Source: Azohydromonas caseinilytica (lineage in GTDB: Bacteria; Pseudomonadota; Gammaproteobacteria; Burkholderiales; Burkholderiaceae_C). Taken from it: a stretch of DNA of 60,568 nt. How positions within the stretch are numbered: the stretch's first letter is position 1; each line of letters begins with the position of its first letter. The notes beneath the pieces were generated by a model. It worked only from the letters and a program-made list of their open reading frames with translations, ran no database searches and had not been told where the DNA came from. Both the position numbers and the translations under genes were made by a program. The stretch lies in contig NZ_JABBFW010000033.1 in the NCBI RefSeq assembly GCF_012927045.1, positions 1-60,568 on the forward strand, read 5' to 3'. Positions 1 to 60,568 of the stretch are shown here, piece after piece.

Positions 1-2
1 AG

Positions 3-113
3 CAGTTCAGCAACCTCGACCCCTGGGGCGCGATGCTGCACTACATCAGCGATCGCATCGCGCCGTCCTTGCGCGCTTCTCCTGTACCTCCCGGCCTTCC
101 GGCAACGGGGTAA
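3..113 (+). CDS. 3' end of an unidentified protein (partial)
   Basis: An open frame runs in from the left edge and stops at TAA 111-113, giving the last 36 residues of a plus-strand protein. The visible part includes NLDPWGAMLHYISDRIAP followed by a proline-rich tail. I do not recognise the family. It would be convergent with the phospholipid genes to the right, and a REP-like repeat follows its stop codon, which fits an intergenic position. The reading is supported by codon composition only, so it could be chance; the missing upstream sequence would settle it. Confidence 0.45.
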   Translation, partial: QFSNLDPWGAMLHYISDRIAPSLRASPVPPGLPATG

Positions 114-160
114 CTGCCGGATTTAGGCTGATTGGAATTCCACCTGGGTCGTGAAATGAC

Positions 161-257
161 CCGTTCGCACTGAGGTATCGAAGTGCGAATCCGTGGGCTG
201 CGCGATGGTTGCACCCCGGCGAGGGCCGTTCACCCTTCGATACCTCAGGGCAAACGG
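161..257. repeat. REP-like inverted repeat, family B copy 1
   Basis: Two inverted arms each carry the core CTGAGGTATCGAAG or its complement. The left arm folds into a hairpin with stem TTCGCACT / AGTGCGAA around the loop GAGGTATCGA. The flanks, including GTCGTGAAATGACC on the left, match those of copy 2 near 33.97 kb, so these two belong to a longer subtype. It occupies the intergenic space between the partial gene at the left edge and the cytidylyltransferase gene. Confidence 0.85.
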
Positions 258-280
258 AATACTTCATCACGGCATGAGCG

Positions 281-1222
281 TTACGGCGTCCAGAAGTAGC
301 GCACGAGGTGGGAGAACACCGGCGCGGCGAAGGTGATGGAGTCCAGCCGGTCCATGTAGCCGCCGTGGCCGGCGATGCCGTGGCCCCAGTCCTTGGCGCC
401 CAGCGAGCGCTTGACCGCCGACATCACCAGCCCGCTCAGCACGCCGCAGGCCACGATCTGCGCCGCCATCAGCGCCGCCACCCAGGGCCCGAAGGGCGTG
501 ACGCCGTGCAGCGCCGCGCCCAGCACGACGGTCGTGAGCGCGCCGCCGATCAGCCCCTCCCAGGTCTTGTTCGGGCTCAGCCGCGGCACCAGCTTGTGCC
601 GCCCGAACAGCTTGCCGAACACGTACTGCAGCACGTCGCTGATCTGCACCGTGAAGGTGAAGAAGAACAGCAGCTCGACGTTGCGGCCTTCGAAGCCGGG
701 GATGCGCAGCATCAGCAGCGCCGGCGCGTGGCTCACGCCGTACACGGCGGCCATGAGCGCGAAGATGATGCGGGCGTTGCGCGACAGGAAATCCTCCGTG
801 TCCTGCGCCAGCGCCGAGGCCGAGGAGATCAGCCCGAACATGTAGACCGGGATGAAGATGGCGAACAGGCCGTACCACTGCACCCCCAGCAGCACGTACT
901 GCACCGGCAGCGCCACGAAGAAGGCCAGGAACAGCGCCCAGTAGTCGCTGGACTTCGTCGGCGTGAGCGTGAGGAACTCGCGCAGCGCCATGAACGAGGA
1001 AAAGCCGAACACCACCACGGTGGCCAGCGGCCCCAGCGCCATGGCCACGAACAGCACCGCCACCATCACCCACCAGGCGCGGATGCGGGCATTGAGGTTG
1101 TGCACCGTCTCGCTGGCGCCGCCGGTGCGCGCGTGCAGCACGGCGCCGATGAGGGAGGCGATCACCAGGATCGCCAGCAGCAGCGCGCCGGTGCGCAGGA
1201 AGTACGGGCTCAGCGTGGGCAT
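281..1222 (-). CDS. CdsA-type phosphatidate cytidylyltransferase (YnbB-like)
   Basis: A 313-residue integral membrane enzyme that would make CDP-diacylglycerol from phosphatidate and CTP. The family signature is clear at about residues 268-294: S-x-x-KR, then KD, then GHGGYMDRLD. Several hydrophobic segments fill the N-terminal two thirds. It is the last gene of a three-gene minus-strand set with a CDP-alcohol phosphatidyltransferase and a PlsC-type acyltransferase; only 4 nt separate it from the latter. The grouping recalls the ynbAB-type accessory phospholipid modules, so this may be a second cytidylyltransferase, with the housekeeping cdsA elsewhere. Chosen start is ATG at 1222. Confidence 0.88.
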   Translation of the reverse strand: MPTLSPYFLRTGALLLAILVIASLIGAVLHARTGGASETVHNLNARIRAWWVMVAVLFVAMALGPLATVVVFGFSSFMALREFLTLTPTKSSDYWALFLAFFVALPVQYVLLGVQWYGLFAIFIPVYMFGLISSASALAQDTEDFLSRNARIIFALMAAVYGVSHAPALLMLRIPGFEGRNVELLFFFTFTVQISDVLQYVFGKLFGRHKLVPRLSPNKTWEGLIGGALTTVVLGAALHGVTPFGPWVAALMAAQIVACGVLSGLVMSAVKRSLGAKDWGHGIAGHGGYMDRLDSITFAAPVFSHLVRYFWTP

Positions 1223-1226
1223 GGCA

Positions 1227-1835
1227 TCAGCCTTGGGCCAGCGCGCACACCGCGTCGCGCATGCGGGCGAGGAACGAGGCCTTGTCCTCGCCGGGCTGCC
1301 GCGCCTGCGCGCTGCCGAAGTGCACCCGGCACATCAGCGGCAGCGGCACCGGCGCGCCCTTGGGCCACGAGCGGTACAGGTTCTCCAGGTAGGCCGGCAC
1401 CAGCGCCACGCCGGGATGCGCCTGCGCCAGGTGGTAGAGGCCGGACTTGAAGGGCGCGGGCAGCGGCTGCGTGCCGCGCGTGCCCTCGGGGAAGACGATG
1501 AGCGAGTCGCCGGCGGCCAGCGCCGCGTGCAGCGGCTCCAGCGCCTGGGCACCGCCGGCGACGCGGTCGATCAGCACCACGCGCAGCAGCCGTTGCGCGA
1601 CGTAGCGGCGCAGCGGCGTGGCGTCCCAGTAGTCGGCGCCGGCCACGGGGCGGACCAGGGCGCGCTGGTGGGCGGGCAGCGCCGCCAGCAGCATCAGCGT
1701 GTCGAGGTGGCTGCTGTGGTTGGCGAAGATGACGCAGGGCAGCTGCAGCGGCACGTCGAAGGCGGCACGCCCGCCGACGATCCAGTGCACCAGCGTGAGC
1801 AGCGCGTCGCGCTGCAGGCGGTGCCAGGCGTTCAT
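1227..1835 (-). CDS. PlsC-type 1-acyl-glycerol-3-phosphate acyltransferase
   Basis: A 202-residue acyltransferase expected to transfer an acyl chain to a lysophospholipid at the inner membrane. The HX4D catalytic motif is at residues 40-45 (H-SSHL-D) and the FPEGTR substrate-binding motif at 115-120. The start ATG at 1835 overlaps the stop of the upstream CDP-alcohol phosphatidyltransferase by 4 nt (ATGA), which argues against longer starts and for translational coupling. It has a short N-terminal hydrophobic region and no signal peptide. It could be a specialised paralogue rather than the main PlsC, given its place in a small accessory lipid operon. Confidence 0.88.
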   Translation of the reverse strand: MNAWHRLQRDALLTLVHWIVGGRAAFDVPLQLPCVIFANHSSHLDTLMLLAALPAHQRALVRPVAGADYWDATPLRRYVAQRLLRVVLIDRVAGGAQALEPLHAALAAGDSLIVFPEGTRGTQPLPAPFKSGLYHLAQAHPGVALVPAYLENLYRSWPKGAPVPLPLMCRVHFGSAQARQPGEDKASFLARMRDAVCALAQG

Positions 1836-2452
1836 GGCGTGCCTGCGGCCCGCAGCCGCCGCGCCAGGGCGTGGGTGCGCGTGGCGCAGGTGAGCACGCT
1901 GCCTGCGGCGATGGCGGCCACCGCCACGCGCAGCGGCCACGGTGCCGTGACGAAGGGCTGCAGCAGGCCCGCCGCGGTGAGCAGCGCCATGCGGTGCTGC
2001 TTGGCCATGGGGCCGCGGAAGTCGTGGCCCTGGCCGCAGGCGGCGCCGAAGACGCGCACGTAGGCGGTGAGCGCCGCGGCCAGCGCGCCGAACCAGCCCA
2101 GGGCCGGCCAGCCGCAGGCGTGGCCGGCGGCCACGATCAGCAGCGAATCGGCGATGCGGTCGGGGAACTCGTTGTAGATCACACCCAGCGCCGTCTGCCG
2201 GCCATGCTCGACCGCCACCATGCCGTCGAACAGGTTGCACAGCAGCCGGCCCTGGATGCAGGCCGCCGCCGCCAGGGTCCACCAGCCGCCGGCCCACAGC
2301 GCCGCGGCGCCCGCGGCGGCAAAGGCGATGCTCAGCACCGAGATCTGGTTGGGGCTCACGCCCCGCGCGGCCAGGGCACGCGCCAGCGCGCGGGCCCAGG
2401 CCGTGCCGCGCACGCGCAGCTCGCGGCGGTCGCCGGAAATGGGCGATGTCAT
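1832..2452 (-). CDS. CDP-alcohol phosphatidyltransferase, noncanonical active site (YnbA-like)
   Basis: A 206-residue membrane enzyme that would join a CDP-activated lipid to an alcohol, first gene of the three-gene lipid module. The classic motif DxxDGxxAR...GxxxDxxxD is present but altered: N73-L-F-D76-G77 in the first half and G90-V-I-Y-N94-E-F-P-D98 in the second, so two of the four metal-site aspartates are asparagine. From memory E. coli YnbA shows the same Asp-to-Asn changes, which suggests a divergent subfamily rather than a dead enzyme. Substrate unknown. The following acyltransferase gene overlaps by 4 nt. Confidence 0.82.
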   Translation of the reverse strand: MTSPISGDRRELRVRGTAWARALARALAARGVSPNQISVLSIAFAAAGAAALWAGGWWTLAAAACIQGRLLCNLFDGMVAVEHGRQTALGVIYNEFPDRIADSLLIVAAGHACGWPALGWFGALAAALTAYVRVFGAACGQGHDFRGPMAKQHRMALLTAAGLLQPFVTAPWPLRVAVAAIAAGSVLTCATRTHALARRLRAAGTP

Positions 2453-2562
2453 GACGGCCTGCCTCCCTTGGTTCAGGTGGCCGCCATCGTAAGGCGATGC
2501 GGACGCGACGGCTTCGTACCCGTTGCGTCCTCACCAAATAGGCTCTGAAGCCTTCCGCGGCC

Positions 2563-3246
2563 TCAGAGCGGCGCGGCCAGGTCCATGGTCCAGTACATGC
2601 GGTAGGTGCTGGCGCTGTTGCTGACGCAGGCCACACCCACGTGCCTGAAGGCGGGCTTCATGAGGTTGGCGCAGTGGCCGGGGCTGGCCATCCAGCCGTC
2701 CACCACCTGCTGCACCGAGGTCTGGCCGGCGGCGATGTTCTCGCCCCAGGTGCGCCAGCTGTAGCCGGCCTGCGTGATGCGCGTGCCCGCGCTGCTGCCG
2801 TCCGAGCCGGTGTGGCTGAAGAAGTTCTTGCTGGCCATGTCCTTGGAATGCCGCGCCGCGGCGCTCTGCAGCGGGTCGTTCCAGGTGAGCGCCGTGGTCG
2901 GGGCGAAGCTGCCGTAGCTGCCGCAACTGGCGCCGCGCGCGCGGTAGGCGTTGATGCGCTGCATCAGCTCGGCCTGGAAGTTCGCCAGGCCGCAGTTGCT
3001 GCCGGCAACGACGGCCATGGCGCTTTCGCTGGGCAGCTCCGCGCCGGACGCCTCGGGCAGGCCCGCCGCCGGCGTCTCGCCCAGCGCCTGCGCCGAGGTG
3101 GAGGAGCTCACGGCCTGGGCCACGGTCTCGGGTGCCGTATCCGGCTCGTCGCCGCCGCCGCAAGCGGCCAGGCCGGCGGCCAGCACGAGGGCCATGGCGC
3201 TGCCGAGCCGAAAGGGAAGGTTCAGGGAAGAAGCAGAAATCGTCAT
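2563..3246 (-). CDS. CAP-domain (SCP/PR1-like) lipoprotein
   Basis: A 227-residue exported protein. The N-terminus has a hydrophobic stretch ending in the lipobox LAAC with C29, so it should be lipidated. A linker of about 50 residues precedes a CAP domain from about residue 82, recognisable by FQAELMQRINAYRARG, the HSKDMA and FFSHTG histidine blocks, and WGENIA followed by W-x-x-SPGHC. Bacterial CAP proteins are secreted or surface proteins of mostly unknown activity. Start chosen at ATG 3246 because it gives the intact signal sequence; a longer frame upstream has no signal-like start. It is transcribed alone, and a GC-rich 7-nt tandem repeat lies in its upstream region. Confidence 0.85.
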   Translation of the reverse strand: MTISASSLNLPFRLGSAMALVLAAGLAACGGGDEPDTAPETVAQAVSSSTSAQALGETPAAGLPEASGAELPSESAMAVVAGSNCGLANFQAELMQRINAYRARGASCGSYGSFAPTTALTWNDPLQSAAARHSKDMASKNFFSHTGSDGSSAGTRITQAGYSWRTWGENIAAGQTSVQQVVDGWMASPGHCANLMKPAFRHVGVACVSNSASTYRMYWTMDLAAPL

Positions 3247-3363
3247 GCCGGCAGCATCGGCCGGCCCGACGCGGGCGCGCTTCAGGATGAAACGCCCAGA
3301 GGCCAGCCGCAACCTCCGGCCACAAACACGAGCTTGAAATGTGGCGTGGCGTGAACTATGGAC

Positions 3364-3412
3364 GCCGCGGGCCGCGGGCCGCGGGCCGCGGGCCGCGGCC
3401 CGCGGGCCGCGC
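3364..3412. repeat. Tandem 7-nt repeat (GCCGCGG)n
   Basis: Five perfect copies of GCCGCGG from 3364 to 3398 are followed by one CCCGCGG copy and a degenerate GCCGCGC. The tract sits between the stop of the small membrane protein gene and the start of the CAP lipoprotein gene (both minus strand). It is rich in SacII-like CCGCGG palindromes and can fold on itself. Confidence 0.9.
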
Positions 3413-3419
3413 CGCGCCG

Positions 3420-3605
3420 CTACAGCACCAGCGCCAGCCGCTCCAGCGCGATGACGCCGAAGAAGCCCAGGCCGGCGATCACGGTCCACTTCACGATCAC
3501 GACGCCGCGCCGGCGCCAGCGCACGTCGCGCGTGCCGATGTACATCGCGAAGCACAGCAGCCCGGCCACCAGCAGCAGTCCGAAGACGAGGCGAAAGATC
3601 AGCAT
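3420..3605 (-). CDS. Small two-helix membrane protein downstream of lpxC
   Basis: A 61-residue protein with two hydrophobic helices, about residues 3-23 and 38-55, separated by the basic segment RDVRWRRRG. It lies 19 nt after lpxC in the same direction and is probably cotranscribed. No known domain is recognisable and the function is unknown. The size, hydrophobic pattern and position make it look like a genuine small gene rather than a chance frame. Confidence 0.6.
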   Translation of the reverse strand: MLIFRLVFGLLLVAGLLCFAMYIGTRDVRWRRRGVVIVKWTVIAGLGFFGVIALERLALVL

Positions 3606-3624
3606 GTCGGGCGGGTCAGCGGCT

Positions 3625-4560
3625 TCACCAGGCCGAAGCCAGCTGCGTGAAGCCCTGCGGCGCCTGGCGCTCGTCGTCGAAGCTCACGATCTCCCAGGCG
3701 CCGCGGTCGTCCAGCAGCGCGCGCAGCAGCTTGTTGTTGAGGGCGTGGCCGCTCTTGTAGGCGCTGTAGGCGGCCAGCAGCGGGTGGCCGGCGATGTAGA
3801 GGTCGCCCATGGCGTCGAGGATCTTGTGCTTGACGAACTCGTCGTCGTAGCGCAGCCCGTCGGCATTGAGCACGCGGGTGTCGTCCACCACGATGGCGTT
3901 GTCCATGCTGCCGCCCAGGCTCAGGCCGCGCGCGCGCATGGCGTCCACGTCCTTGGTGAAGCCGAAGGTGCGCGCGCGGGCGATGTCGCGCTGGTAGCGG
4001 CCCGAGCCCAGGTCGAACTCCACGCGCTGGCCGGTGGAGTCCACGGCCGGGTGCTTGAACTCGATCTCGAAGCTCAGCCGGTAGCCGTGGTACGGATCGA
4101 GCCGTGCCCACTTCAGCGCCGCGCCCTCGCCCTCGCGCACCTCCACCGGCTTGAGCACGCGGATGAAGCGCTTGGGCGCGTTCTGCTCGACCACGCCGGC
4201 GCTCTGCAGCAGGAACACGAAGCTCGCGGCCGAGCCGTCGAGGATGGGCACTTCCTCGTTGGTGATGTCGATGAGCAGGTTGTCGATGCCCAGGCCGCAG
4301 CAGGCCGACATCACATGCTCGATGGTGTGCACCTTGGGCGCGCCGGGGTCGCCGCCGGGGGAGATGGTGGAGGCCAGCCGCGTGTCGCACACGGCCTGCG
4401 CGTTGACGGGGATGTCCACCGGCACGGGCAGGTCGATGCGGCGAAAGACGATGCCGGTGTCCGGCGGCGCCGGGCGCAGCGTCAGCTCCACCTTGTGGCC
4501 GCCGTGCAGGCCCACGCCGACGGCCCGGGTGAGCGACTTGAGGGTGCGTTGCTTGAGCAT
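3625..4560 (-). CDS. lpxC: UDP-3-O-acyl-N-acetylglucosamine deacetylase LpxC
   Basis: A 311-residue zinc amidase catalysing the committed step of lipid A synthesis. Zinc ligands H82 (in [15 protein letters not shown]), H245 and D249 (in [13 protein letters not shown]) and the catalytic H272 (SGHALNN) are all present, with E81 as general base. The ATG at 4560 gives MLKQRTLK, the usual family N-terminus; the frame is open further upstream but reaches into the ftsZ terminator region. It lies after ftsZ as in many proteobacteria, but a terminator in between suggests its own promoter in the 100 nt before the start. Presence confirms a Gram-negative envelope. Confidence 0.97.
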
Positions 4561-4654
4561 GCCGGGATTTTCCCTGATGCGCGCGCGCCGCAGCGCGTCA
4601 GGGCCAAGCAAAGAACGGCAAAGAAACGTGAACTCGTGAAGGGGCCGCCCCAAG

Positions 4655-4680
4655 CAAAAGGGCCGCCTCGCGGCGGCCCT
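4655..4680 (-). terminator. Rho-independent terminator after ftsZ
   Basis: A perfect 9-bp stem (AGGGCCGCC / GGCGGCCCT) with a 4-nt loop lies at 4659-4680. On the minus strand it is followed directly by TTTTGCTTG, a short U-run. It sits 40 nt past the ftsZ stop and would end dcw transcription before lpxC. Confidence 0.8.
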
Positions 4681-4720
4681 GGATGCAGGCAGGTTCAGGA
4701 GACAGGCCGGAATTGCTGGC

Positions 4721-5905
4721 TCAGTCCGCCTGCTTGCGCAGGTAGGCCGGGATCTCGATCTCGTCCATGCCGTTGCTCGCCAGCGCGTCCACCTTGGCCG
4801 CGGCGCTGCGGCCGTGGCGCCAGACGCTGGGCACGCTGTAGTCGGCGGCGCCGGCCGGCGGCGCGGAGGCCAGGTTGTTGAGCACGGGCAGGTTGTCGGT
4901 GCCGGTGCGCGCGTTGCTGTGCACCATGCTGATCGCGGCCTGCGCGCGCTTGCTCGGGCTCAGGCCGGTGGCGATCACGGTCACGCGCAGCTTGTCGCCC
5001 AGGCTCTCGTCGTAGGCGGTGCCGTAGATGACATGCGCATCCTCCGCGGCGTAGCGGCGGATGGTGTTCATGGCGTTGCGCGACTCGGCCAGCTTGAAGG
5101 TGGCCTTGCTCGCGGCGATGAGCACCAGCACGCCGCGCGCGCCCGAGAGGTCGATGCCTTCGAGCAGCGGGCAGGCCACGGCGGCGTCGGCGGCCTTGTT
5201 GGCGCGGTCCGGGCCGCTGGCGGTGGCCGTGCCCATCATGGCCTTGCCCGGCTCGCTCATGACGGTCTTGACGTCCTCGAAGTCGACGTTGACCAGGCCG
5301 GGGATGTGGATGATGTCGCTGATGCCGCCCACGGCGTTGCGCAGCACGTCGTTGGCCTGGGCGAAGGCCTCGTCCTGCGTGATGTCGTCGCCCAGCGTCT
5401 CCAGCAGCTTCTCGTTGAGCACGACGATGAGGCTGTCCACGTTGGCTTCGAGCTCGTTGACGCCGGCGTCGGCCTGCTTCATGCGGCGCGCGCCCTCGAA
5501 CTCGAAGGGCTTGGTGACCACGCCCACGGTGAGGATGCCCATCTCCTTGGCCGCGCGCGCGATCACGGGCGCGGCACCGGTGCCGGTGCCGCCGCCCATG
5601 CCGGCGGTGATGAAGACCATGTGCGCACCCTCAAGCGTCTGCTTGATGCGGTCCACCGCCTCCTCCGCCGCGGCCTGGCCCTTGTCGGGCCGGCCGCCCG
5701 CACCCAGCCCGCTGGTGCCCAGCTGGATGGTGTGCTGTGCGCTGGAGCGATTGAGTGCTTGCGCATCGGTGTTGGCGACGATGAACTCCACGCCCTGTAC
5801 GCCCTGGGCAATCATGTGGTCCACGGCGTTGCCGCCGCCTCCACCGACCCCGATCACGCGGATCTGGGTGCCCTGGTCGAATTCCTCGATCATCTCGATA
5901 GCCAT
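4721..5905 (-). CDS. ftsZ: Cell division GTPase FtsZ
   Basis: The tubulin-like GTPase that forms the Z ring, 394 residues. The tubulin signature GGGTGTG is at residues 104-110, after the N-terminal [11 protein letters not shown] nucleotide-binding loop. The C-terminal peptide [14 protein letters not shown] (381-394) is the conserved tail that binds FtsA and ZipA. The ATG is preceded on the minus strand by the strong ribosome site AGGAGG at good spacing. It follows ftsA by 69 nt, and a hairpin terminator lies after it, so it is the last gene of the dcw transcript. Confidence 0.98.
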
Positions 5906-5974
5906 GGTTGCACCTCCTGATGTGCAAGTGTCCGTACGTTGGCCCAGCCGGGAAGCCTGCCGTGCCCGGCGTTC

Positions 5975-7204
5975 TCAAAAGTTCCCAAGAAACCAGTCGC
6001 GCGCGCGACCGAACATCGTTTTCACGGAGCCGGCCTGCGCCGCGGCCTTGATGCCGCGTGCACGGGCCAGCCGTGCCTCCTCCAGCAAACCCATCACGGT
6101 GGCCGACCGGGGGTTGGCCACCATGTCGTGCAGGGCGCCGTGATAGGTCGGCAGCCCCTTGCGCACGGGTTTCAGAAAAATGTCCTCGCCCAATTCCACC
6201 ATGCCCGGCATCACGGCCGATCCGCCGGTGATGACGATGCCGCTGGAGAGCAGCTCCTCGTAGCCGCTGTCGCGGATGACCTGGTGCACCAGCGAGAAGA
6301 TCTCCTCCACGCGCGGCTCGATCACGCCCGCCAGCGCCTGGCGCGAGAGCATGCGCGGTCCGCGGTCGCCCAGGCCCGGCACCTCGACCTGCTCGGCCGG
6401 GTCGGCCAGCAGCTGCTTGGCCACGCCGAACTCGACCTTGATCTCCTCGGCGTCCTTGGTCGGCGTGCGCAGCGCCATGGCGATGTCGCTGGTGATGAGG
6501 TCGCCCGCGATGGGGATCACGGCCGTGTGGCGGATGGAGCCGCCGGTGAAGATGGCCACGTCGGTGGTGCCCGCGCCGATGTCCACCAGCGCCACGCCTA
6601 AAGCGCGCTCGTCCTCGGTGAGCACCGCCGCGCTGGAGGCGCTGGGATTGAGCATGAGCTGCTCCACCTCCAGCCCGCAGCGGCGCACGCACTTGACGAT
6701 GTTCTCCGCCGCGCTCTGCGCGCCGGTGACGATGTGTACCTTGACCTCCAGCCGCCCGCCGCTCATGCCGATGGGCTCCTTGACCTCGTGACCGTCGATC
6801 ACGAACTCCTGCGGCTCCACCAGCAGCACCTTCTGGTCGTTGGGGATGTTGATGGCCTTGGCCGTGTCCACCACGCGCGCCACGTCCACCGGCGTGACCT
6901 CCTTGTCGCGCACGATGACCATGCCGGTGGAGTTCTGGCCGCGGATGTGGCTGCCGGTGATGCCGGTGTAGACGCGGCCGATCTTGCAGTCGGCCATCAT
7001 CTCGGCTTCCTTGAGCGCCTGCTGGATGCTCTGCACCGTGGCGTCGATGTTGACCACCACGCCGCGCTTGAGCCCGTGCGACGAGGCCACTCCCAAGCCT
7101 GCCACCCGCAGCTCGCCACCGGGCAACACCTCGGCCACCACCGCCATCACCTTGGCGGTTCCGATGTCCAGCCCGACCACAAGATCCTTGTATTCCTTGG
7201 CCAT
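5975..7204 (-). CDS. ftsA: Cell division protein FtsA
   Basis: An actin-like ATPase of 409 residues that tethers FtsZ to the membrane. The phosphate loop motif VGLDIGTAKV is near residue 10 and a second nucleotide loop, VDIGAGTTDVAIF, lies mid-protein. The C-terminus (KTMFGRARDWFLGNF) is the amphipathic membrane-targeting helix. The ATG at 7204 begins MAKEYKDLVVG, the family norm, and lies 8 nt after ftsQ. The longer frame upstream overlaps ftsQ and is not the gene. Confidence 0.97.
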   Translation of the reverse strand: MAKEYKDLVVGLDIGTAKVMAVVAEVLPGGELRVAGLGVASSHGLKRGVVVNIDATVQSIQQALKEAEMMADCKIGRVYTGITGSHIRGQNSTGMVIVRDKEVTPVDVARVVDTAKAINIPNDQKVLLVEPQEFVIDGHEVKEPIGMSGGRLEVKVHIVTGAQSAAENIVKCVRRCGLEVEQLMLNPSASSAAVLTEDERALGVALVDIGAGTTDVAIFTGGSIRHTAVIPIAGDLITSDIAMALRTPTKDAEEIKVEFGVAKQLLADPAEQVEVPGLGDRGPRMLSRQALAGVIEPRVEEIFSLVHQVIRDSGYEELLSSGIVITGGSAVMPGMVELGEDIFLKPVRKGLPTYHGALHDMVANPRSATVMGLLEEARLARARGIKAAAQAGSVKTMFGRARDWFLGNF

Positions 7205-7212
7205 TGCCTGCC

Positions 7213-8031
7213 CTATTTGCTTTTCTTCACTGCCGCCACCGGCAGCGTGGTCGTAATTCCCTGGAGCCGCACGACGTAGCCGTCCTTGTGCCTCAGATCG
7301 GCATATTGCAGCGGTCTTCCGTAATTCGTCGTGACCTGCGGCAGCGTGCGCACGAAACGTTCGCTGCGCGCGGCGATGTCCACGTCGGTGCCACGGCCGA
7401 GCTCGACCTGCGCGCCGCGGCCCGGGCCGGCGCCGTTGCCCGTGCCCAGCTCCACGCTCCACGAGCCGCGCTGGCTCAGCCGCAGCCGCCTGATGCCGCC
7501 CATGGGCGCGAACACCGGGGCCAGCCGCTCGTACAGGCCGAGCATGCGCATGGCGCTGTCCTCGCCGCCTTCAAACACGGGCAGGCCCTCGTCCTCCACG
7601 TCCCCGACGTTGGCCTCGAAGATCTCGCCCTGCGTGCTCACCAGCCGGTCCGCGCCCTCCTCGCCGCCGGCCCAGATGGCCGCGGCGCGGTGCTCCAGCA
7701 GCCGCACCTCCAGCCGGTTGGGGAAGACGCGGTGCAGCACCGCCTGGCGCACCCAGGGCAGCGCCTCGAAGGCCTCGCGCGCGGCCTGCAGGTCCAGCGT
7801 GAAGAAGTTGCCGCGCAGCTGTGGCACGGCCTCGTTGCGCAACTGCGCGGGGTTGCTGCGCTCGAACTCGCCGTCCACGCTGACGACGCGCAGCGCGAAG
7901 AGGGGCAGCCGCGACGCCCACTGCGCCGCCACGCCCAGCAGCGCCAGCAGCACCGCCGCGTAGATCAGGCTGGCCACCGCGTTGGTGAGCCGCACGTCGG
8001 GCGGCAGCGGGACCGTTGCACGAGCAGCCAT
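7213..8031 (-). CDS. ftsQ: Cell division protein FtsQ
   Basis: A bitopic divisome protein of 272 residues. One transmembrane helix (about residues 18-36) follows a short cytoplasmic tail. A periplasmic POTRA domain starts near FALRVVSVDGEFERSN, and the FtsQ/DivIB beta domain follows (LPWVRQAVLHRVFPNRLEVRLLEH). It links FtsB and FtsL to the divisome. Spacing is 19 nt after ddl and 8 nt before ftsA, as expected for one operon. Confidence 0.95.
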   Translation of the reverse strand: MAARATVPLPPDVRLTNAVASLIYAAVLLALLGVAAQWASRLPLFALRVVSVDGEFERSNPAQLRNEAVPQLRGNFFTLDLQAAREAFEALPWVRQAVLHRVFPNRLEVRLLEHRAAAIWAGGEEGADRLVSTQGEIFEANVGDVEDEGLPVFEGGEDSAMRMLGLYERLAPVFAPMGGIRRLRLSQRGSWSVELGTGNGAGPGRGAQVELGRGTDVDIAARSERFVRTLPQVTTNYGRPLQYADLRHKDGYVVRLQGITTTLPVAAVKKSK

Positions 8032-8050
8032 GTGTCGTGTGCTCCCGCCC

Positions 8051-9028
8051 TCAGCCCCGCGCGCCGCCGTCCAGCGCGGCCGCGGCCAGCAGCCTCAGGC
8101 ACAGCTGTTCATAGGTTATGCCCGCAGCGCGCGCCGACATCGGCACCAGCGAGTGGCCCGTCATGCCCGGCGAGGTGTTCATCTCCAGCAGGAAGGGCGC
8201 GCCGTCGCTCGCGCGCAGCATCAGGTCGGCGCGGCCCCAGCCGCGGCAGCCCAGCGCGCGGTAGGCCTTGAGCACGATGTCCTGGACGCGCGCCTCCAGC
8301 GCGGCATCGAGCCCGCTGGGCACCAGGTACTTCACCTCGTCGGTGAAGTACTTGTTGTTGTAGTCGTAGCCCGCCGGCGGCGGCACGATGCGGATCACGG
8401 GCAGCGCCTGCGCCGTCTCGCCCTCACCCAGCACCGGGCAGGTCAGCTCCGCGCCCTGGATGAACTCCTCGCACAGCACCACGCTGTCGTGGCGCGCGGC
8501 CAGCTCCACGGCGGCGGCCAGCTGCGAGGCCTGCTCCACCTTGGTCATGCCGATGGACGAACCCTCGTGCGGCGGCTTGACGATCAGCGGCAGCCCCAGC
8601 TCGGCCACCACCGCGGCGAGGCGCTCGGGGCTGCACTCGGGGCGCCGCAGCACCACCTGGCGCGGCATGGGCAGGCCCTCGGCGGCCCACACGCGCTTGG
8701 TCATGACCTTGTCCATGGCGATGGCGCTGGCCATCACGCCCGAGCCCGTGTAGGGGATGCCCAGCAGCTCCAGCGCCCCTTGCACCGTGCCGTCCTCGCC
8801 GTGGCGGCCATGCAGAGCGATGAAGCAGCGCTCGAAACCGTCGGTCTCGAGTTCGGCCAGCGGGCGCTGCGCCGGGTCGAAGGCGTGGGCGTCCACGCCC
8901 TGCGACTGCAGCGCCTGCAGCACGCCGCCGCCCGACAGCAGCGAGATCTCGCGCTCGGCGGAGCTGCCGCCCATGAGCACCGCCACCTTGCCCAGCGCTT
9001 TCACATTCACGTTGACGTTCATGTCCAT
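8051..9028 (-). CDS. ddl: D-alanine--D-alanine ligase
   Basis: An ATP-grasp enzyme of 325 residues making the D-Ala-D-Ala dipeptide for MurF. Seen motifs include the N-terminal [14 protein letters not shown], the [12 protein letters not shown] signature, the [13 protein letters not shown] loop, and the C-terminal [15 protein letters not shown] metal site. It starts 9 nt after murC. The DdlB position between murC and ftsQ is standard for the cluster. A short N-terminal stretch ([10 protein letters not shown]) contains alternative in-frame starts. Confidence 0.97.
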
Positions 9029-9037
9029 GCCCCTCCC

Positions 9038-10444
9038 TCAGCCCGCGGCCTTGAGCATCTCGACCACGCGGGCCGGCACCGCGCCGATGGAGCCCGCGCC
9101 CATGGAAATCACCACGTCGCCCTCGCGCGCGAACTCGGCGATCGCCTGCGGCAGAGTCGCCACGTCGTCCACGAACACCGGATCGGCCTTGCCCGCCACG
9201 CGCAGCGCGCGCGCCAGGCTGCGGCCGTCGGCGGCCACGATCGGGCTCTCGCCCGCGGCGTAGACCTCGGTCAGCAGCACCGCGTCGGCCTGGCCCATGA
9301 CCTTCACGAAGTCCTCGAAGCAGTCCCGCGTACGGGTGTAGCGGTGCGGCTGGAAGGCCAGCACCAGGCGCCGGCCGGGGAAGGCGCCGCGCGCGGCGGC
9401 CAGCACCGCGGCCATCTCCACCGGGTGGTGGCCGTAGTCGTCGATGAGCGTGAAACGGCCCTGCTCGCCCTGCAGCTCGCCGTAGCGCTGGAAGCGCCGG
9501 CCCACGCCGCCGAACTTGGCCAGCGCCGCGGCGATGGGCTCGTCGGGAATCTCCAGCTCCGTAGCCACCGCGATGGCGGCCAGCGCGTTGCGCACGTTGT
9601 GCTCGCCGGGCAGGTTGAGCGTGATGCGCAGGTCCGGCATCTTCGCGCCGTTGCGCCGGCGCACCGTGAAGCGCATCTGCCCGCCGGGCAGCGCCTGCAC
9701 GTCCACCGCGCGCACCTGCACGTCCTCGCCCAGGCCGTAGCTGACGATGGGGCGCGACACCATCGGCATGATGGAGCGCACGCCGGGATCGTCGCCGCAC
9801 AGCACCGCCGCGCCGTAGAAGGGCATGCGATGCAGGAACTCGACGAAGGCGCCCTTGAGCCGCGCGAAGTCGTGGCCGTAGGTGTCCATGTGGTCGGCGT
9901 CGATGTTGGTGACAACCGACAGGATCGGGCTGAGGTTGAGGAAGGAGGCGTCGCTCTCGTCGGCCTCCACCACGATGTGATCGCCCTTGCCCAGCGCCGA
10001 GTTCGCGCCCGCGCTGTTGAGCTTGCCGCCGATGACGAAGGTCGGGTCCAGCCCGGCCTCGGCCAGCACGCTGGTCACCAGCGAGGTGGTGGTGGTCTTG
10101 CCGTGCGTGCCGGCGATGGCGATGCCGGCCTTCAGGCGCATCAGCTCGGCCAGCATGATGGCGCGCGGCACCACCGGGATGCGCCGGGCGCGCGCGGCGA
10201 TGACCTCGGGGTTGTCGCCGCGCACGGCGGTGGAGGTCACCACCGCCTGCGCGCCCTCGATCTGCGCGGCCTCGTGGCCGATGTGCACGCGGATGCCCAG
10301 CCCGGCCAGGCGCCGCGTGGTGGCGCTGTCGGCCTGGTCCGAGCCCGAGACCACGTAGCCCAGGTTGTGCAGGATCTCGGCGATGCCGCTCATGCCGGCG
10401 CCGCCGATGCCGACGAAATGGATGTGCTTGACGGCGTGTTTCAT
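9038..10444 (-). CDS. murC: UDP-N-acetylmuramate--L-alanine ligase
   Basis: The cytoplasmic ligase adding L-Ala to UDP-MurNAc, 468 residues. The Rossmann motif [15 protein letters not shown] is at the N-terminus, the ATP loop [10 protein letters not shown] follows near residue 110, and the Mur ligase C-terminal domain contains DDYGHHPVE. The ATG at 10444 overlaps the murG stop by 4 nt. The long frame extending upstream through murG is a shadow. Confidence 0.97.
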
Positions 10445-11520
10445 GTTTTCTTGACGAGCTGTTCGATGGTGTCGGCCACGCGGGCGGCGGCGCGCGGCCG
10501 GGCCAGCGCGCGGGCCTGCCGGGCCATGGCCAGGAGTTGCGGCCGCTGCAGCGCGGCCAATCGTTGCGCCAGCGACTGCGGCGAGAGCTCGGCCTGCGGC
10601 AGGTGGATGGCGGCGCCGTGCTGCGCCATGTAGGCGGCGTTGTCGCGCTGGTGCGAGGTGGTGCTCACGATCAGCGGCACCAGGATGCTGGGCACGCCGG
10701 CGGCGCAGAGCTCGCTCACCGTCACGGCGCCGGCACGGCACAGCACCACGTCGCAATCGGCCAGGCGCTGCGCCATGTCGTCGATGAAGGGCAGCAGCTC
10801 GGCCTGCATGCCGGCCTGGGCGTACGCGGCGCGCACGCTGTCGATGTGGGCCAGGCCGGTCTGGTGCGTCACCAGCGGGCGCTGCGAGGGCTCCAGCAGC
10901 GCCAGCGCCGCGGGCAGCGTCTCGTTGAGCACCTTGGCGCCCAGGCTGCCGCCCACCACCAGCAGCCGCAGCGGGCCCTGGCGCCCGGCAAAGCGCGCTT
11001 CGGGCGCGGGCAGCGCCTCGATCTCGGCGCGCACCGGGTTGCCGGTGACGGTGGCGCGCTTGGTGGCGGTCGCGGCCTGGCCGTCGAAGCCGAAGGCCAC
11101 GCCGTCGGCCACCGGCAGCAGCGCCTTGTTGCTCAGCAGCAGCGCCGCATCCGCGTTCACCAGCACCAGCGGCTTGCCCAGCGCCGCGGCCATCATCCCG
11201 CCGGGGAAGCAGACGTAGCCGCCCATGCCCAGCACCGCGTCCGCGCGCCGGCGCCGCAGGATGCCCAGGCACTCGGCGAAGGCCTTGAGCAAGCGCATGC
11301 CGCCGGTGAGCGTGTGCACGAGCCCCTTGCCGCGCAGGCCGCTGAAGCCGATGCGGTCCAGCGTGATGCCCGAGGGCGGCACGAGGCGGTTTTCCATGCC
11401 CGCGGGCGTGCCCAGCCAGCTCACGCTCCAGCCGCGCTGCTGCATCTCGCGCGCCACGGCCAGGCCCGGGATGACATGCCCGCCGGTGCCCGCGGCCATG
11501 ATCACGAGGTGGCGGCTCAT
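10441..11520 (-). CDS. murG: UDP-GlcNAc:lipid I N-acetylglucosaminyltransferase MurG
   Basis: A peripheral membrane glycosyltransferase of 359 residues that converts lipid I to lipid II. The N-terminal G loop [13 protein letters not shown] and the C-terminal donor-binding run [19 protein letters not shown] are clear. The ATG at 11520 overlaps the ftsW stop by 4 nt, and the end overlaps murC by 4 nt, so expression is probably coupled to both neighbours. Confidence 0.97.
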
Positions 11521-12755
11521 GGGCGGCCTCCCCGCATCAGCTGCCGGTTCTCGATGTCCACCCGCAGCACGATGGCCAGCGCCACCAGGTTCATCAGGAT
11601 GGCCGAGCCGCCGTAGCTCATCAGCGGCAGCGTCAGGCCCTTGGTGGGCAGCAGCCCCAGGTTCACGCCCATGTTGATGAAGGCCTGCCCGCCCATCCAG
11701 ATGCCGATGCCCTGCGTCATCAGCCCGGCGAAGACGCGGTCCAGCGCGATGGCCTGGCGCCCGATGTGAAAGATGCGCCGCGCCAGCCAGAAGAAGGCAA
11801 CGATCACCACCGCCACGCCGACGAAGCCCAGCTCCTCGCCCACCACGGCCAGCAGGAAATCGGTGTGCGCCTCGGGCAGGTAGTGCAGCTTTTCCACGCT
11901 GTTGCCCAGGCCCTGGCCGGTGAGCTCGCCGCGGCCCAGCGCGATGAGCGAGTGCGTGAGCTGGTAGGCCTTGCCCTGCGCGTAGCGCTCGTCCCAGGGA
12001 TTGAGGTAGGCAAAGATGCGCTCGCGACGGAAGTCGCTGAACACGATCATCAGCACGAAGGCGCCCAGCAGCACCGCCACGCTCAGGAAGAACATGCGGC
12101 CGTTGACGCCGCCCAGGAACAGGATGCCCAGCGCCACGGCGGCGATCACGATGAAGGCGCCCATGTCGGGCTCGGCCAGCAGCAGCACGCCGATCACGCC
12201 CAGCGCCACGCCCATCGGCAGCACCGCCTTGAAGAAGCGCTCCTTGATGTCCATCTTGCGCACCATGTAGCTCGCGGCGTACATGGCGATGCCGAGCTTC
12301 GCGGCCTCGCTGGGCTGGAAGTTCATGATGCCCAGCGGAATCCAGCGCCGCGCGCCGTTGACCGACACGCCCACGTGCGGCACCAGCACCACCACCAGCC
12401 CGACCAGCGAGCCCAGGAACAGGTACGGCGCCCACTTCTCCCACTGCGCCACCGGGATCTGCACCGTCAGCAGCGCGGCCACGAAGCCGATGCCCAGCGC
12501 CGCCAGGTGGCGCACCAGGAAATACGTGGGCGAGTAGCGGGCGAAGCGCGGGTTGTCGGGCAGCGCCACGGTGGCCGAATAGACCATCACCAGCCCCAGC
12601 GCCAGCAGCCCCACCGTCACCCACAGCAGGCCCTGGTCGAAGCCCGAGAGCCGCGCGGGCTGCGCCGGCGCCGTGCGCACGAAGTCGCGCACGGGCAGCG
12701 GGTGCGCGCGCGCCAGCGAGCGCATCCCCATCAGCTTGCGCAGCAGCGCTTTCAC
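11517..12755 (-). CDS. ftsW: Peptidoglycan glycosyltransferase FtsW
   Basis: A SEDS-family glycan polymerase of about 412 residues with roughly ten transmembrane helices, working with FtsI at the septum. Family blocks are visible: [17 protein letters not shown] at the first helix and [19 protein letters not shown] at the end. I chose GTG at 12755 because it overlaps the murD stop in a GTGA arrangement like the other junctions; an in-frame ATG eight codons further in (12731) is the alternative. Confidence 0.95.
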
Positions 12756-14527
12756 AGCAGCGACTCCCCGCGCTCGGCGGCCAGCGCGGCCACCGCGGAC
12801 ACGAACACCTCGGCCCGGTGCGCGTAGTTGCGGAACATGTCCAGGCTCGCGCACGCCGGGCTCAGCAGCACGGCATCCCCCGGGCGCGCCTGCTCGAAGC
12901 ACCACACGGTGGCGGCCTCCAGCGTGTCGAAGCGCTGCATGGGCACCTCGGTGGCGGCCAGCGCCTGCTGCAGCGCCGGGGCGTCGCGCCCGATCAGCGC
13001 CAGCGCCCGCGCGTACCGGGCCACCGGCTCGGCCAGCGGGCCGAAATCCTGGCCCTTGCCGTCGCCGCCCAGGATCACCACCAGCTTGGCCGGGTCGCGG
13101 TCCGAGCCCAGGCCGTTGAGCGCAGCCACGGTGGCGCCGACGTTGGTGCCCTTGCTGTCGTCGAAGGCCTCCACGCCGCCGACCTGGCCCACCGGCTCGA
13201 CACGGTGCGGCTCGCCGCGGTACTCGCGCAGGCCATGCAGCATCGGGCTCATCGGGCAGCCGACGGCGCTGGCCAGCGCCAGCGCCGCCAGCGCGTTGGC
13301 GGCGTTGTGGCGGCCGCGGATGCGCAGCGCGTCCGCAGGCATGAGGCGCTGCAGCCGGATCTCGGGCTGCTCGTCGCGGCGGCGGCGCGGGCCGGGCTCC
13401 TCGTCGCCCTGTGCGCGCACCAGCCAGGCGATGCCGCGCTCCTCGATCAGGCCGAAGTCGCCCGGCGCGCGCGGCGCGTCCAGCCCGAAGCGCACCACCC
13501 GGCGCGAGACGCTGCGCGGGCGCCCGCCGCGCACCGAGGCCTTGACCACGGTGGGCGGCGGCACCATGGCCTCCACCTGCGGATCGTCGCGGTTGACCAC
13601 CATCACCGCGTCGCGGCCGTAGATGGCGGCCTTGGCCCGGGCATAGGCCGCCATGTCGCCATGCCAGTCCAGGTGGTCCTGCGTGATGTTGAGCACCACC
13701 GCCGCGTCGGGCTCGAAGCCCTGCACGCCGTCGAGCTGGAAGCTGGAGAGCTCCAGCACCCAGGCCTCGGGCAGGTGCGAGAACACGGGTGCCGGCGCGG
13801 GCGGCGGAGGCAGCGCCGGCGTGTTGGCGGCAAGGTCCAGGTCCGCCACCTGGGCAACGACAGCGTCGGCCGCGCCGGCATCGGCACTGGCGAGATCGGT
13901 ATCGGCGTGCGCCGCGACGGCCGTCACGGCGGCTCCTTCCGCCGCATCGACCTCGACGGCCGCCGGCTGCGGGAAGCTTTCCTGCGCCAGTGCCTGGGCC
14001 AGCGTGTCCAGCAGCGTCGGACCGATGTTGCCCGCGGTGGCCACGCGCAGCCCGCAACGCTGCAGCAGCAGCGAGGTCAACGACGTGACCGTGGTCTTGC
14101 CGTTGGTGCCGGTGACGGCCACCACGCGCGGCGCGTAGCCGTGGCGCGCCTTGAGCGCGGCCAGCGCACGCGCGAACAGGCCCAGCTCGCCCTCGATGCG
14201 CACGCCGGTGGCACGCGCAGCGGTGAGCAGCGGCTCGATGCGTGCATCGCCCGGCGCCAGGCCCGGGCTCTTGAGCAGCAGCTGCAGCCCCTGCAGCTGC
14301 GACAGCGCCAGCTCGCCGGAGAATACCGGCACCTCGGGCCACTGCGCCTTGAGCGCGGCGGCCTGCGGCGGCTCGGCGCGCGAGTCCCACACGCGCACCT
14401 GCGCGCCCTGCGCGGCGCACCAGCGCGCCATCGCCAGGCCCGAGTCGCCCAGGCCCAGCACCAGCACCTGTTGCCCTTGCAGCTCGGCCATCACGGGGGC
14501 GGAAGACGGGGAATCGGTGGAGCTCAT
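12752..14527 (-). CDS. murD: UDP-N-acetylmuramoylalanine--D-glutamate ligase with long insertions
   Basis: The ligase adding D-Glu to UDP-MurNAc-L-Ala. At 591 residues it is well over the usual 440-500. The ATP loop GTNGKTT is at 140-146 and the middle-domain motif [14 protein letters not shown] at about 254-267. Between them, residues about 183-253 form an Ala/Asp/Pro-rich low-complexity insert ending [14 protein letters not shown] second extra stretch, rich in Arg, Glu and Gly, follows residue 330. Catalytic motifs flank the inserts intact. Gene overlaps ftsW by 4 nt and is 7 nt after mraY. Confidence 0.95.
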
Positions 14528-14534
14528 CGGTGCC

Positions 14535-15716
14535 TCAACGCAGCTTCAGCGTGGCCAGCCCCAGCAGGCACAGCAGCATGGTGATGATCCAGAAACGGAT
14601 GACGACCTGCGTCTCCTTCCAGCCGGATTTCTCGAAGTGGTGGTGCAGCGGCGCCATCAGGAAGATGCGCCGGCCCACGCCGTAGCGCTTCTTCGTGTAC
14701 TTGAACCAGGTCACCTGCGCCATCACCGACAGCGCCTCCACCACGAACACGCCGCCCATGACCGCCAGCACGATCTCCTGGCGCGTGATCACGGCGATGG
14801 TGCCCAGCGCGCCGCCCAGCGCCAGCGCGCCCACGTCGCCCATGAACACCTCGGCCGGGTGCGCGTTGAACCACAGGAAGGCCAGCCCCGCGCCGGCCAT
14901 GGCCGAGGTGAACACCAGCAGCTCGCCCGCACCGGGGATGTAGGGGAACAGCAGGTAGCGGCTGTACACCGCGCTGCCGGTGACGTAGGCGAACACGCCC
15001 AGCGAGGCGCCCACCATCACCACCGGCATGATCGCCAGCCCGTCCAGGCCGTCGGTGAGGTTCACCGCGTTGGAGCTGCCCACGATCACCACGTAGGTCA
15101 GCGCGATGAAGCCGAACACGCCCAGCGGGTAGCTGATGGTCTTGAAGAAAGGCACGATCAGGTCGGCCTTGGGCGGCAGGTCGTTGGAGAAGCCGCTCTG
15201 CACCCAGCGCGCGAACAGCTCGATCACGCGCAGCGCCGAGGTCTCGCTCACGCTGAAGGCCAGGTAGATGGCCGCCACCAGCCCGATGATCGACTGCCAG
15301 AAGTACTTCTCGCGCGAGCGCATGCCTTCCGGGTTCTTGTGCACGACCTTGCGCCAGTCATCGACCCAGCCGATGGCACCGAAGCCGAAGGTGACGATCA
15401 TCACGATCCACACGAAGCGGTTGGCCCAGTCGAACCACAGCAGCGTGGACACGGCGATGCCCAGCAGGATGAGCACGCCGCCCATGGTCGGCGTGCCGCT
15501 CTTGACCATGTGCGCGGCAACGCCGTACTCGCGGATGGGCTGGCCGATCTTGAGCTCGGCGAGCTTGCGGATCACCAGCGGGCCGAAGCCGATGCCGATG
15601 AGCAGCGCCGTCATGGCCGCCAGCAGCGAGCGCAGCGTCAGGTACTGGAACACGCGCAGGAAGCCCAGGCGCTCGGGGTAGAGCTCGGCGAGCCATTGCG
15701 TCAGGAGCAGCAGCAT
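14535..15716 (-). CDS. mraY: Phospho-N-acetylmuramoyl-pentapeptide transferase MraY
   Basis: The polytopic membrane enzyme that transfers phospho-MurNAc-pentapeptide to undecaprenyl phosphate, giving lipid I; 393 residues. Diagnostic blocks are the GTPTMGG loop, [14 protein letters not shown], the catalytic [22 protein letters not shown] and the C-terminal [14 protein letters not shown]. The start codon overlaps the murF stop by 1 nt (TGATG). Confidence 0.97.
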
Positions 15717-17077
15717 CAGCGCGTCTCCCCCAGCAGCGGCAGCACGCGCTCCATGCGCATGAAGCGCGAACCCTTCACCAGCACCGAGGCGAAGTCGCCC
15801 ACCGAAGGCAGCGCCGCCATCAGCTCATCGACCGTGGCGAAGTGGCGCGCCCCGGCGCCATAGGCCCGGGCCGCGTGCGCGCAGAGGTTGCCCGCGCAAT
15901 AGAAATGCTCGATGCCGCGCCGCGCCGCCAGCGCGCCGACCTCGGCGTGGAAGGCCGGGCCCTGGTCGCCGACCTCGCCCATGTCGCCCAGCACCAGCAG
16001 CCGCGGCGCCGGCAGCGTGGCCAGCAGCTCGATGGCCGCGCGCACGGAATCGGGATTGGCGTTGTAGCTGTCGTCCACCAGCGTGAGCTCGCGCCCGCCG
16101 CGCTGCAGCGCCTTGAGCTGCGAGCGCCCGGCCACCGGCACGAAGGCCTCCAGGCCCTGCACCACCGCCGCCAGCGGCGCGCCCGCGGCCAGCGCGCAGG
16201 CGGCCGCCGCCAGCGCGTTGCGCACGTTGTGCGCGCCGGGCATGCGCAGCACGAGCCGCGCCGAGCCCATGGGCGTGTCCAGCGCCAGCGACCAGTGGTC
16301 AGCGAGCCATTGCGCCTGCCCGTCCACCTCGCCGCCCGGCCCGAAGCGCAGCACGCGCCGGCCGCCGGCCAGCGCCGCCCACAAGGGCGTGAAGGCGTCG
16401 TCGGCAGGGAACACAGCGCAGCCCTGCGCGTCCAGCGCCTGGAGCACGCTGCCGTTCTCGCGCGCCACCGCTTCCACCGTGGCCATGAATTCCTGGTGCT
16501 CGCGCTGCGCGTTGTTGACCAGCGCCACCGTCGGCCGCGCCAGCCGCGCCAGCTCGGCGATCTCGCCGGGATGGTTCATGCCCAGTTCCACCACCGCGGC
16601 GCGGTGCTGAGGACGCAGGCGCAGCAGCGTCAGCGGCAGCCCGATGTGGTTGTTGAAATTGCCCGCGGTGGCCAGCGCCGCGTCGGCGAGCCAGGCGCGC
16701 AGGATGGAAGCCGTCATCTGGGTGACGGTGGTCTTGCCGTTGCTGCCGGTGACGGCGATCAGCGGCAGCGCCTCGAAGCGCGCGCGCCAGCCCGCGGCCA
16801 GCGCCTGCAGCGCCGCCAGGGTATCGGGCACCTGCAGGCCCGGCAGCCCGGCCTCGTCCAGCCCGTGCTGGGCGATGGCGGCGGCGGCACCGGCCGCCCG
16901 GGCCGCGCCCAGGTGGTCATGGCCGTCGAAGCGCTCGCCGCGCAGCGCGACGAACAGGTCGCCCGGCTGCAGCGTGCGGGTGTCGGTGTGCACGCGCGCC
17001 AGCGCCGTTTCGGGCGCACCCGCCAGGGTGGAGCCCGGCAGCAGCGCCTGCACCTGGCGCAAGGTCAGCATCGTCAT
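15716..17077 (-). CDS. murF: UDP-MurNAc-tripeptide--D-Ala-D-Ala ligase
   Basis: Adds D-Ala-D-Ala to the UDP-MurNAc tripeptide; 453 residues. The N-terminal substrate domain contains [21 protein letters not shown], the ATP loop is GSNGKTTVT, and the C-terminal domain carries [15 protein letters not shown]. It starts 82 nt after murE; that gap holds a short GC-rich hairpin but no gene. It overlaps mraY by 1 nt. Confidence 0.97.
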
Positions 17078-17159
17078 GCGCGCCCCCCGCGGAGGCCGCT
17101 CAATGCCAGAGGGCGGCCACGCCGGGCCGCCAGGGTCAATGGGTTTTGAGTCGAGTGAG

Positions 17160-18674
17160 TCATGGCTGCGCCTTTCGCGTCTGCAACGCGTTCAGCGCCT
17201 CGTCGATATCGGAGAAGGGCAGCTTCCGGCCGCCAATGTCCTGGTAGTCCTCGTGTCCCTTGCCGGCGATGAGCAGCACGTCGGCAGGGTCGGCCGAGCG
17301 CACCGCGTCGAGAATGGCCTTGCGCCGGTCCTCGACGATCGCGGCCTGGGTGCCCGAGGGCAGCCCGGCTGCGATCTGCGCCAGGATGGCCCCCGGCGGC
17401 TCGGACCGTGGATTGTCGCTTGTCAACACGACGGCATCTGCAAGTTCTTGTGCGATGGCGCCCATCAAGGGCCGCTTGGTGGGATCGCGGTCGCCTCCGC
17501 AACCGAACACGCACCACAGCCGCCCGCCGCGCGCGCGCGCCAGCGGGCGCAGCGCCGTGAGCGCCTTCTCCAGCGCATCGGGCGTGTGGGCGTAGTCCAC
17601 CACCACCTCCGGGTCGCCGGGGCCGCCGCCCACCTGCTGCATGCGCCCGGGCACCGGCGTGAGCAGCGGCACCACCGCCGCGGCCTCGGCCGCTGCCACG
17701 CCCAGCGCGCGCAAGCCGCCCAGCACCGCCAGCAGGTTGCTGGCGTTGTAGTCGCCGATGAGGCGGCTGCGCACGGGCTGCGTGGCGCCGCCCGGCTCGG
17801 CCAGCTCGAAGGCCAGCCCGCCGGCCTCGTAGCGCAGGTGCTCGGCGCGCAGCCGCGCGGGCTGGTGGATGGAGTAGGTCCAGACGTCCAGATCGTTGCG
17901 CCCGGCCAGCTCGCGCGCCAGCGCCGCGCCCTGCGCGTCGTCGATGTTGATCACGGCCGCGCGCAGCCCCGGCCAGTCGAACAGCCCGCGCTTGGCGGCC
18001 CAGTAGCCCGCCATGTCGCCGTGGAAGTCGAGATGGTCGCGCGTGAAGTTGGTGAACAGCGCCACGTCGATGCGCGCACCCGCCAGGCGCTGCTCCACCA
18101 GGCCGATGGAGGAGGCCTCCAGCGCGCAGGCCTTGAAGCCGGCGTCGGCGAAGCGGCGCAGCGCGGCGTGGAAGCTGACCGGATCGGGCGTGGTCAGCCC
18201 GGTGAACTCGATGGCGCCGCCGCCCTGGGTGCCGGCGCGCGGCGGCTCGCCGATGCCCAGCGTGCCCACCAGCCCGCAGCGCCGCGACAGCGCCGTGAGC
18301 GCCTGCGCCGTCCACCAGCTCGTGGAGGTCTTGCCGTTGGTGCCGGTGCTGGCCACCAGCTCCAGCGCCGTGCTGGGCGCGCCGAAGAAGGCGTCGGCCA
18401 CGAGCCCGGCGGCCGCCTTGAGCCGGGGCAGCGCGGCCACGCGCGGATCGTCGAAGCCGAAAGCCTCCACGCCCTCGCTGGCCACCAGGCAGGCGCTGGC
18501 CCCGGCAGCCAGCGCGCCGGCCACGAAGCGACGCGCGTCGTGCGCGGCGCCAGGCCAGGCCATGAACGCGTCGCCGGGCCGCACCAGGCGGCTGTCGCTG
18601 CGCAGCGTGCCGGTGGCGCGCCCGCGCAGCCACTGCGCGGCCGCGGCCGCATCCTCCAGGCGGCTCAAAGCCAT
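17160..18674 (-). CDS. murE: UDP-MurNAc-tripeptide synthetase, meso-DAP type
   Basis: Adds the third peptide residue to UDP-MurNAc-L-Ala-D-Glu; 504 residues from ATG 18674. The ATP loop is GTNGKTSTSWW. The DNPRSEPP motif selects meso-diaminopimelate, so the wall is of the usual Gram-negative type. The central TTPDPVSFHAALRRF block is also seen. An in-frame ATG at 18719 would add 15 residues with no family resemblance. 88 nt separate it from ftsI. Confidence 0.96.
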   Translation of the reverse strand: MALSRLEDAAAAAQWLRGRATGTLRSDSRLVRPGDAFMAWPGAAHDARRFVAGALAAGASACLVASEGVEAFGFDDPRVAALPRLKAAAGLVADAFFGAPSTALELVASTGTNGKTSTSWWTAQALTALSRRCGLVGTLGIGEPPRAGTQGGGAIEFTGLTTPDPVSFHAALRRFADAGFKACALEASSIGLVEQRLAGARIDVALFTNFTRDHLDFHGDMAGYWAAKRGLFDWPGLRAAVINIDDAQGAALARELAGRNDLDVWTYSIHQPARLRAEHLRYEAGGLAFELAEPGGATQPVRSRLIGDYNASNLLAVLGGLRALGVAAAEAAAVVPLLTPVPGRMQQVGGGPGDPEVVVDYAHTPDALEKALTALRPLARARGGRLWCVFGCGGDRDPTKRPLMGAIAQELADAVVLTSDNPRSEPPGAILAQIAAGLPSGTQAAIVEDRRKAILDAVRSADPADVLLIAGKGHEDYQDIGGRKLPFSDIDEALNALQTRKAQP

Positions 18675-18762
18675 GCTCCCTCCCCCTCTCGAACCCGGCA
18701 CGGCGCCGCCTTGCCACAAACCATCACGGGCACCCGGGCCCGATGCTTCAATGCCGCGCCCA

Positions 18763-20541
18763 TCAGAAGCTCTCCGGCTCGGCCGGCACGGCCTTGGTGA
18801 CGATCTGGGGCTTGACCTCCAGGTCCGGCTCCACGTTCTTCAGCCGCAGCGTCTGCTGTACCACCTGGCTGAACACGGGCGCGGCCACCAGGCCGCCGAA
18901 ATACTTGCCGTTGCTGGGCTCATCGACCATCACGGCCACGATCACGCGCGGCTTGTCGATGGGCGCCAGGCCCACGAACCAGGAGCGGTACTTGTTGCTC
19001 GCGTAACCGCGTCCTTCCTGCTTGTGCGCGGTGCCGCTCTTGCCGCCCACCGAGTAGCCGATGGTCTGCGCCAGCGGGCCGGTGCCGCCCGGGCCCGCGG
19101 CCATCTGCAGCATCTTGCGCACCTGCTGCGCGGTCTCGGGCTTGAACACGCGCGTGCCCGGCGGCGGCGCGTCCTGCCTGAACATCGACACCGGCACCAC
19201 CTCGCCGTCGCGCGCGAAGGCGGTGTAGGCCTGCGCGATCTGCAGCAGCGAGGCCGACAGGCCGTAGCCGTAAGACATGGTGGCCTGCTCGATGGGCTTC
19301 CAGCTCTTCCACGGGCGCAGCCGCCCGGTGACGGCGCCGGGGAACTTGAGCTGCGGCTTGTGGCCGAAGCCCAGGTTCGAATACAGCTCCCACATCTCGC
19401 GCGGCGGCATCTGCATCGCCAGCCGCGCCGCGCCGACGTTGCTGGACTTCTGGATCACCTCGGCCACCGTGAGCACCGGGTGCGAGTGGGCGTCGCGGAT
19501 GGTGCTGCCGCCGATGACCAGGCTGCCCGCGGCGGTGACGACGGGCGTGTCCACCCTCACGCGGCCGGTTTCCAGCATCTGCGCGGCGATGAAGGGCTTC
19601 ATCGTCGAGCCGGGCTCGAAGGTGTCGGTGAGCGCGCGGTTGCGCAGCTGGTTGCCGCTGAGCTTGCCGCGGTCGCCCGGGTCGTAGCTGGGATAGTTGG
19701 CCAGCGCCAGCACCTCGCCGGTCTGCACGTCGATCACCACCACGCTGCCGGCCTTGGCCTTGTGCTCGGCCACCGCGTCACGGATGCGCTGGTAGGCGAA
19801 GAACTGCACCTTGGCGTCGATGGACAGCGCGATGTCGCGCCCGTTGACCGGGTCCACCTGCTGGCCCTTGTCCTCGATGACGCGGCCGAGCCGGTCCTTG
19901 ACCACCTCGCGCGAGCCGTCCTTGCCCTGGAGCTCGCGCTGGAAGGCCAGCTCGATGCCCTCCTGCCCGGTCTGCTCCACGCCGGTGAAGCCCACCACGT
20001 GCGCGGCGGCCTCGCCCTCGGGGTAGCGGCGCTTGAACTCCGAGACCTGGTGCACGCCCTTGAGATTGAGCGCCTTGACGGCGGTCCAGGTCTCGTCCTC
20101 GACCTGGCGGCGCAGCCACACGAAGTTCGGGTTGTCCGACAGCCGCTTGTCCAGCTCGGCCAGGCTCATGCCCAGCAGCTTGGCCAACTCGGCCTTGTGC
20201 GCGGCGTCGGCCTCGAAGTCCTTGGGAATGGCCCACACCGAGGGCGCGGCCACGCTGGTGGCCAGCAGCGCGCCGTTGCGGTCGAGGATGCGCCCGCGGC
20301 TGGCGGGCATCTGCAGCGTGTGGACGTAGCGCTTCTCGCCCTGCTGCTGGAAGAAGTCCGTGTTGATGACCTGCACGTAGGCCGCGCGCCCGAACAGCGC
20401 GGTGAAGCCGATGCCCACCAGCGCCACCAGCAGCCGCGAGCGCCAGGGCGGCGTCTTGGAGGCCAGCAGCGGGCTGGTGGCGTAGTTGACGCTGCGCACG
20501 CTCACGGCGGCGCCGCGGGAGCCGGGTCGCAAGGCGCTCAT
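18763..20541 (-). CDS. ftsI: Septal penicillin-binding protein FtsI (PBP3)
   Basis: The septal transpeptidase, 592 residues. A single transmembrane helix lies at about residues 36-56 (LLVALVGIGFTALFGRAAYV). The pedestal domain contains ASRGRILDRNGALLA. The penicillin-binding motifs are S-T-M-K (in EPGSTMKPFIA), SSN (QKSSNVGA) and K-S-G-T (GGKSGTAHKQ). It overlaps ftsL by 4 nt. Confidence 0.97.
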   Translation of the reverse strand: MSALRPGSRGAAVSVRSVNYATSPLLASKTPPWRSRLLVALVGIGFTALFGRAAYVQVINTDFFQQQGEKRYVHTLQMPASRGRILDRNGALLATSVAAPSVWAIPKDFEADAAHKAELAKLLGMSLAELDKRLSDNPNFVWLRRQVEDETWTAVKALNLKGVHQVSEFKRRYPEGEAAAHVVGFTGVEQTGQEGIELAFQRELQGKDGSREVVKDRLGRVIEDKGQQVDPVNGRDIALSIDAKVQFFAYQRIRDAVAEHKAKAGSVVVIDVQTGEVLALANYPSYDPGDRGKLSGNQLRNRALTDTFEPGSTMKPFIAAQMLETGRVRVDTPVVTAAGSLVIGGSTIRDAHSHPVLTVAEVIQKSSNVGAARLAMQMPPREMWELYSNLGFGHKPQLKFPGAVTGRLRPWKSWKPIEQATMSYGYGLSASLLQIAQAYTAFARDGEVVPVSMFRQDAPPPGTRVFKPETAQQVRKMLQMAAGPGGTGPLAQTIGYSVGGKSGTAHKQEGRGYASNKYRSWFVGLAPIDKPRVIVAVMVDEPSNGKYFGGLVAAPVFSQVVQQTLRLKNVEPDLEVKPQIVTKAVPAEPESF

Positions 20542-20819
20542 CGCTGCGCCTCCGACGCCGCGGCGTCGACGTAAAACGTGACGGCCGGCGTGGCGGTGCG
20601 CATGGCCAGCCGCTCGCGCGCGACCTTCTCCACGCGCCCCGAAGTGGCCTGCGCCTCGCGCTCGGCCTGCAGCCGCTTGAAGTCGCGCTCCAGCAGCCGC
20701 TCCTCGTTGCGCGCGCGGTCCAGGGCCGTGTAGAGCTGGCGGCCCTCGTAGGCGATCTTCACCAGGTACATGCAGCTGCCCACCAGCGCGATCAGCAGCA
20801 GCACGTTGAGCCGCGTCAT
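20538..20819 (-). CDS. ftsL: Cell division protein FtsL
   Basis: A 93-residue bitopic protein of the FtsQLB complex. The transmembrane helix is at about residues 3-21 ([18 protein letters not shown]), followed by a leucine-zipper-like periplasmic coil with many Arg and Glu residues. Sequence conservation in this family is low, so the call leans on topology and the invariant position between rsmH and ftsI, with 4-nt overlaps on both sides. Confidence 0.92.
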
Positions 20820-21829
20820 CGCCCCCTCCCGCCGGCCTGGGCGCGCGCGCCGCGCGCCGCGCCCGGCTGCACGCCGGCCCCGAACGGCACCTCGGTGCGC
20901 TCGGCCACGCGCAGCACCGCCGAGCGCGCGCGCGGGTTGGCCGCCACCTCGGCCTCGGAGGGGCGGATGCGCCCCAGCAGCCGCAGCCGCGAGGGCGCCG
21001 GCGGCGCGAAGGGCGCGCGCCGGTCCACCTCGGCGCGGCTCTCGCGCGCCATGAAGGTCTTGACGATGCGGTCCTCCAGCGAGTGGAAGCTGATCACGGC
21101 CAGCCGCCCGCCCGGGGCCAGCAGCGCCAGCGCCGCGCTCAGGCCCTGCTCCAGCTCCTGGAGCTCGCCGTTGACGTGAATCCGAAGAGCTTGAAAGGTG
21201 CGCGTGGCTGGGTCCTGGCCCGGCTCGCGGGTCTTGACCGCACGAGCCACGAGGTCGGACAGCTCGGCGGTGCGCTGCACGGGCTGGCCGCCTGTTCGGC
21301 GAGCCACAACCGCCTTTGCAATCTGGACAGCAAACCGTTCTTCACCATAGTCGCGTATCACCTGGGCTATCTGGCGCTCGTCGGCACGGGCCAGGAAATC
21401 GGCCGCGCTCTCGCCGCGCGTGGGGTCCATGCGCATGTCGAGCGGGCCGTCGAAACGGAAGCTGAAGCCGCGTTCGGGCGTGTCGATCTGGGGCGAGGAC
21501 ACGCCGATGTCCAGCAGCACGCCGTCCACGCGTTCCACCCCCAGCGCGGCCAGGGCCTCGGCCATCGCGCCGAAGTTGGCGTGGTGGATGGAAAAGCGCG
21601 GGTCGTCGATGGCGGTGCCGCCGCGCGTGGCCGCGGCCAGCGCCTCGGGGTCGCGGTCCAGCGCGATCAGCCGCCCGTTCGGGCCCAGCCGCTGCAGCAG
21701 CAGCCGCGAGTGCCCGCCACGGCCGAAGGTGCCGTCCACGTAGGTGCCATCGGGCGCGCCGAACACGGCGTCCACGGTTTCATGCAGCAGCACCGTCTGG
21801 TGCTGCCCGGGGAGAGAGGTGCGCATCAC
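20816..21829 (-). CDS. rsmH: 16S rRNA (cytosine-1402-N4)-methyltransferase
   Basis: An SAM-dependent methyltransferase acting on C1402 of 16S rRNA, 337 residues. The SAM-binding run is [17 protein letters not shown] near residue 35; [19 protein letters not shown] and [13 protein letters not shown] are the other family blocks. The last 25 residues are Gly/Ala/Arg-rich. It overlaps mraZ and ftsL by 4 nt each. Confidence 0.97.
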
Positions 21830-22266
21830 GCGACGAAATCCTGGATCGCAGCCGGCATTTCAGAGCTCATGACCTGCGCCTCGTGCGCCGCCAGGCGCGC
21901 GCGGTCCCACAGCTCCAGACGCGAGCCCATGCCGATGAGCATCACGTCGCGCACCAGCCCGGCGGCCTCGCGCAGCTCCGGCGCCACCAACACACGTGAG
22001 GCGCTGTCCATGTCCACATCCAGCGCGTTGCCCAGGAACACGCGACGCCAGCCGTCGGCCGCCATCGGCAGCCCCAGCAACTTGTCGCGGAACTGTTCCC
22101 ACGCCGGGCGCGGAAACATGAACAGGCAACCCGCCGGACTCTTGGTGAGGGTGAGCTGGCCGCCCGACAGGTCCATGAGCGCATCGCGATGACGGGCCGG
22201 GACGGTAAGACGCCCCTTACCGTCCAGCGTCAGCGCCGCAGGACCTTGAAAGACATGACCAGCCAC
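21826..22266 (-). CDS. mraZ: Transcriptional regulator MraZ, GTG start
   Basis: First gene of the dcw cluster; an AbrB-fold DNA-binding protein that represses the cluster promoter. Both SpoVT/AbrB-like halves are seen: [18 protein letters not shown] at the N-terminus and [19 protein letters not shown] in the second half. The frame has no ATG at the expected place; GTG at 22266 gives VAGHVFQG, a 146-residue protein of usual family length. The upstream in-frame ATG at 22323 lies inside the promoter -35 element, so I reject it. The GTG belongs to the fourth repeat of its own operator. Confidence 0.93.
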
Positions 22267-22296
22267 AACACCCCACTTCCAACCACTTTTCTCCAC
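22263..22296 (-). promoter_or_regulatory. MraZ operator: four GTGG repeats at 10-nt period
   Basis: On the minus strand the tetramer GTGG begins at 22296, 22286, 22276 and 22266, each exactly 10 nt apart. MraZ is known to bind TGGGN-type direct repeats separated by 5-nt spacers (10-nt period) upstream of its own gene. The first repeat overlaps the -10 box and the last contains the GTG start codon, so binding would block both transcription start and translation entry. Confidence 0.85.
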
Positions 22297-22323
22297 TGTA
22301 CCGGAGCGGGACACCCCGGTCAA
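22295..22323 (-). promoter_or_regulatory. Sigma70-type promoter of the dcw cluster
   Basis: TTGACC (complement of 22318-22323) and TACAGT (complement of 22295-22300) are separated by exactly 17 nt. Transcription would start about 7 nt further on, inside the MraZ repeat array, leaving a leader of roughly 20 nt before the GTG start. Confidence 0.75.
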
Positions 22324-22349
22324 CTTTTGCGGCGCAAAAAATTCAATGA

Positions 22350-22850
<501 letters not shown>

Positions 22851-22917
22851 CGCGCGGGCGGCGATTGTCGCCGCGGCCGCCGGGGCGGCGGCCGGGTGGC
22901 GCGCGGATGCGGCGCCG

Positions 22918-23883
22918 TCAGCGCCAGCGCTGGGCCGGCACCGTGAAGCTGTAGCGCTCGCCCGGGCGCAGCACCTGCACCTTGTCCTGCAGCCCGGCCG
23001 CGCGCGCCGCGGCCAGGAACTCCTCCAGCGAGGACTTGAACACCGGGTAATCGTCGTTGTGGATGGGGATGGCGCGCCGCGGCTGGATCAGCTGCAGCGC
23101 CTGCACGCCTTGCTGCGCGTCCATGGTCAGCAGCACGCCGAACAGCCGCGTGCCGCCCAGGTGCAGCAGCGCCAGGTCGATGTCCGGAAAGCGGCGCGGG
23201 ATCTCGGCCAGCTCGTCGTAGACCAGCGTGTCGCCGCTGATGTAGAGCCGCCACGCCGGCGCGCCGCCCGGCGCCAGCAGCTCCACCAGGCTGCCCATGG
23301 TTTCCGGCAGCGCCGCGTACAGCACCGGCGGGCCATGGCGCGCCGGCAGCGCCGTGATGCGCAGCCGCGCTGCGCCCTTCTCCAGCTCGATGGCCTGCCA
23401 GGTGTGGAGCCCGTGCAGCGACCTGAAACCCCGCTCGGCCAGCTGCCGCACCGCGTGCGGCGTGCTGATGATGGGCAGCAGCTTGTCGAGCTTCTGCTCG
23501 GCCACCTGGTCGAAATGGTCGCCGTGGTAGTGCGACAGCAGCACCGCGTCCAGCGGCGGCAGCTGCTCGATGCCGAGCGCCGGCTCGGTCAGCCGCGGCG
23601 TGTGGATGCCGTAGCCCAGGTGCGCATGGTCGCCGCGGTGCAGGAAGTTCGGATCGGTCAGCAGCGTGAAGGGCCCCAGGCGCAGCACCACGGTGGCCGT
23701 GCCGATGAACTGCACCGAGCCGCCCGGCACGCCTTCCTCGGCGCTGCCCGGCGCGGGCAGCGGCAGCTTCAGCGTCGGCTGCGCCGCCTCGGTCTGGGCA
23801 CGCGGCAGCGTGGCGCCCCCCACCAGCCAGGCCAGGCCGCCACTGAGCAACAGCCGCCTGCAGCGGCGCCGGTCCATGTCCAT
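22918..23883 (-). CDS. Exported metallo-beta-lactamase-fold hydrolase (UlaG-like)
   Basis: A 321-residue protein with a twin-arginine-like signal (RRRCRRLLLSGGLAWLVGG...PRAQ). The MBL metal site is SHYHGDHFD; further ligands lie in RHGPP, SGDTLVYDE and the C-terminal IPIHNDDYP. UlaG/NAPE-PLD-like members hydrolyse phosphodiesters, lactones or lipids; the substrate here is unknown. ATG 23883 gives MDMDRRR; an in-frame ATG at 23907 would add eight residues and has no better ribosome site. Convergent with the small acidic gene, with GC-rich hairpins between them that may act as a shared terminator. Confidence 0.82.
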   Translation of the reverse strand: MDMDRRRCRRLLLSGGLAWLVGGATLPRAQTEAAQPTLKLPLPAPGSAEEGVPGGSVQFIGTATVVLRLGPFTLLTDPNFLHRGDHAHLGYGIHTPRLTEPALGIEQLPPLDAVLLSHYHGDHFDQVAEQKLDKLLPIISTPHAVRQLAERGFRSLHGLHTWQAIELEKGAARLRITALPARHGPPVLYAALPETMGSLVELLAPGGAPAWRLYISGDTLVYDELAEIPRRFPDIDLALLHLGGTRLFGVLLTMDAQQGVQALQLIQPRRAIPIHNDDYPVFKSSLEEFLAAARAAGLQDKVQVLRPGERYSFTVPAQRWR

Positions 23884-23972
23884 GCGCGCGTCGGCGGCAA
23901 GCCTCATTCCCGGCGCAGGGCCGGGGAACGACGCTTGCCGGCAAGGCCCACACCCCAACCCAGGAGATGCCG

Positions 23973-24197
23973 ATGAGTGCCGTTCCTCCCTCCAGTGACC
24001 AGCCCGCCGGCGGCCGCGAAGCCCCGGACCCCAACGCGCAGGCCTCGATGAATCCGGGCGACCAGGCGCCCCCGGGCACGCCCGGCACCGGCGAGGACGT
24101 GTGCCCGCGCTGCGGCGGCAGCGGCAAGCAGGGCGCCAGCGCCTGCCCGGACTGCGGCGGCACGGGCCGCGTCAACGTGGGCATCGGCGGCGCGTGA
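23973..24197 (+). CDS. Small DnaJ-like zinc-ribbon protein
   Basis: A 74-residue protein. The first 40 residues are Pro/Gly/Ala-rich and probably disordered. The C-terminus holds two CXXCGGXG motifs (CPRCGGSG and CPDCGGTG), the pair that binds one zinc in the DnaJ cysteine-rich domain. ATG 23973 is preferred over 23967 because it sits 7 nt from the ribosome site AGGAG. Function unknown. Confidence 0.78.
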   Translation: MSAVPPSSDQPAGGREAPDPNAQASMNPGDQAPPGTPGTGEDVCPRCGGSGKQGASACPDCGGTGRVNVGIGGA

Positions 24198-24204
24198 CGC
24201 GGGC

Positions 24205-24235
24205 GCGGCGGCCGGCCACCCGGGCCGGCCGCCGC
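24205..24235 (+). terminator. Strong GC hairpin after the zinc-ribbon gene
   Basis: A perfect 13-bp stem (24205-24217 with 24223-24235) and 5-nt loop start 8 nt past the stop codon. No U-run follows, so it is either an inefficient terminator or an mRNA 3'-end stabiliser. Confidence 0.5.
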
Positions 24236-24347
24236 CCGATGCACGGCCTGCGCGCGGCACGCCCGCCCTGCCGCCCCTTTCTCCTTCCACTTTCTTGCGC
24301 GGGCCGACGCCGCCGCCACGGCGGCAGGCGATGGCCCGGAGGCCGCC

Positions 24348-25265
24348 ATGACTTCCCCAGAGGAACCCTTTGACTGCGAGGTCGCCGTCGTCGGCGGCGG
24401 CCCGGCCGGGCTCACCGGCGCCATCTACCTGGCCCGCTTCAAGCGCAGCGTGCGCGTGCTCGACGCCGGCTGCAGCCGCGCCGTGAAGATCCCGCGCAGC
24501 CACAACATGCCCGGCTACCCGCAGGGCGTGGTGGGCGCGGAGCTGGTGGCCGCCATGCGCGCCCAGGCCGAGCGCTACGGCGCACGGGTGCAGAACACCC
24601 ACGTGCAGCGGCTGCAGCGCATCGAGGGCGGCTTCGCGCTGCACCCCGACGACGGCGGCGAGCCGCTGCGCAGCCGCCTGGTGCTGCTGGCCACCGGCGC
24701 CAGCGACAACGAGCCCGCCATGCCGCACCTGGCCGAGGCCGTGCGCGAGGGCGTGCTGCGCTACTGCCCGGTGTGCGACGGCTTCGAGGTCATCGGCTGC
24801 TCAGTGGGCATCGTCACCGACGGCCCCCGCGGCGTGCGCGAGGCGCTGTACCTGCGCCATTTCACCGACCGCCTCACCGTCTACTTCACGCAGCCCGTAG
24901 AGGTCACCGAGGAGGACCGCCGGCGCCTGGCCGCCCAGGGCATCGGCATGCAGCCCGCGCCGGTGCGTGCGCTGCGCCTGCGCGAGGGCGGCGGCGCACG
25001 CGTGGAGTACGACAGCGGCAGCGACGAACACGATTCGCTCTACGGCGCGCTGGGCCTGCGCGTGCACTCGGTGCTGGCCACCGCGCTGGGCGCGGAGCAC
25101 GACGAGGACGGCTACCTCGTCACCGACGCGCGCCAGCAGACCAGCATCGAGGGCCTGTACGCCGCGGGCGACGTGGCGCAGAGCCTGAACCAGATCACGG
25201 TGGCCACCGGCGGCGCCGCCATTGCCGCCGCCGCCATGCACCGCGTGCTGGGCCTGCCCGGCTGA
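24348..25265 (+). CDS. Thioredoxin-reductase-like FAD oxidoreductase
   Basis: A soluble flavoprotein of 305 residues. The FAD loop GGGPAG is at 16-21, the ATG motif LLATGAS near 114-119, the redox pair C140-P-V-C143 in a TrxB-like position, and the second FAD block YAAGDVAQSLNQITVATGGA at the C-terminus. The expected NADPH loop (GxGxxA) is replaced by VTDGPRGVREALYL, so pyridine nucleotide use is doubtful; it may accept electrons from another donor, as ferredoxin-type TrxR relatives do. ATG 24348 lies 150 nt after the zinc-ribbon gene; that space has a GC hairpin only. The 260 nt after the stop contain nothing I recognise. Confidence 0.85.
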   Translation: MTSPEEPFDCEVAVVGGGPAGLTGAIYLARFKRSVRVLDAGCSRAVKIPRSHNMPGYPQGVVGAELVAAMRAQAERYGARVQNTHVQRLQRIEGGFALHPDDGGEPLRSRLVLLATGASDNEPAMPHLAEAVREGVLRYCPVCDGFEVIGCSVGIVTDGPRGVREALYLRHFTDRLTVYFTQPVEVTEEDRRRLAAQGIGMQPAPVRALRLREGGGARVEYDSGSDEHDSLYGALGLRVHSVLATALGAEHDEDGYLVTDARQQTSIEGLYAAGDVAQSLNQITVATGGAAIAAAAMHRVLGLPG

Positions 25266-25528
25266 GCGGGGGTGCAGGCACAGCGGTTGCCGAAGAGGTC
25301 TGCCAAGCCGCGACAGGCGCGCTGCGCACAGCCGAGCCGGCCCCGGCCCTGCTCCCCGAGCGAGGGCCCGACGCTGCCGGACGTCTCCCGCCGCCTCGCC
25401 TTCCGCCGCCTCCGCCGGTCCCGGCTTGGCCCCTATCCCACCGGCCATGGGCCGGCCGCTGCCGGGTCGGTCCGGCCCCAGCGGGCCGGCCTTGGCTTCC
25501 CATCCCAACCTTAGCCTGCGCCGCCGCC

Positions 25529-26317
25529 TTGAACGCCCCGGGAACGACCTTGGAACAGAAATGGCCTGACCTGCTGTGGGTCGTGCGTCACGGCCAGAGC
25601 GCCGGCAACGTCGCGCGCGACCTTGCCGAGTCCGCCGGGCTGCCGCTGATCGACATCGCCGAGCGCGACGTGGACGTGCCGCTGTCGGACCTGGGCCGCC
25701 ATCAGGCGCAGGCGCTGGGCGACTGGTTCGGCACGCTGCCGCCCGAAGAGCAGCCCAACGTGGTGCTGTGCTCGCCTTACGTGCGCGCGCGCCAGACGGC
25801 GCACCTGGTGCTGGAGGCCGCGGGCATCGACCGCGACGGCGTGACCTGGGTGGTGGACGAGCGGCTGCGCGAGAAGGAGTTCGGGCTGCTGGACCGCCTC
25901 ACCCGCCACGGCATCCGCCTGAAATACCCGGAGCTCAGCGAGCAGCGCCGCCATGTCGGCAAGTTCTACTTCCGCCCGCCCGGCGGCGAGAGCTGGTGCG
26001 ACGTGATCCTGCGCCTGCGCAGCATGGTGGAGATGGTGGTGCGCGAATACCGGCGCGAGCGCGTGCTGATCGTGGCGCACCAGGTGGTGGTCAACTGCCT
26101 GCGCTACCTGCTGGAGCGCATGGACGAGGCGCAGATCCTGGAGGTGGACCGCCAGGCCGACGTGCCCAACTGCGGCGTGACCAGCTACGCCTTCGACCCC
26201 AGCGCCGGCAAGCGCGGGCGGCTGGTGCTGCGCCAGCTCAACTTCGTGTCGCCGCTGCGCCAGGCCGGCGCCCCGGTCACGGCCGAGCCCGACGTGCCGG
26301 CCGCGCCCAAGTCCTGA
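25529..26317 (+). CDS. Histidine phosphatase family protein (phosphoglycerate-mutase fold), uncertain start
   Basis: A cytosolic phosphatase-fold protein of about 262 residues. The catalytic LWVVRHGQSAGN (R20-H21-G22) is near the N-terminus, with CSPYVRARQTAHLVLE and the second catalytic histidine in LIVAHQVVVN. No ATG or GTG lies in frame at the proper distance; TTG 25529 (MNAPGTTLEQ) or TTG 25550 are the candidates and neither has a good ribosome site. Followed after 74 nt by the NAD(P)HX dehydratase gene. Substrate unknown. Confidence 0.82.
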   Translation: MNAPGTTLEQKWPDLLWVVRHGQSAGNVARDLAESAGLPLIDIAERDVDVPLSDLGRHQAQALGDWFGTLPPEEQPNVVLCSPYVRARQTAHLVLEAAGIDRDGVTWVVDERLREKEFGLLDRLTRHGIRLKYPELSEQRRHVGKFYFRPPGGESWCDVILRLRSMVEMVVREYRRERVLIVAHQVVVNCLRYLLERMDEAQILEVDRQADVPNCGVTSYAFDPSAGKRGRLVLRQLNFVSPLRQAGAPVTAEPDVPAAPKS

Positions 26318-26391
26318 CCCCCTGGCCCGGCCCGGCGGCGCAGCGCCGGGCGCCCTTCACACCCAGAACCCCAACGAGCCGAGGAGGAGCC

Positions 26392-27264
26392 ATGGACCCG
26401 ATACCCGTTGACGACGATCTGCTGCGCGGCTGGGCGCTACCGAAGCCGTCCGCGCATGACGACAAGGAGCAGCGCGGCCGCACCATGGTGGTGGGCGGCA
26501 GCGCCGAGATCCCTGGCGCCGTGCTGCTGGCCGGCACCGCGGCGCTGCGCGCCGGCGCGGGCAAGCTGAGCGTGGCCACGGTGCAGCGCATGGCGCTGGC
26601 CATGGCCATGGCGCTGCCCGAGGCGCGCGTGATCGGCCTGCCCGAGACCGCCGGCGGCGGCATCGACGCCGCCGGCGCGCTGCTGCTCAAGCCGCTGGCC
26701 GCGCGCACCAATGCCCTGCTCATCGGCCCGGGGCTGCAGGACGAGGCCGCCGCGCCGCTGCTCGTGCAGACCTTGCTGCAGCACTTGCCACCCGGATTGC
26801 CGCTGCTGCTGGACGCGCTGGCGCTGTGCGCGGCGCCACAGGTGGGCCCGCGCGAGGGCGGACTGCTGATCACGCCGCACGCGGGCGAGATGGCGAACCT
26901 GTGCGGCGACTCCAAGGACGAGGTGCGGTCCGACTCGGCGCGCGTGGCCCAGGACGCGGCCCGGCGCTTCCATGCCGTGGTGGTGCTCAAGGGCGCCACC
27001 ACGCACATCGCCGCGCCCGACGGGCGGCTCTGGGTCCACGACGGCGGCAACCCGGGCCTGGCGACCTCGGGCTCGGGCGACATCCTGGCCGGGCTGATCG
27101 CCGGGCTGGTGGCGCGCGGCGCGCCGCTGGAGCAGGCGGCGGTGTGGGGCGTGGCGCTGCACGCACGCGCGGGCGAGCAGCTCGCCGCCCGCGTCGGCGG
27201 CCTGGGCTTCCTGGCGCGCGAGCTGGCGGCGGAGATCCCGCACCTCATGGACACCGGCACCTGA
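26392..27264 (+). CDS. nnrD: ADP/ATP-dependent (S)-NAD(P)H-hydrate dehydratase
   Basis: A ribokinase-fold repair enzyme of 290 residues that dehydrates damaged NADHX/NADPHX. Only the dehydratase half of the YjeF/Nnr pair is encoded here; the epimerase domain is absent. Motifs are GRTMVVGGSAEIPGAVLLAG, LLITPHAGEMANLCG, VVLKGATTHIAAPDG and the nucleotide site NPGLATSGSGDILAGLIAG. The strong ribosome site GAGGAGGAG precedes ATG 26392. Stop codon is followed by about 100 nt without features, then the convergent rnpB terminator. Confidence 0.92.
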   Translation: MDPIPVDDDLLRGWALPKPSAHDDKEQRGRTMVVGGSAEIPGAVLLAGTAALRAGAGKLSVATVQRMALAMAMALPEARVIGLPETAGGGIDAAGALLLKPLAARTNALLIGPGLQDEAAAPLLVQTLLQHLPPGLPLLLDALALCAAPQVGPREGGLLITPHAGEMANLCGDSKDEVRSDSARVAQDAARRFHAVVVLKGATTHIAAPDGRLWVHDGGNPGLATSGSGDILAGLIAGLVARGAPLEQAAVWGVALHARAGEQLAARVGGLGFLARELAAEIPHLMDTGT

Positions 27265-27365
27265 GAATTGTCCCCTCCCAGGCAACGCTTTCCCCACCGA
27301 TTGCCACCCAGTGAGCCGACCGGGAGTCGTGGGGAAACAATCCGGACGACCGAAGGCCGCCTGAA

Positions 27366-27402
27366 ATGAAAACTCCCGTCGCGCCTCGCGGCGGACGGGA
27401 GT
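27366..27402 (-). terminator. Rho-independent terminator of rnpB
   Basis: On the minus strand, ACTCCCGTC (from 27402) pairs perfectly with GACGGGAGT (to 27372) around a 13-nt loop and is followed by TTTTCATTT. It lies 15 nt past the rnpB 3' end. Confidence 0.85.
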
Positions 27403-27416
27403 CCAGTGTGTGTTGT

Positions 27417-27753
27417 GAAGCAGGCCGATGGGCCGGATTCTGTGCGGCCTCGGCGCCCTTGCGGGCGCGTCGGCCGTGACCGCCATTCCTCTGGGCCGTG
27501 GATCGCTCGCACGGCTCGATGCCACCTACCCGCCGGCTCCGCGGAGCCACATCATCGCCGGCCTATTTGGTGTTGCTGCGCGTAGAGATTGCCCGTTTCA
27601 CCCCATGAGCCGAAGCTCATGGACTCGTCTCTGTTGCTCTGATCCTCACCTCGCGGTGGACAGCCGTTAGCTGCTACGCTGCCCTGTGCAGTCCGGACCT
27701 TCCTCCAGTGCCGCCTTGCGGCGTGGTGCACCAGCGGCGGTCTGGCCTGCTTC
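27417..27753 (-). ncRNA. rnpB: RNase P RNA, class A
   Basis: The catalytic RNA that matures tRNA 5' ends. The P1 helix is perfect: GAAGCAGGCC at the 5' end (27753-27744) pairs with GGCCTGCTTC at the 3' end (27426-27417). The conserved core is present on the minus strand: GGAGGAAGGTCCGGACTGCA then CAGGGCA (P4 5' side and J3/4 region), AGCAGCTAACGGCTG, and ACAGAATCCGGC near the 3' end (P4 3' side). Length about 337 nt fits class A. A -10-like GATAAT lies 7-13 nt upstream of the 5' end. Exact ends may differ by a few nucleotides. Confidence 0.95.
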
Positions 27754-27792
27754 ACCCTGACATTATCGCCGCCCCGGCAACGGAGACCTCCA

Positions 27793-28710
<918 letters not shown>

Positions 28711-28838
28711 GCTCGCGGCCCGCCGGCCTGGCCCCGCGGCCTGCGGGCCGGCGTTCCCTCCCCGCTCCTTCCGGCCGCGTTGTCTTGAAGAGAAAGAAGC
28801 TTTACCGCCGCACCGCCGCCGCGGCTCCAGTCGCCGGG

Positions 28839-29789
28839 ATGCCGCCGGCCGTGGCCGGCGCGCTGCTGGCCACGCTCTCGGCCTCCGAGCTGCTGGTGGC
28901 GCTGTACGACGCGCAGGACCGCCTGTGCTGGTGCAACGACGCCTACGCGCAGCGCTTCCTGGACGGCCTGACGCTGCCGCTGCCCTTTGCCGAGCTGCTG
29001 CGCCACGATTTCCGCCGCGGCATCGGCGTGCGCATCGACTGCGGCGACATCGAGGCCTTTCTCAGCGACATCTTGCCGCGGCGCCGGCAGCAGCCCTTTC
29101 GCGCCATCGAGGTGGACACCCTCGACGGGCGCTGGTGGCGCATGGCCGAGACGCTGCTGCCCGAGGGCTGGCTGCTGTGCGTGGCCACCGACATCACGCC
29201 GCTCAAGCGCGGCGAGCTTCGGCTGCGCGAGGCCCGTGCCCAGGCCGAGACCGAGGCCCGCACCGACATGCTCACCGGCGCGCCCAACCGGCGCCACGTG
29301 TTCGAGTTCGGCGCGGCCACGCTCTCGCGCTGCGCCGCGGCCGGGCAGGCCTGCAGCGTGGCACTGATCGACCTGGACCACTTCAAGCAGATCAACGACC
29401 GCCACGGCCACGACGTGGGCGACGCGGTGCTGCGCGCCTTCGCCGGCCAGGCGCGGGCCCGGCTGCGCGGGCGCGACCTGTTCGGGCGCCTGGGCGGCGA
29501 GGAGTTCCTGCTGCTGCTGCCCGGCGTGCGCCAGGAGCAGGCGCGGGAGGTGACGCAGCGGCTGCGCCAGGCGCTGCAGCCGCTGGCGTTGCACCAAGGC
29601 GCGCTGCACTACGCCTTTTCCGCCGGGGTGGCCCAGGCCGCGCCGGGCGACGACATGGACCGCCTCATTGCCCGCGCCGACCGCGCGCTCTACCGCGCCA
29701 AGCTGCTGGGCCGCGGCCGCACCGAGCTGGCGTCCGAGGGTGACGACGACGGCGGCGGCAGCGGCCTGAACACCGCGGCATCGTCGTAG
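28839..29789 (+). CDS. PAS-GGDEF diguanylate cyclase
   Basis: A soluble protein of 316 residues predicted to make cyclic di-GMP. An N-terminal PAS-like sensor (about 15-120) is followed by a coiled linker and a GGDEF domain: DMLTGAPNRRHVF, IDLDHFKQINDRHGHDVGD, and the active site GGEEF at 219-223. The inhibitory site RxxD is R210-G-R-D213, five residues before GGEEF, so product inhibition is likely. ATG 28839 is chosen; an in-frame TTG at 28785 would add 18 basic residues. Its last 100 nt overlap the convergent DUF3025-like gene. Confidence 0.9.
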   Translation: MPPAVAGALLATLSASELLVALYDAQDRLCWCNDAYAQRFLDGLTLPLPFAELLRHDFRRGIGVRIDCGDIEAFLSDILPRRRQQPFRAIEVDTLDGRWWRMAETLLPEGWLLCVATDITPLKRGELRLREARAQAETEARTDMLTGAPNRRHVFEFGAATLSRCAAAGQACSVALIDLDHFKQINDRHGHDVGDAVLRAFAGQARARLRGRDLFGRLGGEEFLLLLPGVRQEQAREVTQRLRQALQPLALHQGALHYAFSAGVAQAAPGDDMDRLIARADRALYRAKLLGRGRTELASEGDDDGGGSGLNTAASS

Positions 29790-30538
29790 AACGCGGCCTC
29801 GGCATTGGCCGGCCACCACGCCGGCACGCCCAGCACCGGCAGCGGCAGGAAGGGCCGCGGCTGCAGAGCCGACACGCCCGCGGCCAGCGCCTGCGCCGAG
29901 ACACCCGGCCAGACATGGGCCGTGATGCCCTTGTAGGGCTGCACCAGCTGCTCCATCAGCGCATGGCCGATGAGGCGCAGCCGGATGTCCCCGCCCGGCA
30001 GCCAGCGCGCGCGCTGCCTCACCAGCAGCTCGTGCCAGCGCCGCGCACGCAGCAGTTCGACGGCGTCCGACGGGGCCTCCAGCAGCGCGCCGCTCTCGTC
30101 GGCCAGCGTCAGCGCGTTGCGCGCCGGGCTGCGTTGCGGCTGCACGCCCTCGGCGGCCAGCACCTGGGCATGCACCTCGTTGAGCTGCTTCTTCAGTGCC
30201 GGCTCGGCCAGCCACACCAGCCCGTTGAAGAAGTCGTGCAGGTGGTCGCGCGTGGGCACGCCCGCGGTGCGGAAGATGAAGCTCTCATACGCCTGCCCGG
30301 CGGGCAGCTCGGCCTGGGGCACGAACCGCAGCGTGCCGGCGGCGAGTTGCAGCGGCTGCCGCGCCGCCAGGGCATTGAGCGCCTGCGCCACCGTCGCCCC
30401 GCCCAGCACCGCGGCGCAGGCGGCCTCGCCGTGCACGCGGTACGGCGCCAGCCAGGGGCGCGCCCAGTCGATGCTGCTGAATGCCTCGCGCAGCGGCAGG
30501 CGCGCCACGGGCAGGCGTGAGTGGCGGGGGGCGGTCAT
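29690..30538 (-). CDS. DUF3025-like protein
   Basis: A 282-residue soluble protein of unknown function. The core RDHLHDFFNGLVWLAEPALKKQLNEVHA block resembles the DUF3025 family that I recall from beta- and gammaproteobacteria. No signal peptide or membrane helix is visible. The last 33 codons are Pro/Ser-rich (LPPPSSSPSDASSVRPRPSS) and overlap the 3' end of the diguanylate cyclase gene in opposite orientation, which suggests this tail is a read-through extension rather than a conserved domain. Confidence 0.75.
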   Translation of the reverse strand: MTAPRHSRLPVARLPLREAFSSIDWARPWLAPYRVHGEAACAAVLGGATVAQALNALAARQPLQLAAGTLRFVPQAELPAGQAYESFIFRTAGVPTRDHLHDFFNGLVWLAEPALKKQLNEVHAQVLAAEGVQPQRSPARNALTLADESGALLEAPSDAVELLRARRWHELLVRQRARWLPGGDIRLRLIGHALMEQLVQPYKGITAHVWPGVSAQALAAGVSALQPRPFLPLPVLGVPAWWPANAEAAFYDDAAVFRPLPPPSSSPSDASSVRPRPSSLAR

Positions 30539-30585
30539 GCGGCTTGGCCGATCAGATTGGGCTGACCCGCGTCGCCAACCACGTC

Positions 30586-30737
30586 GTCATCCCCGCGCAG
30601 GCGGGGACCCAGGCGGTCCCACATCGGAGCGCGAGAGTCAACGTAGGCGTCACGATGCCCAGAAACCTGGACGTGCTGCCCAAGCAGCTCACGGTCAGCT
30701 TGCGGACCGCCTGGGCTCCCGCCTGCGCGGGAATGAC
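30586..30737. repeat. REP-like inverted repeat, family A copy 1
   Basis: Ends are GTCATCCCCGCGCAGG and its near-inverse ending GGGAATGAC, with inner segments CCCAGGCGGTCC and GGACCGCCTGGG also inverted. Each arm folds as a short hairpin (TCCCCGC / GCGGGGA). It fills most of the 318-nt gap between the DUF3025-like gene and pyrC; nothing else is recognisable in that gap. Confidence 0.88.
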
Positions 30738-30856
30738 GAGGCAGAAAACGTTGCTTCTCGGCCTCCGGGCTGCCGTCAGGCACCGCTTTTCCCGAACCAC
30801 ATTGCGCTTTTGCCGACCAGCCTGAGATCGAAATCACGCGCGACGGGCAACGGCTC

Positions 30857-31894
30857 TCAGGCCAGCTTCCAATGCAGCACTTCCCCGGCGCACAGCGGCT
30901 TGAGCGTGGCGTCGCCGAAGGGCACGGTCTCGGGCAGGGTCCAGTCCTCGCGCACCAGCGTCACGGTGCCGCGGTTGCGCGGCAGGCCGTAGAAGTCCGG
31001 GCCGTGGAAGCTGGCGAAGGCCTCCAGCTTGTCCAGCGCACCGGCGGCCTCGAAGGCCTGGGCGTAGAGCTCCAGCGCCGACAGTGCCGTGTAGCAGCCG
31101 GCGCAACCGCTGGCGTGCTCCTTGAGGTGTGCCGCATGCGGGGCGCTGTCCGTGCCCAGGAAGAACTTGTTGCTGCCCGACGTGGCCGCCTGCACCAGGG
31201 CCTGGCGGTGCTCCTCGCGCTTGAGCACCGGCAGGCAGTAGTAATGCGGGCGGATGCCGCCGGTGAAGATGGCGTTGCGGTTGTAGAGCAGGTGGTGCGC
31301 GGTGATGGTGGCGGCGGTGTGGGCGTCGGCCTGGGCCACGTACTGCGCCGCCTCGCGCGTGGTGATGTGCTCGAAGACGATCTTGAGCTCGGGGAAGTCG
31401 CGGCGCAGCGGAATGAGCACGCGGTCGATGAACACCGCCTCGCGGTCGAAGAGGTCGATGTCGGCGTTGGTGACCTCGCCGTGCACCAGCAGCTTCAGGC
31501 CCTCGCGCTGCAGCGCCTCCAGCGTGGGATAGGTGAGCTTGATGTCGGTGACGCCCGCGTCGCTGTTGGTGGTGGCGCCGGCCGGGTACAGCTTGACGGC
31601 GACCACGCCGGCGTCCTTGGCGCGGCGGATCTCCTCGGGCGGCAGCCGGTCGGTGAGGTACAGCGTCATCAGCGGCTCGAATTCCACGCCCGCGGGCACG
31701 GCGGCGAGGATGCGCTCGCGGTAGGCCCGGGCCTGCGCGGCCGTGGTCACGGGCGGGCGCAGGTTGGGCATGACGATGGCGCGGCCGAACTGGCGCGCCG
31801 TGTGCGGCACGACCGATTGCAGCGCCGTGCCGTCGCGCACGTGCAGGTGCCAGTCGTCGGGGCGGGTGAAGGTCAGCGATTGCGGGGCATTCAT
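30857..31894 (-). CDS. pyrC: Dihydroorotase
   Basis: Zinc amidohydrolase of pyrimidine synthesis, 345 residues, close to the class II E. coli enzyme length. Metal ligands H16 and H18 are in [10 protein letters not shown], the carbamylated lysine is in [18 protein letters not shown], and later ligands lie in [16 protein letters not shown] and [10 protein letters not shown] 31894 gives [18 protein letters not shown], the usual start. Divergent from the sensor kinase across 320 nt. Confidence 0.95.
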
Positions 31895-31975
31895 GGGGCG
31901 GATTTTCTCACTGGGCTTGTCGGACCCCTTGTCCGAGGGCTTGTGCTGCGGTGCACAATAAACCTTCAAAGCACC

Positions 31976-32218
31976 ATGGACATACCCCGTCCCCGCCCGC
32001 CCGCCGCCCTGGCCGCCATGCCGCTGCCCGGCGCGGGAGCACTGTCGTCCGAGCGCGCCGCGGACGGTGGCGCCTGCGCCATCGGCATCGGCGCAGCACC
32101 CGGCCCGTGGAACAGCCGTGCGGCACAGCGGCGCCCTGGCATCGGGCGCCCGGAGCGGATCGCCGCGCGGCTGCCGGCGGACGCGCCACCGCCGGCCAAG
32201 GGGCGCCACCAGGCATGA
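31976..32218 (+). CDS. Possible small upstream ORF before the sensor kinase
   Basis: An 80-codon frame from ATG 31976 whose stop TGA overlaps the sensor kinase start in an ATGA junction. The product is Ala/Pro/Arg-rich with no recognisable domain, a composition also produced by noncoding GC-rich DNA here. The exact junction is the only argument for it; otherwise this 320-nt space is simply the divergent pyrC/kinase promoter region and leader. Confidence 0.22.
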
Positions 32219-33939
32219 ATCCGCCCACCACACAGCCCAGCCTGGCCACGCGCATCACCGCCGCGGCGGTGCTGGTGGCGCTGGGCACGGTGCTGATGCT
32301 GGGGCTGGGCGCGGGCGTCCTGCTGCACCGGCAGCAGGTCCGCGCGCAGCAGGCGCTGACGCTGCAGCTGCTGTCGGAGCAGGCGCGCCGCATCGCCGAC
32401 CGGCTCGATGCCTTGCACGAGCGCATGGAGCAGGCCGCGGCCAGCAGCCTCATCGCCACGGCGCTGGTGGACAGCGCCGGCAAGGAGCTGTACCTGCAGC
32501 CCTACCTGCAGCAGCTCGACCACATCGGCGGCACGCCGGTGGCGGTGATGCTCACCGACTTCGAGGGCAACCCCATTGCCACGACGCGGGACAGCCGCTT
32601 CGACGCCGCGCAGCGCCACTGGCTGGCCCAGGCGGTGCAGCGGGACGAGGCGGCGGTGGCGCTGTTCGGCACGGGCGAGCAGGCCGAGCTGGGCTTCGTC
32701 ACGCTGGTGCGCCAGGCGCGCACGGCCGGGCCCAAGGGCGCGCTGGTGGCACGGCTGCCCCTGGCCGAGCTGGTGCCCGATGCGCGCTACGAGATCGTCG
32801 CGCCGGCCCAGGCGCACGAAGATCCGGAGCGGCCGGTGGCGGCCATCCCGGCCACGCCGCGCCTGGCCGCGCTGAGCCTGGGCGTGCGCCGCAAGGCCAG
32901 CGCGCAGGAAGCGCCGCCGCTGCGCGACGACGCCCTGATCCTGGCGCTGGGCGTGCTCGGGGTGACGCTGGTCCTGGCCACGGCGACGGGGCGCTTCTTC
33001 GCGCGCCGCCTCACGCGCGACCTCGACACGCTGGTGGCCGCCGCCGCGCGCATGCAGAACGACCAGCGCCCCGACGCCGAGCAGGGGCTGCGCCTGCCGC
33101 GCGCGCAGACGCGCGAGATCGACATGCTCAACCAGCGCCTCAACGCCCTGCTCGACCAGCTGCAGCAGGCGCACCGCAGCCAGATCGAGGCCGAGCAGGC
33201 ACGCGCCGCGCAGGCGCTGTCGGAAGCGGCCAACCGGCAGAAGTCGCTGTTCATGGCCCGCGTCAGCCACGAGCTGCGCACCCCGCTCAATGCCATCCTG
33301 GGCTTCAGCGAGCTGCTGGCGCAGCGCACGGCGCTGGAGCCGCTGCAGCGCGAGTGGCTGCAGTACATCGACAGCGCCGGCCAGCACCTGCTGGCGCTGG
33401 TCAACGACCTGCTGGACATCTCGCGCATCGAGAGCGGCGCGCTGGAGCTGCAGATCGGCACGGTACCGCTGGGCGGGCTGCTCGACGCCGCGCTGCGCGA
33501 CCTGGAAGGCCTGGCCCGGCGCGAGCAGGTGGCGCTGCATCTGGCGCCGCTGCCGCCGGCGCTGGGCGCGCGCGCCGACGCCACGCGGCTGCGCCAGGTG
33601 GTGCAGAACCTGGTGTCCAACGCCATCAAGTACAACCGCCCCGGCGGCCAGGTCCACCTGCGCGCGCACCGCGTGGGCGAGGAGGTGGAGCTGGTGGTGG
33701 AGGACGACGGGCTGGGCATGGACGAGCAGCAGCTGGCGCAGCTGTTCCAGCCCTTCAACCGCCTGGGGCGCGAGCGCAGCCGCACCGAGGGCACCGGCAT
33801 CGGGCTGGTGCTGTCCAGGAGCCTGGTCGAGTCGATGCACGGCAGCATCAGCGTGCACAGCCGCCCGGAGCACGGCAGCCGCTTCGGCGTGCGGCTGCCG
33901 TATTGCGCGGTGCAGCACGAAGAGGCGGTGGAGGCCTGA
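32215..33939 (+). CDS. Membrane-bound sensor histidine kinase
   Basis: A 574-residue inner-membrane kinase. Transmembrane helices at about 13-37 and 239-258 enclose a periplasmic sensor of some 200 residues. A HAMP-like linker and coiled coil (about 260-340) lead to the HisKA domain with H352 in [20 protein letters not shown]. The HATPase domain has [14 protein letters not shown] (N box), VEDDGLGMD (G1) and [20 protein letters not shown] (G2). No receiver domain is attached and no response regulator is adjacent, so its partner is elsewhere. A family B repeat follows its stop codon. Confidence 0.9.
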
Positions 33940-33968
33940 TACCGATTCCACTTTGGTCGTGAAATGAC

Positions 33969-34064
33969 CCGTTCGTACTGAGGTATCGAAGTACGAATCC
34001 GACAGGCGGCGACGGTGGCACCGCGGCAGGGGCCGTTCATCCTTCGATACCTCAGGACGAACGG
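33969..34064. repeat. REP-like inverted repeat, family B copy 2
   Basis: Left hairpin stem TTCGTACT / AGTACGAA around loop GAGGTATCGA; the right arm carries the inverted core CTTCGATACCTCAG. Flanks match copy 1 (GTCGTGAAATGACC). Lies between the convergent sensor kinase and CheW-like genes. Confidence 0.88.
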
Positions 34065-34157
34065 GATGACTTCACTCAGAAGCCAGAAGTGGAATGAGAG
34101 GGGCGGCCGGCCGATGGGCGGGGCGCGCCATGCGGGGCCCCGCAGCGGACGCGGCCC

Positions 34158-36719
34158 TCACCCCACCGCCATCAGCCGCGGCGCCGGCTCCGCGTCGGGC
34201 CGGCGCAGCAGCGGGCGGCCGCTGAGCCAATCGCGCAAGCGCTGCACGTCCAGCACCTGGATGAGCTGGCGGCCCTCGTCGGCCGTGAGCAGCTGCGTCA
34301 CCAGCGGCGGGTGCGCGTCGCCGCTCCAGGGCGCCTGCTGCGCCTGCGAGGCCGGGAAGGTCCACACGCCGTGCAGGTCGCTCACCAGCAGGCCCAGCTC
34401 GAACTGCTCGCTGCGCAGCACCACCACCTGCCCGCCCGCGGCCAGGTCGGTGCCGGGCCCGCCCAGCAGCGCATCCAGGTCGAACACCGACACGTGGCGC
34501 AGCACCACCCCGTCGCGGCGCAGCGCCAGCATGCCCACGCGGTGCGTGCGGCCCGCCGAGGGCAGCCGGTGCACCTGCGACGCGGGCTGCGCCTCCACCA
34601 CCTGATCCGCGCGCACCGCGAACATCTCGTCGCCCAGGCAGAAGGTGGCGTACTCCATGCCCGGCTCGCCGCGGCCCGCGGTCGGCGGCACCAGCTGCGT
34701 GCGCCGGCGCGCCGCGGCGCGGCCCTCCTGCACCGGGCCCAGCGGCTGCAGCGTCACCGCCAGCACCTCGTCGCCGTAGCCGTCGCACAGCTTGAACTCG
34801 CGGTAGCCGGGCGAGGCGGCCACGCCCAGCACCATGTACTGCCCATCGCGCACCACGATGCGCGCCCCGCCCTGCCCGCGGCCGAGCTGCAGCATCTCCG
34901 GCGGCAGGCCTTCGAGCCGGCCCAGCGCCGCCAGCCTGGGATCGTTGGCGCAGACGATGCGGCCCTCGCGGTCGATGAAGGCGGCGAGCTCGTCGGCGCG
35001 GCCCGCCAGCGCGCCGTGCAGCATCGCTTCGAGCTGCGGAGCGGTGTCGAAGACGATGCCGATGCCGCCCAGCACGCGGACGTCACCGGGGTCGCGGATC
35101 GCGGCGTGGTAGACCCAGGTGGGCCGCCCGCCGTAGAGCGCACTGGGGCGCAGCGGCGTGACGTGGTACTGCTGCCCGTCGCGCAGGCCCAGCACTGCCT
35201 CCAGCGTGTCGCCTTCGATGCGGGTGCCCACGACGCTGCTGCCATGGCCGTCCATCGCATGGCTGGCGGCCACGATGCGCCCGCCGCGGTCGTACACCAC
35301 CAGCCGCGTGTAGACGGTGTAGAGCGAGTTGATGTGCTTGAGCACGCGCGAGGCCTCGTCGGCCAGCTGCCGGCTGTCGGGCGCGGCCAGGCAGGCGCCG
35401 AGCTCGGGCGCCAGTGCCCACCAGCGACAGTCATTGGCGCGCTCGTACAGGTTGCGGTCCAGCAGCTCCACCAGCCACTGCGCCGTGAAGCGCGCGTCGC
35501 TCAGGCGCGAGGCCAGCGCGGTGTCGCACAGCTCGTGGATCGAGCGCGTGAACAGCGCGTCGCTGCGCGAGCCGTTGCTGGTGATCTGCTCCAGCACGGT
35601 ACGCAGCGCGCGCTCGTCGCGGTGCTGCGTCGGCGCCATGACCTGCCCGTTCCACACCACGCGGCGCACGGCGTCGGCGGCCACGATGATGTCGTGCAGC
35701 GGCGGGCAGAAGCTGGCCGAGTGCCCCAGCAGCCCGTCCACCACCGGCTCCTCCAGGGTGTCGACCACGCCCGCGCGCGCGGTGCTGAAGGCCAGGTCCA
35801 GCGGCACCATGGTCTGCGTCTTCCACCCCGGCGGGCCGGGGTAGCCCTGGAAGCCCTGGGCCAGGAAGGTCTGCACCAGGTACTTGCGCCCGGCCCAGGT
35901 GCGCAGCGCCACTTCCTCGCCGGTGTTGGTGGGCACCTGCACGCCCACCGGCATCCAGGCCGGCTCGGCGCTGGCGATGATGCGGTCGTCGCCGTCGAGC
36001 ACCACCAGGTTGGCGCGGCCGTTGCGCGTGTGGCGCGAGGCGAAGATGCCCGCCATCTCGGTGCTGAAGCCGAACACCAGGCACAGCACGCCCACGGGCT
36101 GGCCGCTGAGCGGATGCAGCATGCGCTGCGAATACACCAGCGCCGAGGCGCCGCCGGGCTCCAGCGCCGTCGGCCCGAAGGTTTCCACGTAGCCGTCCGT
36201 CGCCAGCGTGCGCGCCACGAAGGTGTCCTCGCAGCGCTTGAGCCCCTCGGCACAGCCCGCGGCGGCCTGCACGTGGCCGTCCGGGCCGAGCAGCGCGATG
36301 GTGTCGTACACGGTGTACTTCTCGCGGTAGGCGCGCAGCCGCTCGGTGGCCTGTGCCCTGTCCATGCCCTCGCCGGCCAGGAACTCGCGCAGCGCGCGGT
36401 CGGTGGCCAGGAAGCCCACGTCGGCCGTGCGCTCGTAGAGGTTGCGCACCAGGGCATCGATGGCGTGGCGCGCGGGCGTGCCCACCTCCACCATCAGGTT
36501 GGCCACCTTCTGGCGCGCGAAGCTGGCAATGAGGTCGCGCTCCAGCGCCTCGAAGCCTTCGCGCGTGGCCGCCAGCATCGACAGCAGCCCCTGCGTGCCG
36601 TCCGGGCAGCTCATCCGCGCCGTGGCTTCGATCAGCCGCCACATCAGGCTGATGTCGCGCAAGGAGGCTTCACAGCTCACGACATCCCGCATGTGCGGCA
36701 AGCAGTCGTCGTAATTCAT
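34158..36719 (-). CDS. Soluble protein with tandem sensor repeats and a C-terminal CheW domain
   Basis: An 853-residue protein without signal peptide or membrane helix. Two similar blocks are seen: one near residues 80-330 (NLYERTADVGFLATDRALREFL ending shortly before EKYTVYDTIALLGPDG) and one near 420-650 (DRNLYERANDCRWWALAPEL, NSLYTVYTRLVVYDRGGRIVAAS). Both resemble the sensor part of Cache-type domains. The last 150 residues (FCLGDEMFAVRADQVVEA, VSVFDLDALLGG, LIQVLDVQRLRDWLSG) are CheW-like. There is no MCP signalling tip or kinase domain. It may couple an internal signal to a chemotaxis array. ATG 36719 gives MNYDDCLPHM; a longer frame lacks support. Confidence 0.75.
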   Translation of the reverse strand: MNYDDCLPHMRDVVSCEASLRDISLMWRLIEATARMSCPDGTQGLLSMLAATREGFEALERDLIASFARQKVANLMVEVGTPARHAIDALVRNLYERTADVGFLATDRALREFLAGEGMDRAQATERLRAYREKYTVYDTIALLGPDGHVQAAAGCAEGLKRCEDTFVARTLATDGYVETFGPTALEPGGASALVYSQRMLHPLSGQPVGVLCLVFGFSTEMAGIFASRHTRNGRANLVVLDGDDRIIASAEPAWMPVGVQVPTNTGEEVALRTWAGRKYLVQTFLAQGFQGYPGPPGWKTQTMVPLDLAFSTARAGVVDTLEEPVVDGLLGHSASFCPPLHDIIVAADAVRRVVWNGQVMAPTQHRDERALRTVLEQITSNGSRSDALFTRSIHELCDTALASRLSDARFTAQWLVELLDRNLYERANDCRWWALAPELGACLAAPDSRQLADEASRVLKHINSLYTVYTRLVVYDRGGRIVAASHAMDGHGSSVVGTRIEGDTLEAVLGLRDGQQYHVTPLRPSALYGGRPTWVYHAAIRDPGDVRVLGGIGIVFDTAPQLEAMLHGALAGRADELAAFIDREGRIVCANDPRLAALGRLEGLPPEMLQLGRGQGGARIVVRDGQYMVLGVAASPGYREFKLCDGYGDEVLAVTLQPLGPVQEGRAAARRRTQLVPPTAGRGEPGMEYATFCLGDEMFAVRADQVVEAQPASQVHRLPSAGRTHRVGMLALRRDGVVLRHVSVFDLDALLGGPGTDLAAGGQVVVLRSEQFELGLLVSDLHGVWTFPASQAQQAPWSGDAHPPLVTQLLTADEGRQLIQVLDVQRLRDWLSGRPLLRRPDAEPAPRLMAVG

Positions 36720-37078
36720 GGAAAGGATGTCGCCCAAAGAGAAGTTGCATCTTGTTTCGCAATGCGCGTGCCACAAGCCTCCAGAGGCCGCCATAAGGAC
36801 ATCGCCTCAAGGCCGCACCTGGTTGATGCCCGTCAAGCACGCTGCTGGTGCCTTGCGCACCAAGACGGGCCACGGCGTCTGGCCGGCATGAGCCGGCGCA
36901 CCGTGAGAGGACGGTTGCGCCCGCGACCGCTTCAAGCCGGTGCGCACCGCACCAGCATTGGGAGCGTGCCTAGCTGCCGAGCGTCCCGACTGTGCGGCAA
37001 AGGGCTGGACGTCTTGAATACGGACAGCGGCACCGAATTCCCGGTCCGCAGCACCCCAGTCCAGCAAAGGAGCGCACC
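36720..37078. other. 359-nt divergent intergenic region
   Basis: No gene is apparent between the CheW-like protein and the RTX-repeat protein. It should hold both promoters. I looked for plant-inducible-promoter (TTCG-N16-TTCG) and HrpL-type boxes and found none convincing. The strong ribosome site AAAGGAG lies at its right end. Confidence 0.5.
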
Positions 37079-37852
37079 ATGAACACCATCGGTCCCGGCG
37101 GCTGCATGCCGCCCTCGCCCAACCACGTCGTCAACGGCACCTCGGGCGACGACACCGTTCACATCTCCAAGGCCGACGGCCTGCTCGGGGCCCTGGGCCT
37201 GTACGAGGTCAACGTCAACGGCCAGACGCAGCTCATGACCAAGCAGCAGCTGGAGAACACCCAGTTCAACCTCGGCGCCGGCAACGACGTGCTGGTGGTG
37301 GACAAGGACGTCAAGGCCAACATCAGCGCCAACGGCGGCAGCGGCAACGACGTGCTGATCGGCGGCGGCGGCAACGACAACCTCAAGGGCGGCAGCGGCA
37401 ACGACCTCATCGCCGGTCGCGGCGGCAACGACAGGATCGATGGCGGCAGCGGCAACGACATCCTGCTCGGCGGCAAGGGCAACGACTGCATCCGCGGCGG
37501 CAGGGGCAATGACTACATCGACGGGGGCCGCGGCAACGACGATCTGCGCGGTGGCCGCGGCAACGACCACATCGATGGCGGACGCGGCAACGACTACATC
37601 GACGGCGGGCGCGGCAACGACCGGCTGCACGGCGGCCCCGGCAACGACCACATCGACGGCGGACGCGGCAACGACCACCTCAAGGGCGGCTCCGGCAACG
37701 ACCGGCTGCATGGCGGTCCCGGCCGCGACCACCTCGACGGCGGGCGCGGCAACGACCGCCTGGACGGCGGACCGGGCCACGACCACAACCACGGTGGCCC
37801 GGGGCTGGACCACGTCCGCTTCGACTGGGCCGACCTGTTCCATCGGCGTTGA
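37079..37852 (+). CDS. RTX-type calcium-binding repeat protein
   Basis: A 257-residue, Gly/Asp/Asn-rich protein. After about 75 residues of N-terminal domain, some eighteen nonapeptide repeats of the GGxGND(x)L/I/H type follow (GGSGNDVLIG, GGRGNDYID and so on), expected to form a calcium-filled beta roll. RTX proteins are normally exported by type I systems through a C-terminal signal. Here the end (GLDHVRFDWADLFHRR) is not a clear type I signal, no ABC exporter is nearby, and the gene opens the T3SS island, so the export route is open. No Sec signal is visible. ATG 37079 follows AAAGGAG. A terminator lies 50 nt past the stop. Confidence 0.8.
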   Translation: MNTIGPGGCMPPSPNHVVNGTSGDDTVHISKADGLLGALGLYEVNVNGQTQLMTKQQLENTQFNLGAGNDVLVVDKDVKANISANGGSGNDVLIGGGGNDNLKGGSGNDLIAGRGGNDRIDGGSGNDILLGGKGNDCIRGGRGNDYIDGGRGNDDLRGGRGNDHIDGGRGNDYIDGGRGNDRLHGGPGNDHIDGGRGNDHLKGGSGNDRLHGGPGRDHLDGGRGNDRLDGGPGHDHNHGGPGLDHVRFDWADLFHRR

Positions 37853-37902
37853 GCCTCCGCTTGCCGGCGTGGGCCGCGGGCCGACGCTGCAAACGTTCTT
37901 TC

Positions 37903-37928
37903 AGGCCCGCGCAAGCGGGCCTTGTTTT
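37903..37928 (+). terminator. Rho-independent terminator after the RTX gene
   Basis: Stem AGGCCCGC / GCGGGCCT with GCAA tetraloop, followed by TGTTTT. The tetraloop and U-rich tail make this a standard terminator. From here to the next gene at 38444 the only further structure is a family A repeat. Confidence 0.8.
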
Positions 37929-37998
37929 GGCGGTGGCTGCTGTCCGGGGGAAGTTGCCGGTTGTTGGCGGCCAGCTGATGCGGTCCGCTCACCACTGC

Positions 37999-38167
37999 GT
38001 CATTCCCGCGAAGGCGGGAACCCAGGCGGTCCCCAAGCTGCCCGTAAGCCAGTCGATTGGGGTGGGTGCCAAGGATTTGTAGCGTCGTGATGCCTACATC
38101 AGCTCTGGCGCTCTGGCGTGGGACCACCTGGGCGCTCACCAAGGGTGGGCGCCTCCGCGGGGATGAC
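37999..38167. repeat. REP-like inverted repeat, family A copy 2 (degenerate right arm)
   Basis: Begins GTCATTCCCGCGAAGGCGGG and ends CGGGGATGAC. The right arm is disturbed by extra sequence (CTCACCAAGGGTGGGCG), giving 169 nt against about 151 for the others. It lies in the 590-nt gap between the RTX gene and the unknown 214-residue gene, which otherwise shows nothing. Confidence 0.8.
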
Positions 38168-38443
38168 GAAAGGTAACCAGGGCGGCTCACGGCCAACCGC
38201 CAAAGGCTTTCCCCGCACTGCGGCGCACCAAGCGCGCGCGCCCGCGAACCGCCCAAGGCCGCTACCGCGGGCCGCCAGCAGACCAATGCCTGCCGGCGAC
38301 CCGCGGTGCGCCTCCCGCGCTTCTCCCCATCTTGGCGACAGGCACCATGGTGCTGCCACTCCCTCCAAGGTCCTGACGTGCAGCAACGGCACGCCGCGCC
38401 GGTGCGTTGTACGGGCAAACCCTTGCCATGGTCTTGATCGTCC

Positions 38444-39088
38444 TCAGCGCCCGGCCATCGCCGCCAGCACATCGGCCCGGGGCTGCTGCAAGGCGCACAG
38501 GAAGCGGGCGCTGGCGTCGAAGGAGTCCGCGCCCTGGCTCCAGGCCAGCGCCAGCGCGCGCAGCGCCTCGCGCGTGGCACGCGACAGCGCCCCGCCGATG
38601 GGGTCGCCCGCGTCGGCCAGCAGCTTCTCGCAGTACAGCAGCCGCGCCTCGGGGCAGCAGGCGATGAGGTCCATCAGCGCGCGCGCCGCGACGTGGAACT
38701 GCGCCGCGCTCAGCGCGCAGGCCGGCTCGGTCTGCGCATGCCAGGCGCACAGGTATTCCAGCGGTCCCAGCTGGCGCGTGCGGCCCCAGGCCGCCGCCTC
38801 GGCGCCGGGCGCGCCCGCGCCCCAGGCGCTGCGCCGCCCGCTGGGCAGCCGGCCCGTGCGCAGCGCATGCACCAGCGCGCGCGCCACCGCCGCCTTGGCG
38901 GCATGGTCGCCCTGCCGGCCCACCAGCCACAGCAGCCGGATGAAGGCCGGATAGAGCTCGTCGCCCAGGCCCTGCGCCACGGCCGCCAGCAGCGCCACGC
39001 GGTCCTCGTCGCCCGGCAGGTCGATGCAGCCGTCCACCAGCGCCTGCGCGGCGGCGGCCCATTGGGGTTCGGACAACAGGGCAGCCAT
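38444..39088 (-). CDS. Unknown protein, last gene of minus-strand T3SS-associated set
   Basis: A 214-residue, Ala/Leu-rich, probably all-helical soluble protein with no signal peptide. I do not recognise the family. Helical blocks such as EDRVALLAAVAQGLGDELYPAFIRLLWL and a central disordered Gly/Ala stretch can be seen, with several cysteines (CIDLP, YLCAW, ACCPEA). It starts 26 nt after a 74-residue gene, and the set running from 41295 down to here appears to be one transcript next to sctU, so a chaperone, regulator or effector role within the T3SS is possible. Confidence 0.65.
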   Translation of the reverse strand: MAALLSEPQWAAAAQALVDGCIDLPGDEDRVALLAAVAQGLGDELYPAFIRLLWLVGRQGDHAAKAAVARALVHALRTGRLPSGRRSAWGAGAPGAEAAAWGRTRQLGPLEYLCAWHAQTEPACALSAAQFHVAARALMDLIACCPEARLLYCEKLLADAGDPIGGALSRATREALRALALAWSQGADSFDASARFLCALQQPRADVLAAMAGR

Positions 39089-39114
39089 GGTGCGAAGCCG
39101 TGCGCGCGTGAGTC

Positions 39115-39339
39115 TCAGGCCGGGCCGCGCCCGTCCAGCAGGAAGTCGAGCACCCGCGCCGCATGCGCCTGCACGCTCAGGCCGCGCGCCGCGGGAGCCA
39201 CGTCGGCAGCAATGCCGTCGCAGCGCAGCGTGTCATCGAACCATGCCGCAGCGCCGTTGCGGCCGTCCGCGGCCGGCGCGGGGCGCGGCGCGGCGGGCCA
39301 GCCCGCAGCGCCCAGGGACCAGGCGGGAATGCCGCTCAT
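39115..39339 (-). CDS. Small unknown protein in T3SS-associated set
   Basis: A 74-residue protein. Its ATG overlaps the stop of the preceding gene by 4 nt (ATGA), the main argument that it is real. Composition is Ala/Gly/Pro-rich at the front; the second half (VQAHAARVLDFLLDGRG) may be a helix. No family recognised. Confidence 0.5.
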   Translation of the reverse strand: MSGIPAWSLGAAGWPAAPRPAPAADGRNGAAAWFDDTLRCDGIAADVAPAARGLSVQAHAARVLDFLLDGRGPA

Positions 39340-39761
39340 GCCGTGCCCCCTTCGGGCCCCTTGTCACCGGCCCCGCCAGCCCTGGCCCGCGCATCACCCT
39401 CATGGCGCTGCGCCGGCTCCAGCCGGGCCGGCTCGTGCGGCTCGCGGCGCAGCGGCACGGGCGGCTCCAGGCGGCGGACGGCCCGCTCCTCCTCCGCCCG
39501 CACCGCGCGGTCGTGGATCTCGGCGGGGTCGTTGTCCACGCAATGGTCCCAGCCGGGATTGACCATCGGGAGCCACACCGCCACCGGCCGCCATTCGTAG
39601 CCCTTGAGCACCCAGCGCGTCTCCAGCGACTCGGTGGCGCGCCAGGCCGGCGCGTCCGGCTCCAGCGTTCCGGTTCGGTCCGTGCGCGCGTCCTGCACGG
39701 GCTCGATGATCGGGACGGACCTGAAGAAGAAACCGTAGATGGGAGCGATGGGGAAGATCAC
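39336..39761 (-). CDS. Unknown charged protein, GTG start
   Basis: A 141-residue protein from GTG 39761 (MIFPIAPIYGFFFRSVPII). The middle has a distinctive aromatic segment, TRWVLKGYEWRPVAVWLP and NPGWDHCVDND, followed by a tail of more than 50 residues rich in Glu, Arg, Pro and His. The tryptophan-rich core looks like a folded domain and the tail disordered. I do not recognise it. The GTG lies 23 nt after the upstream gene; the end overlaps the 74-residue gene by 4 nt. Confidence 0.55.
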   Translation of the reverse strand: MIFPIAPIYGFFFRSVPIIEPVQDARTDRTGTLEPDAPAWRATESLETRWVLKGYEWRPVAVWLPMVNPGWDHCVDNDPAEIHDRAVRAEEERAVRRLEPPVPLRREPHEPARLEPAQRHEGDARARAGGAGDKGPEGGTA

Positions 39762-39784
39762 GGCCGGCCTCCGTCGTGTCGTGG

Positions 39785-40510
39785 CTAGCGCAGCGCCAGG
39801 CCGCGCTCGGTGAGCTGCACGCGCTCGGCATCGACCTTGAGCAGCTGCTCCAGGTAGTCCTTGCCGGCGGCGCGCAGGCGCTGCTCCAGCGCGGGATCGG
39901 GCTGCTGCTGCAGGCCGAGCTGCGCGGTGACGGTGAGCATGCCGACGATGGCCAGCTGCTCGTACATCTCCTGCCTGTCCTGCAGCGGCGCGCCGGTCTG
40001 GGCCGGCTCGGCGGCGAGGATGGCGCGCATCTGCGCCACCAGCGGCGGGAAGTACCCTTCGGGCAATTCGACGTTGCGGTAGGCCGAGTAGGCCCCGGTG
40101 AGATAGACCGCGGCCGCCCCGGCCAGGTCGCGCGGCGGCAGGCCGTACTTCTTCTCGACCAGGCGGTAGCCCGCCAGCAGCTGCTCGAAGTTGCGCTGCG
40201 CGCGCGCGCGCTGCTGCGGCGGGTACTGCGCCGCCATCGCCGCGGGCACCTGCGCCGCGCGCTCGGGCAGCACGGTGCTGGCGGCCGCGGCCCGGGCGCT
40301 GCCGGGGGCCGGCGTGGCGGCGGCCTGGGCGTTGCGGCGCACGGCGCGCGCCACCGGATCGACCAGGCTGCGCTGGTGGCGCCACATGAAGCTGTCGAGC
40401 TGGCGCGTGGCGAACTCGTTGTCGCGGCTGGCCCAGCTGTAGTCCTCGGCATGCAGCGGCAGCGCCGCCGCGGCCACGCACAGCACGGCAAGCACCTTCC
40501 TGGCATCCAT
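39785..40510 (-). CDS. Sec-exported protein of an uncharacterised family (paralogue 1)
   Basis: A 241-residue protein with a clear signal peptide (MDARKVLAVLCVAAAALPLHA, then EDYSW). After a linker, residues about 90-241 form a helical domain: FEQLLAGYRLVEKKYGLPPRDLAGAAAVYL, FPPLVAQMRAIL, DYLEQLL and the ending LTERGLALR. The same domain recurs without signal peptide in the 209-residue gene at 55593 inside the plus-strand wing. The architecture recalls the DUF6683 group as I remember it. Function unknown; a periplasmic role for this copy. It is 83 nt after the glycine-rich gene. ATG 40510 is chosen over an upstream ATG because it gives the signal peptide. Confidence 0.72.
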   Translation of the reverse strand: MDARKVLAVLCVAAAALPLHAEDYSWASRDNEFATRQLDSFMWRHQRSLVDPVARAVRRNAQAAATPAPGSARAAAASTVLPERAAQVPAAMAAQYPPQQRARAQRNFEQLLAGYRLVEKKYGLPPRDLAGAAAVYLTGAYSAYRNVELPEGYFPPLVAQMRAILAAEPAQTGAPLQDRQEMYEQLAIVGMLTVTAQLGLQQQPDPALEQRLRAAGKDYLEQLLKVDAERVQLTERGLALR

Positions 40511-40593
40511 GCACGGCTCCTTGAAGAGACGGCGGCGGCAGCTGCCCTCCACGGGCACCCCCGCCGCCTGGCGCACCGTGGACAAGCGCGAAC

Positions 40594-41295
40594 TTACTGC
40601 GCGCGGGCCACCGTGGAGATGGAATTGCCAATGGCGTCGCCGATGGATTTGGTGACGTTGGCCAGCACCTCCTGCAGCTTGGACTCGGCCTTGAACTCCT
40701 CCATCTTGTCGAACTGCGCCTTCTGCGAGCCGGCGGAGTCGTTGCCCGCGCCCAGCACGTCCGACACCTCCTTGGACAGCTTCTCCAGCTTGGCCGCCTG
40801 CTGGTTCTGGACCTCGCCCAGCGCCTGCATCAGCGCCACGAACCAGCTCTTGCCGCCCTTGCCGCCGCCTTCGGCGCCGTTGGCCCCGCCCTTGCCGTCG
40901 CCCTTGCCGTCACCGCCACCCTCCTTCTTGTACTGCTGGAAGGCATCGACGATGTCCTTCATCAGGCCCTTGGAGAAGTCCTCGAAGGCCTTGCCCAGCT
41001 TGCCGCCGAGGAAGTCGCTGACGTCGTTGCCGCAGTGCTGCTTGTTCTGGCCCAGGGCCTCGTCCACGGCGCCCTTGACGATGTCGCCGATGAACTTGGG
41101 CATGCCCAGGTCCTTGCAGATCTGGTCCACCGCGCCCTTGACCGCGTCGCCGATGGCGCCGCCCATCAGGTTGTTGAGGGCACTGGCCATCTGCAGCTGC
41201 GGGAAGGCCATCTTGCACATGTCCAGGCCGCTGCTGATCAGGCCGCCGATGAGACCGCCGCCACCGCCACCGATAATGCCGCTCAGGATAGACAT
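40594..41295 (-). CDS. Glycine-rich candidate T3SS substrate with needle-like C-terminal domain
   Basis: A 233-residue protein with no Sec signal. It opens MSILSGIIGGGGGGLIGGLI, continues with amphipathic helices (GDAVKGAVDQICKDLGMPKF), has a Gly/Lys linker (about 125-148), and ends in a helical domain starting KSWFVALMQALGEVQNQQA. Glycine richness, heat-stable-looking composition and the T3SS setting resemble harpins, but it has three cysteines, unlike typical harpins. Its C-terminal domain resembles the 102-residue needle candidate at 49618. The strong ribosome site AAGGAG precedes ATG 41295 and it leads a five-gene minus-strand set. Likely an early secreted or filament component. Confidence 0.6.
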   Translation of the reverse strand: MSILSGIIGGGGGGLIGGLISSGLDMCKMAFPQLQMASALNNLMGGAIGDAVKGAVDQICKDLGMPKFIGDIVKGAVDEALGQNKQHCGNDVSDFLGGKLGKAFEDFSKGLMKDIVDAFQQYKKEGGGDGKGDGKGGANGAEGGGKGGKSWFVALMQALGEVQNQQAAKLEKLSKEVSDVLGAGNDSAGSQKAQFDKMEEFKAESKLQEVLANVTKSIGDAIGNSISTVARAQ

Positions 41296-41510
41296 GATTC
41301 ACTCCTTCGTGTTTCGGGCGCCGATGGGTTGGAAACCGCGCCCTGGTTGCTGAAGTAACCGCCCGCGTTGCCACGGGCCTTGCTTTCGCCTGCGCTGCCT
41401 GCGGCCGGTGGGCCGTTTGCATCGCTGACGGAACCGATTAAAGGCGCTGGCCGCCTTCCCCGACAGTCCGGACGTGCGGCAGCCCGTAGCGGCCGCAGTC
41501 AGGAACGTTC

Positions 41511-41831
41511 CTAGTCGGAATCCCCGCCGGTCAGGGCTTTTTCGGCTGCCTCCACCGGCGCGGGCCAGTGGGCGATGGTGCTGATGCCGCCGCTGGCGAC
41601 ACCCAGCAGCCAGCGCTCGCCGCGGTGCTCGACCAGCACCACGCGCTCCTTGGTGCCCACGGGCAGCGCCCGCACGAAGCGCAGCGCGTCGCTGCCCACG
41701 GAGCCCGGCAGAGCGCGCGACGCGCCACCTGAGAGCCGGCCGCGCAGCAGGCGCAGCGCGATCCACGCCAGCGCCAGCACCAGGGCCAGCGCCGCCAGCA
41801 TGCGGGCGAAGTTGCTCACGAACGCTTCCAT
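41511..41831 (-). CDS. FliO-like export-apparatus protein
   Basis: A 106-residue bitopic protein: one transmembrane helix at about residues 9-29 (MLAALALVLALAWIALRLL) and a cytoplasmic domain with the FliO pattern RALPVGTKERVVLVEHRGERWLLGVASGGISTIAHW. In flagella FliO helps assemble the FliP export gate. Here it overlaps the sctU 3' end by 16 nt and is clearly in a nonflagellar system. ATG 41831. The stop codon lies within the perfect 12-nt palindrome AGGAACGTTCCT. No other flagellar gene is in the window. Confidence 0.8.
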   Translation of the reverse strand: MEAFVSNFARMLAALALVLALAWIALRLLRGRLSGGASRALPGSVGSDALRFVRALPVGTKERVVLVEHRGERWLLGVASGGISTIAHWPAPVEAAEKALTGGDSD

Positions 41832-43009
41832 GACGGGTCCGGGTAGTGGGTCAGGTCCTCGCCCGGCGCGGCAATGCGCGGCGCGGGCAGCGGGGATTGG
41901 GCTTCGCCCTCGGCCTCGCGGCGCTGGGCCTCGACACGCTCGCGCACCTCGCGCGCCCACAGGATCACCTCGGCGATGATCTCGAACAGGTCGCCGGGCA
42001 CGATCTCGCCGGGCTCGCCGCGCTTGAGCAGGTCCCGCGCCAGCGGCACGTTGCGCACGATGGGCACGCCGGCCTCCTCGGCGGCCTCGCGCATGGCGCG
42101 CGCCACGTGGTCCTCGCCCTTGGCGGCGATGGTCGGTACCGGCGAGCTCTCGCGGTCGTAGTCGATGGCGATGGCCACGTGCGTGGGATTCACCACCAGC
42201 ACGTTGGCGTTGCGCGCGGCCTGCGCCTGGTTGCGCTGCGACCATTCCTGGTGCGCCTGCTTGCGCTGCTGCTTGATGATCGGGTCGCCCTCGCTTTCCT
42301 TGTACTCCTGCTTGATGTCGCGCAGGCTCATGCGCATCTTTTTCTCGAAGGCATGGCGCTGGTAGACGAAGTCCAGCATCGCCACGAGGGCGAACACGCC
42401 CAGCGTCCACAGCACCAGGCGCGAGGTGAGGTCCCAGGTCAAGGCGCCGATCACCTGCGGCGACTGCTGCGGCGAGCGCGCCAGGCCCACGAGCTGCGGC
42501 AGCGCCGCGCGCAGCACCAGCCAGCCGATGCTCAGCAGCAGCGCCGCCTTGATGATGGCCTTGAGCACCTCGACGAGGTTGTCCAGCGAGAACATGCGCT
42601 TGACGCCGCCCACCGGGTCCATGTTCTCCAGCTTCGGTTTCACCTTTTCGAAGGTCAGGATCGGGCCCGTTTGCAGGAACTCGATGAGCAGGCCCGCGGC
42701 GGCCACCGGCGCCAGCAGCAGCGCGGTGAGCATCAGGCCCGCTTCGAGCGCCTGCATGCCCAGCGCGCGCACCGCGCCGGCAAAGCCCGTGACGGCCCAG
42801 CCGCGGCCGATGGTGGTGAAGAAGGCCTCGAACAGCGCGCCCAGGCGCTGCGTGGCCTCGCCCACGGCCAGTCCGCCCAGGCCCAGCCACACCCCCAGCA
42901 GCAGCGTGCTGCCCAGCTCCTTGCTCTTGGGTACGTCGCCCTTCTTGCGCGCGTCCTGCAGGCGCTTGGGTGTGGGCTTCTCGGTCTTGTCGCCGCTGTC
43001 TTCGGCCAT
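41816..43009 (-). CDS. sctU: T3SS export switch protein SctU
   Basis: Inner-membrane export-gate component of 397 residues, homologous to YscU and FlhB. The N-terminus EKPTPKRLQDARKKGDVPKSKE is typical. About four transmembrane helices lie between 35 and 220. The cytoplasmic autocleavage motif N274-P-T-H277 is intact, so the substrate-switching cleavage should occur. The C-terminus extends about 35 residues beyond usual SctU (EAQRREAEGEAQSPLPAP...). First gene of its minus-strand pair with the FliO-like gene; divergent from the transglycosylase gene across 259 nt. Confidence 0.95.
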   Translation of the reverse strand: MAEDSGDKTEKPTPKRLQDARKKGDVPKSKELGSTLLLGVWLGLGGLAVGEATQRLGALFEAFFTTIGRGWAVTGFAGAVRALGMQALEAGLMLTALLLAPVAAAGLLIEFLQTGPILTFEKVKPKLENMDPVGGVKRMFSLDNLVEVLKAIIKAALLLSIGWLVLRAALPQLVGLARSPQQSPQVIGALTWDLTSRLVLWTLGVFALVAMLDFVYQRHAFEKKMRMSLRDIKQEYKESEGDPIIKQQRKQAHQEWSQRNQAQAARNANVLVVNPTHVAIAIDYDRESSPVPTIAAKGEDHVARAMREAAEEAGVPIVRNVPLARDLLKRGEPGEIVPGDLFEIIAEVILWAREVRERVEAQRREAEGEAQSPLPAPRIAAPGEDLTHYPDPSWKRS

Positions 43010-43268
43010 GGCGCGGACTCCTGAGGGGTCGTGACGGCCCTGGGTTGCGGCTGCTTCCGATCAGGTTCATTCCCAACTGCGGGTGTTCCCAATCGGCTGC
43101 GCTGGGGCGGCGGAACGTGCAACGCACTGCGCAACCGTGAACTGCTGCATGGATGGCGACGGCAGGCTCTCGTGATGGGCGGCTCCGCCCTGCCCGCCCC
43201 AAGGAGGGATGAACCGCCCGGGCCGCCACGGCAACCCAGCGCCACTAAGGGTCACGCCTGGAGCCGAC

Positions 43269-44126
43269 ATGAAGCCGCCCGCCGTCCGAACCATCCCTGC
43301 CCGCCGCACGCCGCGGCCGCTCATGCTCATGACCAGCGGCCTGCTGCTCGCCACGCTGCTGGCCTGTGTTCCCCAGGCCCGCGCGCAGCAGCCCTGCCAG
43401 GGCAAGCTGCCCGACGCCAAGGCCGCGGAAAAGGGCCCCGACACCGAGAAATTCCGCCTCATCGCCCAGCAGTGCAACGTGCTGGAGGAGCCGGGCAGGC
43501 TGCACCGCGCGGCGCAGCTCGATCTCTACGACCGCGGCCCGGCCTCGGTGACGATCCGCATGTCCGAGCCCGAGGCCGACCCCTACGCCGCGCCGCTCGC
43601 GCCACCGGCGGTGCAGCCGCAGATGCTGCCCGCTCCACGCCGTACGCCCTCGCTGGACAGCCATGGCCGCCGCGTGCTGGTGGTGGCGCCGGCACTGCTG
43701 AGCGCGGCGCGCGCCAACGGCATCGACCCGCTGCTGATGCACGCCATCGCGCACGTCGAGTCGCGCCACAACCCCGGCGCCATCTCGCACGCCGGCGCGC
43801 GCGGCGTGATGCAGGTGATGCCCGCCACCGGCAAGCGCTTCGGCGCGGGCGGCGACGCCGAACGCAGCCTGCTCGACGCCCACACCAACACCCAGGCCGG
43901 CGCGGCCTACCTGCGCACGCTGCAGCAGCGCTACGGCGGCGACCTGACGCGCATCCTCGCCGCCTACAACGCCGGCGAAGGCGCGGTGGCCAAGTACAAC
44001 GGCGTGCCGCCCTACGCCGAGACCCAGGCCTACGTGCGCGAGGTCGCGGCGGTGTACCGGCGGCTGCAGCAGGAGTTCGGCGTCTCGCCCGGCGGCGAGA
44101 TCGTGGCCAGGCTCGGGGGGCAATGA
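43269..44126 (+). CDS. T3SS-associated lytic transglycosylase
   Basis: A 285-residue exported enzyme that would locally open peptidoglycan for the secretion machine. The signal region LMLMTSGLLLATLLACVPQARA could be a lipobox (LLAC, C33) or be cleaved after ARA. The SLT domain starts near 150: catalytic E164 in MHAIAHVESRHNPGA, GARGVMQVMPATGKRFG, LRTLQQRYGGDLTRILAAYNAGEGAV. ATG 43269 has the ribosome site GGAG at 6 nt; ATG 43209 sits too close to its AGGAGG. First gene of the plus-strand T3SS wing. An 80-nt gap to sctV holds a CCCCCC/GGGGGG hairpin. Confidence 0.9.
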   Translation: MKPPAVRTIPARRTPRPLMLMTSGLLLATLLACVPQARAQQPCQGKLPDAKAAEKGPDTEKFRLIAQQCNVLEEPGRLHRAAQLDLYDRGPASVTIRMSEPEADPYAAPLAPPAVQPQMLPAPRRTPSLDSHGRRVLVVAPALLSAARANGIDPLLMHAIAHVESRHNPGAISHAGARGVMQVMPATGKRFGAGGDAERSLLDAHTNTQAGAAYLRTLQQRYGGDLTRILAAYNAGEGAVAKYNGVPPYAETQAYVREVAAVYRRLQQEFGVSPGGEIVARLGGQ

Positions 44127-44205
44127 TGAGCACTTCCGCACGGCCGCTCCGAAGGGAGTGCTCCGCCCCCCGTGGGGGGGCCGCGCGCAGCGCAAGGGGG
44201 TTCAA

Positions 44206-46152
44206 ATGAGCATGGCCGACTTCTTCCGCAGCTCGGCCAAGGCGCACGAGAGCGTGCTGGCGCGCTACAGCGACCTGCTGCTGGTCGCGGGCGTGGTGGC
44301 GATCGTGGCGCTGATGGTGCTGCCGCTGCCGCTGTGGCTGATCGACCTGCTGGTGGCGGCCAACATCGCCTCGGGGCTGATGCTGCTGCTGCTGGCCATC
44401 TACATCCAGTCGCCGCTGGAGTTCTCGGTGTTCCCCAGCGTGCTGCTGATGAGCACGCTGTTCCGGCTGTCCCTGTCCATCGCCACCACGCGCATGATCC
44501 TGCTGCACGGCGAAGCGGGCCACATCATCGACACCTTCGGCAAGGTGGTTGCGGGCGGCAACCTCGTGGTCGGCCTGGTGGTGTTCCTGATCATCACTGT
44601 GGTGCAGTTCATCGTCATCGCCAAGGGCGCCGAGCGCGTGGCCGAGGTGGCGGCGCGCTTCTCGCTGGACGCCATGCCCGGCAAGCAGCTGTCCATCGAC
44701 TCCGACCTGCGCTCGGGCCTGCTCGACAAGGACGAGGCCAAGCGCAAGCGCAAGGCGCTGGAGCAGGAAAGCAAGCTCCACGGCAGCCTCGACGGCGCCA
44801 TGAAGTTCGTCAAGGGCGACGCCATCGCCGGCATCGTCATCATCGCCATCAACCTGCTGGGCGGCCTGGCCGTGGGCGTGATGCAGCAGGGCCTGGACAT
44901 CGGCACCGCCATCTCCAAGTACTCGATCCTGACCATCGGCGAGGGCATGGTGGCGCAGGTGCCGGCGCTGCTGGGCGCGATGTCGGCGGGCCTGATCGTC
45001 ACGCGCAGCGGCGACGATGACGACAAGCACCTGGGCGACGCCATCCGCAAGCAGCTCACCGCCAAGCCCCGCGTGCTGCTGGTGGCCGGCGGGCTGTGCG
45101 TGCTGATGGCGCTGGTGCCCGGCTTCCCGGTGGGCGCCTTCCTGGCGCTGGCGCTGCTGGGCGTGAGCGCCGGCGTGCTGCTCACCCCGGCCTGGCGCGA
45201 GCGGCTGCAGCAGTCGCGCCACCCGGCCGTGCGCGGCCTGATGCGCAAGCTGCAGACGGCCCCGCCGGTCACCGCCACCGCGCTGCCGCAGGCGCGGCCC
45301 TCGGTGCCGCTGCTGCTGCGCGTGCCGCAGCGGCTGCTGGCCAACGAGGGCGCCACGCGCCTGAGCCGCGCGCTGGAGCAGGTGCTGAACGATTTTCAAC
45401 TTCAGCTCGGCCTGAGCTTGCCGCGCGTGCACCTGCATGGCGCGGGCGAGGACGGCTGGGAGCTGCTGGCTTTCGAAGTGCCGCTGGCGCAGGGCGAGCT
45501 GCCGGCCGAGGACATCCACCACGGCCTGGCCGAGGCGCTGCGCCGGCACGCGCCGCTGTTCCTGGGCATCCAGGACACCACGCAGCTGCTCACGCGCGCC
45601 TCCAACGACATGCCCGATGTCATCAAGGAGGTGCTGCGCGCGCTGCCCGTGCAGCGCGTGGCCGAGGTGCTGCGCCGCCTGGTGGCCGAGGGCGTGTCCA
45701 TCCGCAACCTGCGCGACATCCTGGAGGCGCTGTCCGACGCCGCCCAGCGCGAGAAGGACGCGCACTCGCTGGCCGAGATGGCGCGCGTGGCGCTCAAGCG
45801 CCAGATCAGCTGGCAGGTCGCACCCACGGGGCAGCTGCGCGCGCTGATGCTGGAGCCGGCGCTGGAAGAGCTGCTGCGCCAGGGCGTGCGCACCAACAGC
45901 GCCGGCTCGCAGCTGGCGCTGGAGCCGGCCGTGGCGCAGCGCATCAGCCAGGCGCTGTGCGCGGCCGTGCGCCGGCACCAGCCCTCGGCGGTGCTGACGC
46001 CCATCGACATCCGCTGGCACGTGCGGCGGCTGGTCGAGGCCGAGTGCTTCGACACCCCCGTGCTGTCCTACCACGAGCTCATGCCCACGCTGCAGCTCGA
46101 CGTGATCGACCGCGTGGCCCTGCCGGCCGCGCCGATGCTGGAGGCCGCGTGA
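44206..46152 (+). CDS. sctV: T3SS export gate protein SctV
   Basis: The large export-gate subunit, 648 residues, homologous to FlhA/HrcV. About eight transmembrane helices fill residues 20-330; the conserved FHIPEP-type loop region is VFPSVLLMSTLFRLSLSIATTR, and ARFSLDAMPGKQLSIDSDL is the cytoplasmic loop hallmark. The C-terminal half is the cytoplasmic nonameric ring domain (DVIKEVLRALPVQRVAEVLRRL). ATG 44206 follows AAGGGGG. The stop overlaps the GTG assigned to sctC in a GTGA junction. Confidence 0.96.
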   Translation: MSMADFFRSSAKAHESVLARYSDLLLVAGVVAIVALMVLPLPLWLIDLLVAANIASGLMLLLLAIYIQSPLEFSVFPSVLLMSTLFRLSLSIATTRMILLHGEAGHIIDTFGKVVAGGNLVVGLVVFLIITVVQFIVIAKGAERVAEVAARFSLDAMPGKQLSIDSDLRSGLLDKDEAKRKRKALEQESKLHGSLDGAMKFVKGDAIAGIVIIAINLLGGLAVGVMQQGLDIGTAISKYSILTIGEGMVAQVPALLGAMSAGLIVTRSGDDDDKHLGDAIRKQLTAKPRVLLVAGGLCVLMALVPGFPVGAFLALALLGVSAGVLLTPAWRERLQQSRHPAVRGLMRKLQTAPPVTATALPQARPSVPLLLRVPQRLLANEGATRLSRALEQVLNDFQLQLGLSLPRVHLHGAGEDGWELLAFEVPLAQGELPAEDIHHGLAEALRRHAPLFLGIQDTTQLLTRASNDMPDVIKEVLRALPVQRVAEVLRRLVAEGVSIRNLRDILEALSDAAQREKDAHSLAEMARVALKRQISWQVAPTGQLRALMLEPALEELLRQGVRTNSAGSQLALEPAVAQRISQALCAAVRRHQPSAVLTPIDIRWHVRRLVEAECFDTPVLSYHELMPTLQLDVIDRVALPAAPMLEAA

Positions 46153-48152
46153 CCGCTCTCATACCCATTCCATCAAGCCGTCGGTCCTTCCGATCCGTTC
46201 GTCCTGAGGTATCGAAGGACGAATCCGACAGGCTCGGAGGCCTGCCACACAGCGGGGGCCGTTCATCCTTCGATACCTCAGGACGAACGGAAAACCAACA
46301 CGGCGTTCTGGCGCCTCACGGGGTTCGTATCAGCCGTGGTCTGCGCGCCCTGCGCCGCGCCCTCTGCGCCCTGCTCTTCGCCGCCACGGCCGCCGCCACG
46401 GCTGCGCCCATGCCCAATGCCGGGCGGCCGGTGTCGATCACCGCGCGCGAGCAGCCCATCGCCGCCTTCCTGCAGAACCTGTTCGCCTCGGTGGACGTGC
46501 CGGCCGTGATCAGCCCGCAGCTCGCGGGCAGCGTCAACGGCAGCTTCAGCGGCCCGGCCGAGCGCGTGCTGCGCGACGTGGCGCGCGTCTACAACCTGGT
46601 GGCCTATTACGACGGCTCGGCCATGCACGTGGTGCCCGCGGCCGAGCTGGTCACGCGCAGCCAGGCGCTGTCCGCGCCCGCCGCCGACCGCGTGCTGCGC
46701 GAGGCCCAGGCGCTGGGCCTGCCCGATGCGCGCAACTCGCTGCGCCTGACCTCGGGCGGCCAGCTCGTCATCAGCGGCACCAGGCGCTTTGCCGAGCAGG
46801 TCGATGAGCTGATCCGCAGCGCGCAGTCGGCCCAGGCCGCGGCCACGGCACCGGCCGCGCCGGGGCAGATGGACTTCAAGGTCTTCTACCTGCGCTATGC
46901 CTGGGCCCAGGACACGACGGTGAACCTCGGTGGCCGCCAGATCGTGGTGCCGGGCGTGGCCTCGATCCTGCGCTCGCTGGTGGGCACGCGCCCCATCGGC
47001 GCCGGCGCGCAGGACGTGGCGCTGCGGCCCACCCTTCCGAAGCTCAAGGGCCAGGGCCTGGCCTCGCAGGGCATGGCGCCCACCGCGAGCGAGCGCGGCA
47101 AGGAGTCGGCCGACGCCGCGCGCGGGCGCGCCGTGGACGCGCTGGTCAACGCCCTCAACAGCACCGCGGTGCAGCCCGGCGAGGCCGGCCTGGCGGCCAG
47201 CGCCCCGGCCGCGGCGGGCCCGGCCTACGACCCGCGCAGCGTGAGCATCGAGGCCGAGCCGCGCCTGAACGCCATCATCGTGCGCGACGTGGCCGAGCGG
47301 CTGGCGCGCTACGAGCAGCTCATCGCCGCGCTGGACGTGGAGCCGCAGTCGCTGGAGATCGAGGCGACGATCATCGACGTCAACACCGACCGGCTGCGCG
47401 AGCTGGGCATCAACTGGCGCTGGAGCAATGCCGGCAACTCGGCCTCCTTCGGCAGCCTGGCGGCGGGCACGATCGGGCGCGGCGCGGTGGTGTCCACGGT
47501 GCTGGGCTCGATCGGGCAGTTCATCGCCCGCATCAACGCGCTGCAGGCCGAGGGCGCGGCGCGCGTGGTGTCCAGCCCGCAGGTGGTGACGCTCTCCAAC
47601 GTGGAGGCGGTGTTCGACAACACCTCCACCTTCTTCGTGCGCGTGGCCGGGCGCGAGGAGGTGGACCTGTTCAACGTCAGCGCCGGCACCTCGCTGCGCG
47701 TGACGCCGCACGTGTTCCGCGACCGGGAGCAGACGCGCATCAAGCTGCTGGTCAACGTCGAGGACGGCTCGCTCACCGGGCGCCAGGTGGACCAGATCCC
47801 GATCATCGAGCGCTCCTCCATCAACACGCAGGCGCTGATCGCCGAGGGCGAGAGCCTGCTCATCGGCGGCATGACGCGCGAGGTGTCGTCCGCCAACGTG
47901 GACAAGGTGCCGGGCCTGGGCGACGCGCCGGTGGTGGGCAACCTGTTCAAGAACCGCACCAACTCCAGCGCGCGCGTGGAGCGCATGTTCCTGATCACGC
48001 CGCGCCTGGCCTCCTCGCGCCCCGCGCCCACCAACACCGCGCTGCAGCCGGCCGTGGCGCCGGTGGCGGCCGCACCGGCCGCCGGCGCGCGCTACACGCC
48101 GGAGCGGCCGCCGGTGGAGATCGATCTGGAGGCGATGGGGGCGGGGCGATGA
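46149..48152 (+). CDS. sctC: T3SS outer-membrane secretin SctC with repeat-encoded N-terminal extension
   Basis: The YscC/HrcC-type secretin. The signal peptide core (RRALCALLFAATAAATAA) is at residues 69-86, followed by N0/N1 domains (ITAREQPIAAFLQNLFASVDV), an N3-like domain and the secretin barrel (VVSSPQVVTLSNVEAVF, SGTSLRV-type TPHVF, ALIAEGESLLIGGMTRE, VPGLGDAPVVGNLFKNR). The only ATG/GTG/TTG in frame before the signal peptide is GTG 46149, overlapping the sctV stop. Starting there gives 667 residues, with residues 16-47 translated from a family B repeat. Either the precursor has about 68 extra residues ahead of the signal, or a nonstandard start (CTG/ATC) after the repeat is used. Confidence 0.92.
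   Translation: MTALIPIPSSRRSFRSVRPEVSKDESDRLGGLPHSGGRSSFDTSGRTENQHGVLAPHGVRISRGLRALRRALCALLFAATAAATAAPMPNAGRPVSITAREQPIAAFLQNLFASVDVPAVISPQLAGSVNGSFSGPAERVLRDVARVYNLVAYYDGSAMHVVPAAELVTRSQALSAPAADRVLREAQALGLPDARNSLRLTSGGQLVISGTRRFAEQVDELIRSAQSAQAAATAPAAPGQMDFKVFYLRYAWAQDTTVNLGGRQIVVPGVASILRSLVGTRPIGAGAQDVALRPTLPKLKGQGLASQGMAPTASERGKESADAARGRAVDALVNALNSTAVQPGEAGLAASAPAAAGPAYDPRSVSIEAEPRLNAIIVRDVAERLARYEQLIAALDVEPQSLEIEATIIDVNTDRLRELGINWRWSNAGNSASFGSLAAGTIGRGAVVSTVLGSIGQFIARINALQAEGAARVVSSPQVVTLSNVEAVFDNTSTFFVRVAGREEVDLFNVSAGTSLRVTPHVFRDREQTRIKLLVNVEDGSLTGRQVDQIPIIERSSINTQALIAEGESLLIGGMTREVSSANVDKVPGLGDAPVVGNLFKNRTNSSARVERMFLITPRLASSRPAPTNTALQPAVAPVAAAPAAGARYTPERPPVEIDLEAMGAGR
46195..46290. repeat. 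REP-like inverted repeat, family B copy 3 (inside sctC frame)
   Basis: Left hairpin stem TTCGTCCT / AGGACGAA around GAGGTATCGA; right arm GTTCATCCTTCGATACC with its complement. The element is 96 nt, a multiple of three, and is open in the sctC frame, reading RPEVSKDESDR and SFDTSGRTE. Confidence 0.92.
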
Positions 48153-48189
48153 GCCACACGCAATTCACGGAGTTTCTGAACCCACCGCC

Positions 48190-48358
48190 CCGTTCGTCCT
48201 GAGGTATCGAAGGTCAAACCCGCAAGGCTGTAGCGATGCCCGTGGAGTCGTCGCCTCCCGACCCGTTCGCCCTGAGGTATCGAAGGGCGAATCCGGAAGG
48301 CTCATACGCCTGCCGCATGGCAAGGGCCGTTCATCCTTCGATACCTCAGGACGAACGG
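48190..48358. repeat. REP-like repeat, family B copy 4 (half copy plus full copy)
   Basis: A lone left arm (48190-48218, CCGTTCGTCCTGAGGTATCG) is followed by a complete element at 48263-48358 with stem TTCGCCCT / AGGGCGAA. Together they fill the sctC-sctD gap. A 17-codon frame starting ATG 48149 (ATGA overlap with the sctC stop) ends at the TGA inside the first CCTGAGG. Confidence 0.9.
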
Positions 48359-48396
48359 AAAAACCAACGCCCTTCCAGGGCGAACGGGAAAGGCCA

Positions 48397-49563
48397 ATGA
48401 GCGAGCCACCCATGGATTCCAACGCTTTCAACTCTGATAACGCCCCCCTGGAGCTGCGCGTCCTGGAAGGCCCGCAGGCCGGCGCGCGTGCGCCGCTGGC
48501 GGGCACCTGCCTGCTCGCCCTGGCCGACGGCAGCGCGGCCGACGAGGAGGCCGACCTGCTGCTGCACGACGCCGCCGGCCAGGCCGCGCGCGTGCGCATC
48601 GCCGCCGCCGGCGGCCACGCCCTGCTCGAAGTGCTGGCCGGCACGGTGGAGCTCGATGGCGAGCCGCTGGAGGCCGGGCGCGTCGCCCCCTGGCCGATGC
48701 AGGCGCGGCTGCGCCTGGGCACCACGCTGCTGGCCTTCGGCCCGGCCGGGCGCGAGCACGGGGACGCGGCGGACGCGGAGCCGAAGTCGGAGGCGCAAGC
48801 CACCGCCGAGGCCTGGGCCGCCGCGCAGGCACGGTCCGGCGGGCTGCCGGCCATGGTGAAGCGCCGTGGCCGGGCCGCGGCCTGGATGCTGCCGGCCGGC
48901 CTGTTCGCCACGCTGGGCGGGCTGGCGGCGCTGACGCTGGCGCTGGTGTGGGGCGCCGGCAACAAGGCACCCGCGCCCGCGAAGCCGCCCGCGCTGGTCG
49001 AGGCGCTGCAGGGCAGCGAGTTCGCGTCGCTGGACGTGGTGCGCGACGCCTCGGGGCGCCCCGAGATCCGCGGGCGCCTGGCGACGCTGGCCGAGCGCGC
49101 GCGGCTGGACGCTTGGCTGGCGGCGCGGCAGTTCACGCCGGCGGTGCAGGTGCAGGTCGATGAGGGCCTGGCGCGCGACGTGACCAACACCTTCCGCGTC
49201 AACGGCGTGGCGGTGCAGGCGCGCGTGCTGGGCGCGGGCGAGGTGGCGGTGGAGGCCAGCGAGCCCGATGCGCAGCGCCTGGAGCGCGCCCAGGAGGTGG
49301 TGCGCCGCGACGTGCGCGGGCTCAGGCAGCTCGCGGTGGCCAACCGCGCCAAGCCCGAGCCGCCGCCGGCGCCGCCGGTGCCCGACGACCCCGGCAAGCG
49401 CATCGCCTCGCTGGTGCCGGGCGACCCGGCCTACCTCGTCACGGCCGACGGCGCGCGCTACTTCGTCGGCGCCATGTTGCCCACCGGGCACCGCATCACC
49501 CGCATCGACGGCCAGCGCGTGACGCTGGAGCGCGCCGGCGAGGAATCGAGCTTGAACTTCTGA
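48397..49563 (+). CDS. sctD: T3SS inner-membrane ring protein SctD
   Basis: A bitopic basal-body protein of 388 residues. The N-terminal ~110 residues (LELRVLEGPQAGARAPLAGTCLLALA...LGTTLLAFGP) form the FHA-like cytoplasmic domain of YscD/HrpQ proteins. One transmembrane helix lies at about 165-187 (AWMLPAGLFATLGGLAALTLALVW). The periplasmic part contains ring-building repeats (RGRLATLAERARLDAWLAARQF and DVTNTFRVNGVAVQARVLGAGEVAVEAS). ATG 48397 has a GGAAAGG site; an original start coupled to sctC may have been displaced by the repeats upstream. Confidence 0.88.
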   Translation: MSEPPMDSNAFNSDNAPLELRVLEGPQAGARAPLAGTCLLALADGSAADEEADLLLHDAAGQAARVRIAAAGGHALLEVLAGTVELDGEPLEAGRVAPWPMQARLRLGTTLLAFGPAGREHGDAADAEPKSEAQATAEAWAAAQARSGGLPAMVKRRGRAAAWMLPAGLFATLGGLAALTLALVWGAGNKAPAPAKPPALVEALQGSEFASLDVVRDASGRPEIRGRLATLAERARLDAWLAARQFTPAVQVQVDEGLARDVTNTFRVNGVAVQARVLGAGEVAVEASEPDAQRLERAQEVVRRDVRGLRQLAVANRAKPEPPPAPPVPDDPGKRIASLVPGDPAYLVTADGARYFVGAMLPTGHRITRIDGQRVTLERAGEESSLNF

Positions 49564-49617
49564 CGCAGTCCCTGCAACCCACGGCCCATCACGCCTCACG
49601 AGGAAAGGAGACCCGCC

Positions 49618-49926
49618 ATGACCACCAACACCAACTACACCCACCCGCTGGCGCTGATAGCCGCCGCGCCCATGCAGCAAAGCGGCAGCAAGGGCGGCAG
49701 CGGCCACTGGTTCGAGGCCATGGCCCGGGCCTGGGGCCAGACGCTGGACGCGCAGGCCGGGCGCATCCAGCAGCAGTCGGAGATCGTCGCCAACGGCGAC
49801 GACACGCCGGCGGCGATCACGGAGCTGTCCACGCAGTCGCTCAAGATGAGCTTCCTGTCCAACAGCTCGCACACCGCCATCTCCTCGGTCGGCCAGGCGC
49901 TCGACACGCTGGCCCGCAAGCAGTGA
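49618..49926 (+). CDS. Candidate T3SS needle subunit (SctF position)
   Basis: A 102-residue all-helical protein without signal peptide. After a short Ser/Gly linker, the helical part begins HWFEAMARAWGQTLDAQAGR and ends SSVGQALDTLARKQ. Size, helix-turn-helix look and place between sctD and the inner rod gene point to the needle protein, though the sequence is not a textbook YscF/PrgI match. It resembles the C-terminal domain of the glycine-rich protein at 40594. The strong ribosome site AAAGGAG precedes it, consistent with a highly made subunit. Another rod-type or early substrate is the alternative. Confidence 0.6.
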   Translation: MTTNTNYTHPLALIAAAPMQQSGSKGGSGHWFEAMARAWGQTLDAQAGRIQQQSEIVANGDDTPAAITELSTQSLKMSFLSNSSHTAISSVGQALDTLARKQ

Positions 49927-49939
49927 GCGGGAGCGCGCC

Positions 49940-50374
49940 ATGAGCATGGACATCGCGGCCCTGGCCTCCGGCCTGGGCTCCTCGGGCGGCGCGATGAGCG
50001 CCCTGCACGCCGCGGGCGCGTCGGCCGGTGGCGGCAACCCGGTGCAGGCCGGCTACGGCCTGTCGCTGGGAGATTTCAGCGGCTTCGAGGGCGCGCTGGC
50101 CCGCGTGGGGGCGCGGCTGGAGGCGCGCCCGGTGCAGGCCACCACCGAGGCCGCGCGCCAGCTCATGCGGCCCTTCGACCACATCAACACCGAGGCGGCC
50201 AAGCTCGCGGCGGAGGCGCACCAGGCGCAGGCCAGCGGCGCGGCCATGACGCCGGGCGAGGTGGTGATGCTCACGGTGCGCGCGCAGGAGTTCATGTTCC
50301 ATTGCCAGCTCACCACGAACATCGCCAACCGCACCTCGGACGGGCTGCAGCAGTTGTTCAAGCAACAGTCCTGA
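49940..50374 (+). CDS. sctI: T3SS inner rod protein SctI
   Basis: A 144-residue protein with a Ser/Gly/Ala-rich first 35 residues and a helical remainder. The C-terminal part, TPGEVVMLTVRAQEFMFHCQLTTNIA then NRTSDGLQQLFKQQS, fits the EscI/YscI/HrpB rod family, whose last helix ends in a similar LLK.Q pattern. It follows the needle candidate by 13 nt. The 159 nt before sctJ contain a hairpin that may lower downstream expression, in keeping with rod and needle being needed in greater amounts. Confidence 0.78.
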   Translation: MSMDIAALASGLGSSGGAMSALHAAGASAGGGNPVQAGYGLSLGDFSGFEGALARVGARLEARPVQATTEAARQLMRPFDHINTEAAKLAAEAHQAQASGAAMTPGEVVMLTVRAQEFMFHCQLTTNIANRTSDGLQQLFKQQS

Positions 50375-50434
50375 GTGAGCCATGGCCGCCCCGATTTCTC
50401 TCGATCTGCACCCCGGAGGCTGACACGCCAGCCT

Positions 50435-50461
50435 CCCCTCGCCCGCACCGCGGGAGAGGGG
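50435..50461 (+). repeat. Hairpin between sctI and sctJ
   Basis: CCCCTCGCCCGC pairs with GCGGGAGAGGGG (11 of 12 positions) around a 3-nt loop. No U-run follows. A CCCTCTCCCGC-type hairpin is common between genes in this group of bacteria. It could act as a processing or attenuation site. Confidence 0.6.
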
Positions 50462-50533
50462 CGGGTTGCCGCCCGGTGTTCGGGAGCCGCCTTTGAAGGA
50501 AACGCCTTCCCAGCACCCTGAAGGAGTCCCGCC

Positions 50534-51373
50534 ATGCCCCGCGTCCCGCGCTTGAAACGGCTGTTCCTGCCCTTGGCCGTTGTCGCTCTCACCGCCTGCA
50601 ACGAGCAGGCCCTGTACTCGCAGCTCTCCGAGCGCCAGGCCAACGAGATGGTGGCGGTGTTGCGCAGCGCCGGCATCGAGGCCGAGAAGCAGGGCAAGGA
50701 CGGCGCGTTCTCCATCCTCACCCAGGCCGACGATTTCCCGGCCGCCGTGCGCGCCCTCTCCGCCCAGGGCTACCCGCGCGAGCAGTTCGACAGCATCGGC
50801 TCGGTGTTCAAGCGCGAGGGTTTCGTGTCCTCGCCGCTGGAGGAGCGCGCGCGGCTGGTGCACGCGCTGTCGCAGGAGATCGCCAACACCCTGGCCAGCA
50901 TCGACGGCGTGGTGCATGCGCGCGTGCACCTGGTGGTGCCCGAGCGCCATCCGCTGGCCGACAAGGCCACGCCCTCGGCGGCCTCGGTGTTCATCAAGCA
51001 CCGGCCGGACAAGGACATGACGGCCCAGGTCGCGCAGATCAAGGCGCTGGTGGTCAACAGCATCGAGGGCCTGCCCTACGACAACGTGACCGTCGCCCTC
51101 TTCCCGGCCGAGGAGCTGCCGGCCGAGCGCCCGGCCAAGGCCGCCGCCCCGGTCGGCGCGTCCGGCGCGGGGCTGCCCCTGCCGATGCTGGCCGGCTCCC
51201 TGGGCGGCGTGCTGCTGCTGGGCGGCGGCGGGATGCTGTGGCTGCGCCGCCGCGGCGCGGGCAGCCGGGACGACGGCGTCTCCATGGCGCCCAAGGCCCT
51301 GCCCGGCCCCGAGGCGCCGCATGAGGAGCTGCAAGCCATGCTGCGCCGCGCCGCCGGCGCCAAGCAGCCATGA
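50534..51373 (+). CDS. sctJ: T3SS inner-membrane ring lipoprotein SctJ
   Basis: YscJ/HrcJ/FliF-like ring protein of 279 residues. Lipobox LTAC with C22. The periplasmic RBM domains contain LYSQLSERQANEMVAVLRSAGIEAEK and SQEIANTLASIDGVVHARVHLVVPER, the most conserved family stretch, followed by SVFIKHRPD. A C-terminal transmembrane helix (about 213-233) precedes a cytoplasmic tail. The ribosome site GAAGGAG precedes ATG 50534; the stop overlaps sctK by 4 nt. Confidence 0.95.
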   Translation: MPRVPRLKRLFLPLAVVALTACNEQALYSQLSERQANEMVAVLRSAGIEAEKQGKDGAFSILTQADDFPAAVRALSAQGYPREQFDSIGSVFKREGFVSSPLEERARLVHALSQEIANTLASIDGVVHARVHLVVPERHPLADKATPSAASVFIKHRPDKDMTAQVAQIKALVVNSIEGLPYDNVTVALFPAEELPAERPAKAAAPVGASGAGLPLPMLAGSLGGVLLLGGGGMLWLRRRGAGSRDDGVSMAPKALPGPEAPHEELQAMLRRAAGAKQP

Positions 51374-51894
51374 GCGCGACGGCTGAAACGATGGCGCCAC
51401 CGGCCGTCGCCACCCGCGCCCGCCGCCGTTGTCGCGCCGCCACCGCCGCGCGGCTGCTGGCCGCTGCGCCGGAGGCCGCCGCCGACATCGAGTGGGATGT
51501 GCTGGACGCCGCGCCCGCCTGGCTGGCACTGGACGCGGTGGCCTGCGCGCGGCTGCAGTGCCGTGTCGGCGCGCTGCTGTGCCAGGCCGAGCTGCGGCTG
51601 TGGATCGACCGCCCGCGCGTGGCCGCCGCGCGCGCCGCCGTGGGCGAGGCCTTCTGGAAAGCGCTGCTGGCGCGGCCCCCATTGCCGCTGCCGGCGCCGC
51701 CGCGGCTGGGTGAGGCCGCGCAGGTGCCGGAGCGGCTGCAGGCGCTGGGCGCGGCCGTGTTGTGGACGGCGCTGCCCGCGGGCCTGCGCCGCGCCGTCAC
51801 GCCGCTGCTGGCCGCGCCGGCGCCGCTGGAGCTGCATCCCGAGGCGGCGCGCCAGCTGCTGGCGGCTGTCGAGACGCTGGAGATCGAGCCATGA
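51370..51894 (+). CDS. sctK: T3SS sorting-platform accessory protein SctK
   Basis: A 174-residue, Ala/Leu-rich cytoplasmic protein. The family is poorly conserved; the call rests on place between sctJ and sctL, on size, and on a weakly matching stretch (RVAAARAAVGEAFWKALLARP). SctK is thought to join SctD to the SctQ pods. It overlaps both neighbours by 4 nt (ATGA). Confidence 0.65.
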   Translation: MSATAETMAPPAVATRARRRCRAATAARLLAAAPEAAADIEWDVLDAAPAWLALDAVACARLQCRVGALLCQAELRLWIDRPRVAAARAAVGEAFWKALLARPPLPLPAPPRLGEAAQVPERLQALGAAVLWTALPAGLRRAVTPLLAAPAPLELHPEAARQLLAAVETLEIEP

Positions 51895-52547
51895 GCTGGC
51901 TGCTGTGGCAGGCGGATGGGGCCACGCGCATCGCCTCGCCGCGCCTGGTGCTGCGCGCGGCCGAGGTGCCGGTGCTGCAGGACGCGCAGCGGCTGTGCGG
52001 CGAGCTGGCCGAGCTGCAGCGCGCCGAGGCGCAGCGCATCGCGGCCGTGCTGGAAACCGCGCGCACCGAGGGCGAGGCGCGGGGGCTGGAACAGGGGCGG
52101 CGCGCGGCGCGTGAAGAGCTGTCCGCCGCACTGCTGGCGCTGGGGCAGTCGGCCGAGGCCGAGCGCGCGCGGCTGCGCCGCGACACCGGCGTGCTGGCGC
52201 TGCAGGTGGTGCGCAAGCTGCTGGGCCGCTTTGCCCCGGACGAGGTGCTGGCGGCGCTGGCGGAGACCGCCGCGGCCGAGGTGGTGCCGGCGCAGCCGCT
52301 GGTGCTGCTGGTGCATCCCGACCAGGCCGACGCGGTGCGCGCGCGGCTGGCGGCGCGGGACACGCCGTTGGCGATCGAAGTGCGCGCCGACGCCGCCTGC
52401 GCGCCCGACGGCTGCCGCCTCGACACCGAGCACGGCAGCATCGACGCCTCGCTCGAAGGCCAGCTGACGCGGCTGGAGCAGGCCTGGGCGCCGCGGACTG
52501 AGCCAAGTAACGAAATTCCGGTATCCCAACCGATCCGTTCGCCCTGA
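51891..52547 (+). CDS. sctL: T3SS ATPase regulator SctL, C-terminus altered by a repeat
   Basis: A FliH/YscL-type stator linking the ATPase to SctQ, 218 residues. A long helical, Glu/Arg-rich region (about 40-105) is followed by the globular domain RRDTGVLALQVVRKLLGRFAPDEVLAALAET and LVLLVHPDQADAVRARL, ending near VRADAACAPDGCRLDTEHGSIDAS. The last five residues (PIRSP) and the TGA stop come from the family B repeat at 52535, so the original C-terminus may have been different. ATG 51891 overlaps sctK by 4 nt. Confidence 0.85.
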   Translation: MSWLLWQADGATRIASPRLVLRAAEVPVLQDAQRLCGELAELQRAEAQRIAAVLETARTEGEARGLEQGRRAAREELSAALLALGQSAEAERARLRRDTGVLALQVVRKLLGRFAPDEVLAALAETAAAEVVPAQPLVLLVHPDQADAVRARLAARDTPLAIEVRADAACAPDGCRLDTEHGSIDASLEGQLTRLEQAWAPRTEPSNEIPVSQPIRSP

Positions 52548-52666
52548 GGTATCGAAGGGTGAATCCGACAGGCTGCAATGGCGGCCGAACAGCAGGGGCC
52601 GTTCATCCTTCGACGCGCCCGCAGGGCGCGCCCTGTGCTGAGGTTTCGAAGCATCAGGACGAACGG
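52535..52666. repeat. REP-like repeat, family B copy 5 (interrupted right arm)
   Basis: Left arm TTCGCCCTGAGGTATCGAAG is intact. In the right arm the TACC of CTTCGATACCTCAG is replaced by about 40 nt (52613-52652) that contain GGGCGCGCCC-type palindromes and TGCTGAGGTTTCGAAGCA, itself a smaller hairpin of the same design. Lies between sctL and sctN and supplies the sctL stop codon. Confidence 0.85.
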
Positions 52667-52707
52667 AAAAGCGGGCTGCGTACTTGGCGCTTCAGCGCCC
52701 GAGAGTC

Positions 52708-54039
52708 ATGACCACCACTTTCACCACCGAATCCGACCGCCTGCTGCGCGCGCTGCACGGCACGCGCACGCTGGCCGAGCAGGGCCGCGTGGTGCAGGCC
52801 GGCGGCACGGTGCTGCGCGCCACCGGGCTGCGCGCGCGCATCGGCCAGCAGTGCCAGGTCTTCGACAGCGCCGAGGCCGGGCGCGAGCCGCTGCTGGCGG
52901 AGGTGATCGGCTTCTCGGGCCCGGAAGCCATCCTGGCGCCCTACGGCCCGCTGCTGGGGCTGAGCGTGGGCGCGGCGGTGCAGGCCCTGTCGGACGAGGC
53001 GCAGGTGCCCTACGGGCCGGCGCTGCTGGGGCGCGTGATCGACCCTTTCGGCCGCCCGCTGGACGAGCAGCCGCTGGACCCGCGCACGCTGCAGCACACC
53101 CCGCTGCATGCCGAGGCGCCCTCGCCGCTGAAGCGGCGCGGCATCGACACCCCGCTGCCCACGGGCGTGCGCGCCATCGACGCGGCATTGACCGTGGGCG
53201 AAGGGCAGCGCGTGGGCATCTTCGCCATGGCCGGCGGCGGCAAGTCCACCCTGCTGGGCATGCTGGCGCGCTGCGCCAAGGCCGACGTCAACGTGATCTC
53301 GCTCATCGGCGAGCGCGGACGCGAGGTGCGCGAGTTCCTGGACGACGCCCTGGGCGAGGACGGGCTGGCACGCTCGGTGGTCGTGGTCTCGACCTCGGAC
53401 CGCCCGGCGCTGGAGCGCGTGCGTGCGGCCTATGCCGCCACCGCCATCGCCGAGGGGTTCAGGCGCGAGGGCAAGCGCGTCCTGCTGCTGATGGACTCCG
53501 TGACCCGCTTCGCGCGGGGGTTGCGCGAGCTGGGCCTGTCGGCGCTGGAGCCGCCGGTGCGGCGCGGCTATCCGCCCTCGGTGTTCGCGGAGATGCCGCG
53601 GCTGTTCGAGCGCGCGGGCAACGACGCGCACGGCTCCATCACCGCCTTCTACACGGTGCTGGCCGAGGACGAGGACAACAGCGACCCGGTGGCGGAGGAG
53701 GTGCGCTCCATCCTGGACGGGCACATCGTGCTGTCGCGCAAGCTGGCGCAGGCGCACCACTACCCGGCCATCGACGTGCTGGGCAGCGCCAGCCGCGTGT
53801 TCACGCGCGTGGCCGGCGCCGAGCACCGCGCCGCCGCGGCGCGGCTGCGCACGCTGATGGCGCGCCATGCCGAGGTGGAGTTCCTGCTGCGCGTGGGCGA
53901 GTACCAGGCCGGCAGCGACCCGGTGGCCGATGCCGCCATCGAGCGCATGCCGGCGATCAAGGCGCTGCTGCAGCAGCACGCCGAGGAGCCCACGGGCTTC
54001 GAGGAAACGATTGACCGGCTGCGGGAGACGGTGGAGTGA
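52708..54039 (+). CDS. sctN: T3SS ATPase SctN
   Basis: The hexameric ATPase that unfolds substrates, 443 residues, homologous to YscN/HrcN/FliI. Walker A is A173-MAGG-G178-K-S-T181, a variant of the usual GSGVGKS; Walker B is [32 protein letters not shown] and [24 protein letters not shown] are family hallmarks. ATG 52708 gives [13 protein letters not shown]; a TTG at 52684 would add eight residues. A repeat separates it from sctL, so its translation is no longer coupled to that gene. It overlaps sctO by 4 nt (GTGA). Confidence 0.96.
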
Positions 54040-54497
54040 TCCGCGAGGCCCGCGAGCTGCTGCGCCTGCGCGCGTTGCGCGTGCAACGGCTGCGCGCGCG
54101 CTGCGCCGAGGCGCAGCAGGCGGTGGACGAGGCGCTGCGCGTGCTGCGCGAGCGCCAGCGCTCGCTGGAGGCGCGCCGGCGCGAGATGGCGCAGCTCACG
54201 CACAGCCTGGTGCACGAGCTGGCGCCGGCGCTGCCGCGCTGGGCCGGCGTGGCCGGCGCCGAGCGCGAGCGCCTGGCCGACCGGCTGGAGCGGCTGGAGG
54301 TGGCGCTGATCGACGACGAGGAACACCTGGAGGCGATGCAGGAGAAGCTGCAGCAAACGCGCGCCGAGCTCACCCGCGCCCTGGCCGGCGAGGACGCCGT
54401 GCGCAGCCTGGCCGACGCGGCGCTGCGCGAGCGGGCGCGGGCGCAGGAGCTGCGGGGAGAAATGGAGGTGGAGGACCAGGGGCGCAGGAGGGGATGA
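54036..54497 (+). CDS. sctO: T3SS stalk protein SctO
   Basis: A 153-residue, almost entirely coiled-coil protein dense in Arg, Glu and Leu ([39 protein letters not shown]), typical of YscO/FliJ stalks that insert into the ATPase ring and touch SctV. GTG start overlapping the sctN stop. The sequence itself carries little signature; the call depends on coil content and position. Confidence 0.8.
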
Positions 54498-54528
54498 ACC
54501 TGGCACGTGGGAGGGGCAACTGAAGGAG

Positions 54529-54557
54529 GGACAGCCCCGTGATGGCGCGGGCTGTCC
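54529..54557 (+). terminator. Perfect hairpin after sctO, no U-run
   Basis: GGACAGCCC pairs with GGGCTGTCC over 9 bp around an 11-nt loop, 32 nt past the sctO stop. Lacking a U-run it may only attenuate. With the family A repeat that follows, it divides the operon before the SctP candidate. Confidence 0.5.
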
Positions 54558-54610
54558 GAGAGGAGTTGCAGAGCGTTGGCCGCGAGCTGACGTGGATCGC
54601 TTACTACTTC

Positions 54611-54760
54611 GTCATTCCCGCGCAGGCGGGAACCCAGGTGCTCCCCACGCTGACCGTGAGCCAGCTGCTCAGCGTGCCGAGGACTTGGTGTCGCAATGCC
54701 TGCATCAGCGCTGACGTGCTCACGTGGGACCGCCTGGGTCCCCGCCTGCGCGGGGATGAC
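54611..54760. repeat. REP-like inverted repeat, family A copy 3
   Basis: GTCATTCCCGCGCAGGCGGG at the left and CGGGGATGAC at the right, with CCCAGG / CCTGGG inner inversions. About 37 nt of left flank (GCCGCGAGCTGACG..TTACTACTTC) are shared with copy 4, so the unit is longer than the core. Together with the hairpin before it, this explains the 374-nt space between sctO and the SctP candidate. Confidence 0.9.
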
Positions 54761-54871
54761 GAAGTGGTGGGGAGAGCGAATCGGCTCACGGCCGGCATCC
54801 ACCAGCCACTCCAGACAGCCGCATATCTGTGCGGCGCAACAGCTGTCCTTCTTAGCTTGCCTGGAGAAACC

Positions 54872-55483
54872 GTGAATTCCACCACCACAACGACTTCCCG
54901 CACCAGCTCCGCGGCCCCGGCCCACTCCCGCGACGACGACCGCCGCGCCGCCCCCGATAAGCGCAGCGTCGCCGACTTCGAGCGCGCGCTGCGGCAGCGT
55001 TCCAAGCTGCAGGACCAGGGCGGCCGGCAGGACCAGGCCGGGGACACCGAGCCGCCGCCGCTGGAAGCCGCCCTGCCCGCGCCGCCGCCTTCGTTCCCCG
55101 CCCCCTTTGCCCTGGTGCTGGCCCAGGCGCAGGCGCAGGCCACTCCCATCGAGGCACCACCGCCCGCGCGCGGCCTGGTGGAGCCGCCGCCCGCCGCGCT
55201 GCGCGCCGAGTTGTCGCAGCCCGCGCCCGGCGCTGCCGACGCCGCGCGCGCCTTCGAGGTGTCGCTGCGCGAGCCGCTGGGGGGCGGGGTGACGCTGCAC
55301 GCCGTGGCGCCGGTGGCCGGCGCGGGCTGGACCTTGTCGGTGGGCGCGCATGGTTTGAACCCGCAGGAGCTGCGCCGCAACCTAGGACGACTCGAAGAGC
55401 GGCTGCGCGCCAAGGCCCTGCCGCACGAGCCGCTGGAGCTGCATCGCCACCCCGACCACCACCGCGAAGAAGACACGCCGTGA
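54872..55483 (+). CDS. Candidate T3SS length-control protein (SctP position), GTG start
   Basis: A 203-residue protein. The first 130 residues are rich in Thr, Ser, Pro, Gln and Asp and probably disordered (SVADFERALRQRSKLQDQ; EAALPAPPPSFPAPF); the last 75 look folded (DAARAFEVSLREPLGGGVTLH, GWTLSVGAHGLNPQELRRN). Pro-rich N-terminus plus small C-terminal domain after sctO fits the SctP/HpaP/YscP ruler group, but no decisive motif is present. GTG 54872 follows the site GGAG. The neighbouring 377-residue protein is a rival candidate for the same role. Confidence 0.5.
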   Translation: MNSTTTTTSRTSSAAPAHSRDDDRRAAPDKRSVADFERALRQRSKLQDQGGRQDQAGDTEPPPLEAALPAPPPSFPAPFALVLAQAQAQATPIEAPPPARGLVEPPPAALRAELSQPAPGAADAARAFEVSLREPLGGGVTLHAVAPVAGAGWTLSVGAHGLNPQELRRNLGRLEERLRAKALPHEPLELHRHPDHHREEDTP

Positions 55484-55592
55484 CCGCCGACCTCCACACC
55501 CCAGCCGACCCCGGTGCCGCCGCGCGGCGGATCGCCCCCCGGGGCCGCACGCCGCGGCCCGCATCCCCGAGCACGACCGAGGAGACCTCCGC

Positions 55593-56222
55593 ATGAACCT
55601 GCCCCAGCTCGCCAACGGCGCGGCCCGGACGCTGTCGCAGCACCTGCGGCACACGCTGCTCAATGCTGTCGCGGTGCGCGCCGCGCAGGCGGATACGGCG
55701 CCGCTGGTCGTGGCCCCGGCCCGCGTGCCGCGCGCGCCCGCGCTGCTGGCCGACGCGCTGCCCGGCAGCGCCGCGGCCCGCGAAGAGCGGCGCGCGCTGT
55801 TCACGCGCTGCCTGGCGCATTACCGCCGCGCCGTGAGCGCGGAGGCCGGCCGGGGCCAGGGCGACGACCTCGGCGCCGCGGCGGCGCATTTCGTGCTCGC
55901 CAACCTGCGCGCGCTGCAGGGCACGGACGCGACGCCGCCACAGTTCCAGGCCCTGCAGCGCCAGATGGCCGGCGTGCTGCGCATCGGCCTGGCCGATGCC
56001 GGAACGCGCGAGCAGCAGCTGCACTTCGAGAAATTCGCGCTGCTGGCGGTGTTGATGAGCGAAACCTGGACGCTGGCGCTGCGCCAGGGCCCCGCTGCCA
56101 TGGCGCATGTGCGCCAGGCCGCGCACGGTTACCTGGTCGAGCTGCTGGGCCTGGAGCCGCAGCGGCTGGCGCTGGGCGACCAGGGCCTGGCGCTGCGCGC
56201 GGACGTGGCCTGCGCGGCCTGA
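55593..56222 (+). CDS. Uncharacterised protein, paralogue 2 of the exported protein at 39785
   Basis: A 209-residue protein with no signal peptide. Residues about 65-205 match the domain of the exported protein at 39785-40510: a YR helix, DLGAAAAHFVLANLRAL, a shared F-x-x-L-x-x-QM block, YLVELLGLEPQRLALGDQGLALR. This copy keeps the domain but lies inside the plus-strand T3SS operon, between the SctP candidate and another unknown gene. ATG 55593 follows a GAGGAGA site. The family has no function I know. Confidence 0.65.
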   Translation: MNLPQLANGAARTLSQHLRHTLLNAVAVRAAQADTAPLVVAPARVPRAPALLADALPGSAAAREERRALFTRCLAHYRRAVSAEAGRGQGDDLGAAAAHFVLANLRALQGTDATPPQFQALQRQMAGVLRIGLADAGTREQQLHFEKFALLAVLMSETWTLALRQGPAAMAHVRQAAHGYLVELLGLEPQRLALGDQGLALRADVACAA

Positions 56223-56256
56223 GGCGGGACGGCAGGCCTGCGATCCGCATACCGCC

Positions 56257-57390
56257 ATGGATGCCGCGTCTCTCCATGCCGCCCAGGCGCCGGACGCCGC
56301 CGCGGTGGCGCAGGCCCTCGCCGCCGCGGCCGAAGCCGGCGAGGGCGCATCGGCCATTGCCGGCGGGCCCGTCCCTGCGCCGGACGGCGTGGAGCGGCTG
56401 CTGCGGCGCGAGGGGCTGAGCGAGCGCCTGCTGGGCCCGGCGCAGGCCGCCACGCAGGAGCCCTCGGGCGCGCCGCTGGCCGGTGCCGACCCGAACGCCG
56501 AAGCCGCGACGCTGCAGCAGCAGGGCCGGCCGCAGGCCGCGAGTGAGGCGGCGCCGCATCCGCGCCAGGAGCCGAACGCGGCCAACGCCGCCCCCGGCGC
56601 CGGCGACTTCGCGCTGCCCGACGCGCAGCTCGCGCCGGCCGTGCTGGTGGGCTTGCAGGTCGATCCGGGCATCCCGTGGACGCTGCCGCCCCCCATGCCG
56701 CAGCCGCTGCAGGCCCGGGCGCGCGGCGAGGATGCGGCGCCGGAGCATGAGCCATCGCGGGAGACGGCGCGGGACGCCGAGGCCGAAGCCCAGGCGCAGG
56801 ACGAGCAGACGCAGACGCAAGACGAGCCGCCTGCTCTTGAACCGCCACTCGACGCCGCCGCCGCGCGCCTGCGCACGCTGCTGCGCACCTTGCAGGCCAC
56901 GCTGCGCAGCGCTGACGTCCCCGCGGCGCTGCGGGCCGCGGTAGATCAGTGGCGGCGCGGGCGCCACGTGATCCTGGCCTGCCCGCAGGGGCCACAGGCG
57001 CAGGGCCCGGCCTGGGTGTTCACCTTGGCGCCGAGGCAGCCCGGCCCGGGTGAACAGGCAACGACCACGCTGGCCGGTCCCTGCTTCGAGGCCTGGCTGC
57101 AGTGGCTGCAGCCGCCGCGCGCGCCCCACTGGTGCCACGCACGGCTGGTCAAGGAACACCACTTCTGGCATGGGCGCCGGCTGGTCGCGGCCGACGCTGC
57201 CCAGGCCACCGCGTGCGGCGTGCAGCTCGGCCCGCTGCTGGCCGAGCGCCGGCCCGGTTGCGCCGTCACCGTGCGTATTGGCGCGGCACGCAGCTTCTGG
57301 AACGCGCTGGGCGTGCAGTGGAGCGCGTTGCTGGTGGTGAGCTCGGTGCCGCTGGCGGGGTGTGCGGCGGCGGTTGAGGAGATGTCGTGA
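56257..57390 (+). CDS. Unknown T3SS-operon protein with disordered N-half
   Basis: A 377-residue protein. Residues 1-200 are Ala/Pro/Gln/Glu-rich with a charged repeat-like stretch (ARDAEAEAQAQDEQTQTQDE). Residues about 205-377 look folded: LRTLLRTLQATLRSADVPAALR, GRHVILACPQGP, LVKEHHFWHGRRLV, VRIGAARSFWNALGVQW. No family recognised. The layout would suit a ruler (SctP), a chaperone or a secreted protein. It sits just after the paralogue gene and overlaps the following kinase gene (GTGA). Confidence 0.6.
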   Translation: MDAASLHAAQAPDAAAVAQALAAAAEAGEGASAIAGGPVPAPDGVERLLRREGLSERLLGPAQAATQEPSGAPLAGADPNAEAATLQQQGRPQAASEAAPHPRQEPNAANAAPGAGDFALPDAQLAPAVLVGLQVDPGIPWTLPPPMPQPLQARARGEDAAPEHEPSRETARDAEAEAQAQDEQTQTQDEPPALEPPLDAAAARLRTLLRTLQATLRSADVPAALRAAVDQWRRGRHVILACPQGPQAQGPAWVFTLAPRQPGPGEQATTTLAGPCFEAWLQWLQPPRAPHWCHARLVKEHHFWHGRRLVAADAAQATACGVQLGPLLAERRPGCAVTVRIGAARSFWNALGVQWSALLVVSSVPLAGCAAAVEEMS

Positions 57391-58724
57391 TGAACGCCTT
57401 GCTTCGTGAGTCTTCGCCTTCGGACAGCTCCATGCCGGCGCAGTTGCACCGCTGGCCAGGGGAAGGTGATAGGCAGCAGCCGCAAGCTGACTCGCTTGGC
57501 TTACTACCTTGCCATCCCCGCGCAGGCGGGGACCCAGGCGGTCCCGCATCAGCATGTCAGAGCCAATGCAGGCACCAAGAGGCCGAGAGTCCTTGGCTTG
57601 TTACCCAAGCGGCTGACGGCAGGCATGGGGACCGCCTGGGTTCCCGCCTTCGCGGGAATGACGAGTCAGCGAGCGAGACAGCATCGCTCACGGGCTACCA
57701 GGGGCTCGCCGCCCTCGGCGACGCCGTGGCCGTGCTCGATGACTTCACGCGCCGCATCGCCTGGGCCAGCCCCGCGTGGCTGCGCCTGCTGCCCGCGCAG
57801 GGTGCCGGCACGCCGCTGCCGCAGCTGGAGCAGGCCCTGCCCGGCCTGGCGGCGGCCCGAGCCGTGGAGACGGAGACGCCGCAATGCCTGGTGCTGGGCG
57901 ACGCGCATGAATGGCGGGCCGAGCTCACCGCCGCGGTCAACGGCCAGCGGCTGCTGCGCCTGGCGGACCGCCGCGAGCAGGGCCGCGCGCTGCAGCGCCA
58001 GCTCGATGCGCGCGAGCAGCTGCTGTTCACCTCGCGCGTGCTGTCGGTGGGCGAGATGGCGGCCACGCTGGCGCACGAGATCAACCAGCCCATCGGCGCC
58101 TGCGCCAACCTGCTGCGCGGCCTGCGCTCGCGGCTGTCGCGGCGCGGCAGCGGCCGGCTGCAGGAGGCCGAGGCCCAGGCGCTGGACCGCGCCATCGACC
58201 AGGTCATGTTCGCGGCGCGCGTCGTCGCCCGCATCCGCGAGTTCACCCACTCTCACCAGCCGCGCCGCGCGCGGGTGGACGTCAGCGCCCTGCTGCGCGC
58301 CACGGCGCCGCTGCTGGACTGGGACCTGCAGCGCAGCGGCACGCGGCTGGCGCTGGAGCTGCCCGAGGGCGAGGCCGCCGTCTGCGGCGACGAGGTGATG
58401 CTGCAGCAGGTGGTGATGAACCTCATGCGCAACGCGCTGGACGCGCTGCGCACCGACCCGCCGCCCGAGCCGCGCCTGGCGCTGCGGCTGCTGCGCCGCG
58501 CCGGCGAGATCGAGCTGCAAGTCAGCGACAACGGTTGCGGCCTCGACGACGAGGCACAGGCCAGGCTGTTCGTGCCCTTCGCCTCGACGAAACCCTCCGG
58601 CATGGGCATCGGGCTGTCGATCTGCCGCTCCTTCATCGAGCTGCACCAGGGCCGGCTGTGGTTCAGCCGCAATGGGGATCGCGGCGCGACCTTCCACGTG
58701 AGCCTTCCCACCATCACGCCTTGA
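57387..58724 (+). CDS. PAS-domain histidine kinase (FixL-like) with repeat-encoded segment
   Basis: A soluble kinase of 445 residues. Residues about 28-100 are translated from a family A repeat (PCHPRAGGDPGG ... GSRLRGNDESA). A PAS-like domain follows (about 108-195), then the dimerisation helix with H230 in MAATLAHEINQPIGA, the form typical of FixL/DctB kinases, and the ATPase domain (VVMNLMRNALDAL, DNGCGLDDEAQARLF, PSGMGIGLSICRSF). GTG 57387 overlaps the previous stop; ATG follows at once at 57390. A GTG at 57726, after the repeat, is an alternative start. The response regulator gene is 8 nt downstream. Confidence 0.88.
   Translation: MMNALLRESSPSDSSMPAQLHRWPGEGDRQQPQADSLGLLPCHPRAGGDPGGPASACQSQCRHQEAESPWLVTQAADGRHGDRLGSRLRGNDESASETASLTGYQGLAALGDAVAVLDDFTRRIAWASPAWLRLLPAQGAGTPLPQLEQALPGLAAARAVETETPQCLVLGDAHEWRAELTAAVNGQRLLRLADRREQGRALQRQLDAREQLLFTSRVLSVGEMAATLAHEINQPIGACANLLRGLRSRLSRRGSGRLQEAEAQALDRAIDQVMFAARVVARIREFTHSHQPRRARVDVSALLRATAPLLDWDLQRSGTRLALELPEGEAAVCGDEVMLQQVVMNLMRNALDALRTDPPPEPRLALRLLRRAGEIELQVSDNGCGLDDEAQARLFVPFASTKPSGMGIGLSICRSFIELHQGRLWFSRNGDRGATFHVSLPTITP
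57511..57662. repeat. REP-like inverted repeat, family A copy 4 (inside kinase frame)
   Basis: Begins GCCATCCCCGCGCAGG and ends CGGGAATGAC; inner CCCAGGCGGTCC and GGACCGCCTGGG are inverted. The flanks match copy 3. It is open in the kinase reading frame. Confidence 0.92.
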
Positions 58725-58732
58725 GGACAAGC

Positions 58733-59410
58733 ATGCGCACCATCTACATCCTCGACGACAACCCCGAATTCCGCGACGCGATGGACTTCTGGCTCGGCGG
58801 CGCGGGCTACGCGGTGCGGGCCTGGAGCGACCCGCACGAGGCGCTGGAGGCGCTGTCGCGGCGCGACCGCCACGAGGAAGCCTGCCTGCTGCTGGACGTG
58901 CGCATGCCGGCGATGTCGGGCCTGGACGTGCACGACGCGCTGCTGGAGAGCGGTGCGGCGCTGCCCGTGATCTACATGAGCGGCCATGCCGACGTGCCGC
59001 TGGCGGTACAGGCCATGCGCAAGGGCGCGGTCACGCTGCTGGAAAAGCCCTTCGACGACGACACGCTGGAGGCGGCGCTGCACAGCGCCTTCGCCTGGCC
59101 ACAAGCCGGGGCGGAAGACGAGCCGGGCGCGCCGCGCCGGCCAATGCCCACGGCGCCCACCGCGCCCGTGGCGCTGGAGGGCGAGGACGCGCAGGCGCAT
59201 GCGCGCTTCGTCGCCCGTGAGCGCTCGCTCACGCCGCGCGAGCGCGAGGTGCTGGGCCACGTGATCCAGGGCATCTACAACAAGAACATCGCCGACCGCA
59301 TCGGGCTCTCGGTGAAGACGGTGGAGTTGTACCGGGCCCGCGGCATGGCCAAGATGCAGGCGCGCTCCGTGGCGCAGCTCACCCGCATGATGGTCAGCCA
59401 GCGGGCCTGA
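58733..59410 (+). CDS. FixJ/NarL-type response regulator
   Basis: A 225-residue DNA-binding regulator. Receiver domain: acidic pair D8-D9, phosphoacceptor D55 (LLLDVRMPAMSG), switch residues YMSGHAD and the lysine in LEKPFDDD. A Pro-rich linker of about 35 residues leads to a LuxR-type helix-turn-helix (LTPREREVLGHVIQGIYNKNIA, IGLSVKTVELYRARGMAKM). It pairs with the kinase 8 nt upstream and lies between T3SS structural genes, so it likely controls the island. ATG 58733 follows a GAGGA site. sctQ starts 4 nt after it. Confidence 0.93.
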   Translation: MRTIYILDDNPEFRDAMDFWLGGAGYAVRAWSDPHEALEALSRRDRHEEACLLLDVRMPAMSGLDVHDALLESGAALPVIYMSGHADVPLAVQAMRKGAVTLLEKPFDDDTLEAALHSAFAWPQAGAEDEPGAPRRPMPTAPTAPVALEGEDAQAHARFVARERSLTPREREVLGHVIQGIYNKNIADRIGLSVKTVELYRARGMAKMQARSVAQLTRMMVSQRA

Positions 59411-59414
59411 GGCG

Positions 59415-60446
59415 ATGGACGCCGTGCTCGACTCCCCGCGCAGCGCCGACACCCTGCGCCCGCAGGCCGGTGCGGCGCCGGCGGCCTCGGCCGCGCCTTC
59501 CCCGGCAGCCGGCGCCGCTCCGCGCGGCAGCGTGTTCGAGGCCAGCGTGGCGGCCGGGCCGCTGCGGTTGCGCATCGACAGCCCCGCACTGCGCCATGCG
59601 CCGGATGCCGCGATCGCGCTGCAGCGCTGCGAGGCGCTGCTGGAGGCGCTGGAGGGCTGGATGAAGCAGCCGCTGCACTGGCGCTGGACCGAGATCCCGA
59701 TCGCCCCCGCGCCGCGCGGCAGCCAGGCACGCGCGCAGTGGCGCCTGGACGAGGGCTCGGATGGCGTGTCCCTGCAGGGCAGCCTGGAGCTGCCCTGGGC
59801 GCTGCTGCGTGCCTTGCCGGCCCCTGAAGGCGTGCTGGCTGCGTGGCTGCAGTGGCCGGCGCTGCCGGCGCGGCTGCTGCTGTCCTGCCCGCGGCTGTCG
59901 GGCGAGGAGCTGGAGCGGCTGGAGCCCGGCGGCGCGCTGCTGCTGCCCGAGTCCTTCAATACCTCCTGGACCGGGCTGCTGCGCGCGGCCAGTGAGCCGG
60001 GCGGCGGCGTGCCGGTACGGCTGGATGCGCCGCTGGCGCCGCGGCTGGCGGCGGGCGAAGCGCCGGCGGCGTCGGCCGACAGCTCATCCCTACGCTGCGT
60101 TCGCCCTGAGCCCGTCGAAGGGCCTGTGGGCCAACCGGGCGCCAGGGCTTCGACAAGCTCAGCCCGAACGGAACCTTCCATCGAAGCTTTTACGGCGGAT
60201 GGCCTGCAAGCCTGCGAAGTGCGCCTGGACCTGCCCCGCGCGCTGCCCGCGGAGCGCCTGGCCGGCTGGCCGGCGGGCGCGGTGCTCGACGGCGCCGGCC
60301 CGGGCGCCACGCTGTGGTTGCGCGCGCAGGGGCGCCGCCCGGCGCTGTGCCTGGCGCGCGGGCGGCTCATGCCCTGGGGCAGCGGCTGGGTGCTGGCCGT
60401 CGAGGCGCTGGGCGAGTCCGACGACGCCACGCTGCCGGTGTGCTGA
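59415..60446 (+). CDS. sctQ: T3SS cytoplasmic ring protein SctQ with repeat-encoded insert
   Basis: A 343-residue protein of the YscQ/HrcQ/FliN group that forms the sorting platform pods. The N-terminal part (residues 40-220) matches only loosely; the C-terminal SpoA-like domain is at about 265-335 (CEVRLDLPRALPAERLAG, LRAQGRRPALCLARGRLMPW). Residues 229-253 are translated from a family C repeat (VRPEPVEGP, ARASTSSARTEP) lying in the linker between them. Position with the stator and ATPase genes supports the call. The stop is followed by a possible new gene at the window edge. Confidence 0.8.
   Translation: MDAVLDSPRSADTLRPQAGAAPAASAAPSPAAGAAPRGSVFEASVAAGPLRLRIDSPALRHAPDAAIALQRCEALLEALEGWMKQPLHWRWTEIPIAPAPRGSQARAQWRLDEGSDGVSLQGSLELPWALLRALPAPEGVLAAWLQWPALPARLLLSCPRLSGEELERLEPGGALLLPESFNTSWTGLLRAASEPGGGVPVRLDAPLAPRLAAGEAPAASADSSSLRCVRPEPVEGPVGQPGARASTSSARTEPSIEAFTADGLQACEVRLDLPRALPAERLAGWPAGAVLDGAGPGATLWLRAQGRRPALCLARGRLMPWGSGWVLAVEALGESDDATLPVC
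60099..60171. repeat. REP-like inverted repeat, family C (inside sctQ frame)
   Basis: GTTCGCCCTGAGCCCGTCGAAGG at the left and GCTTCGACAAGCTCAGCCCG at the right are inverted versions of the same unit. It shares the TTCG-CCTGAG...TCGAAG layout with family B but has a different loop. Confidence 0.88.
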
Positions 60447-60452
60447 GAAGCT

Positions 60453-60568
60453 GTGAACGATTTGCCTGCACCGAGCATGTTGAGCGGTACTGACGCGGCC
60501 AGCCGTGACGGTGCACGGGTGGGCCGTGGACGGCTGCAAGGCGCTCGCCGGGGCCGCCATGCCCGGCA
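60453..60568 (+). CDS. Possible 5' end of the next T3SS gene (partial)
   Basis: A frame opens at GTG 60453 (MNDLPAPSMLSGTD...) 6 nt after the sctQ stop and stays open to the window edge, with an in-frame ATG at 60477. The Arg/Gly-rich tail is not diagnostic. Position suggests another T3SS gene such as sctR could begin here, but the visible 38 codons do not identify it. Confidence 0.3.
   Translation, partial: MNDLPAPSMLSGTDAASRDGARVGRGRLQGARRGRHAR

Follow-up and report, generated by a model that had tools for sequence, protein, structure and literature searches.

Introduction

REP sequences tagged GTAG/CGTC have been found in frame within genes as dimers or clusters, some of them N-terminal, and PMC3733652 reports REP clusters encoding 43 to 82 residues and REPs located mostly near gene 3' ends. 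Palindromic repeats lying in frame in coding genes are also represented by the Rickettsia palindromic elements (RPE; PMC5896051 and PMC3733652), and N-terminal RPE-1 elements are said in the latter to be expressed. In enterobacteria, an RU element makes up the N-terminal part of a protein predicted to be exported (PMC2759123), and autotransporters and two-partner secretion proteins are described as having long Sec signal sequences with a long N-terminal leader (PMC2805444).

Here we analyzed a window, i.e., the whole stretch of 60,568 nucleotides, from Azohydromonas caseinilytica, in which a REP-type unit lies at the 5' end of sctC. This case shares with the GTAG/CGTC-tagged REPs the in-frame, N-terminal position and the proximity to gene 3' ends, a likeness of layout. 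It differs from them in the absence of a later canonical start, in the host protein, an exported secretin whose Sec signal is preceded by the repeat, and in a second instance at the same junction in a sister species. Whereas the RU element belongs to the predicted signal peptide, the sctC repeat precedes an inherited signal. The likeness to the signals of autotransporters and two-partner secretion proteins concerns the long leader only, that of SctC deriving from a repeat insertion.

Results

Start codon of sctC

The export gate gene sctV occupied positions 44206..46152 (all features given here lie on the + strand), matched Pfam FHIPEP (E 2.5e-185) and ended in TGA at 46150-46152; its orthologues in loci L024 and L025 stood at 89% and 87%. 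As stated in the original prediction, this stop is overlapped as GTGA by the putative sctC start, GTG 46149..46151. A GGAGG ribosome-binding site (46140..46144) lies 4 nt upstream and doubles as sctV codons. Reading codon by codon also bore out that GTG 46149 is the sole ATG, GTG or TTG in the sctC frame from the sctV stop to ATG 46410, at the end of the signal peptide, and that a 96-nt repeat (46195..46290) lies in frame and without stops between this GTG and the signal core. The wording that sctC starts inside a repeat was wrong, since the start precedes it.

All three species, A. caseinilytica, A. aeria and A. australica, had the GTGA overlap, and sctV and sctC overlapped by 4 nt in 19 of the 32 related loci compared (out of 33; L054 was excluded because its match begins 3' of the N-terminus). 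The anti-SD duplex at GGAGG reached -9.3 kcal/mol, equal to that of A. australica, as compared with a median of -2.8 and a 5% quantile of -7.1 kcal/mol at 400 random positions. GTG 46149 had the best site of the ten in-frame ATG and near-cognate codons considered. Taken together with the related sequences, this makes it most likely that sctC inherited its start, GTG 46149. Since sctV coding (Leu-Glu-Ala-Ala-stop) constrains the GTG and the GGAGG in part, their persistence does not independently prove that they are used.

Initiation could instead occur behind the repeat at a near-cognate codon, the best placed being ATC 46329..46331, which would give a leader of normal size (27 codons to the MPN of the mature part) and leave the repeat as an untranslated hairpin. 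This codon had the second-best anti-SD pairing (-6.2 kcal/mol), and PMC3733652 considers that many REPs at ORF N-termini are possibly extragenic, since translation may begin downstream. However, the GTG site is stronger and shared with A. australica, and no ATG, GTG or TTG exists behind the repeat up to 46410, which makes such a start improbable. ATC starts are rare and weak.

Leader and mature secretin

The number of codons up to the mature part (MPN) was 87 in A. caseinilytica vs. 31 in A. australica. The difference of 56 codons corresponds to a predicted pre-signal extension at 46152..46328 (added or replaced stretch, with approximate borders), about 168 nt, repeat included, being added behind GTG 46149. 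The inherited Sec signal peptide (46332..46409; hydrophobic core at about 46359-46397) aligned with the 5' region of A. australica sctC. The hydropathy maximum of GTG-initiated SctC fell at residues 71-83, and no competing hydrophobic segment was found in the extension (best 12-mer outside the core 0.37 vs. 2.23).

The mature part (46410..48152) matched Pfam Secretin (E 4.3e-38) and Secretin_N (E 9.5e-16); these two domains and the adjoining sct genes identified SctC as a T3SS secretin. The gene was intact, with 88-89% identity to both relatives, and dN/dS of its mature part was well below 1 in all pairs (0.34 and 0.36 in those with A. caseinilytica, 0.32 in the other).

The stop-free frame was rejected as evidence by itself in A. 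caseinilytica, because dinucleotide shuffling of the 261-nt stretch left the sctC frame likewise stop-free in 1590 of 5000 cases; the chance of an in-frame, stop-free insertion in this species alone is roughly 1/3 x 0.6.

Repeat unit and family

The REP-type unit (46195..46290) consists of two arms in inverted orientation, forming a dimer. In each arm, two pair positions next to the core were checked: both were paired in 41 of 42 copies for the left arm hairpin (46198..46223; five pair combinations) and in 40 of 41 for the right one (46262..46287; two pair combinations), whereas left arm paired with right arm in only 5 of 40 copies. The arms are thus palindromic, kept by compensatory change and inversely oriented, as in REP and REPIN sequences. 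The high genomic copy number is also that of REPs or REPINs, the 14-base arm core having 129 exact occurrences in the A. caseinilytica genome vs. 0 for a reversed control pattern.

Copies examined were 40 scored candidates out of 91 in A. caseinilytica and 40 out of 83 in A. aeria, plus the copies in the window, which gave 43 copies (40 full-length) in A. caseinilytica. A gene 3' end lay 21-44 nt from the repeat in 33 of the 43 (a raw count), and the 5' end of a coding body in 4 of 43. For A. aeria the former figure was 23 of 41 copies, after one copy present twice among the 42 rows (L128, the same as L025:7930) had been dropped. This extragenic placement near gene 3' ends is again that of REP or REPIN families. 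RPE and the sctC repeat are both palindromic and in frame, but the Azohydromonas family is not recurrently located inside genes as RPE are: copies in coding bodies numbered 0 of 43 in A. caseinilytica and 0 of 42 rows in A. aeria by a codon-score test that is blind to N-terminal extensions.

Genes were called by a codon-score script of our own, for which five window genes served as the training set and which lists the sctC copy as intergenic; starts near copies were checked separately because of its blindness to such extensions. The repeat frame used by sctC was open in 38 of 40 full copies (72 of 120 for the three forward frames together). By the codon-score test, nine of 43 copies were open into a downstream coding body and eight of these had an ATG, GTG or TTG between the repeat and the first three codons of the body, sctC being the exception; the missing later start, unlike the open frame, is what singles sctC out. 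In A. aeria, none of the ten rows open into a downstream gene lacked a later start. A fliR-like gene next to a REP (L068) was discarded as a second startless case, a TTG being present.

Among 150 genomes of the same bacterial family, a strict repeat pattern, which proved too narrow, matched only the A. caseinilytica genome, and the 14-base arm core was found in 13. As candidates for a RAYT transposase that might have moved the repeat and be flanked by it, Y1_Tnp (PF01797) matches were sought, and these occurred in all four Azohydromonas genomes (1, 2, 5, and 2), including G003, which lacks a repeat match; arm cores occurred at one of the ten Y1_Tnp loci (L096, in the A. caseinilytica genome), about 1.35 kb from the match.

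Predicted hairpin and state of the locus

The RNA of the unit folded at -68.3 kcal/mol (z -9.8), with an outer helix of 26 bp (46194-46219 pairing with 46266-46291) that lies early in the sctC coding region and could slow translation. Through this hairpin or through poor targeting, the insertion might harm secretin production, the type III system being silent or in the course of loss. E. coli REPs can lower translation according to PMC12306157, but only at 15 nt or less from the stop, the distance in the sctV case being about 40 nt. The conservation of sctC and the similar dN/dS in the three pairs also speak against harm, although recent damage would still fit, and sctV, sctJ, sctU, and sctL all had Pfam matches above cut-offs; we consider this explanation unlikely.

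An assembly or base-call error could have removed a canonical start behind the repeat or misplaced the repeat itself. Repeats often break assemblies, and that of A. caseinilytica is a draft of 98 contigs. Nevertheless, the sctC copy is contig-internal and flanked by sctV and sctC, the closest other copy among the matches listed in the same genome is only 90% identical, and REPs occur at the same junction in the assembly of another species, which renders an error highly improbable.

Comparison with other Azohydromonas species

Repeat-family matches, counting arms and both strands, amounted to 95 in A. caseinilytica, 128 in A. aeria (40 candidates being scored in each of these two), 4 in A. australica and 0 in the fourth Azohydromonas genome. 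In A. australica the GTGA overlap and the GGAGG were likewise present, but the signal peptide followed immediately, with no repeat between, and the 3' flank of the A. caseinilytica repeat aligned with the 5' end of A. australica sctC (0 of 1000 shuffles as good). Since A. australica has the same start without a repeat, GTG 46149 is most likely inherited and about 168 nt were added behind it. This supports the proposal that sctC received the repeat by a jump into its 5' end; the comparison suggested with close relatives revealed no equal extension lacking a repeat among the three sctC-bearing Azohydromonas loci.

At the sctV/sctC junction of A. aeria we found a larger repeat array with two full units, in the opposite orientation to the repeat of A. 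caseinilytica. From the overlapping GTG to SctC the frame was open over 228 codons (684 nt), which occurred by chance in 41 of 5000 shuffles (0.014 by a second estimate), and the other five frames held 3 to 7 stops; this open frame was noticed after the fact. It need not be used, because later in-frame starts exist, e.g., TTG 3941 behind the array (site of -5.9 kcal/mol), a feature that also favors initiation behind the repeat in A. caseinilytica.

The A. aeria insertion is probably independent of that in A. caseinilytica, as judged from the alignments. A single ancestral insertion shared by both species appeared less likely, the full-length repeat matches (102 and 98 nt) being on opposite strands; on the same strand only single-arm matches of up to 30 nt were obtained. 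The 5' flanks of the two species (40 and 59 nt) were no more alike than expected by chance (845 of 1000 shuffles being as good). A weak match to A. australica was seen for the 5' flank of A. aeria (24 of 1000 shuffles), and no significant one for the 3' flank (145 of 1000).

If REP DNA was taken up at least twice at this junction in the genus, the frame might have been kept open each time because the translated segment is useful, gating or slowing secretin export or assembly and so tuning the injectisome. Long signal extensions of autotransporters are thought to slow or gate export or assembly. In the 21-nt units of A. aeria, changes by codon position were 19, 32, and 24; without a third-position excess, these units gave no sign of amino-acid constraint. 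A useful segment of this kind seems quite improbable.

Discussion

The best explanation, to which we assign a probability of about two in three, is that translation of SctC begins at GTG 46149 and that the resulting pre-signal extension, partly REP-encoded, is tolerated. A REP-type unit would have inserted about 40 nt behind the sctV stop, near the usual site of the family (mostly 21-44 nt); the habitual location of copies at 21-44 nt behind stop codons would explain the insertion site, and, as the last 4 nt of sctV already belong to sctC, the insertion fell in the first sctC codons. The inherited GTG and GGAGG would stay in use, the added DNA being in frame and stop-free, and the precursor would be lengthened by about 56 residues, mostly polar, in front of a Sec signal peptide that is otherwise normal. 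The protein would be exported despite the extension, and signal peptidase would remove extension and signal together, leaving the mature secretin unchanged and the overall effect near neutral. Of the outcomes originally proposed, the tolerated long extension was thus the best supported, by the shared start and ribosome-binding site, by the overlap in related loci and by the open frame of A. aeria, whereas the ATC start was weaker.

REP-decorated proteins are already known, and SctC would be a new, unusually clean member of this group. PMC3733652 warns that many REPs at annotated N-termini may be untranslated, a later start being usable. With no later canonical start, a repeat-free close relative and a larger case in a second relative, sctC offers a clean test of whether REPs turn into protein. 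SctC is also a natural test of the leader length that can be tolerated by the Sec signal of an outer-membrane pore subunit. More generally, a site preference behind stop codons can become a coding change where genes overlap.

Start Codon and Layout of sctC

Between the sctV stop and the ATG at 46410, the sctC frame contained GTG 46149 as its sole ATG, GTG or TTG codon, in agreement with the original prediction, and this GTG and the sctV stop overlap as GTGA. The product, SctC, is a type III secretin matching the Pfam domains Secretin and Secretin_N. The repeat was likewise confirmed ahead of the signal core: downstream of GTG 46149 come about 40 nt and then the 96-nt unit (46195-46290), which a short linker connects to the signal peptide before ATG 46410. 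Hydropathy located ATG 46410 downstream of the hydrophobic core, thus excluding it as the start of a Sec-exported precursor. Of ten in-frame codons considered as starts, GTG 46149 displayed the best ribosome-binding site (-9.3 kcal/mol), and A. australica was equal in this respect.

Origin of the Insertion

Comparison with a repeat-free relative, the check proposed originally, was possible with the A. australica locus (L024), which presented the same GTGA overlap and GGAGG followed by the signal peptide, without a repeat. From the GTG to mature SctC there were 31 codons in A. australica vs. 87 in the window. The DNA 3' of the window repeat aligned with the A. australica sctC 5' end (0 of 1000 shuffles as good), and a 4-nt overlap of the start with the sctV stop occurred in 19 of 32 related loci. 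REP-family matches numbered 4 in A. australica and 0 in a fourth Azohydromonas genome, vs. at least 95 in the window genome (40 of the 91 candidates scored; arms and hits on either strand included) and at least 128 in A. aeria. GGAGG and GTG are in part dictated by the sctV codons they overlap, so that their conservation is weaker evidence. Judging from the A. australica layout, the 3'-flank match, the REP counts and the shared overlaps, the GTG 46149 start was most likely inherited and the repeat a later arrival.

In L034, a locus from a distantly related Rhizobacter sp. MAG, an in-frame ATG overlaps the sctV stop 195 nt before mature SctC (3806-4001).

Structure and Placement of the REP Family

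A full REP copy consists of two inverted arms, and 129 exact 14-base arm cores were counted in the window genome, vs. none for the reversed control pattern. Two pair positions were checked per arm: within arms, both were paired in 41 of 42 copies (left) and in 40 of 41 (right), whereas pairing between arms occurred in only 5 of 40. Changes thus compensate within but not between arms, indicating a dimeric unit built from two REP hairpins. In the sctC copy the arms match each other too, giving a 26-bp helix (-68.3 kcal/mol).

Gene 3' ends, a known REP habitat (PMC3733652; PMC12306157), lay 21-44 nt from 33 of the 43 copies examined in the window genome and from 23 of 41 in A. aeria. The codon-score test placed no REP inside a coding body (0/43 window-genome copies, 0/42 A. 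aeria rows).

Elsewhere in the window, a REP copy (52533-52613) overlaps the end of sctL, whose last codons and stop (52545-52547) are repeat DNA, and a full unit with an extra arm (48181-48362) separates sctC from the next gene (48397). A REP stands directly upstream of an sctJ-like gene in A. aeria (L025, 7930-8023); the window arm-core list contained no cores near the window sctJ (50534). At L068, a locus scanned for arm cores, a minus-strand gene (240-480), presumably fliR-like, has a TTG start a short way 3' of a REP. The window also holds tandem repeats spaced at 27 nt (37280-37873; 15 overlapping registers listed) and a second family of dispersed inverted repeats that differs from the sctC REP (30558-30768, 37939-38052, 54551-54800, 57451-57698).

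A Second Case in A. aeria

In A. aeria, GTG 3317 lies 684 nt upstream of the mature SctC part, and the frame between them is open across two full REP units, additional arms and an array of 21-nt tandem repeats. No other cluster of at least four arm cores occurred in the scan of L024, L025 and L057 to L141. Its REP units are oriented opposite to the window sctC copy, which argues for a probably independent insertion. The chance of such an open frame was about 1% (41/5000 shuffles; 0.014 by another estimate); however, later in-frame starts exist, TTG 3941 with a fair ribosome-binding site, and count against use of the open frame. Codon-position change counts gave no sign of amino-acid constraint in the 21-nt units. 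The array (3798-3909) is degenerate, begins at a REP arm end and has no indels in the sctC frame.

Proposed Working of the Extended Leader

Translation, most likely from GTG 46149, would yield a precursor with about 70 residues ahead of the hydrophobic core, instead of 13. Hydropathy revealed no competing hydrophobic segment in the pre-signal extension, and the precursor may be exported despite its long leader; signal sequences of exceptional length have precedents among autotransporters (PMC2805444). As the signal core is retained, signal peptidase would cut off the leader together with the signal, and the secretin itself would be unaltered. The mature part of sctC presented dN/dS values of 0.32 to 0.36 across three species pairs.

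In-frame REPs, N-terminal cases included, have already been described (PMC3733652; PMC2759123), with the caution that many N-terminal cases may stay untranslated (PMC3733652). Among the matches listed from titles and abstract openings of the open-licence literature, none reported a type III secretin carrying a repeat of this sort. The sctC case is useful through its missing later start and its two comparison relatives.
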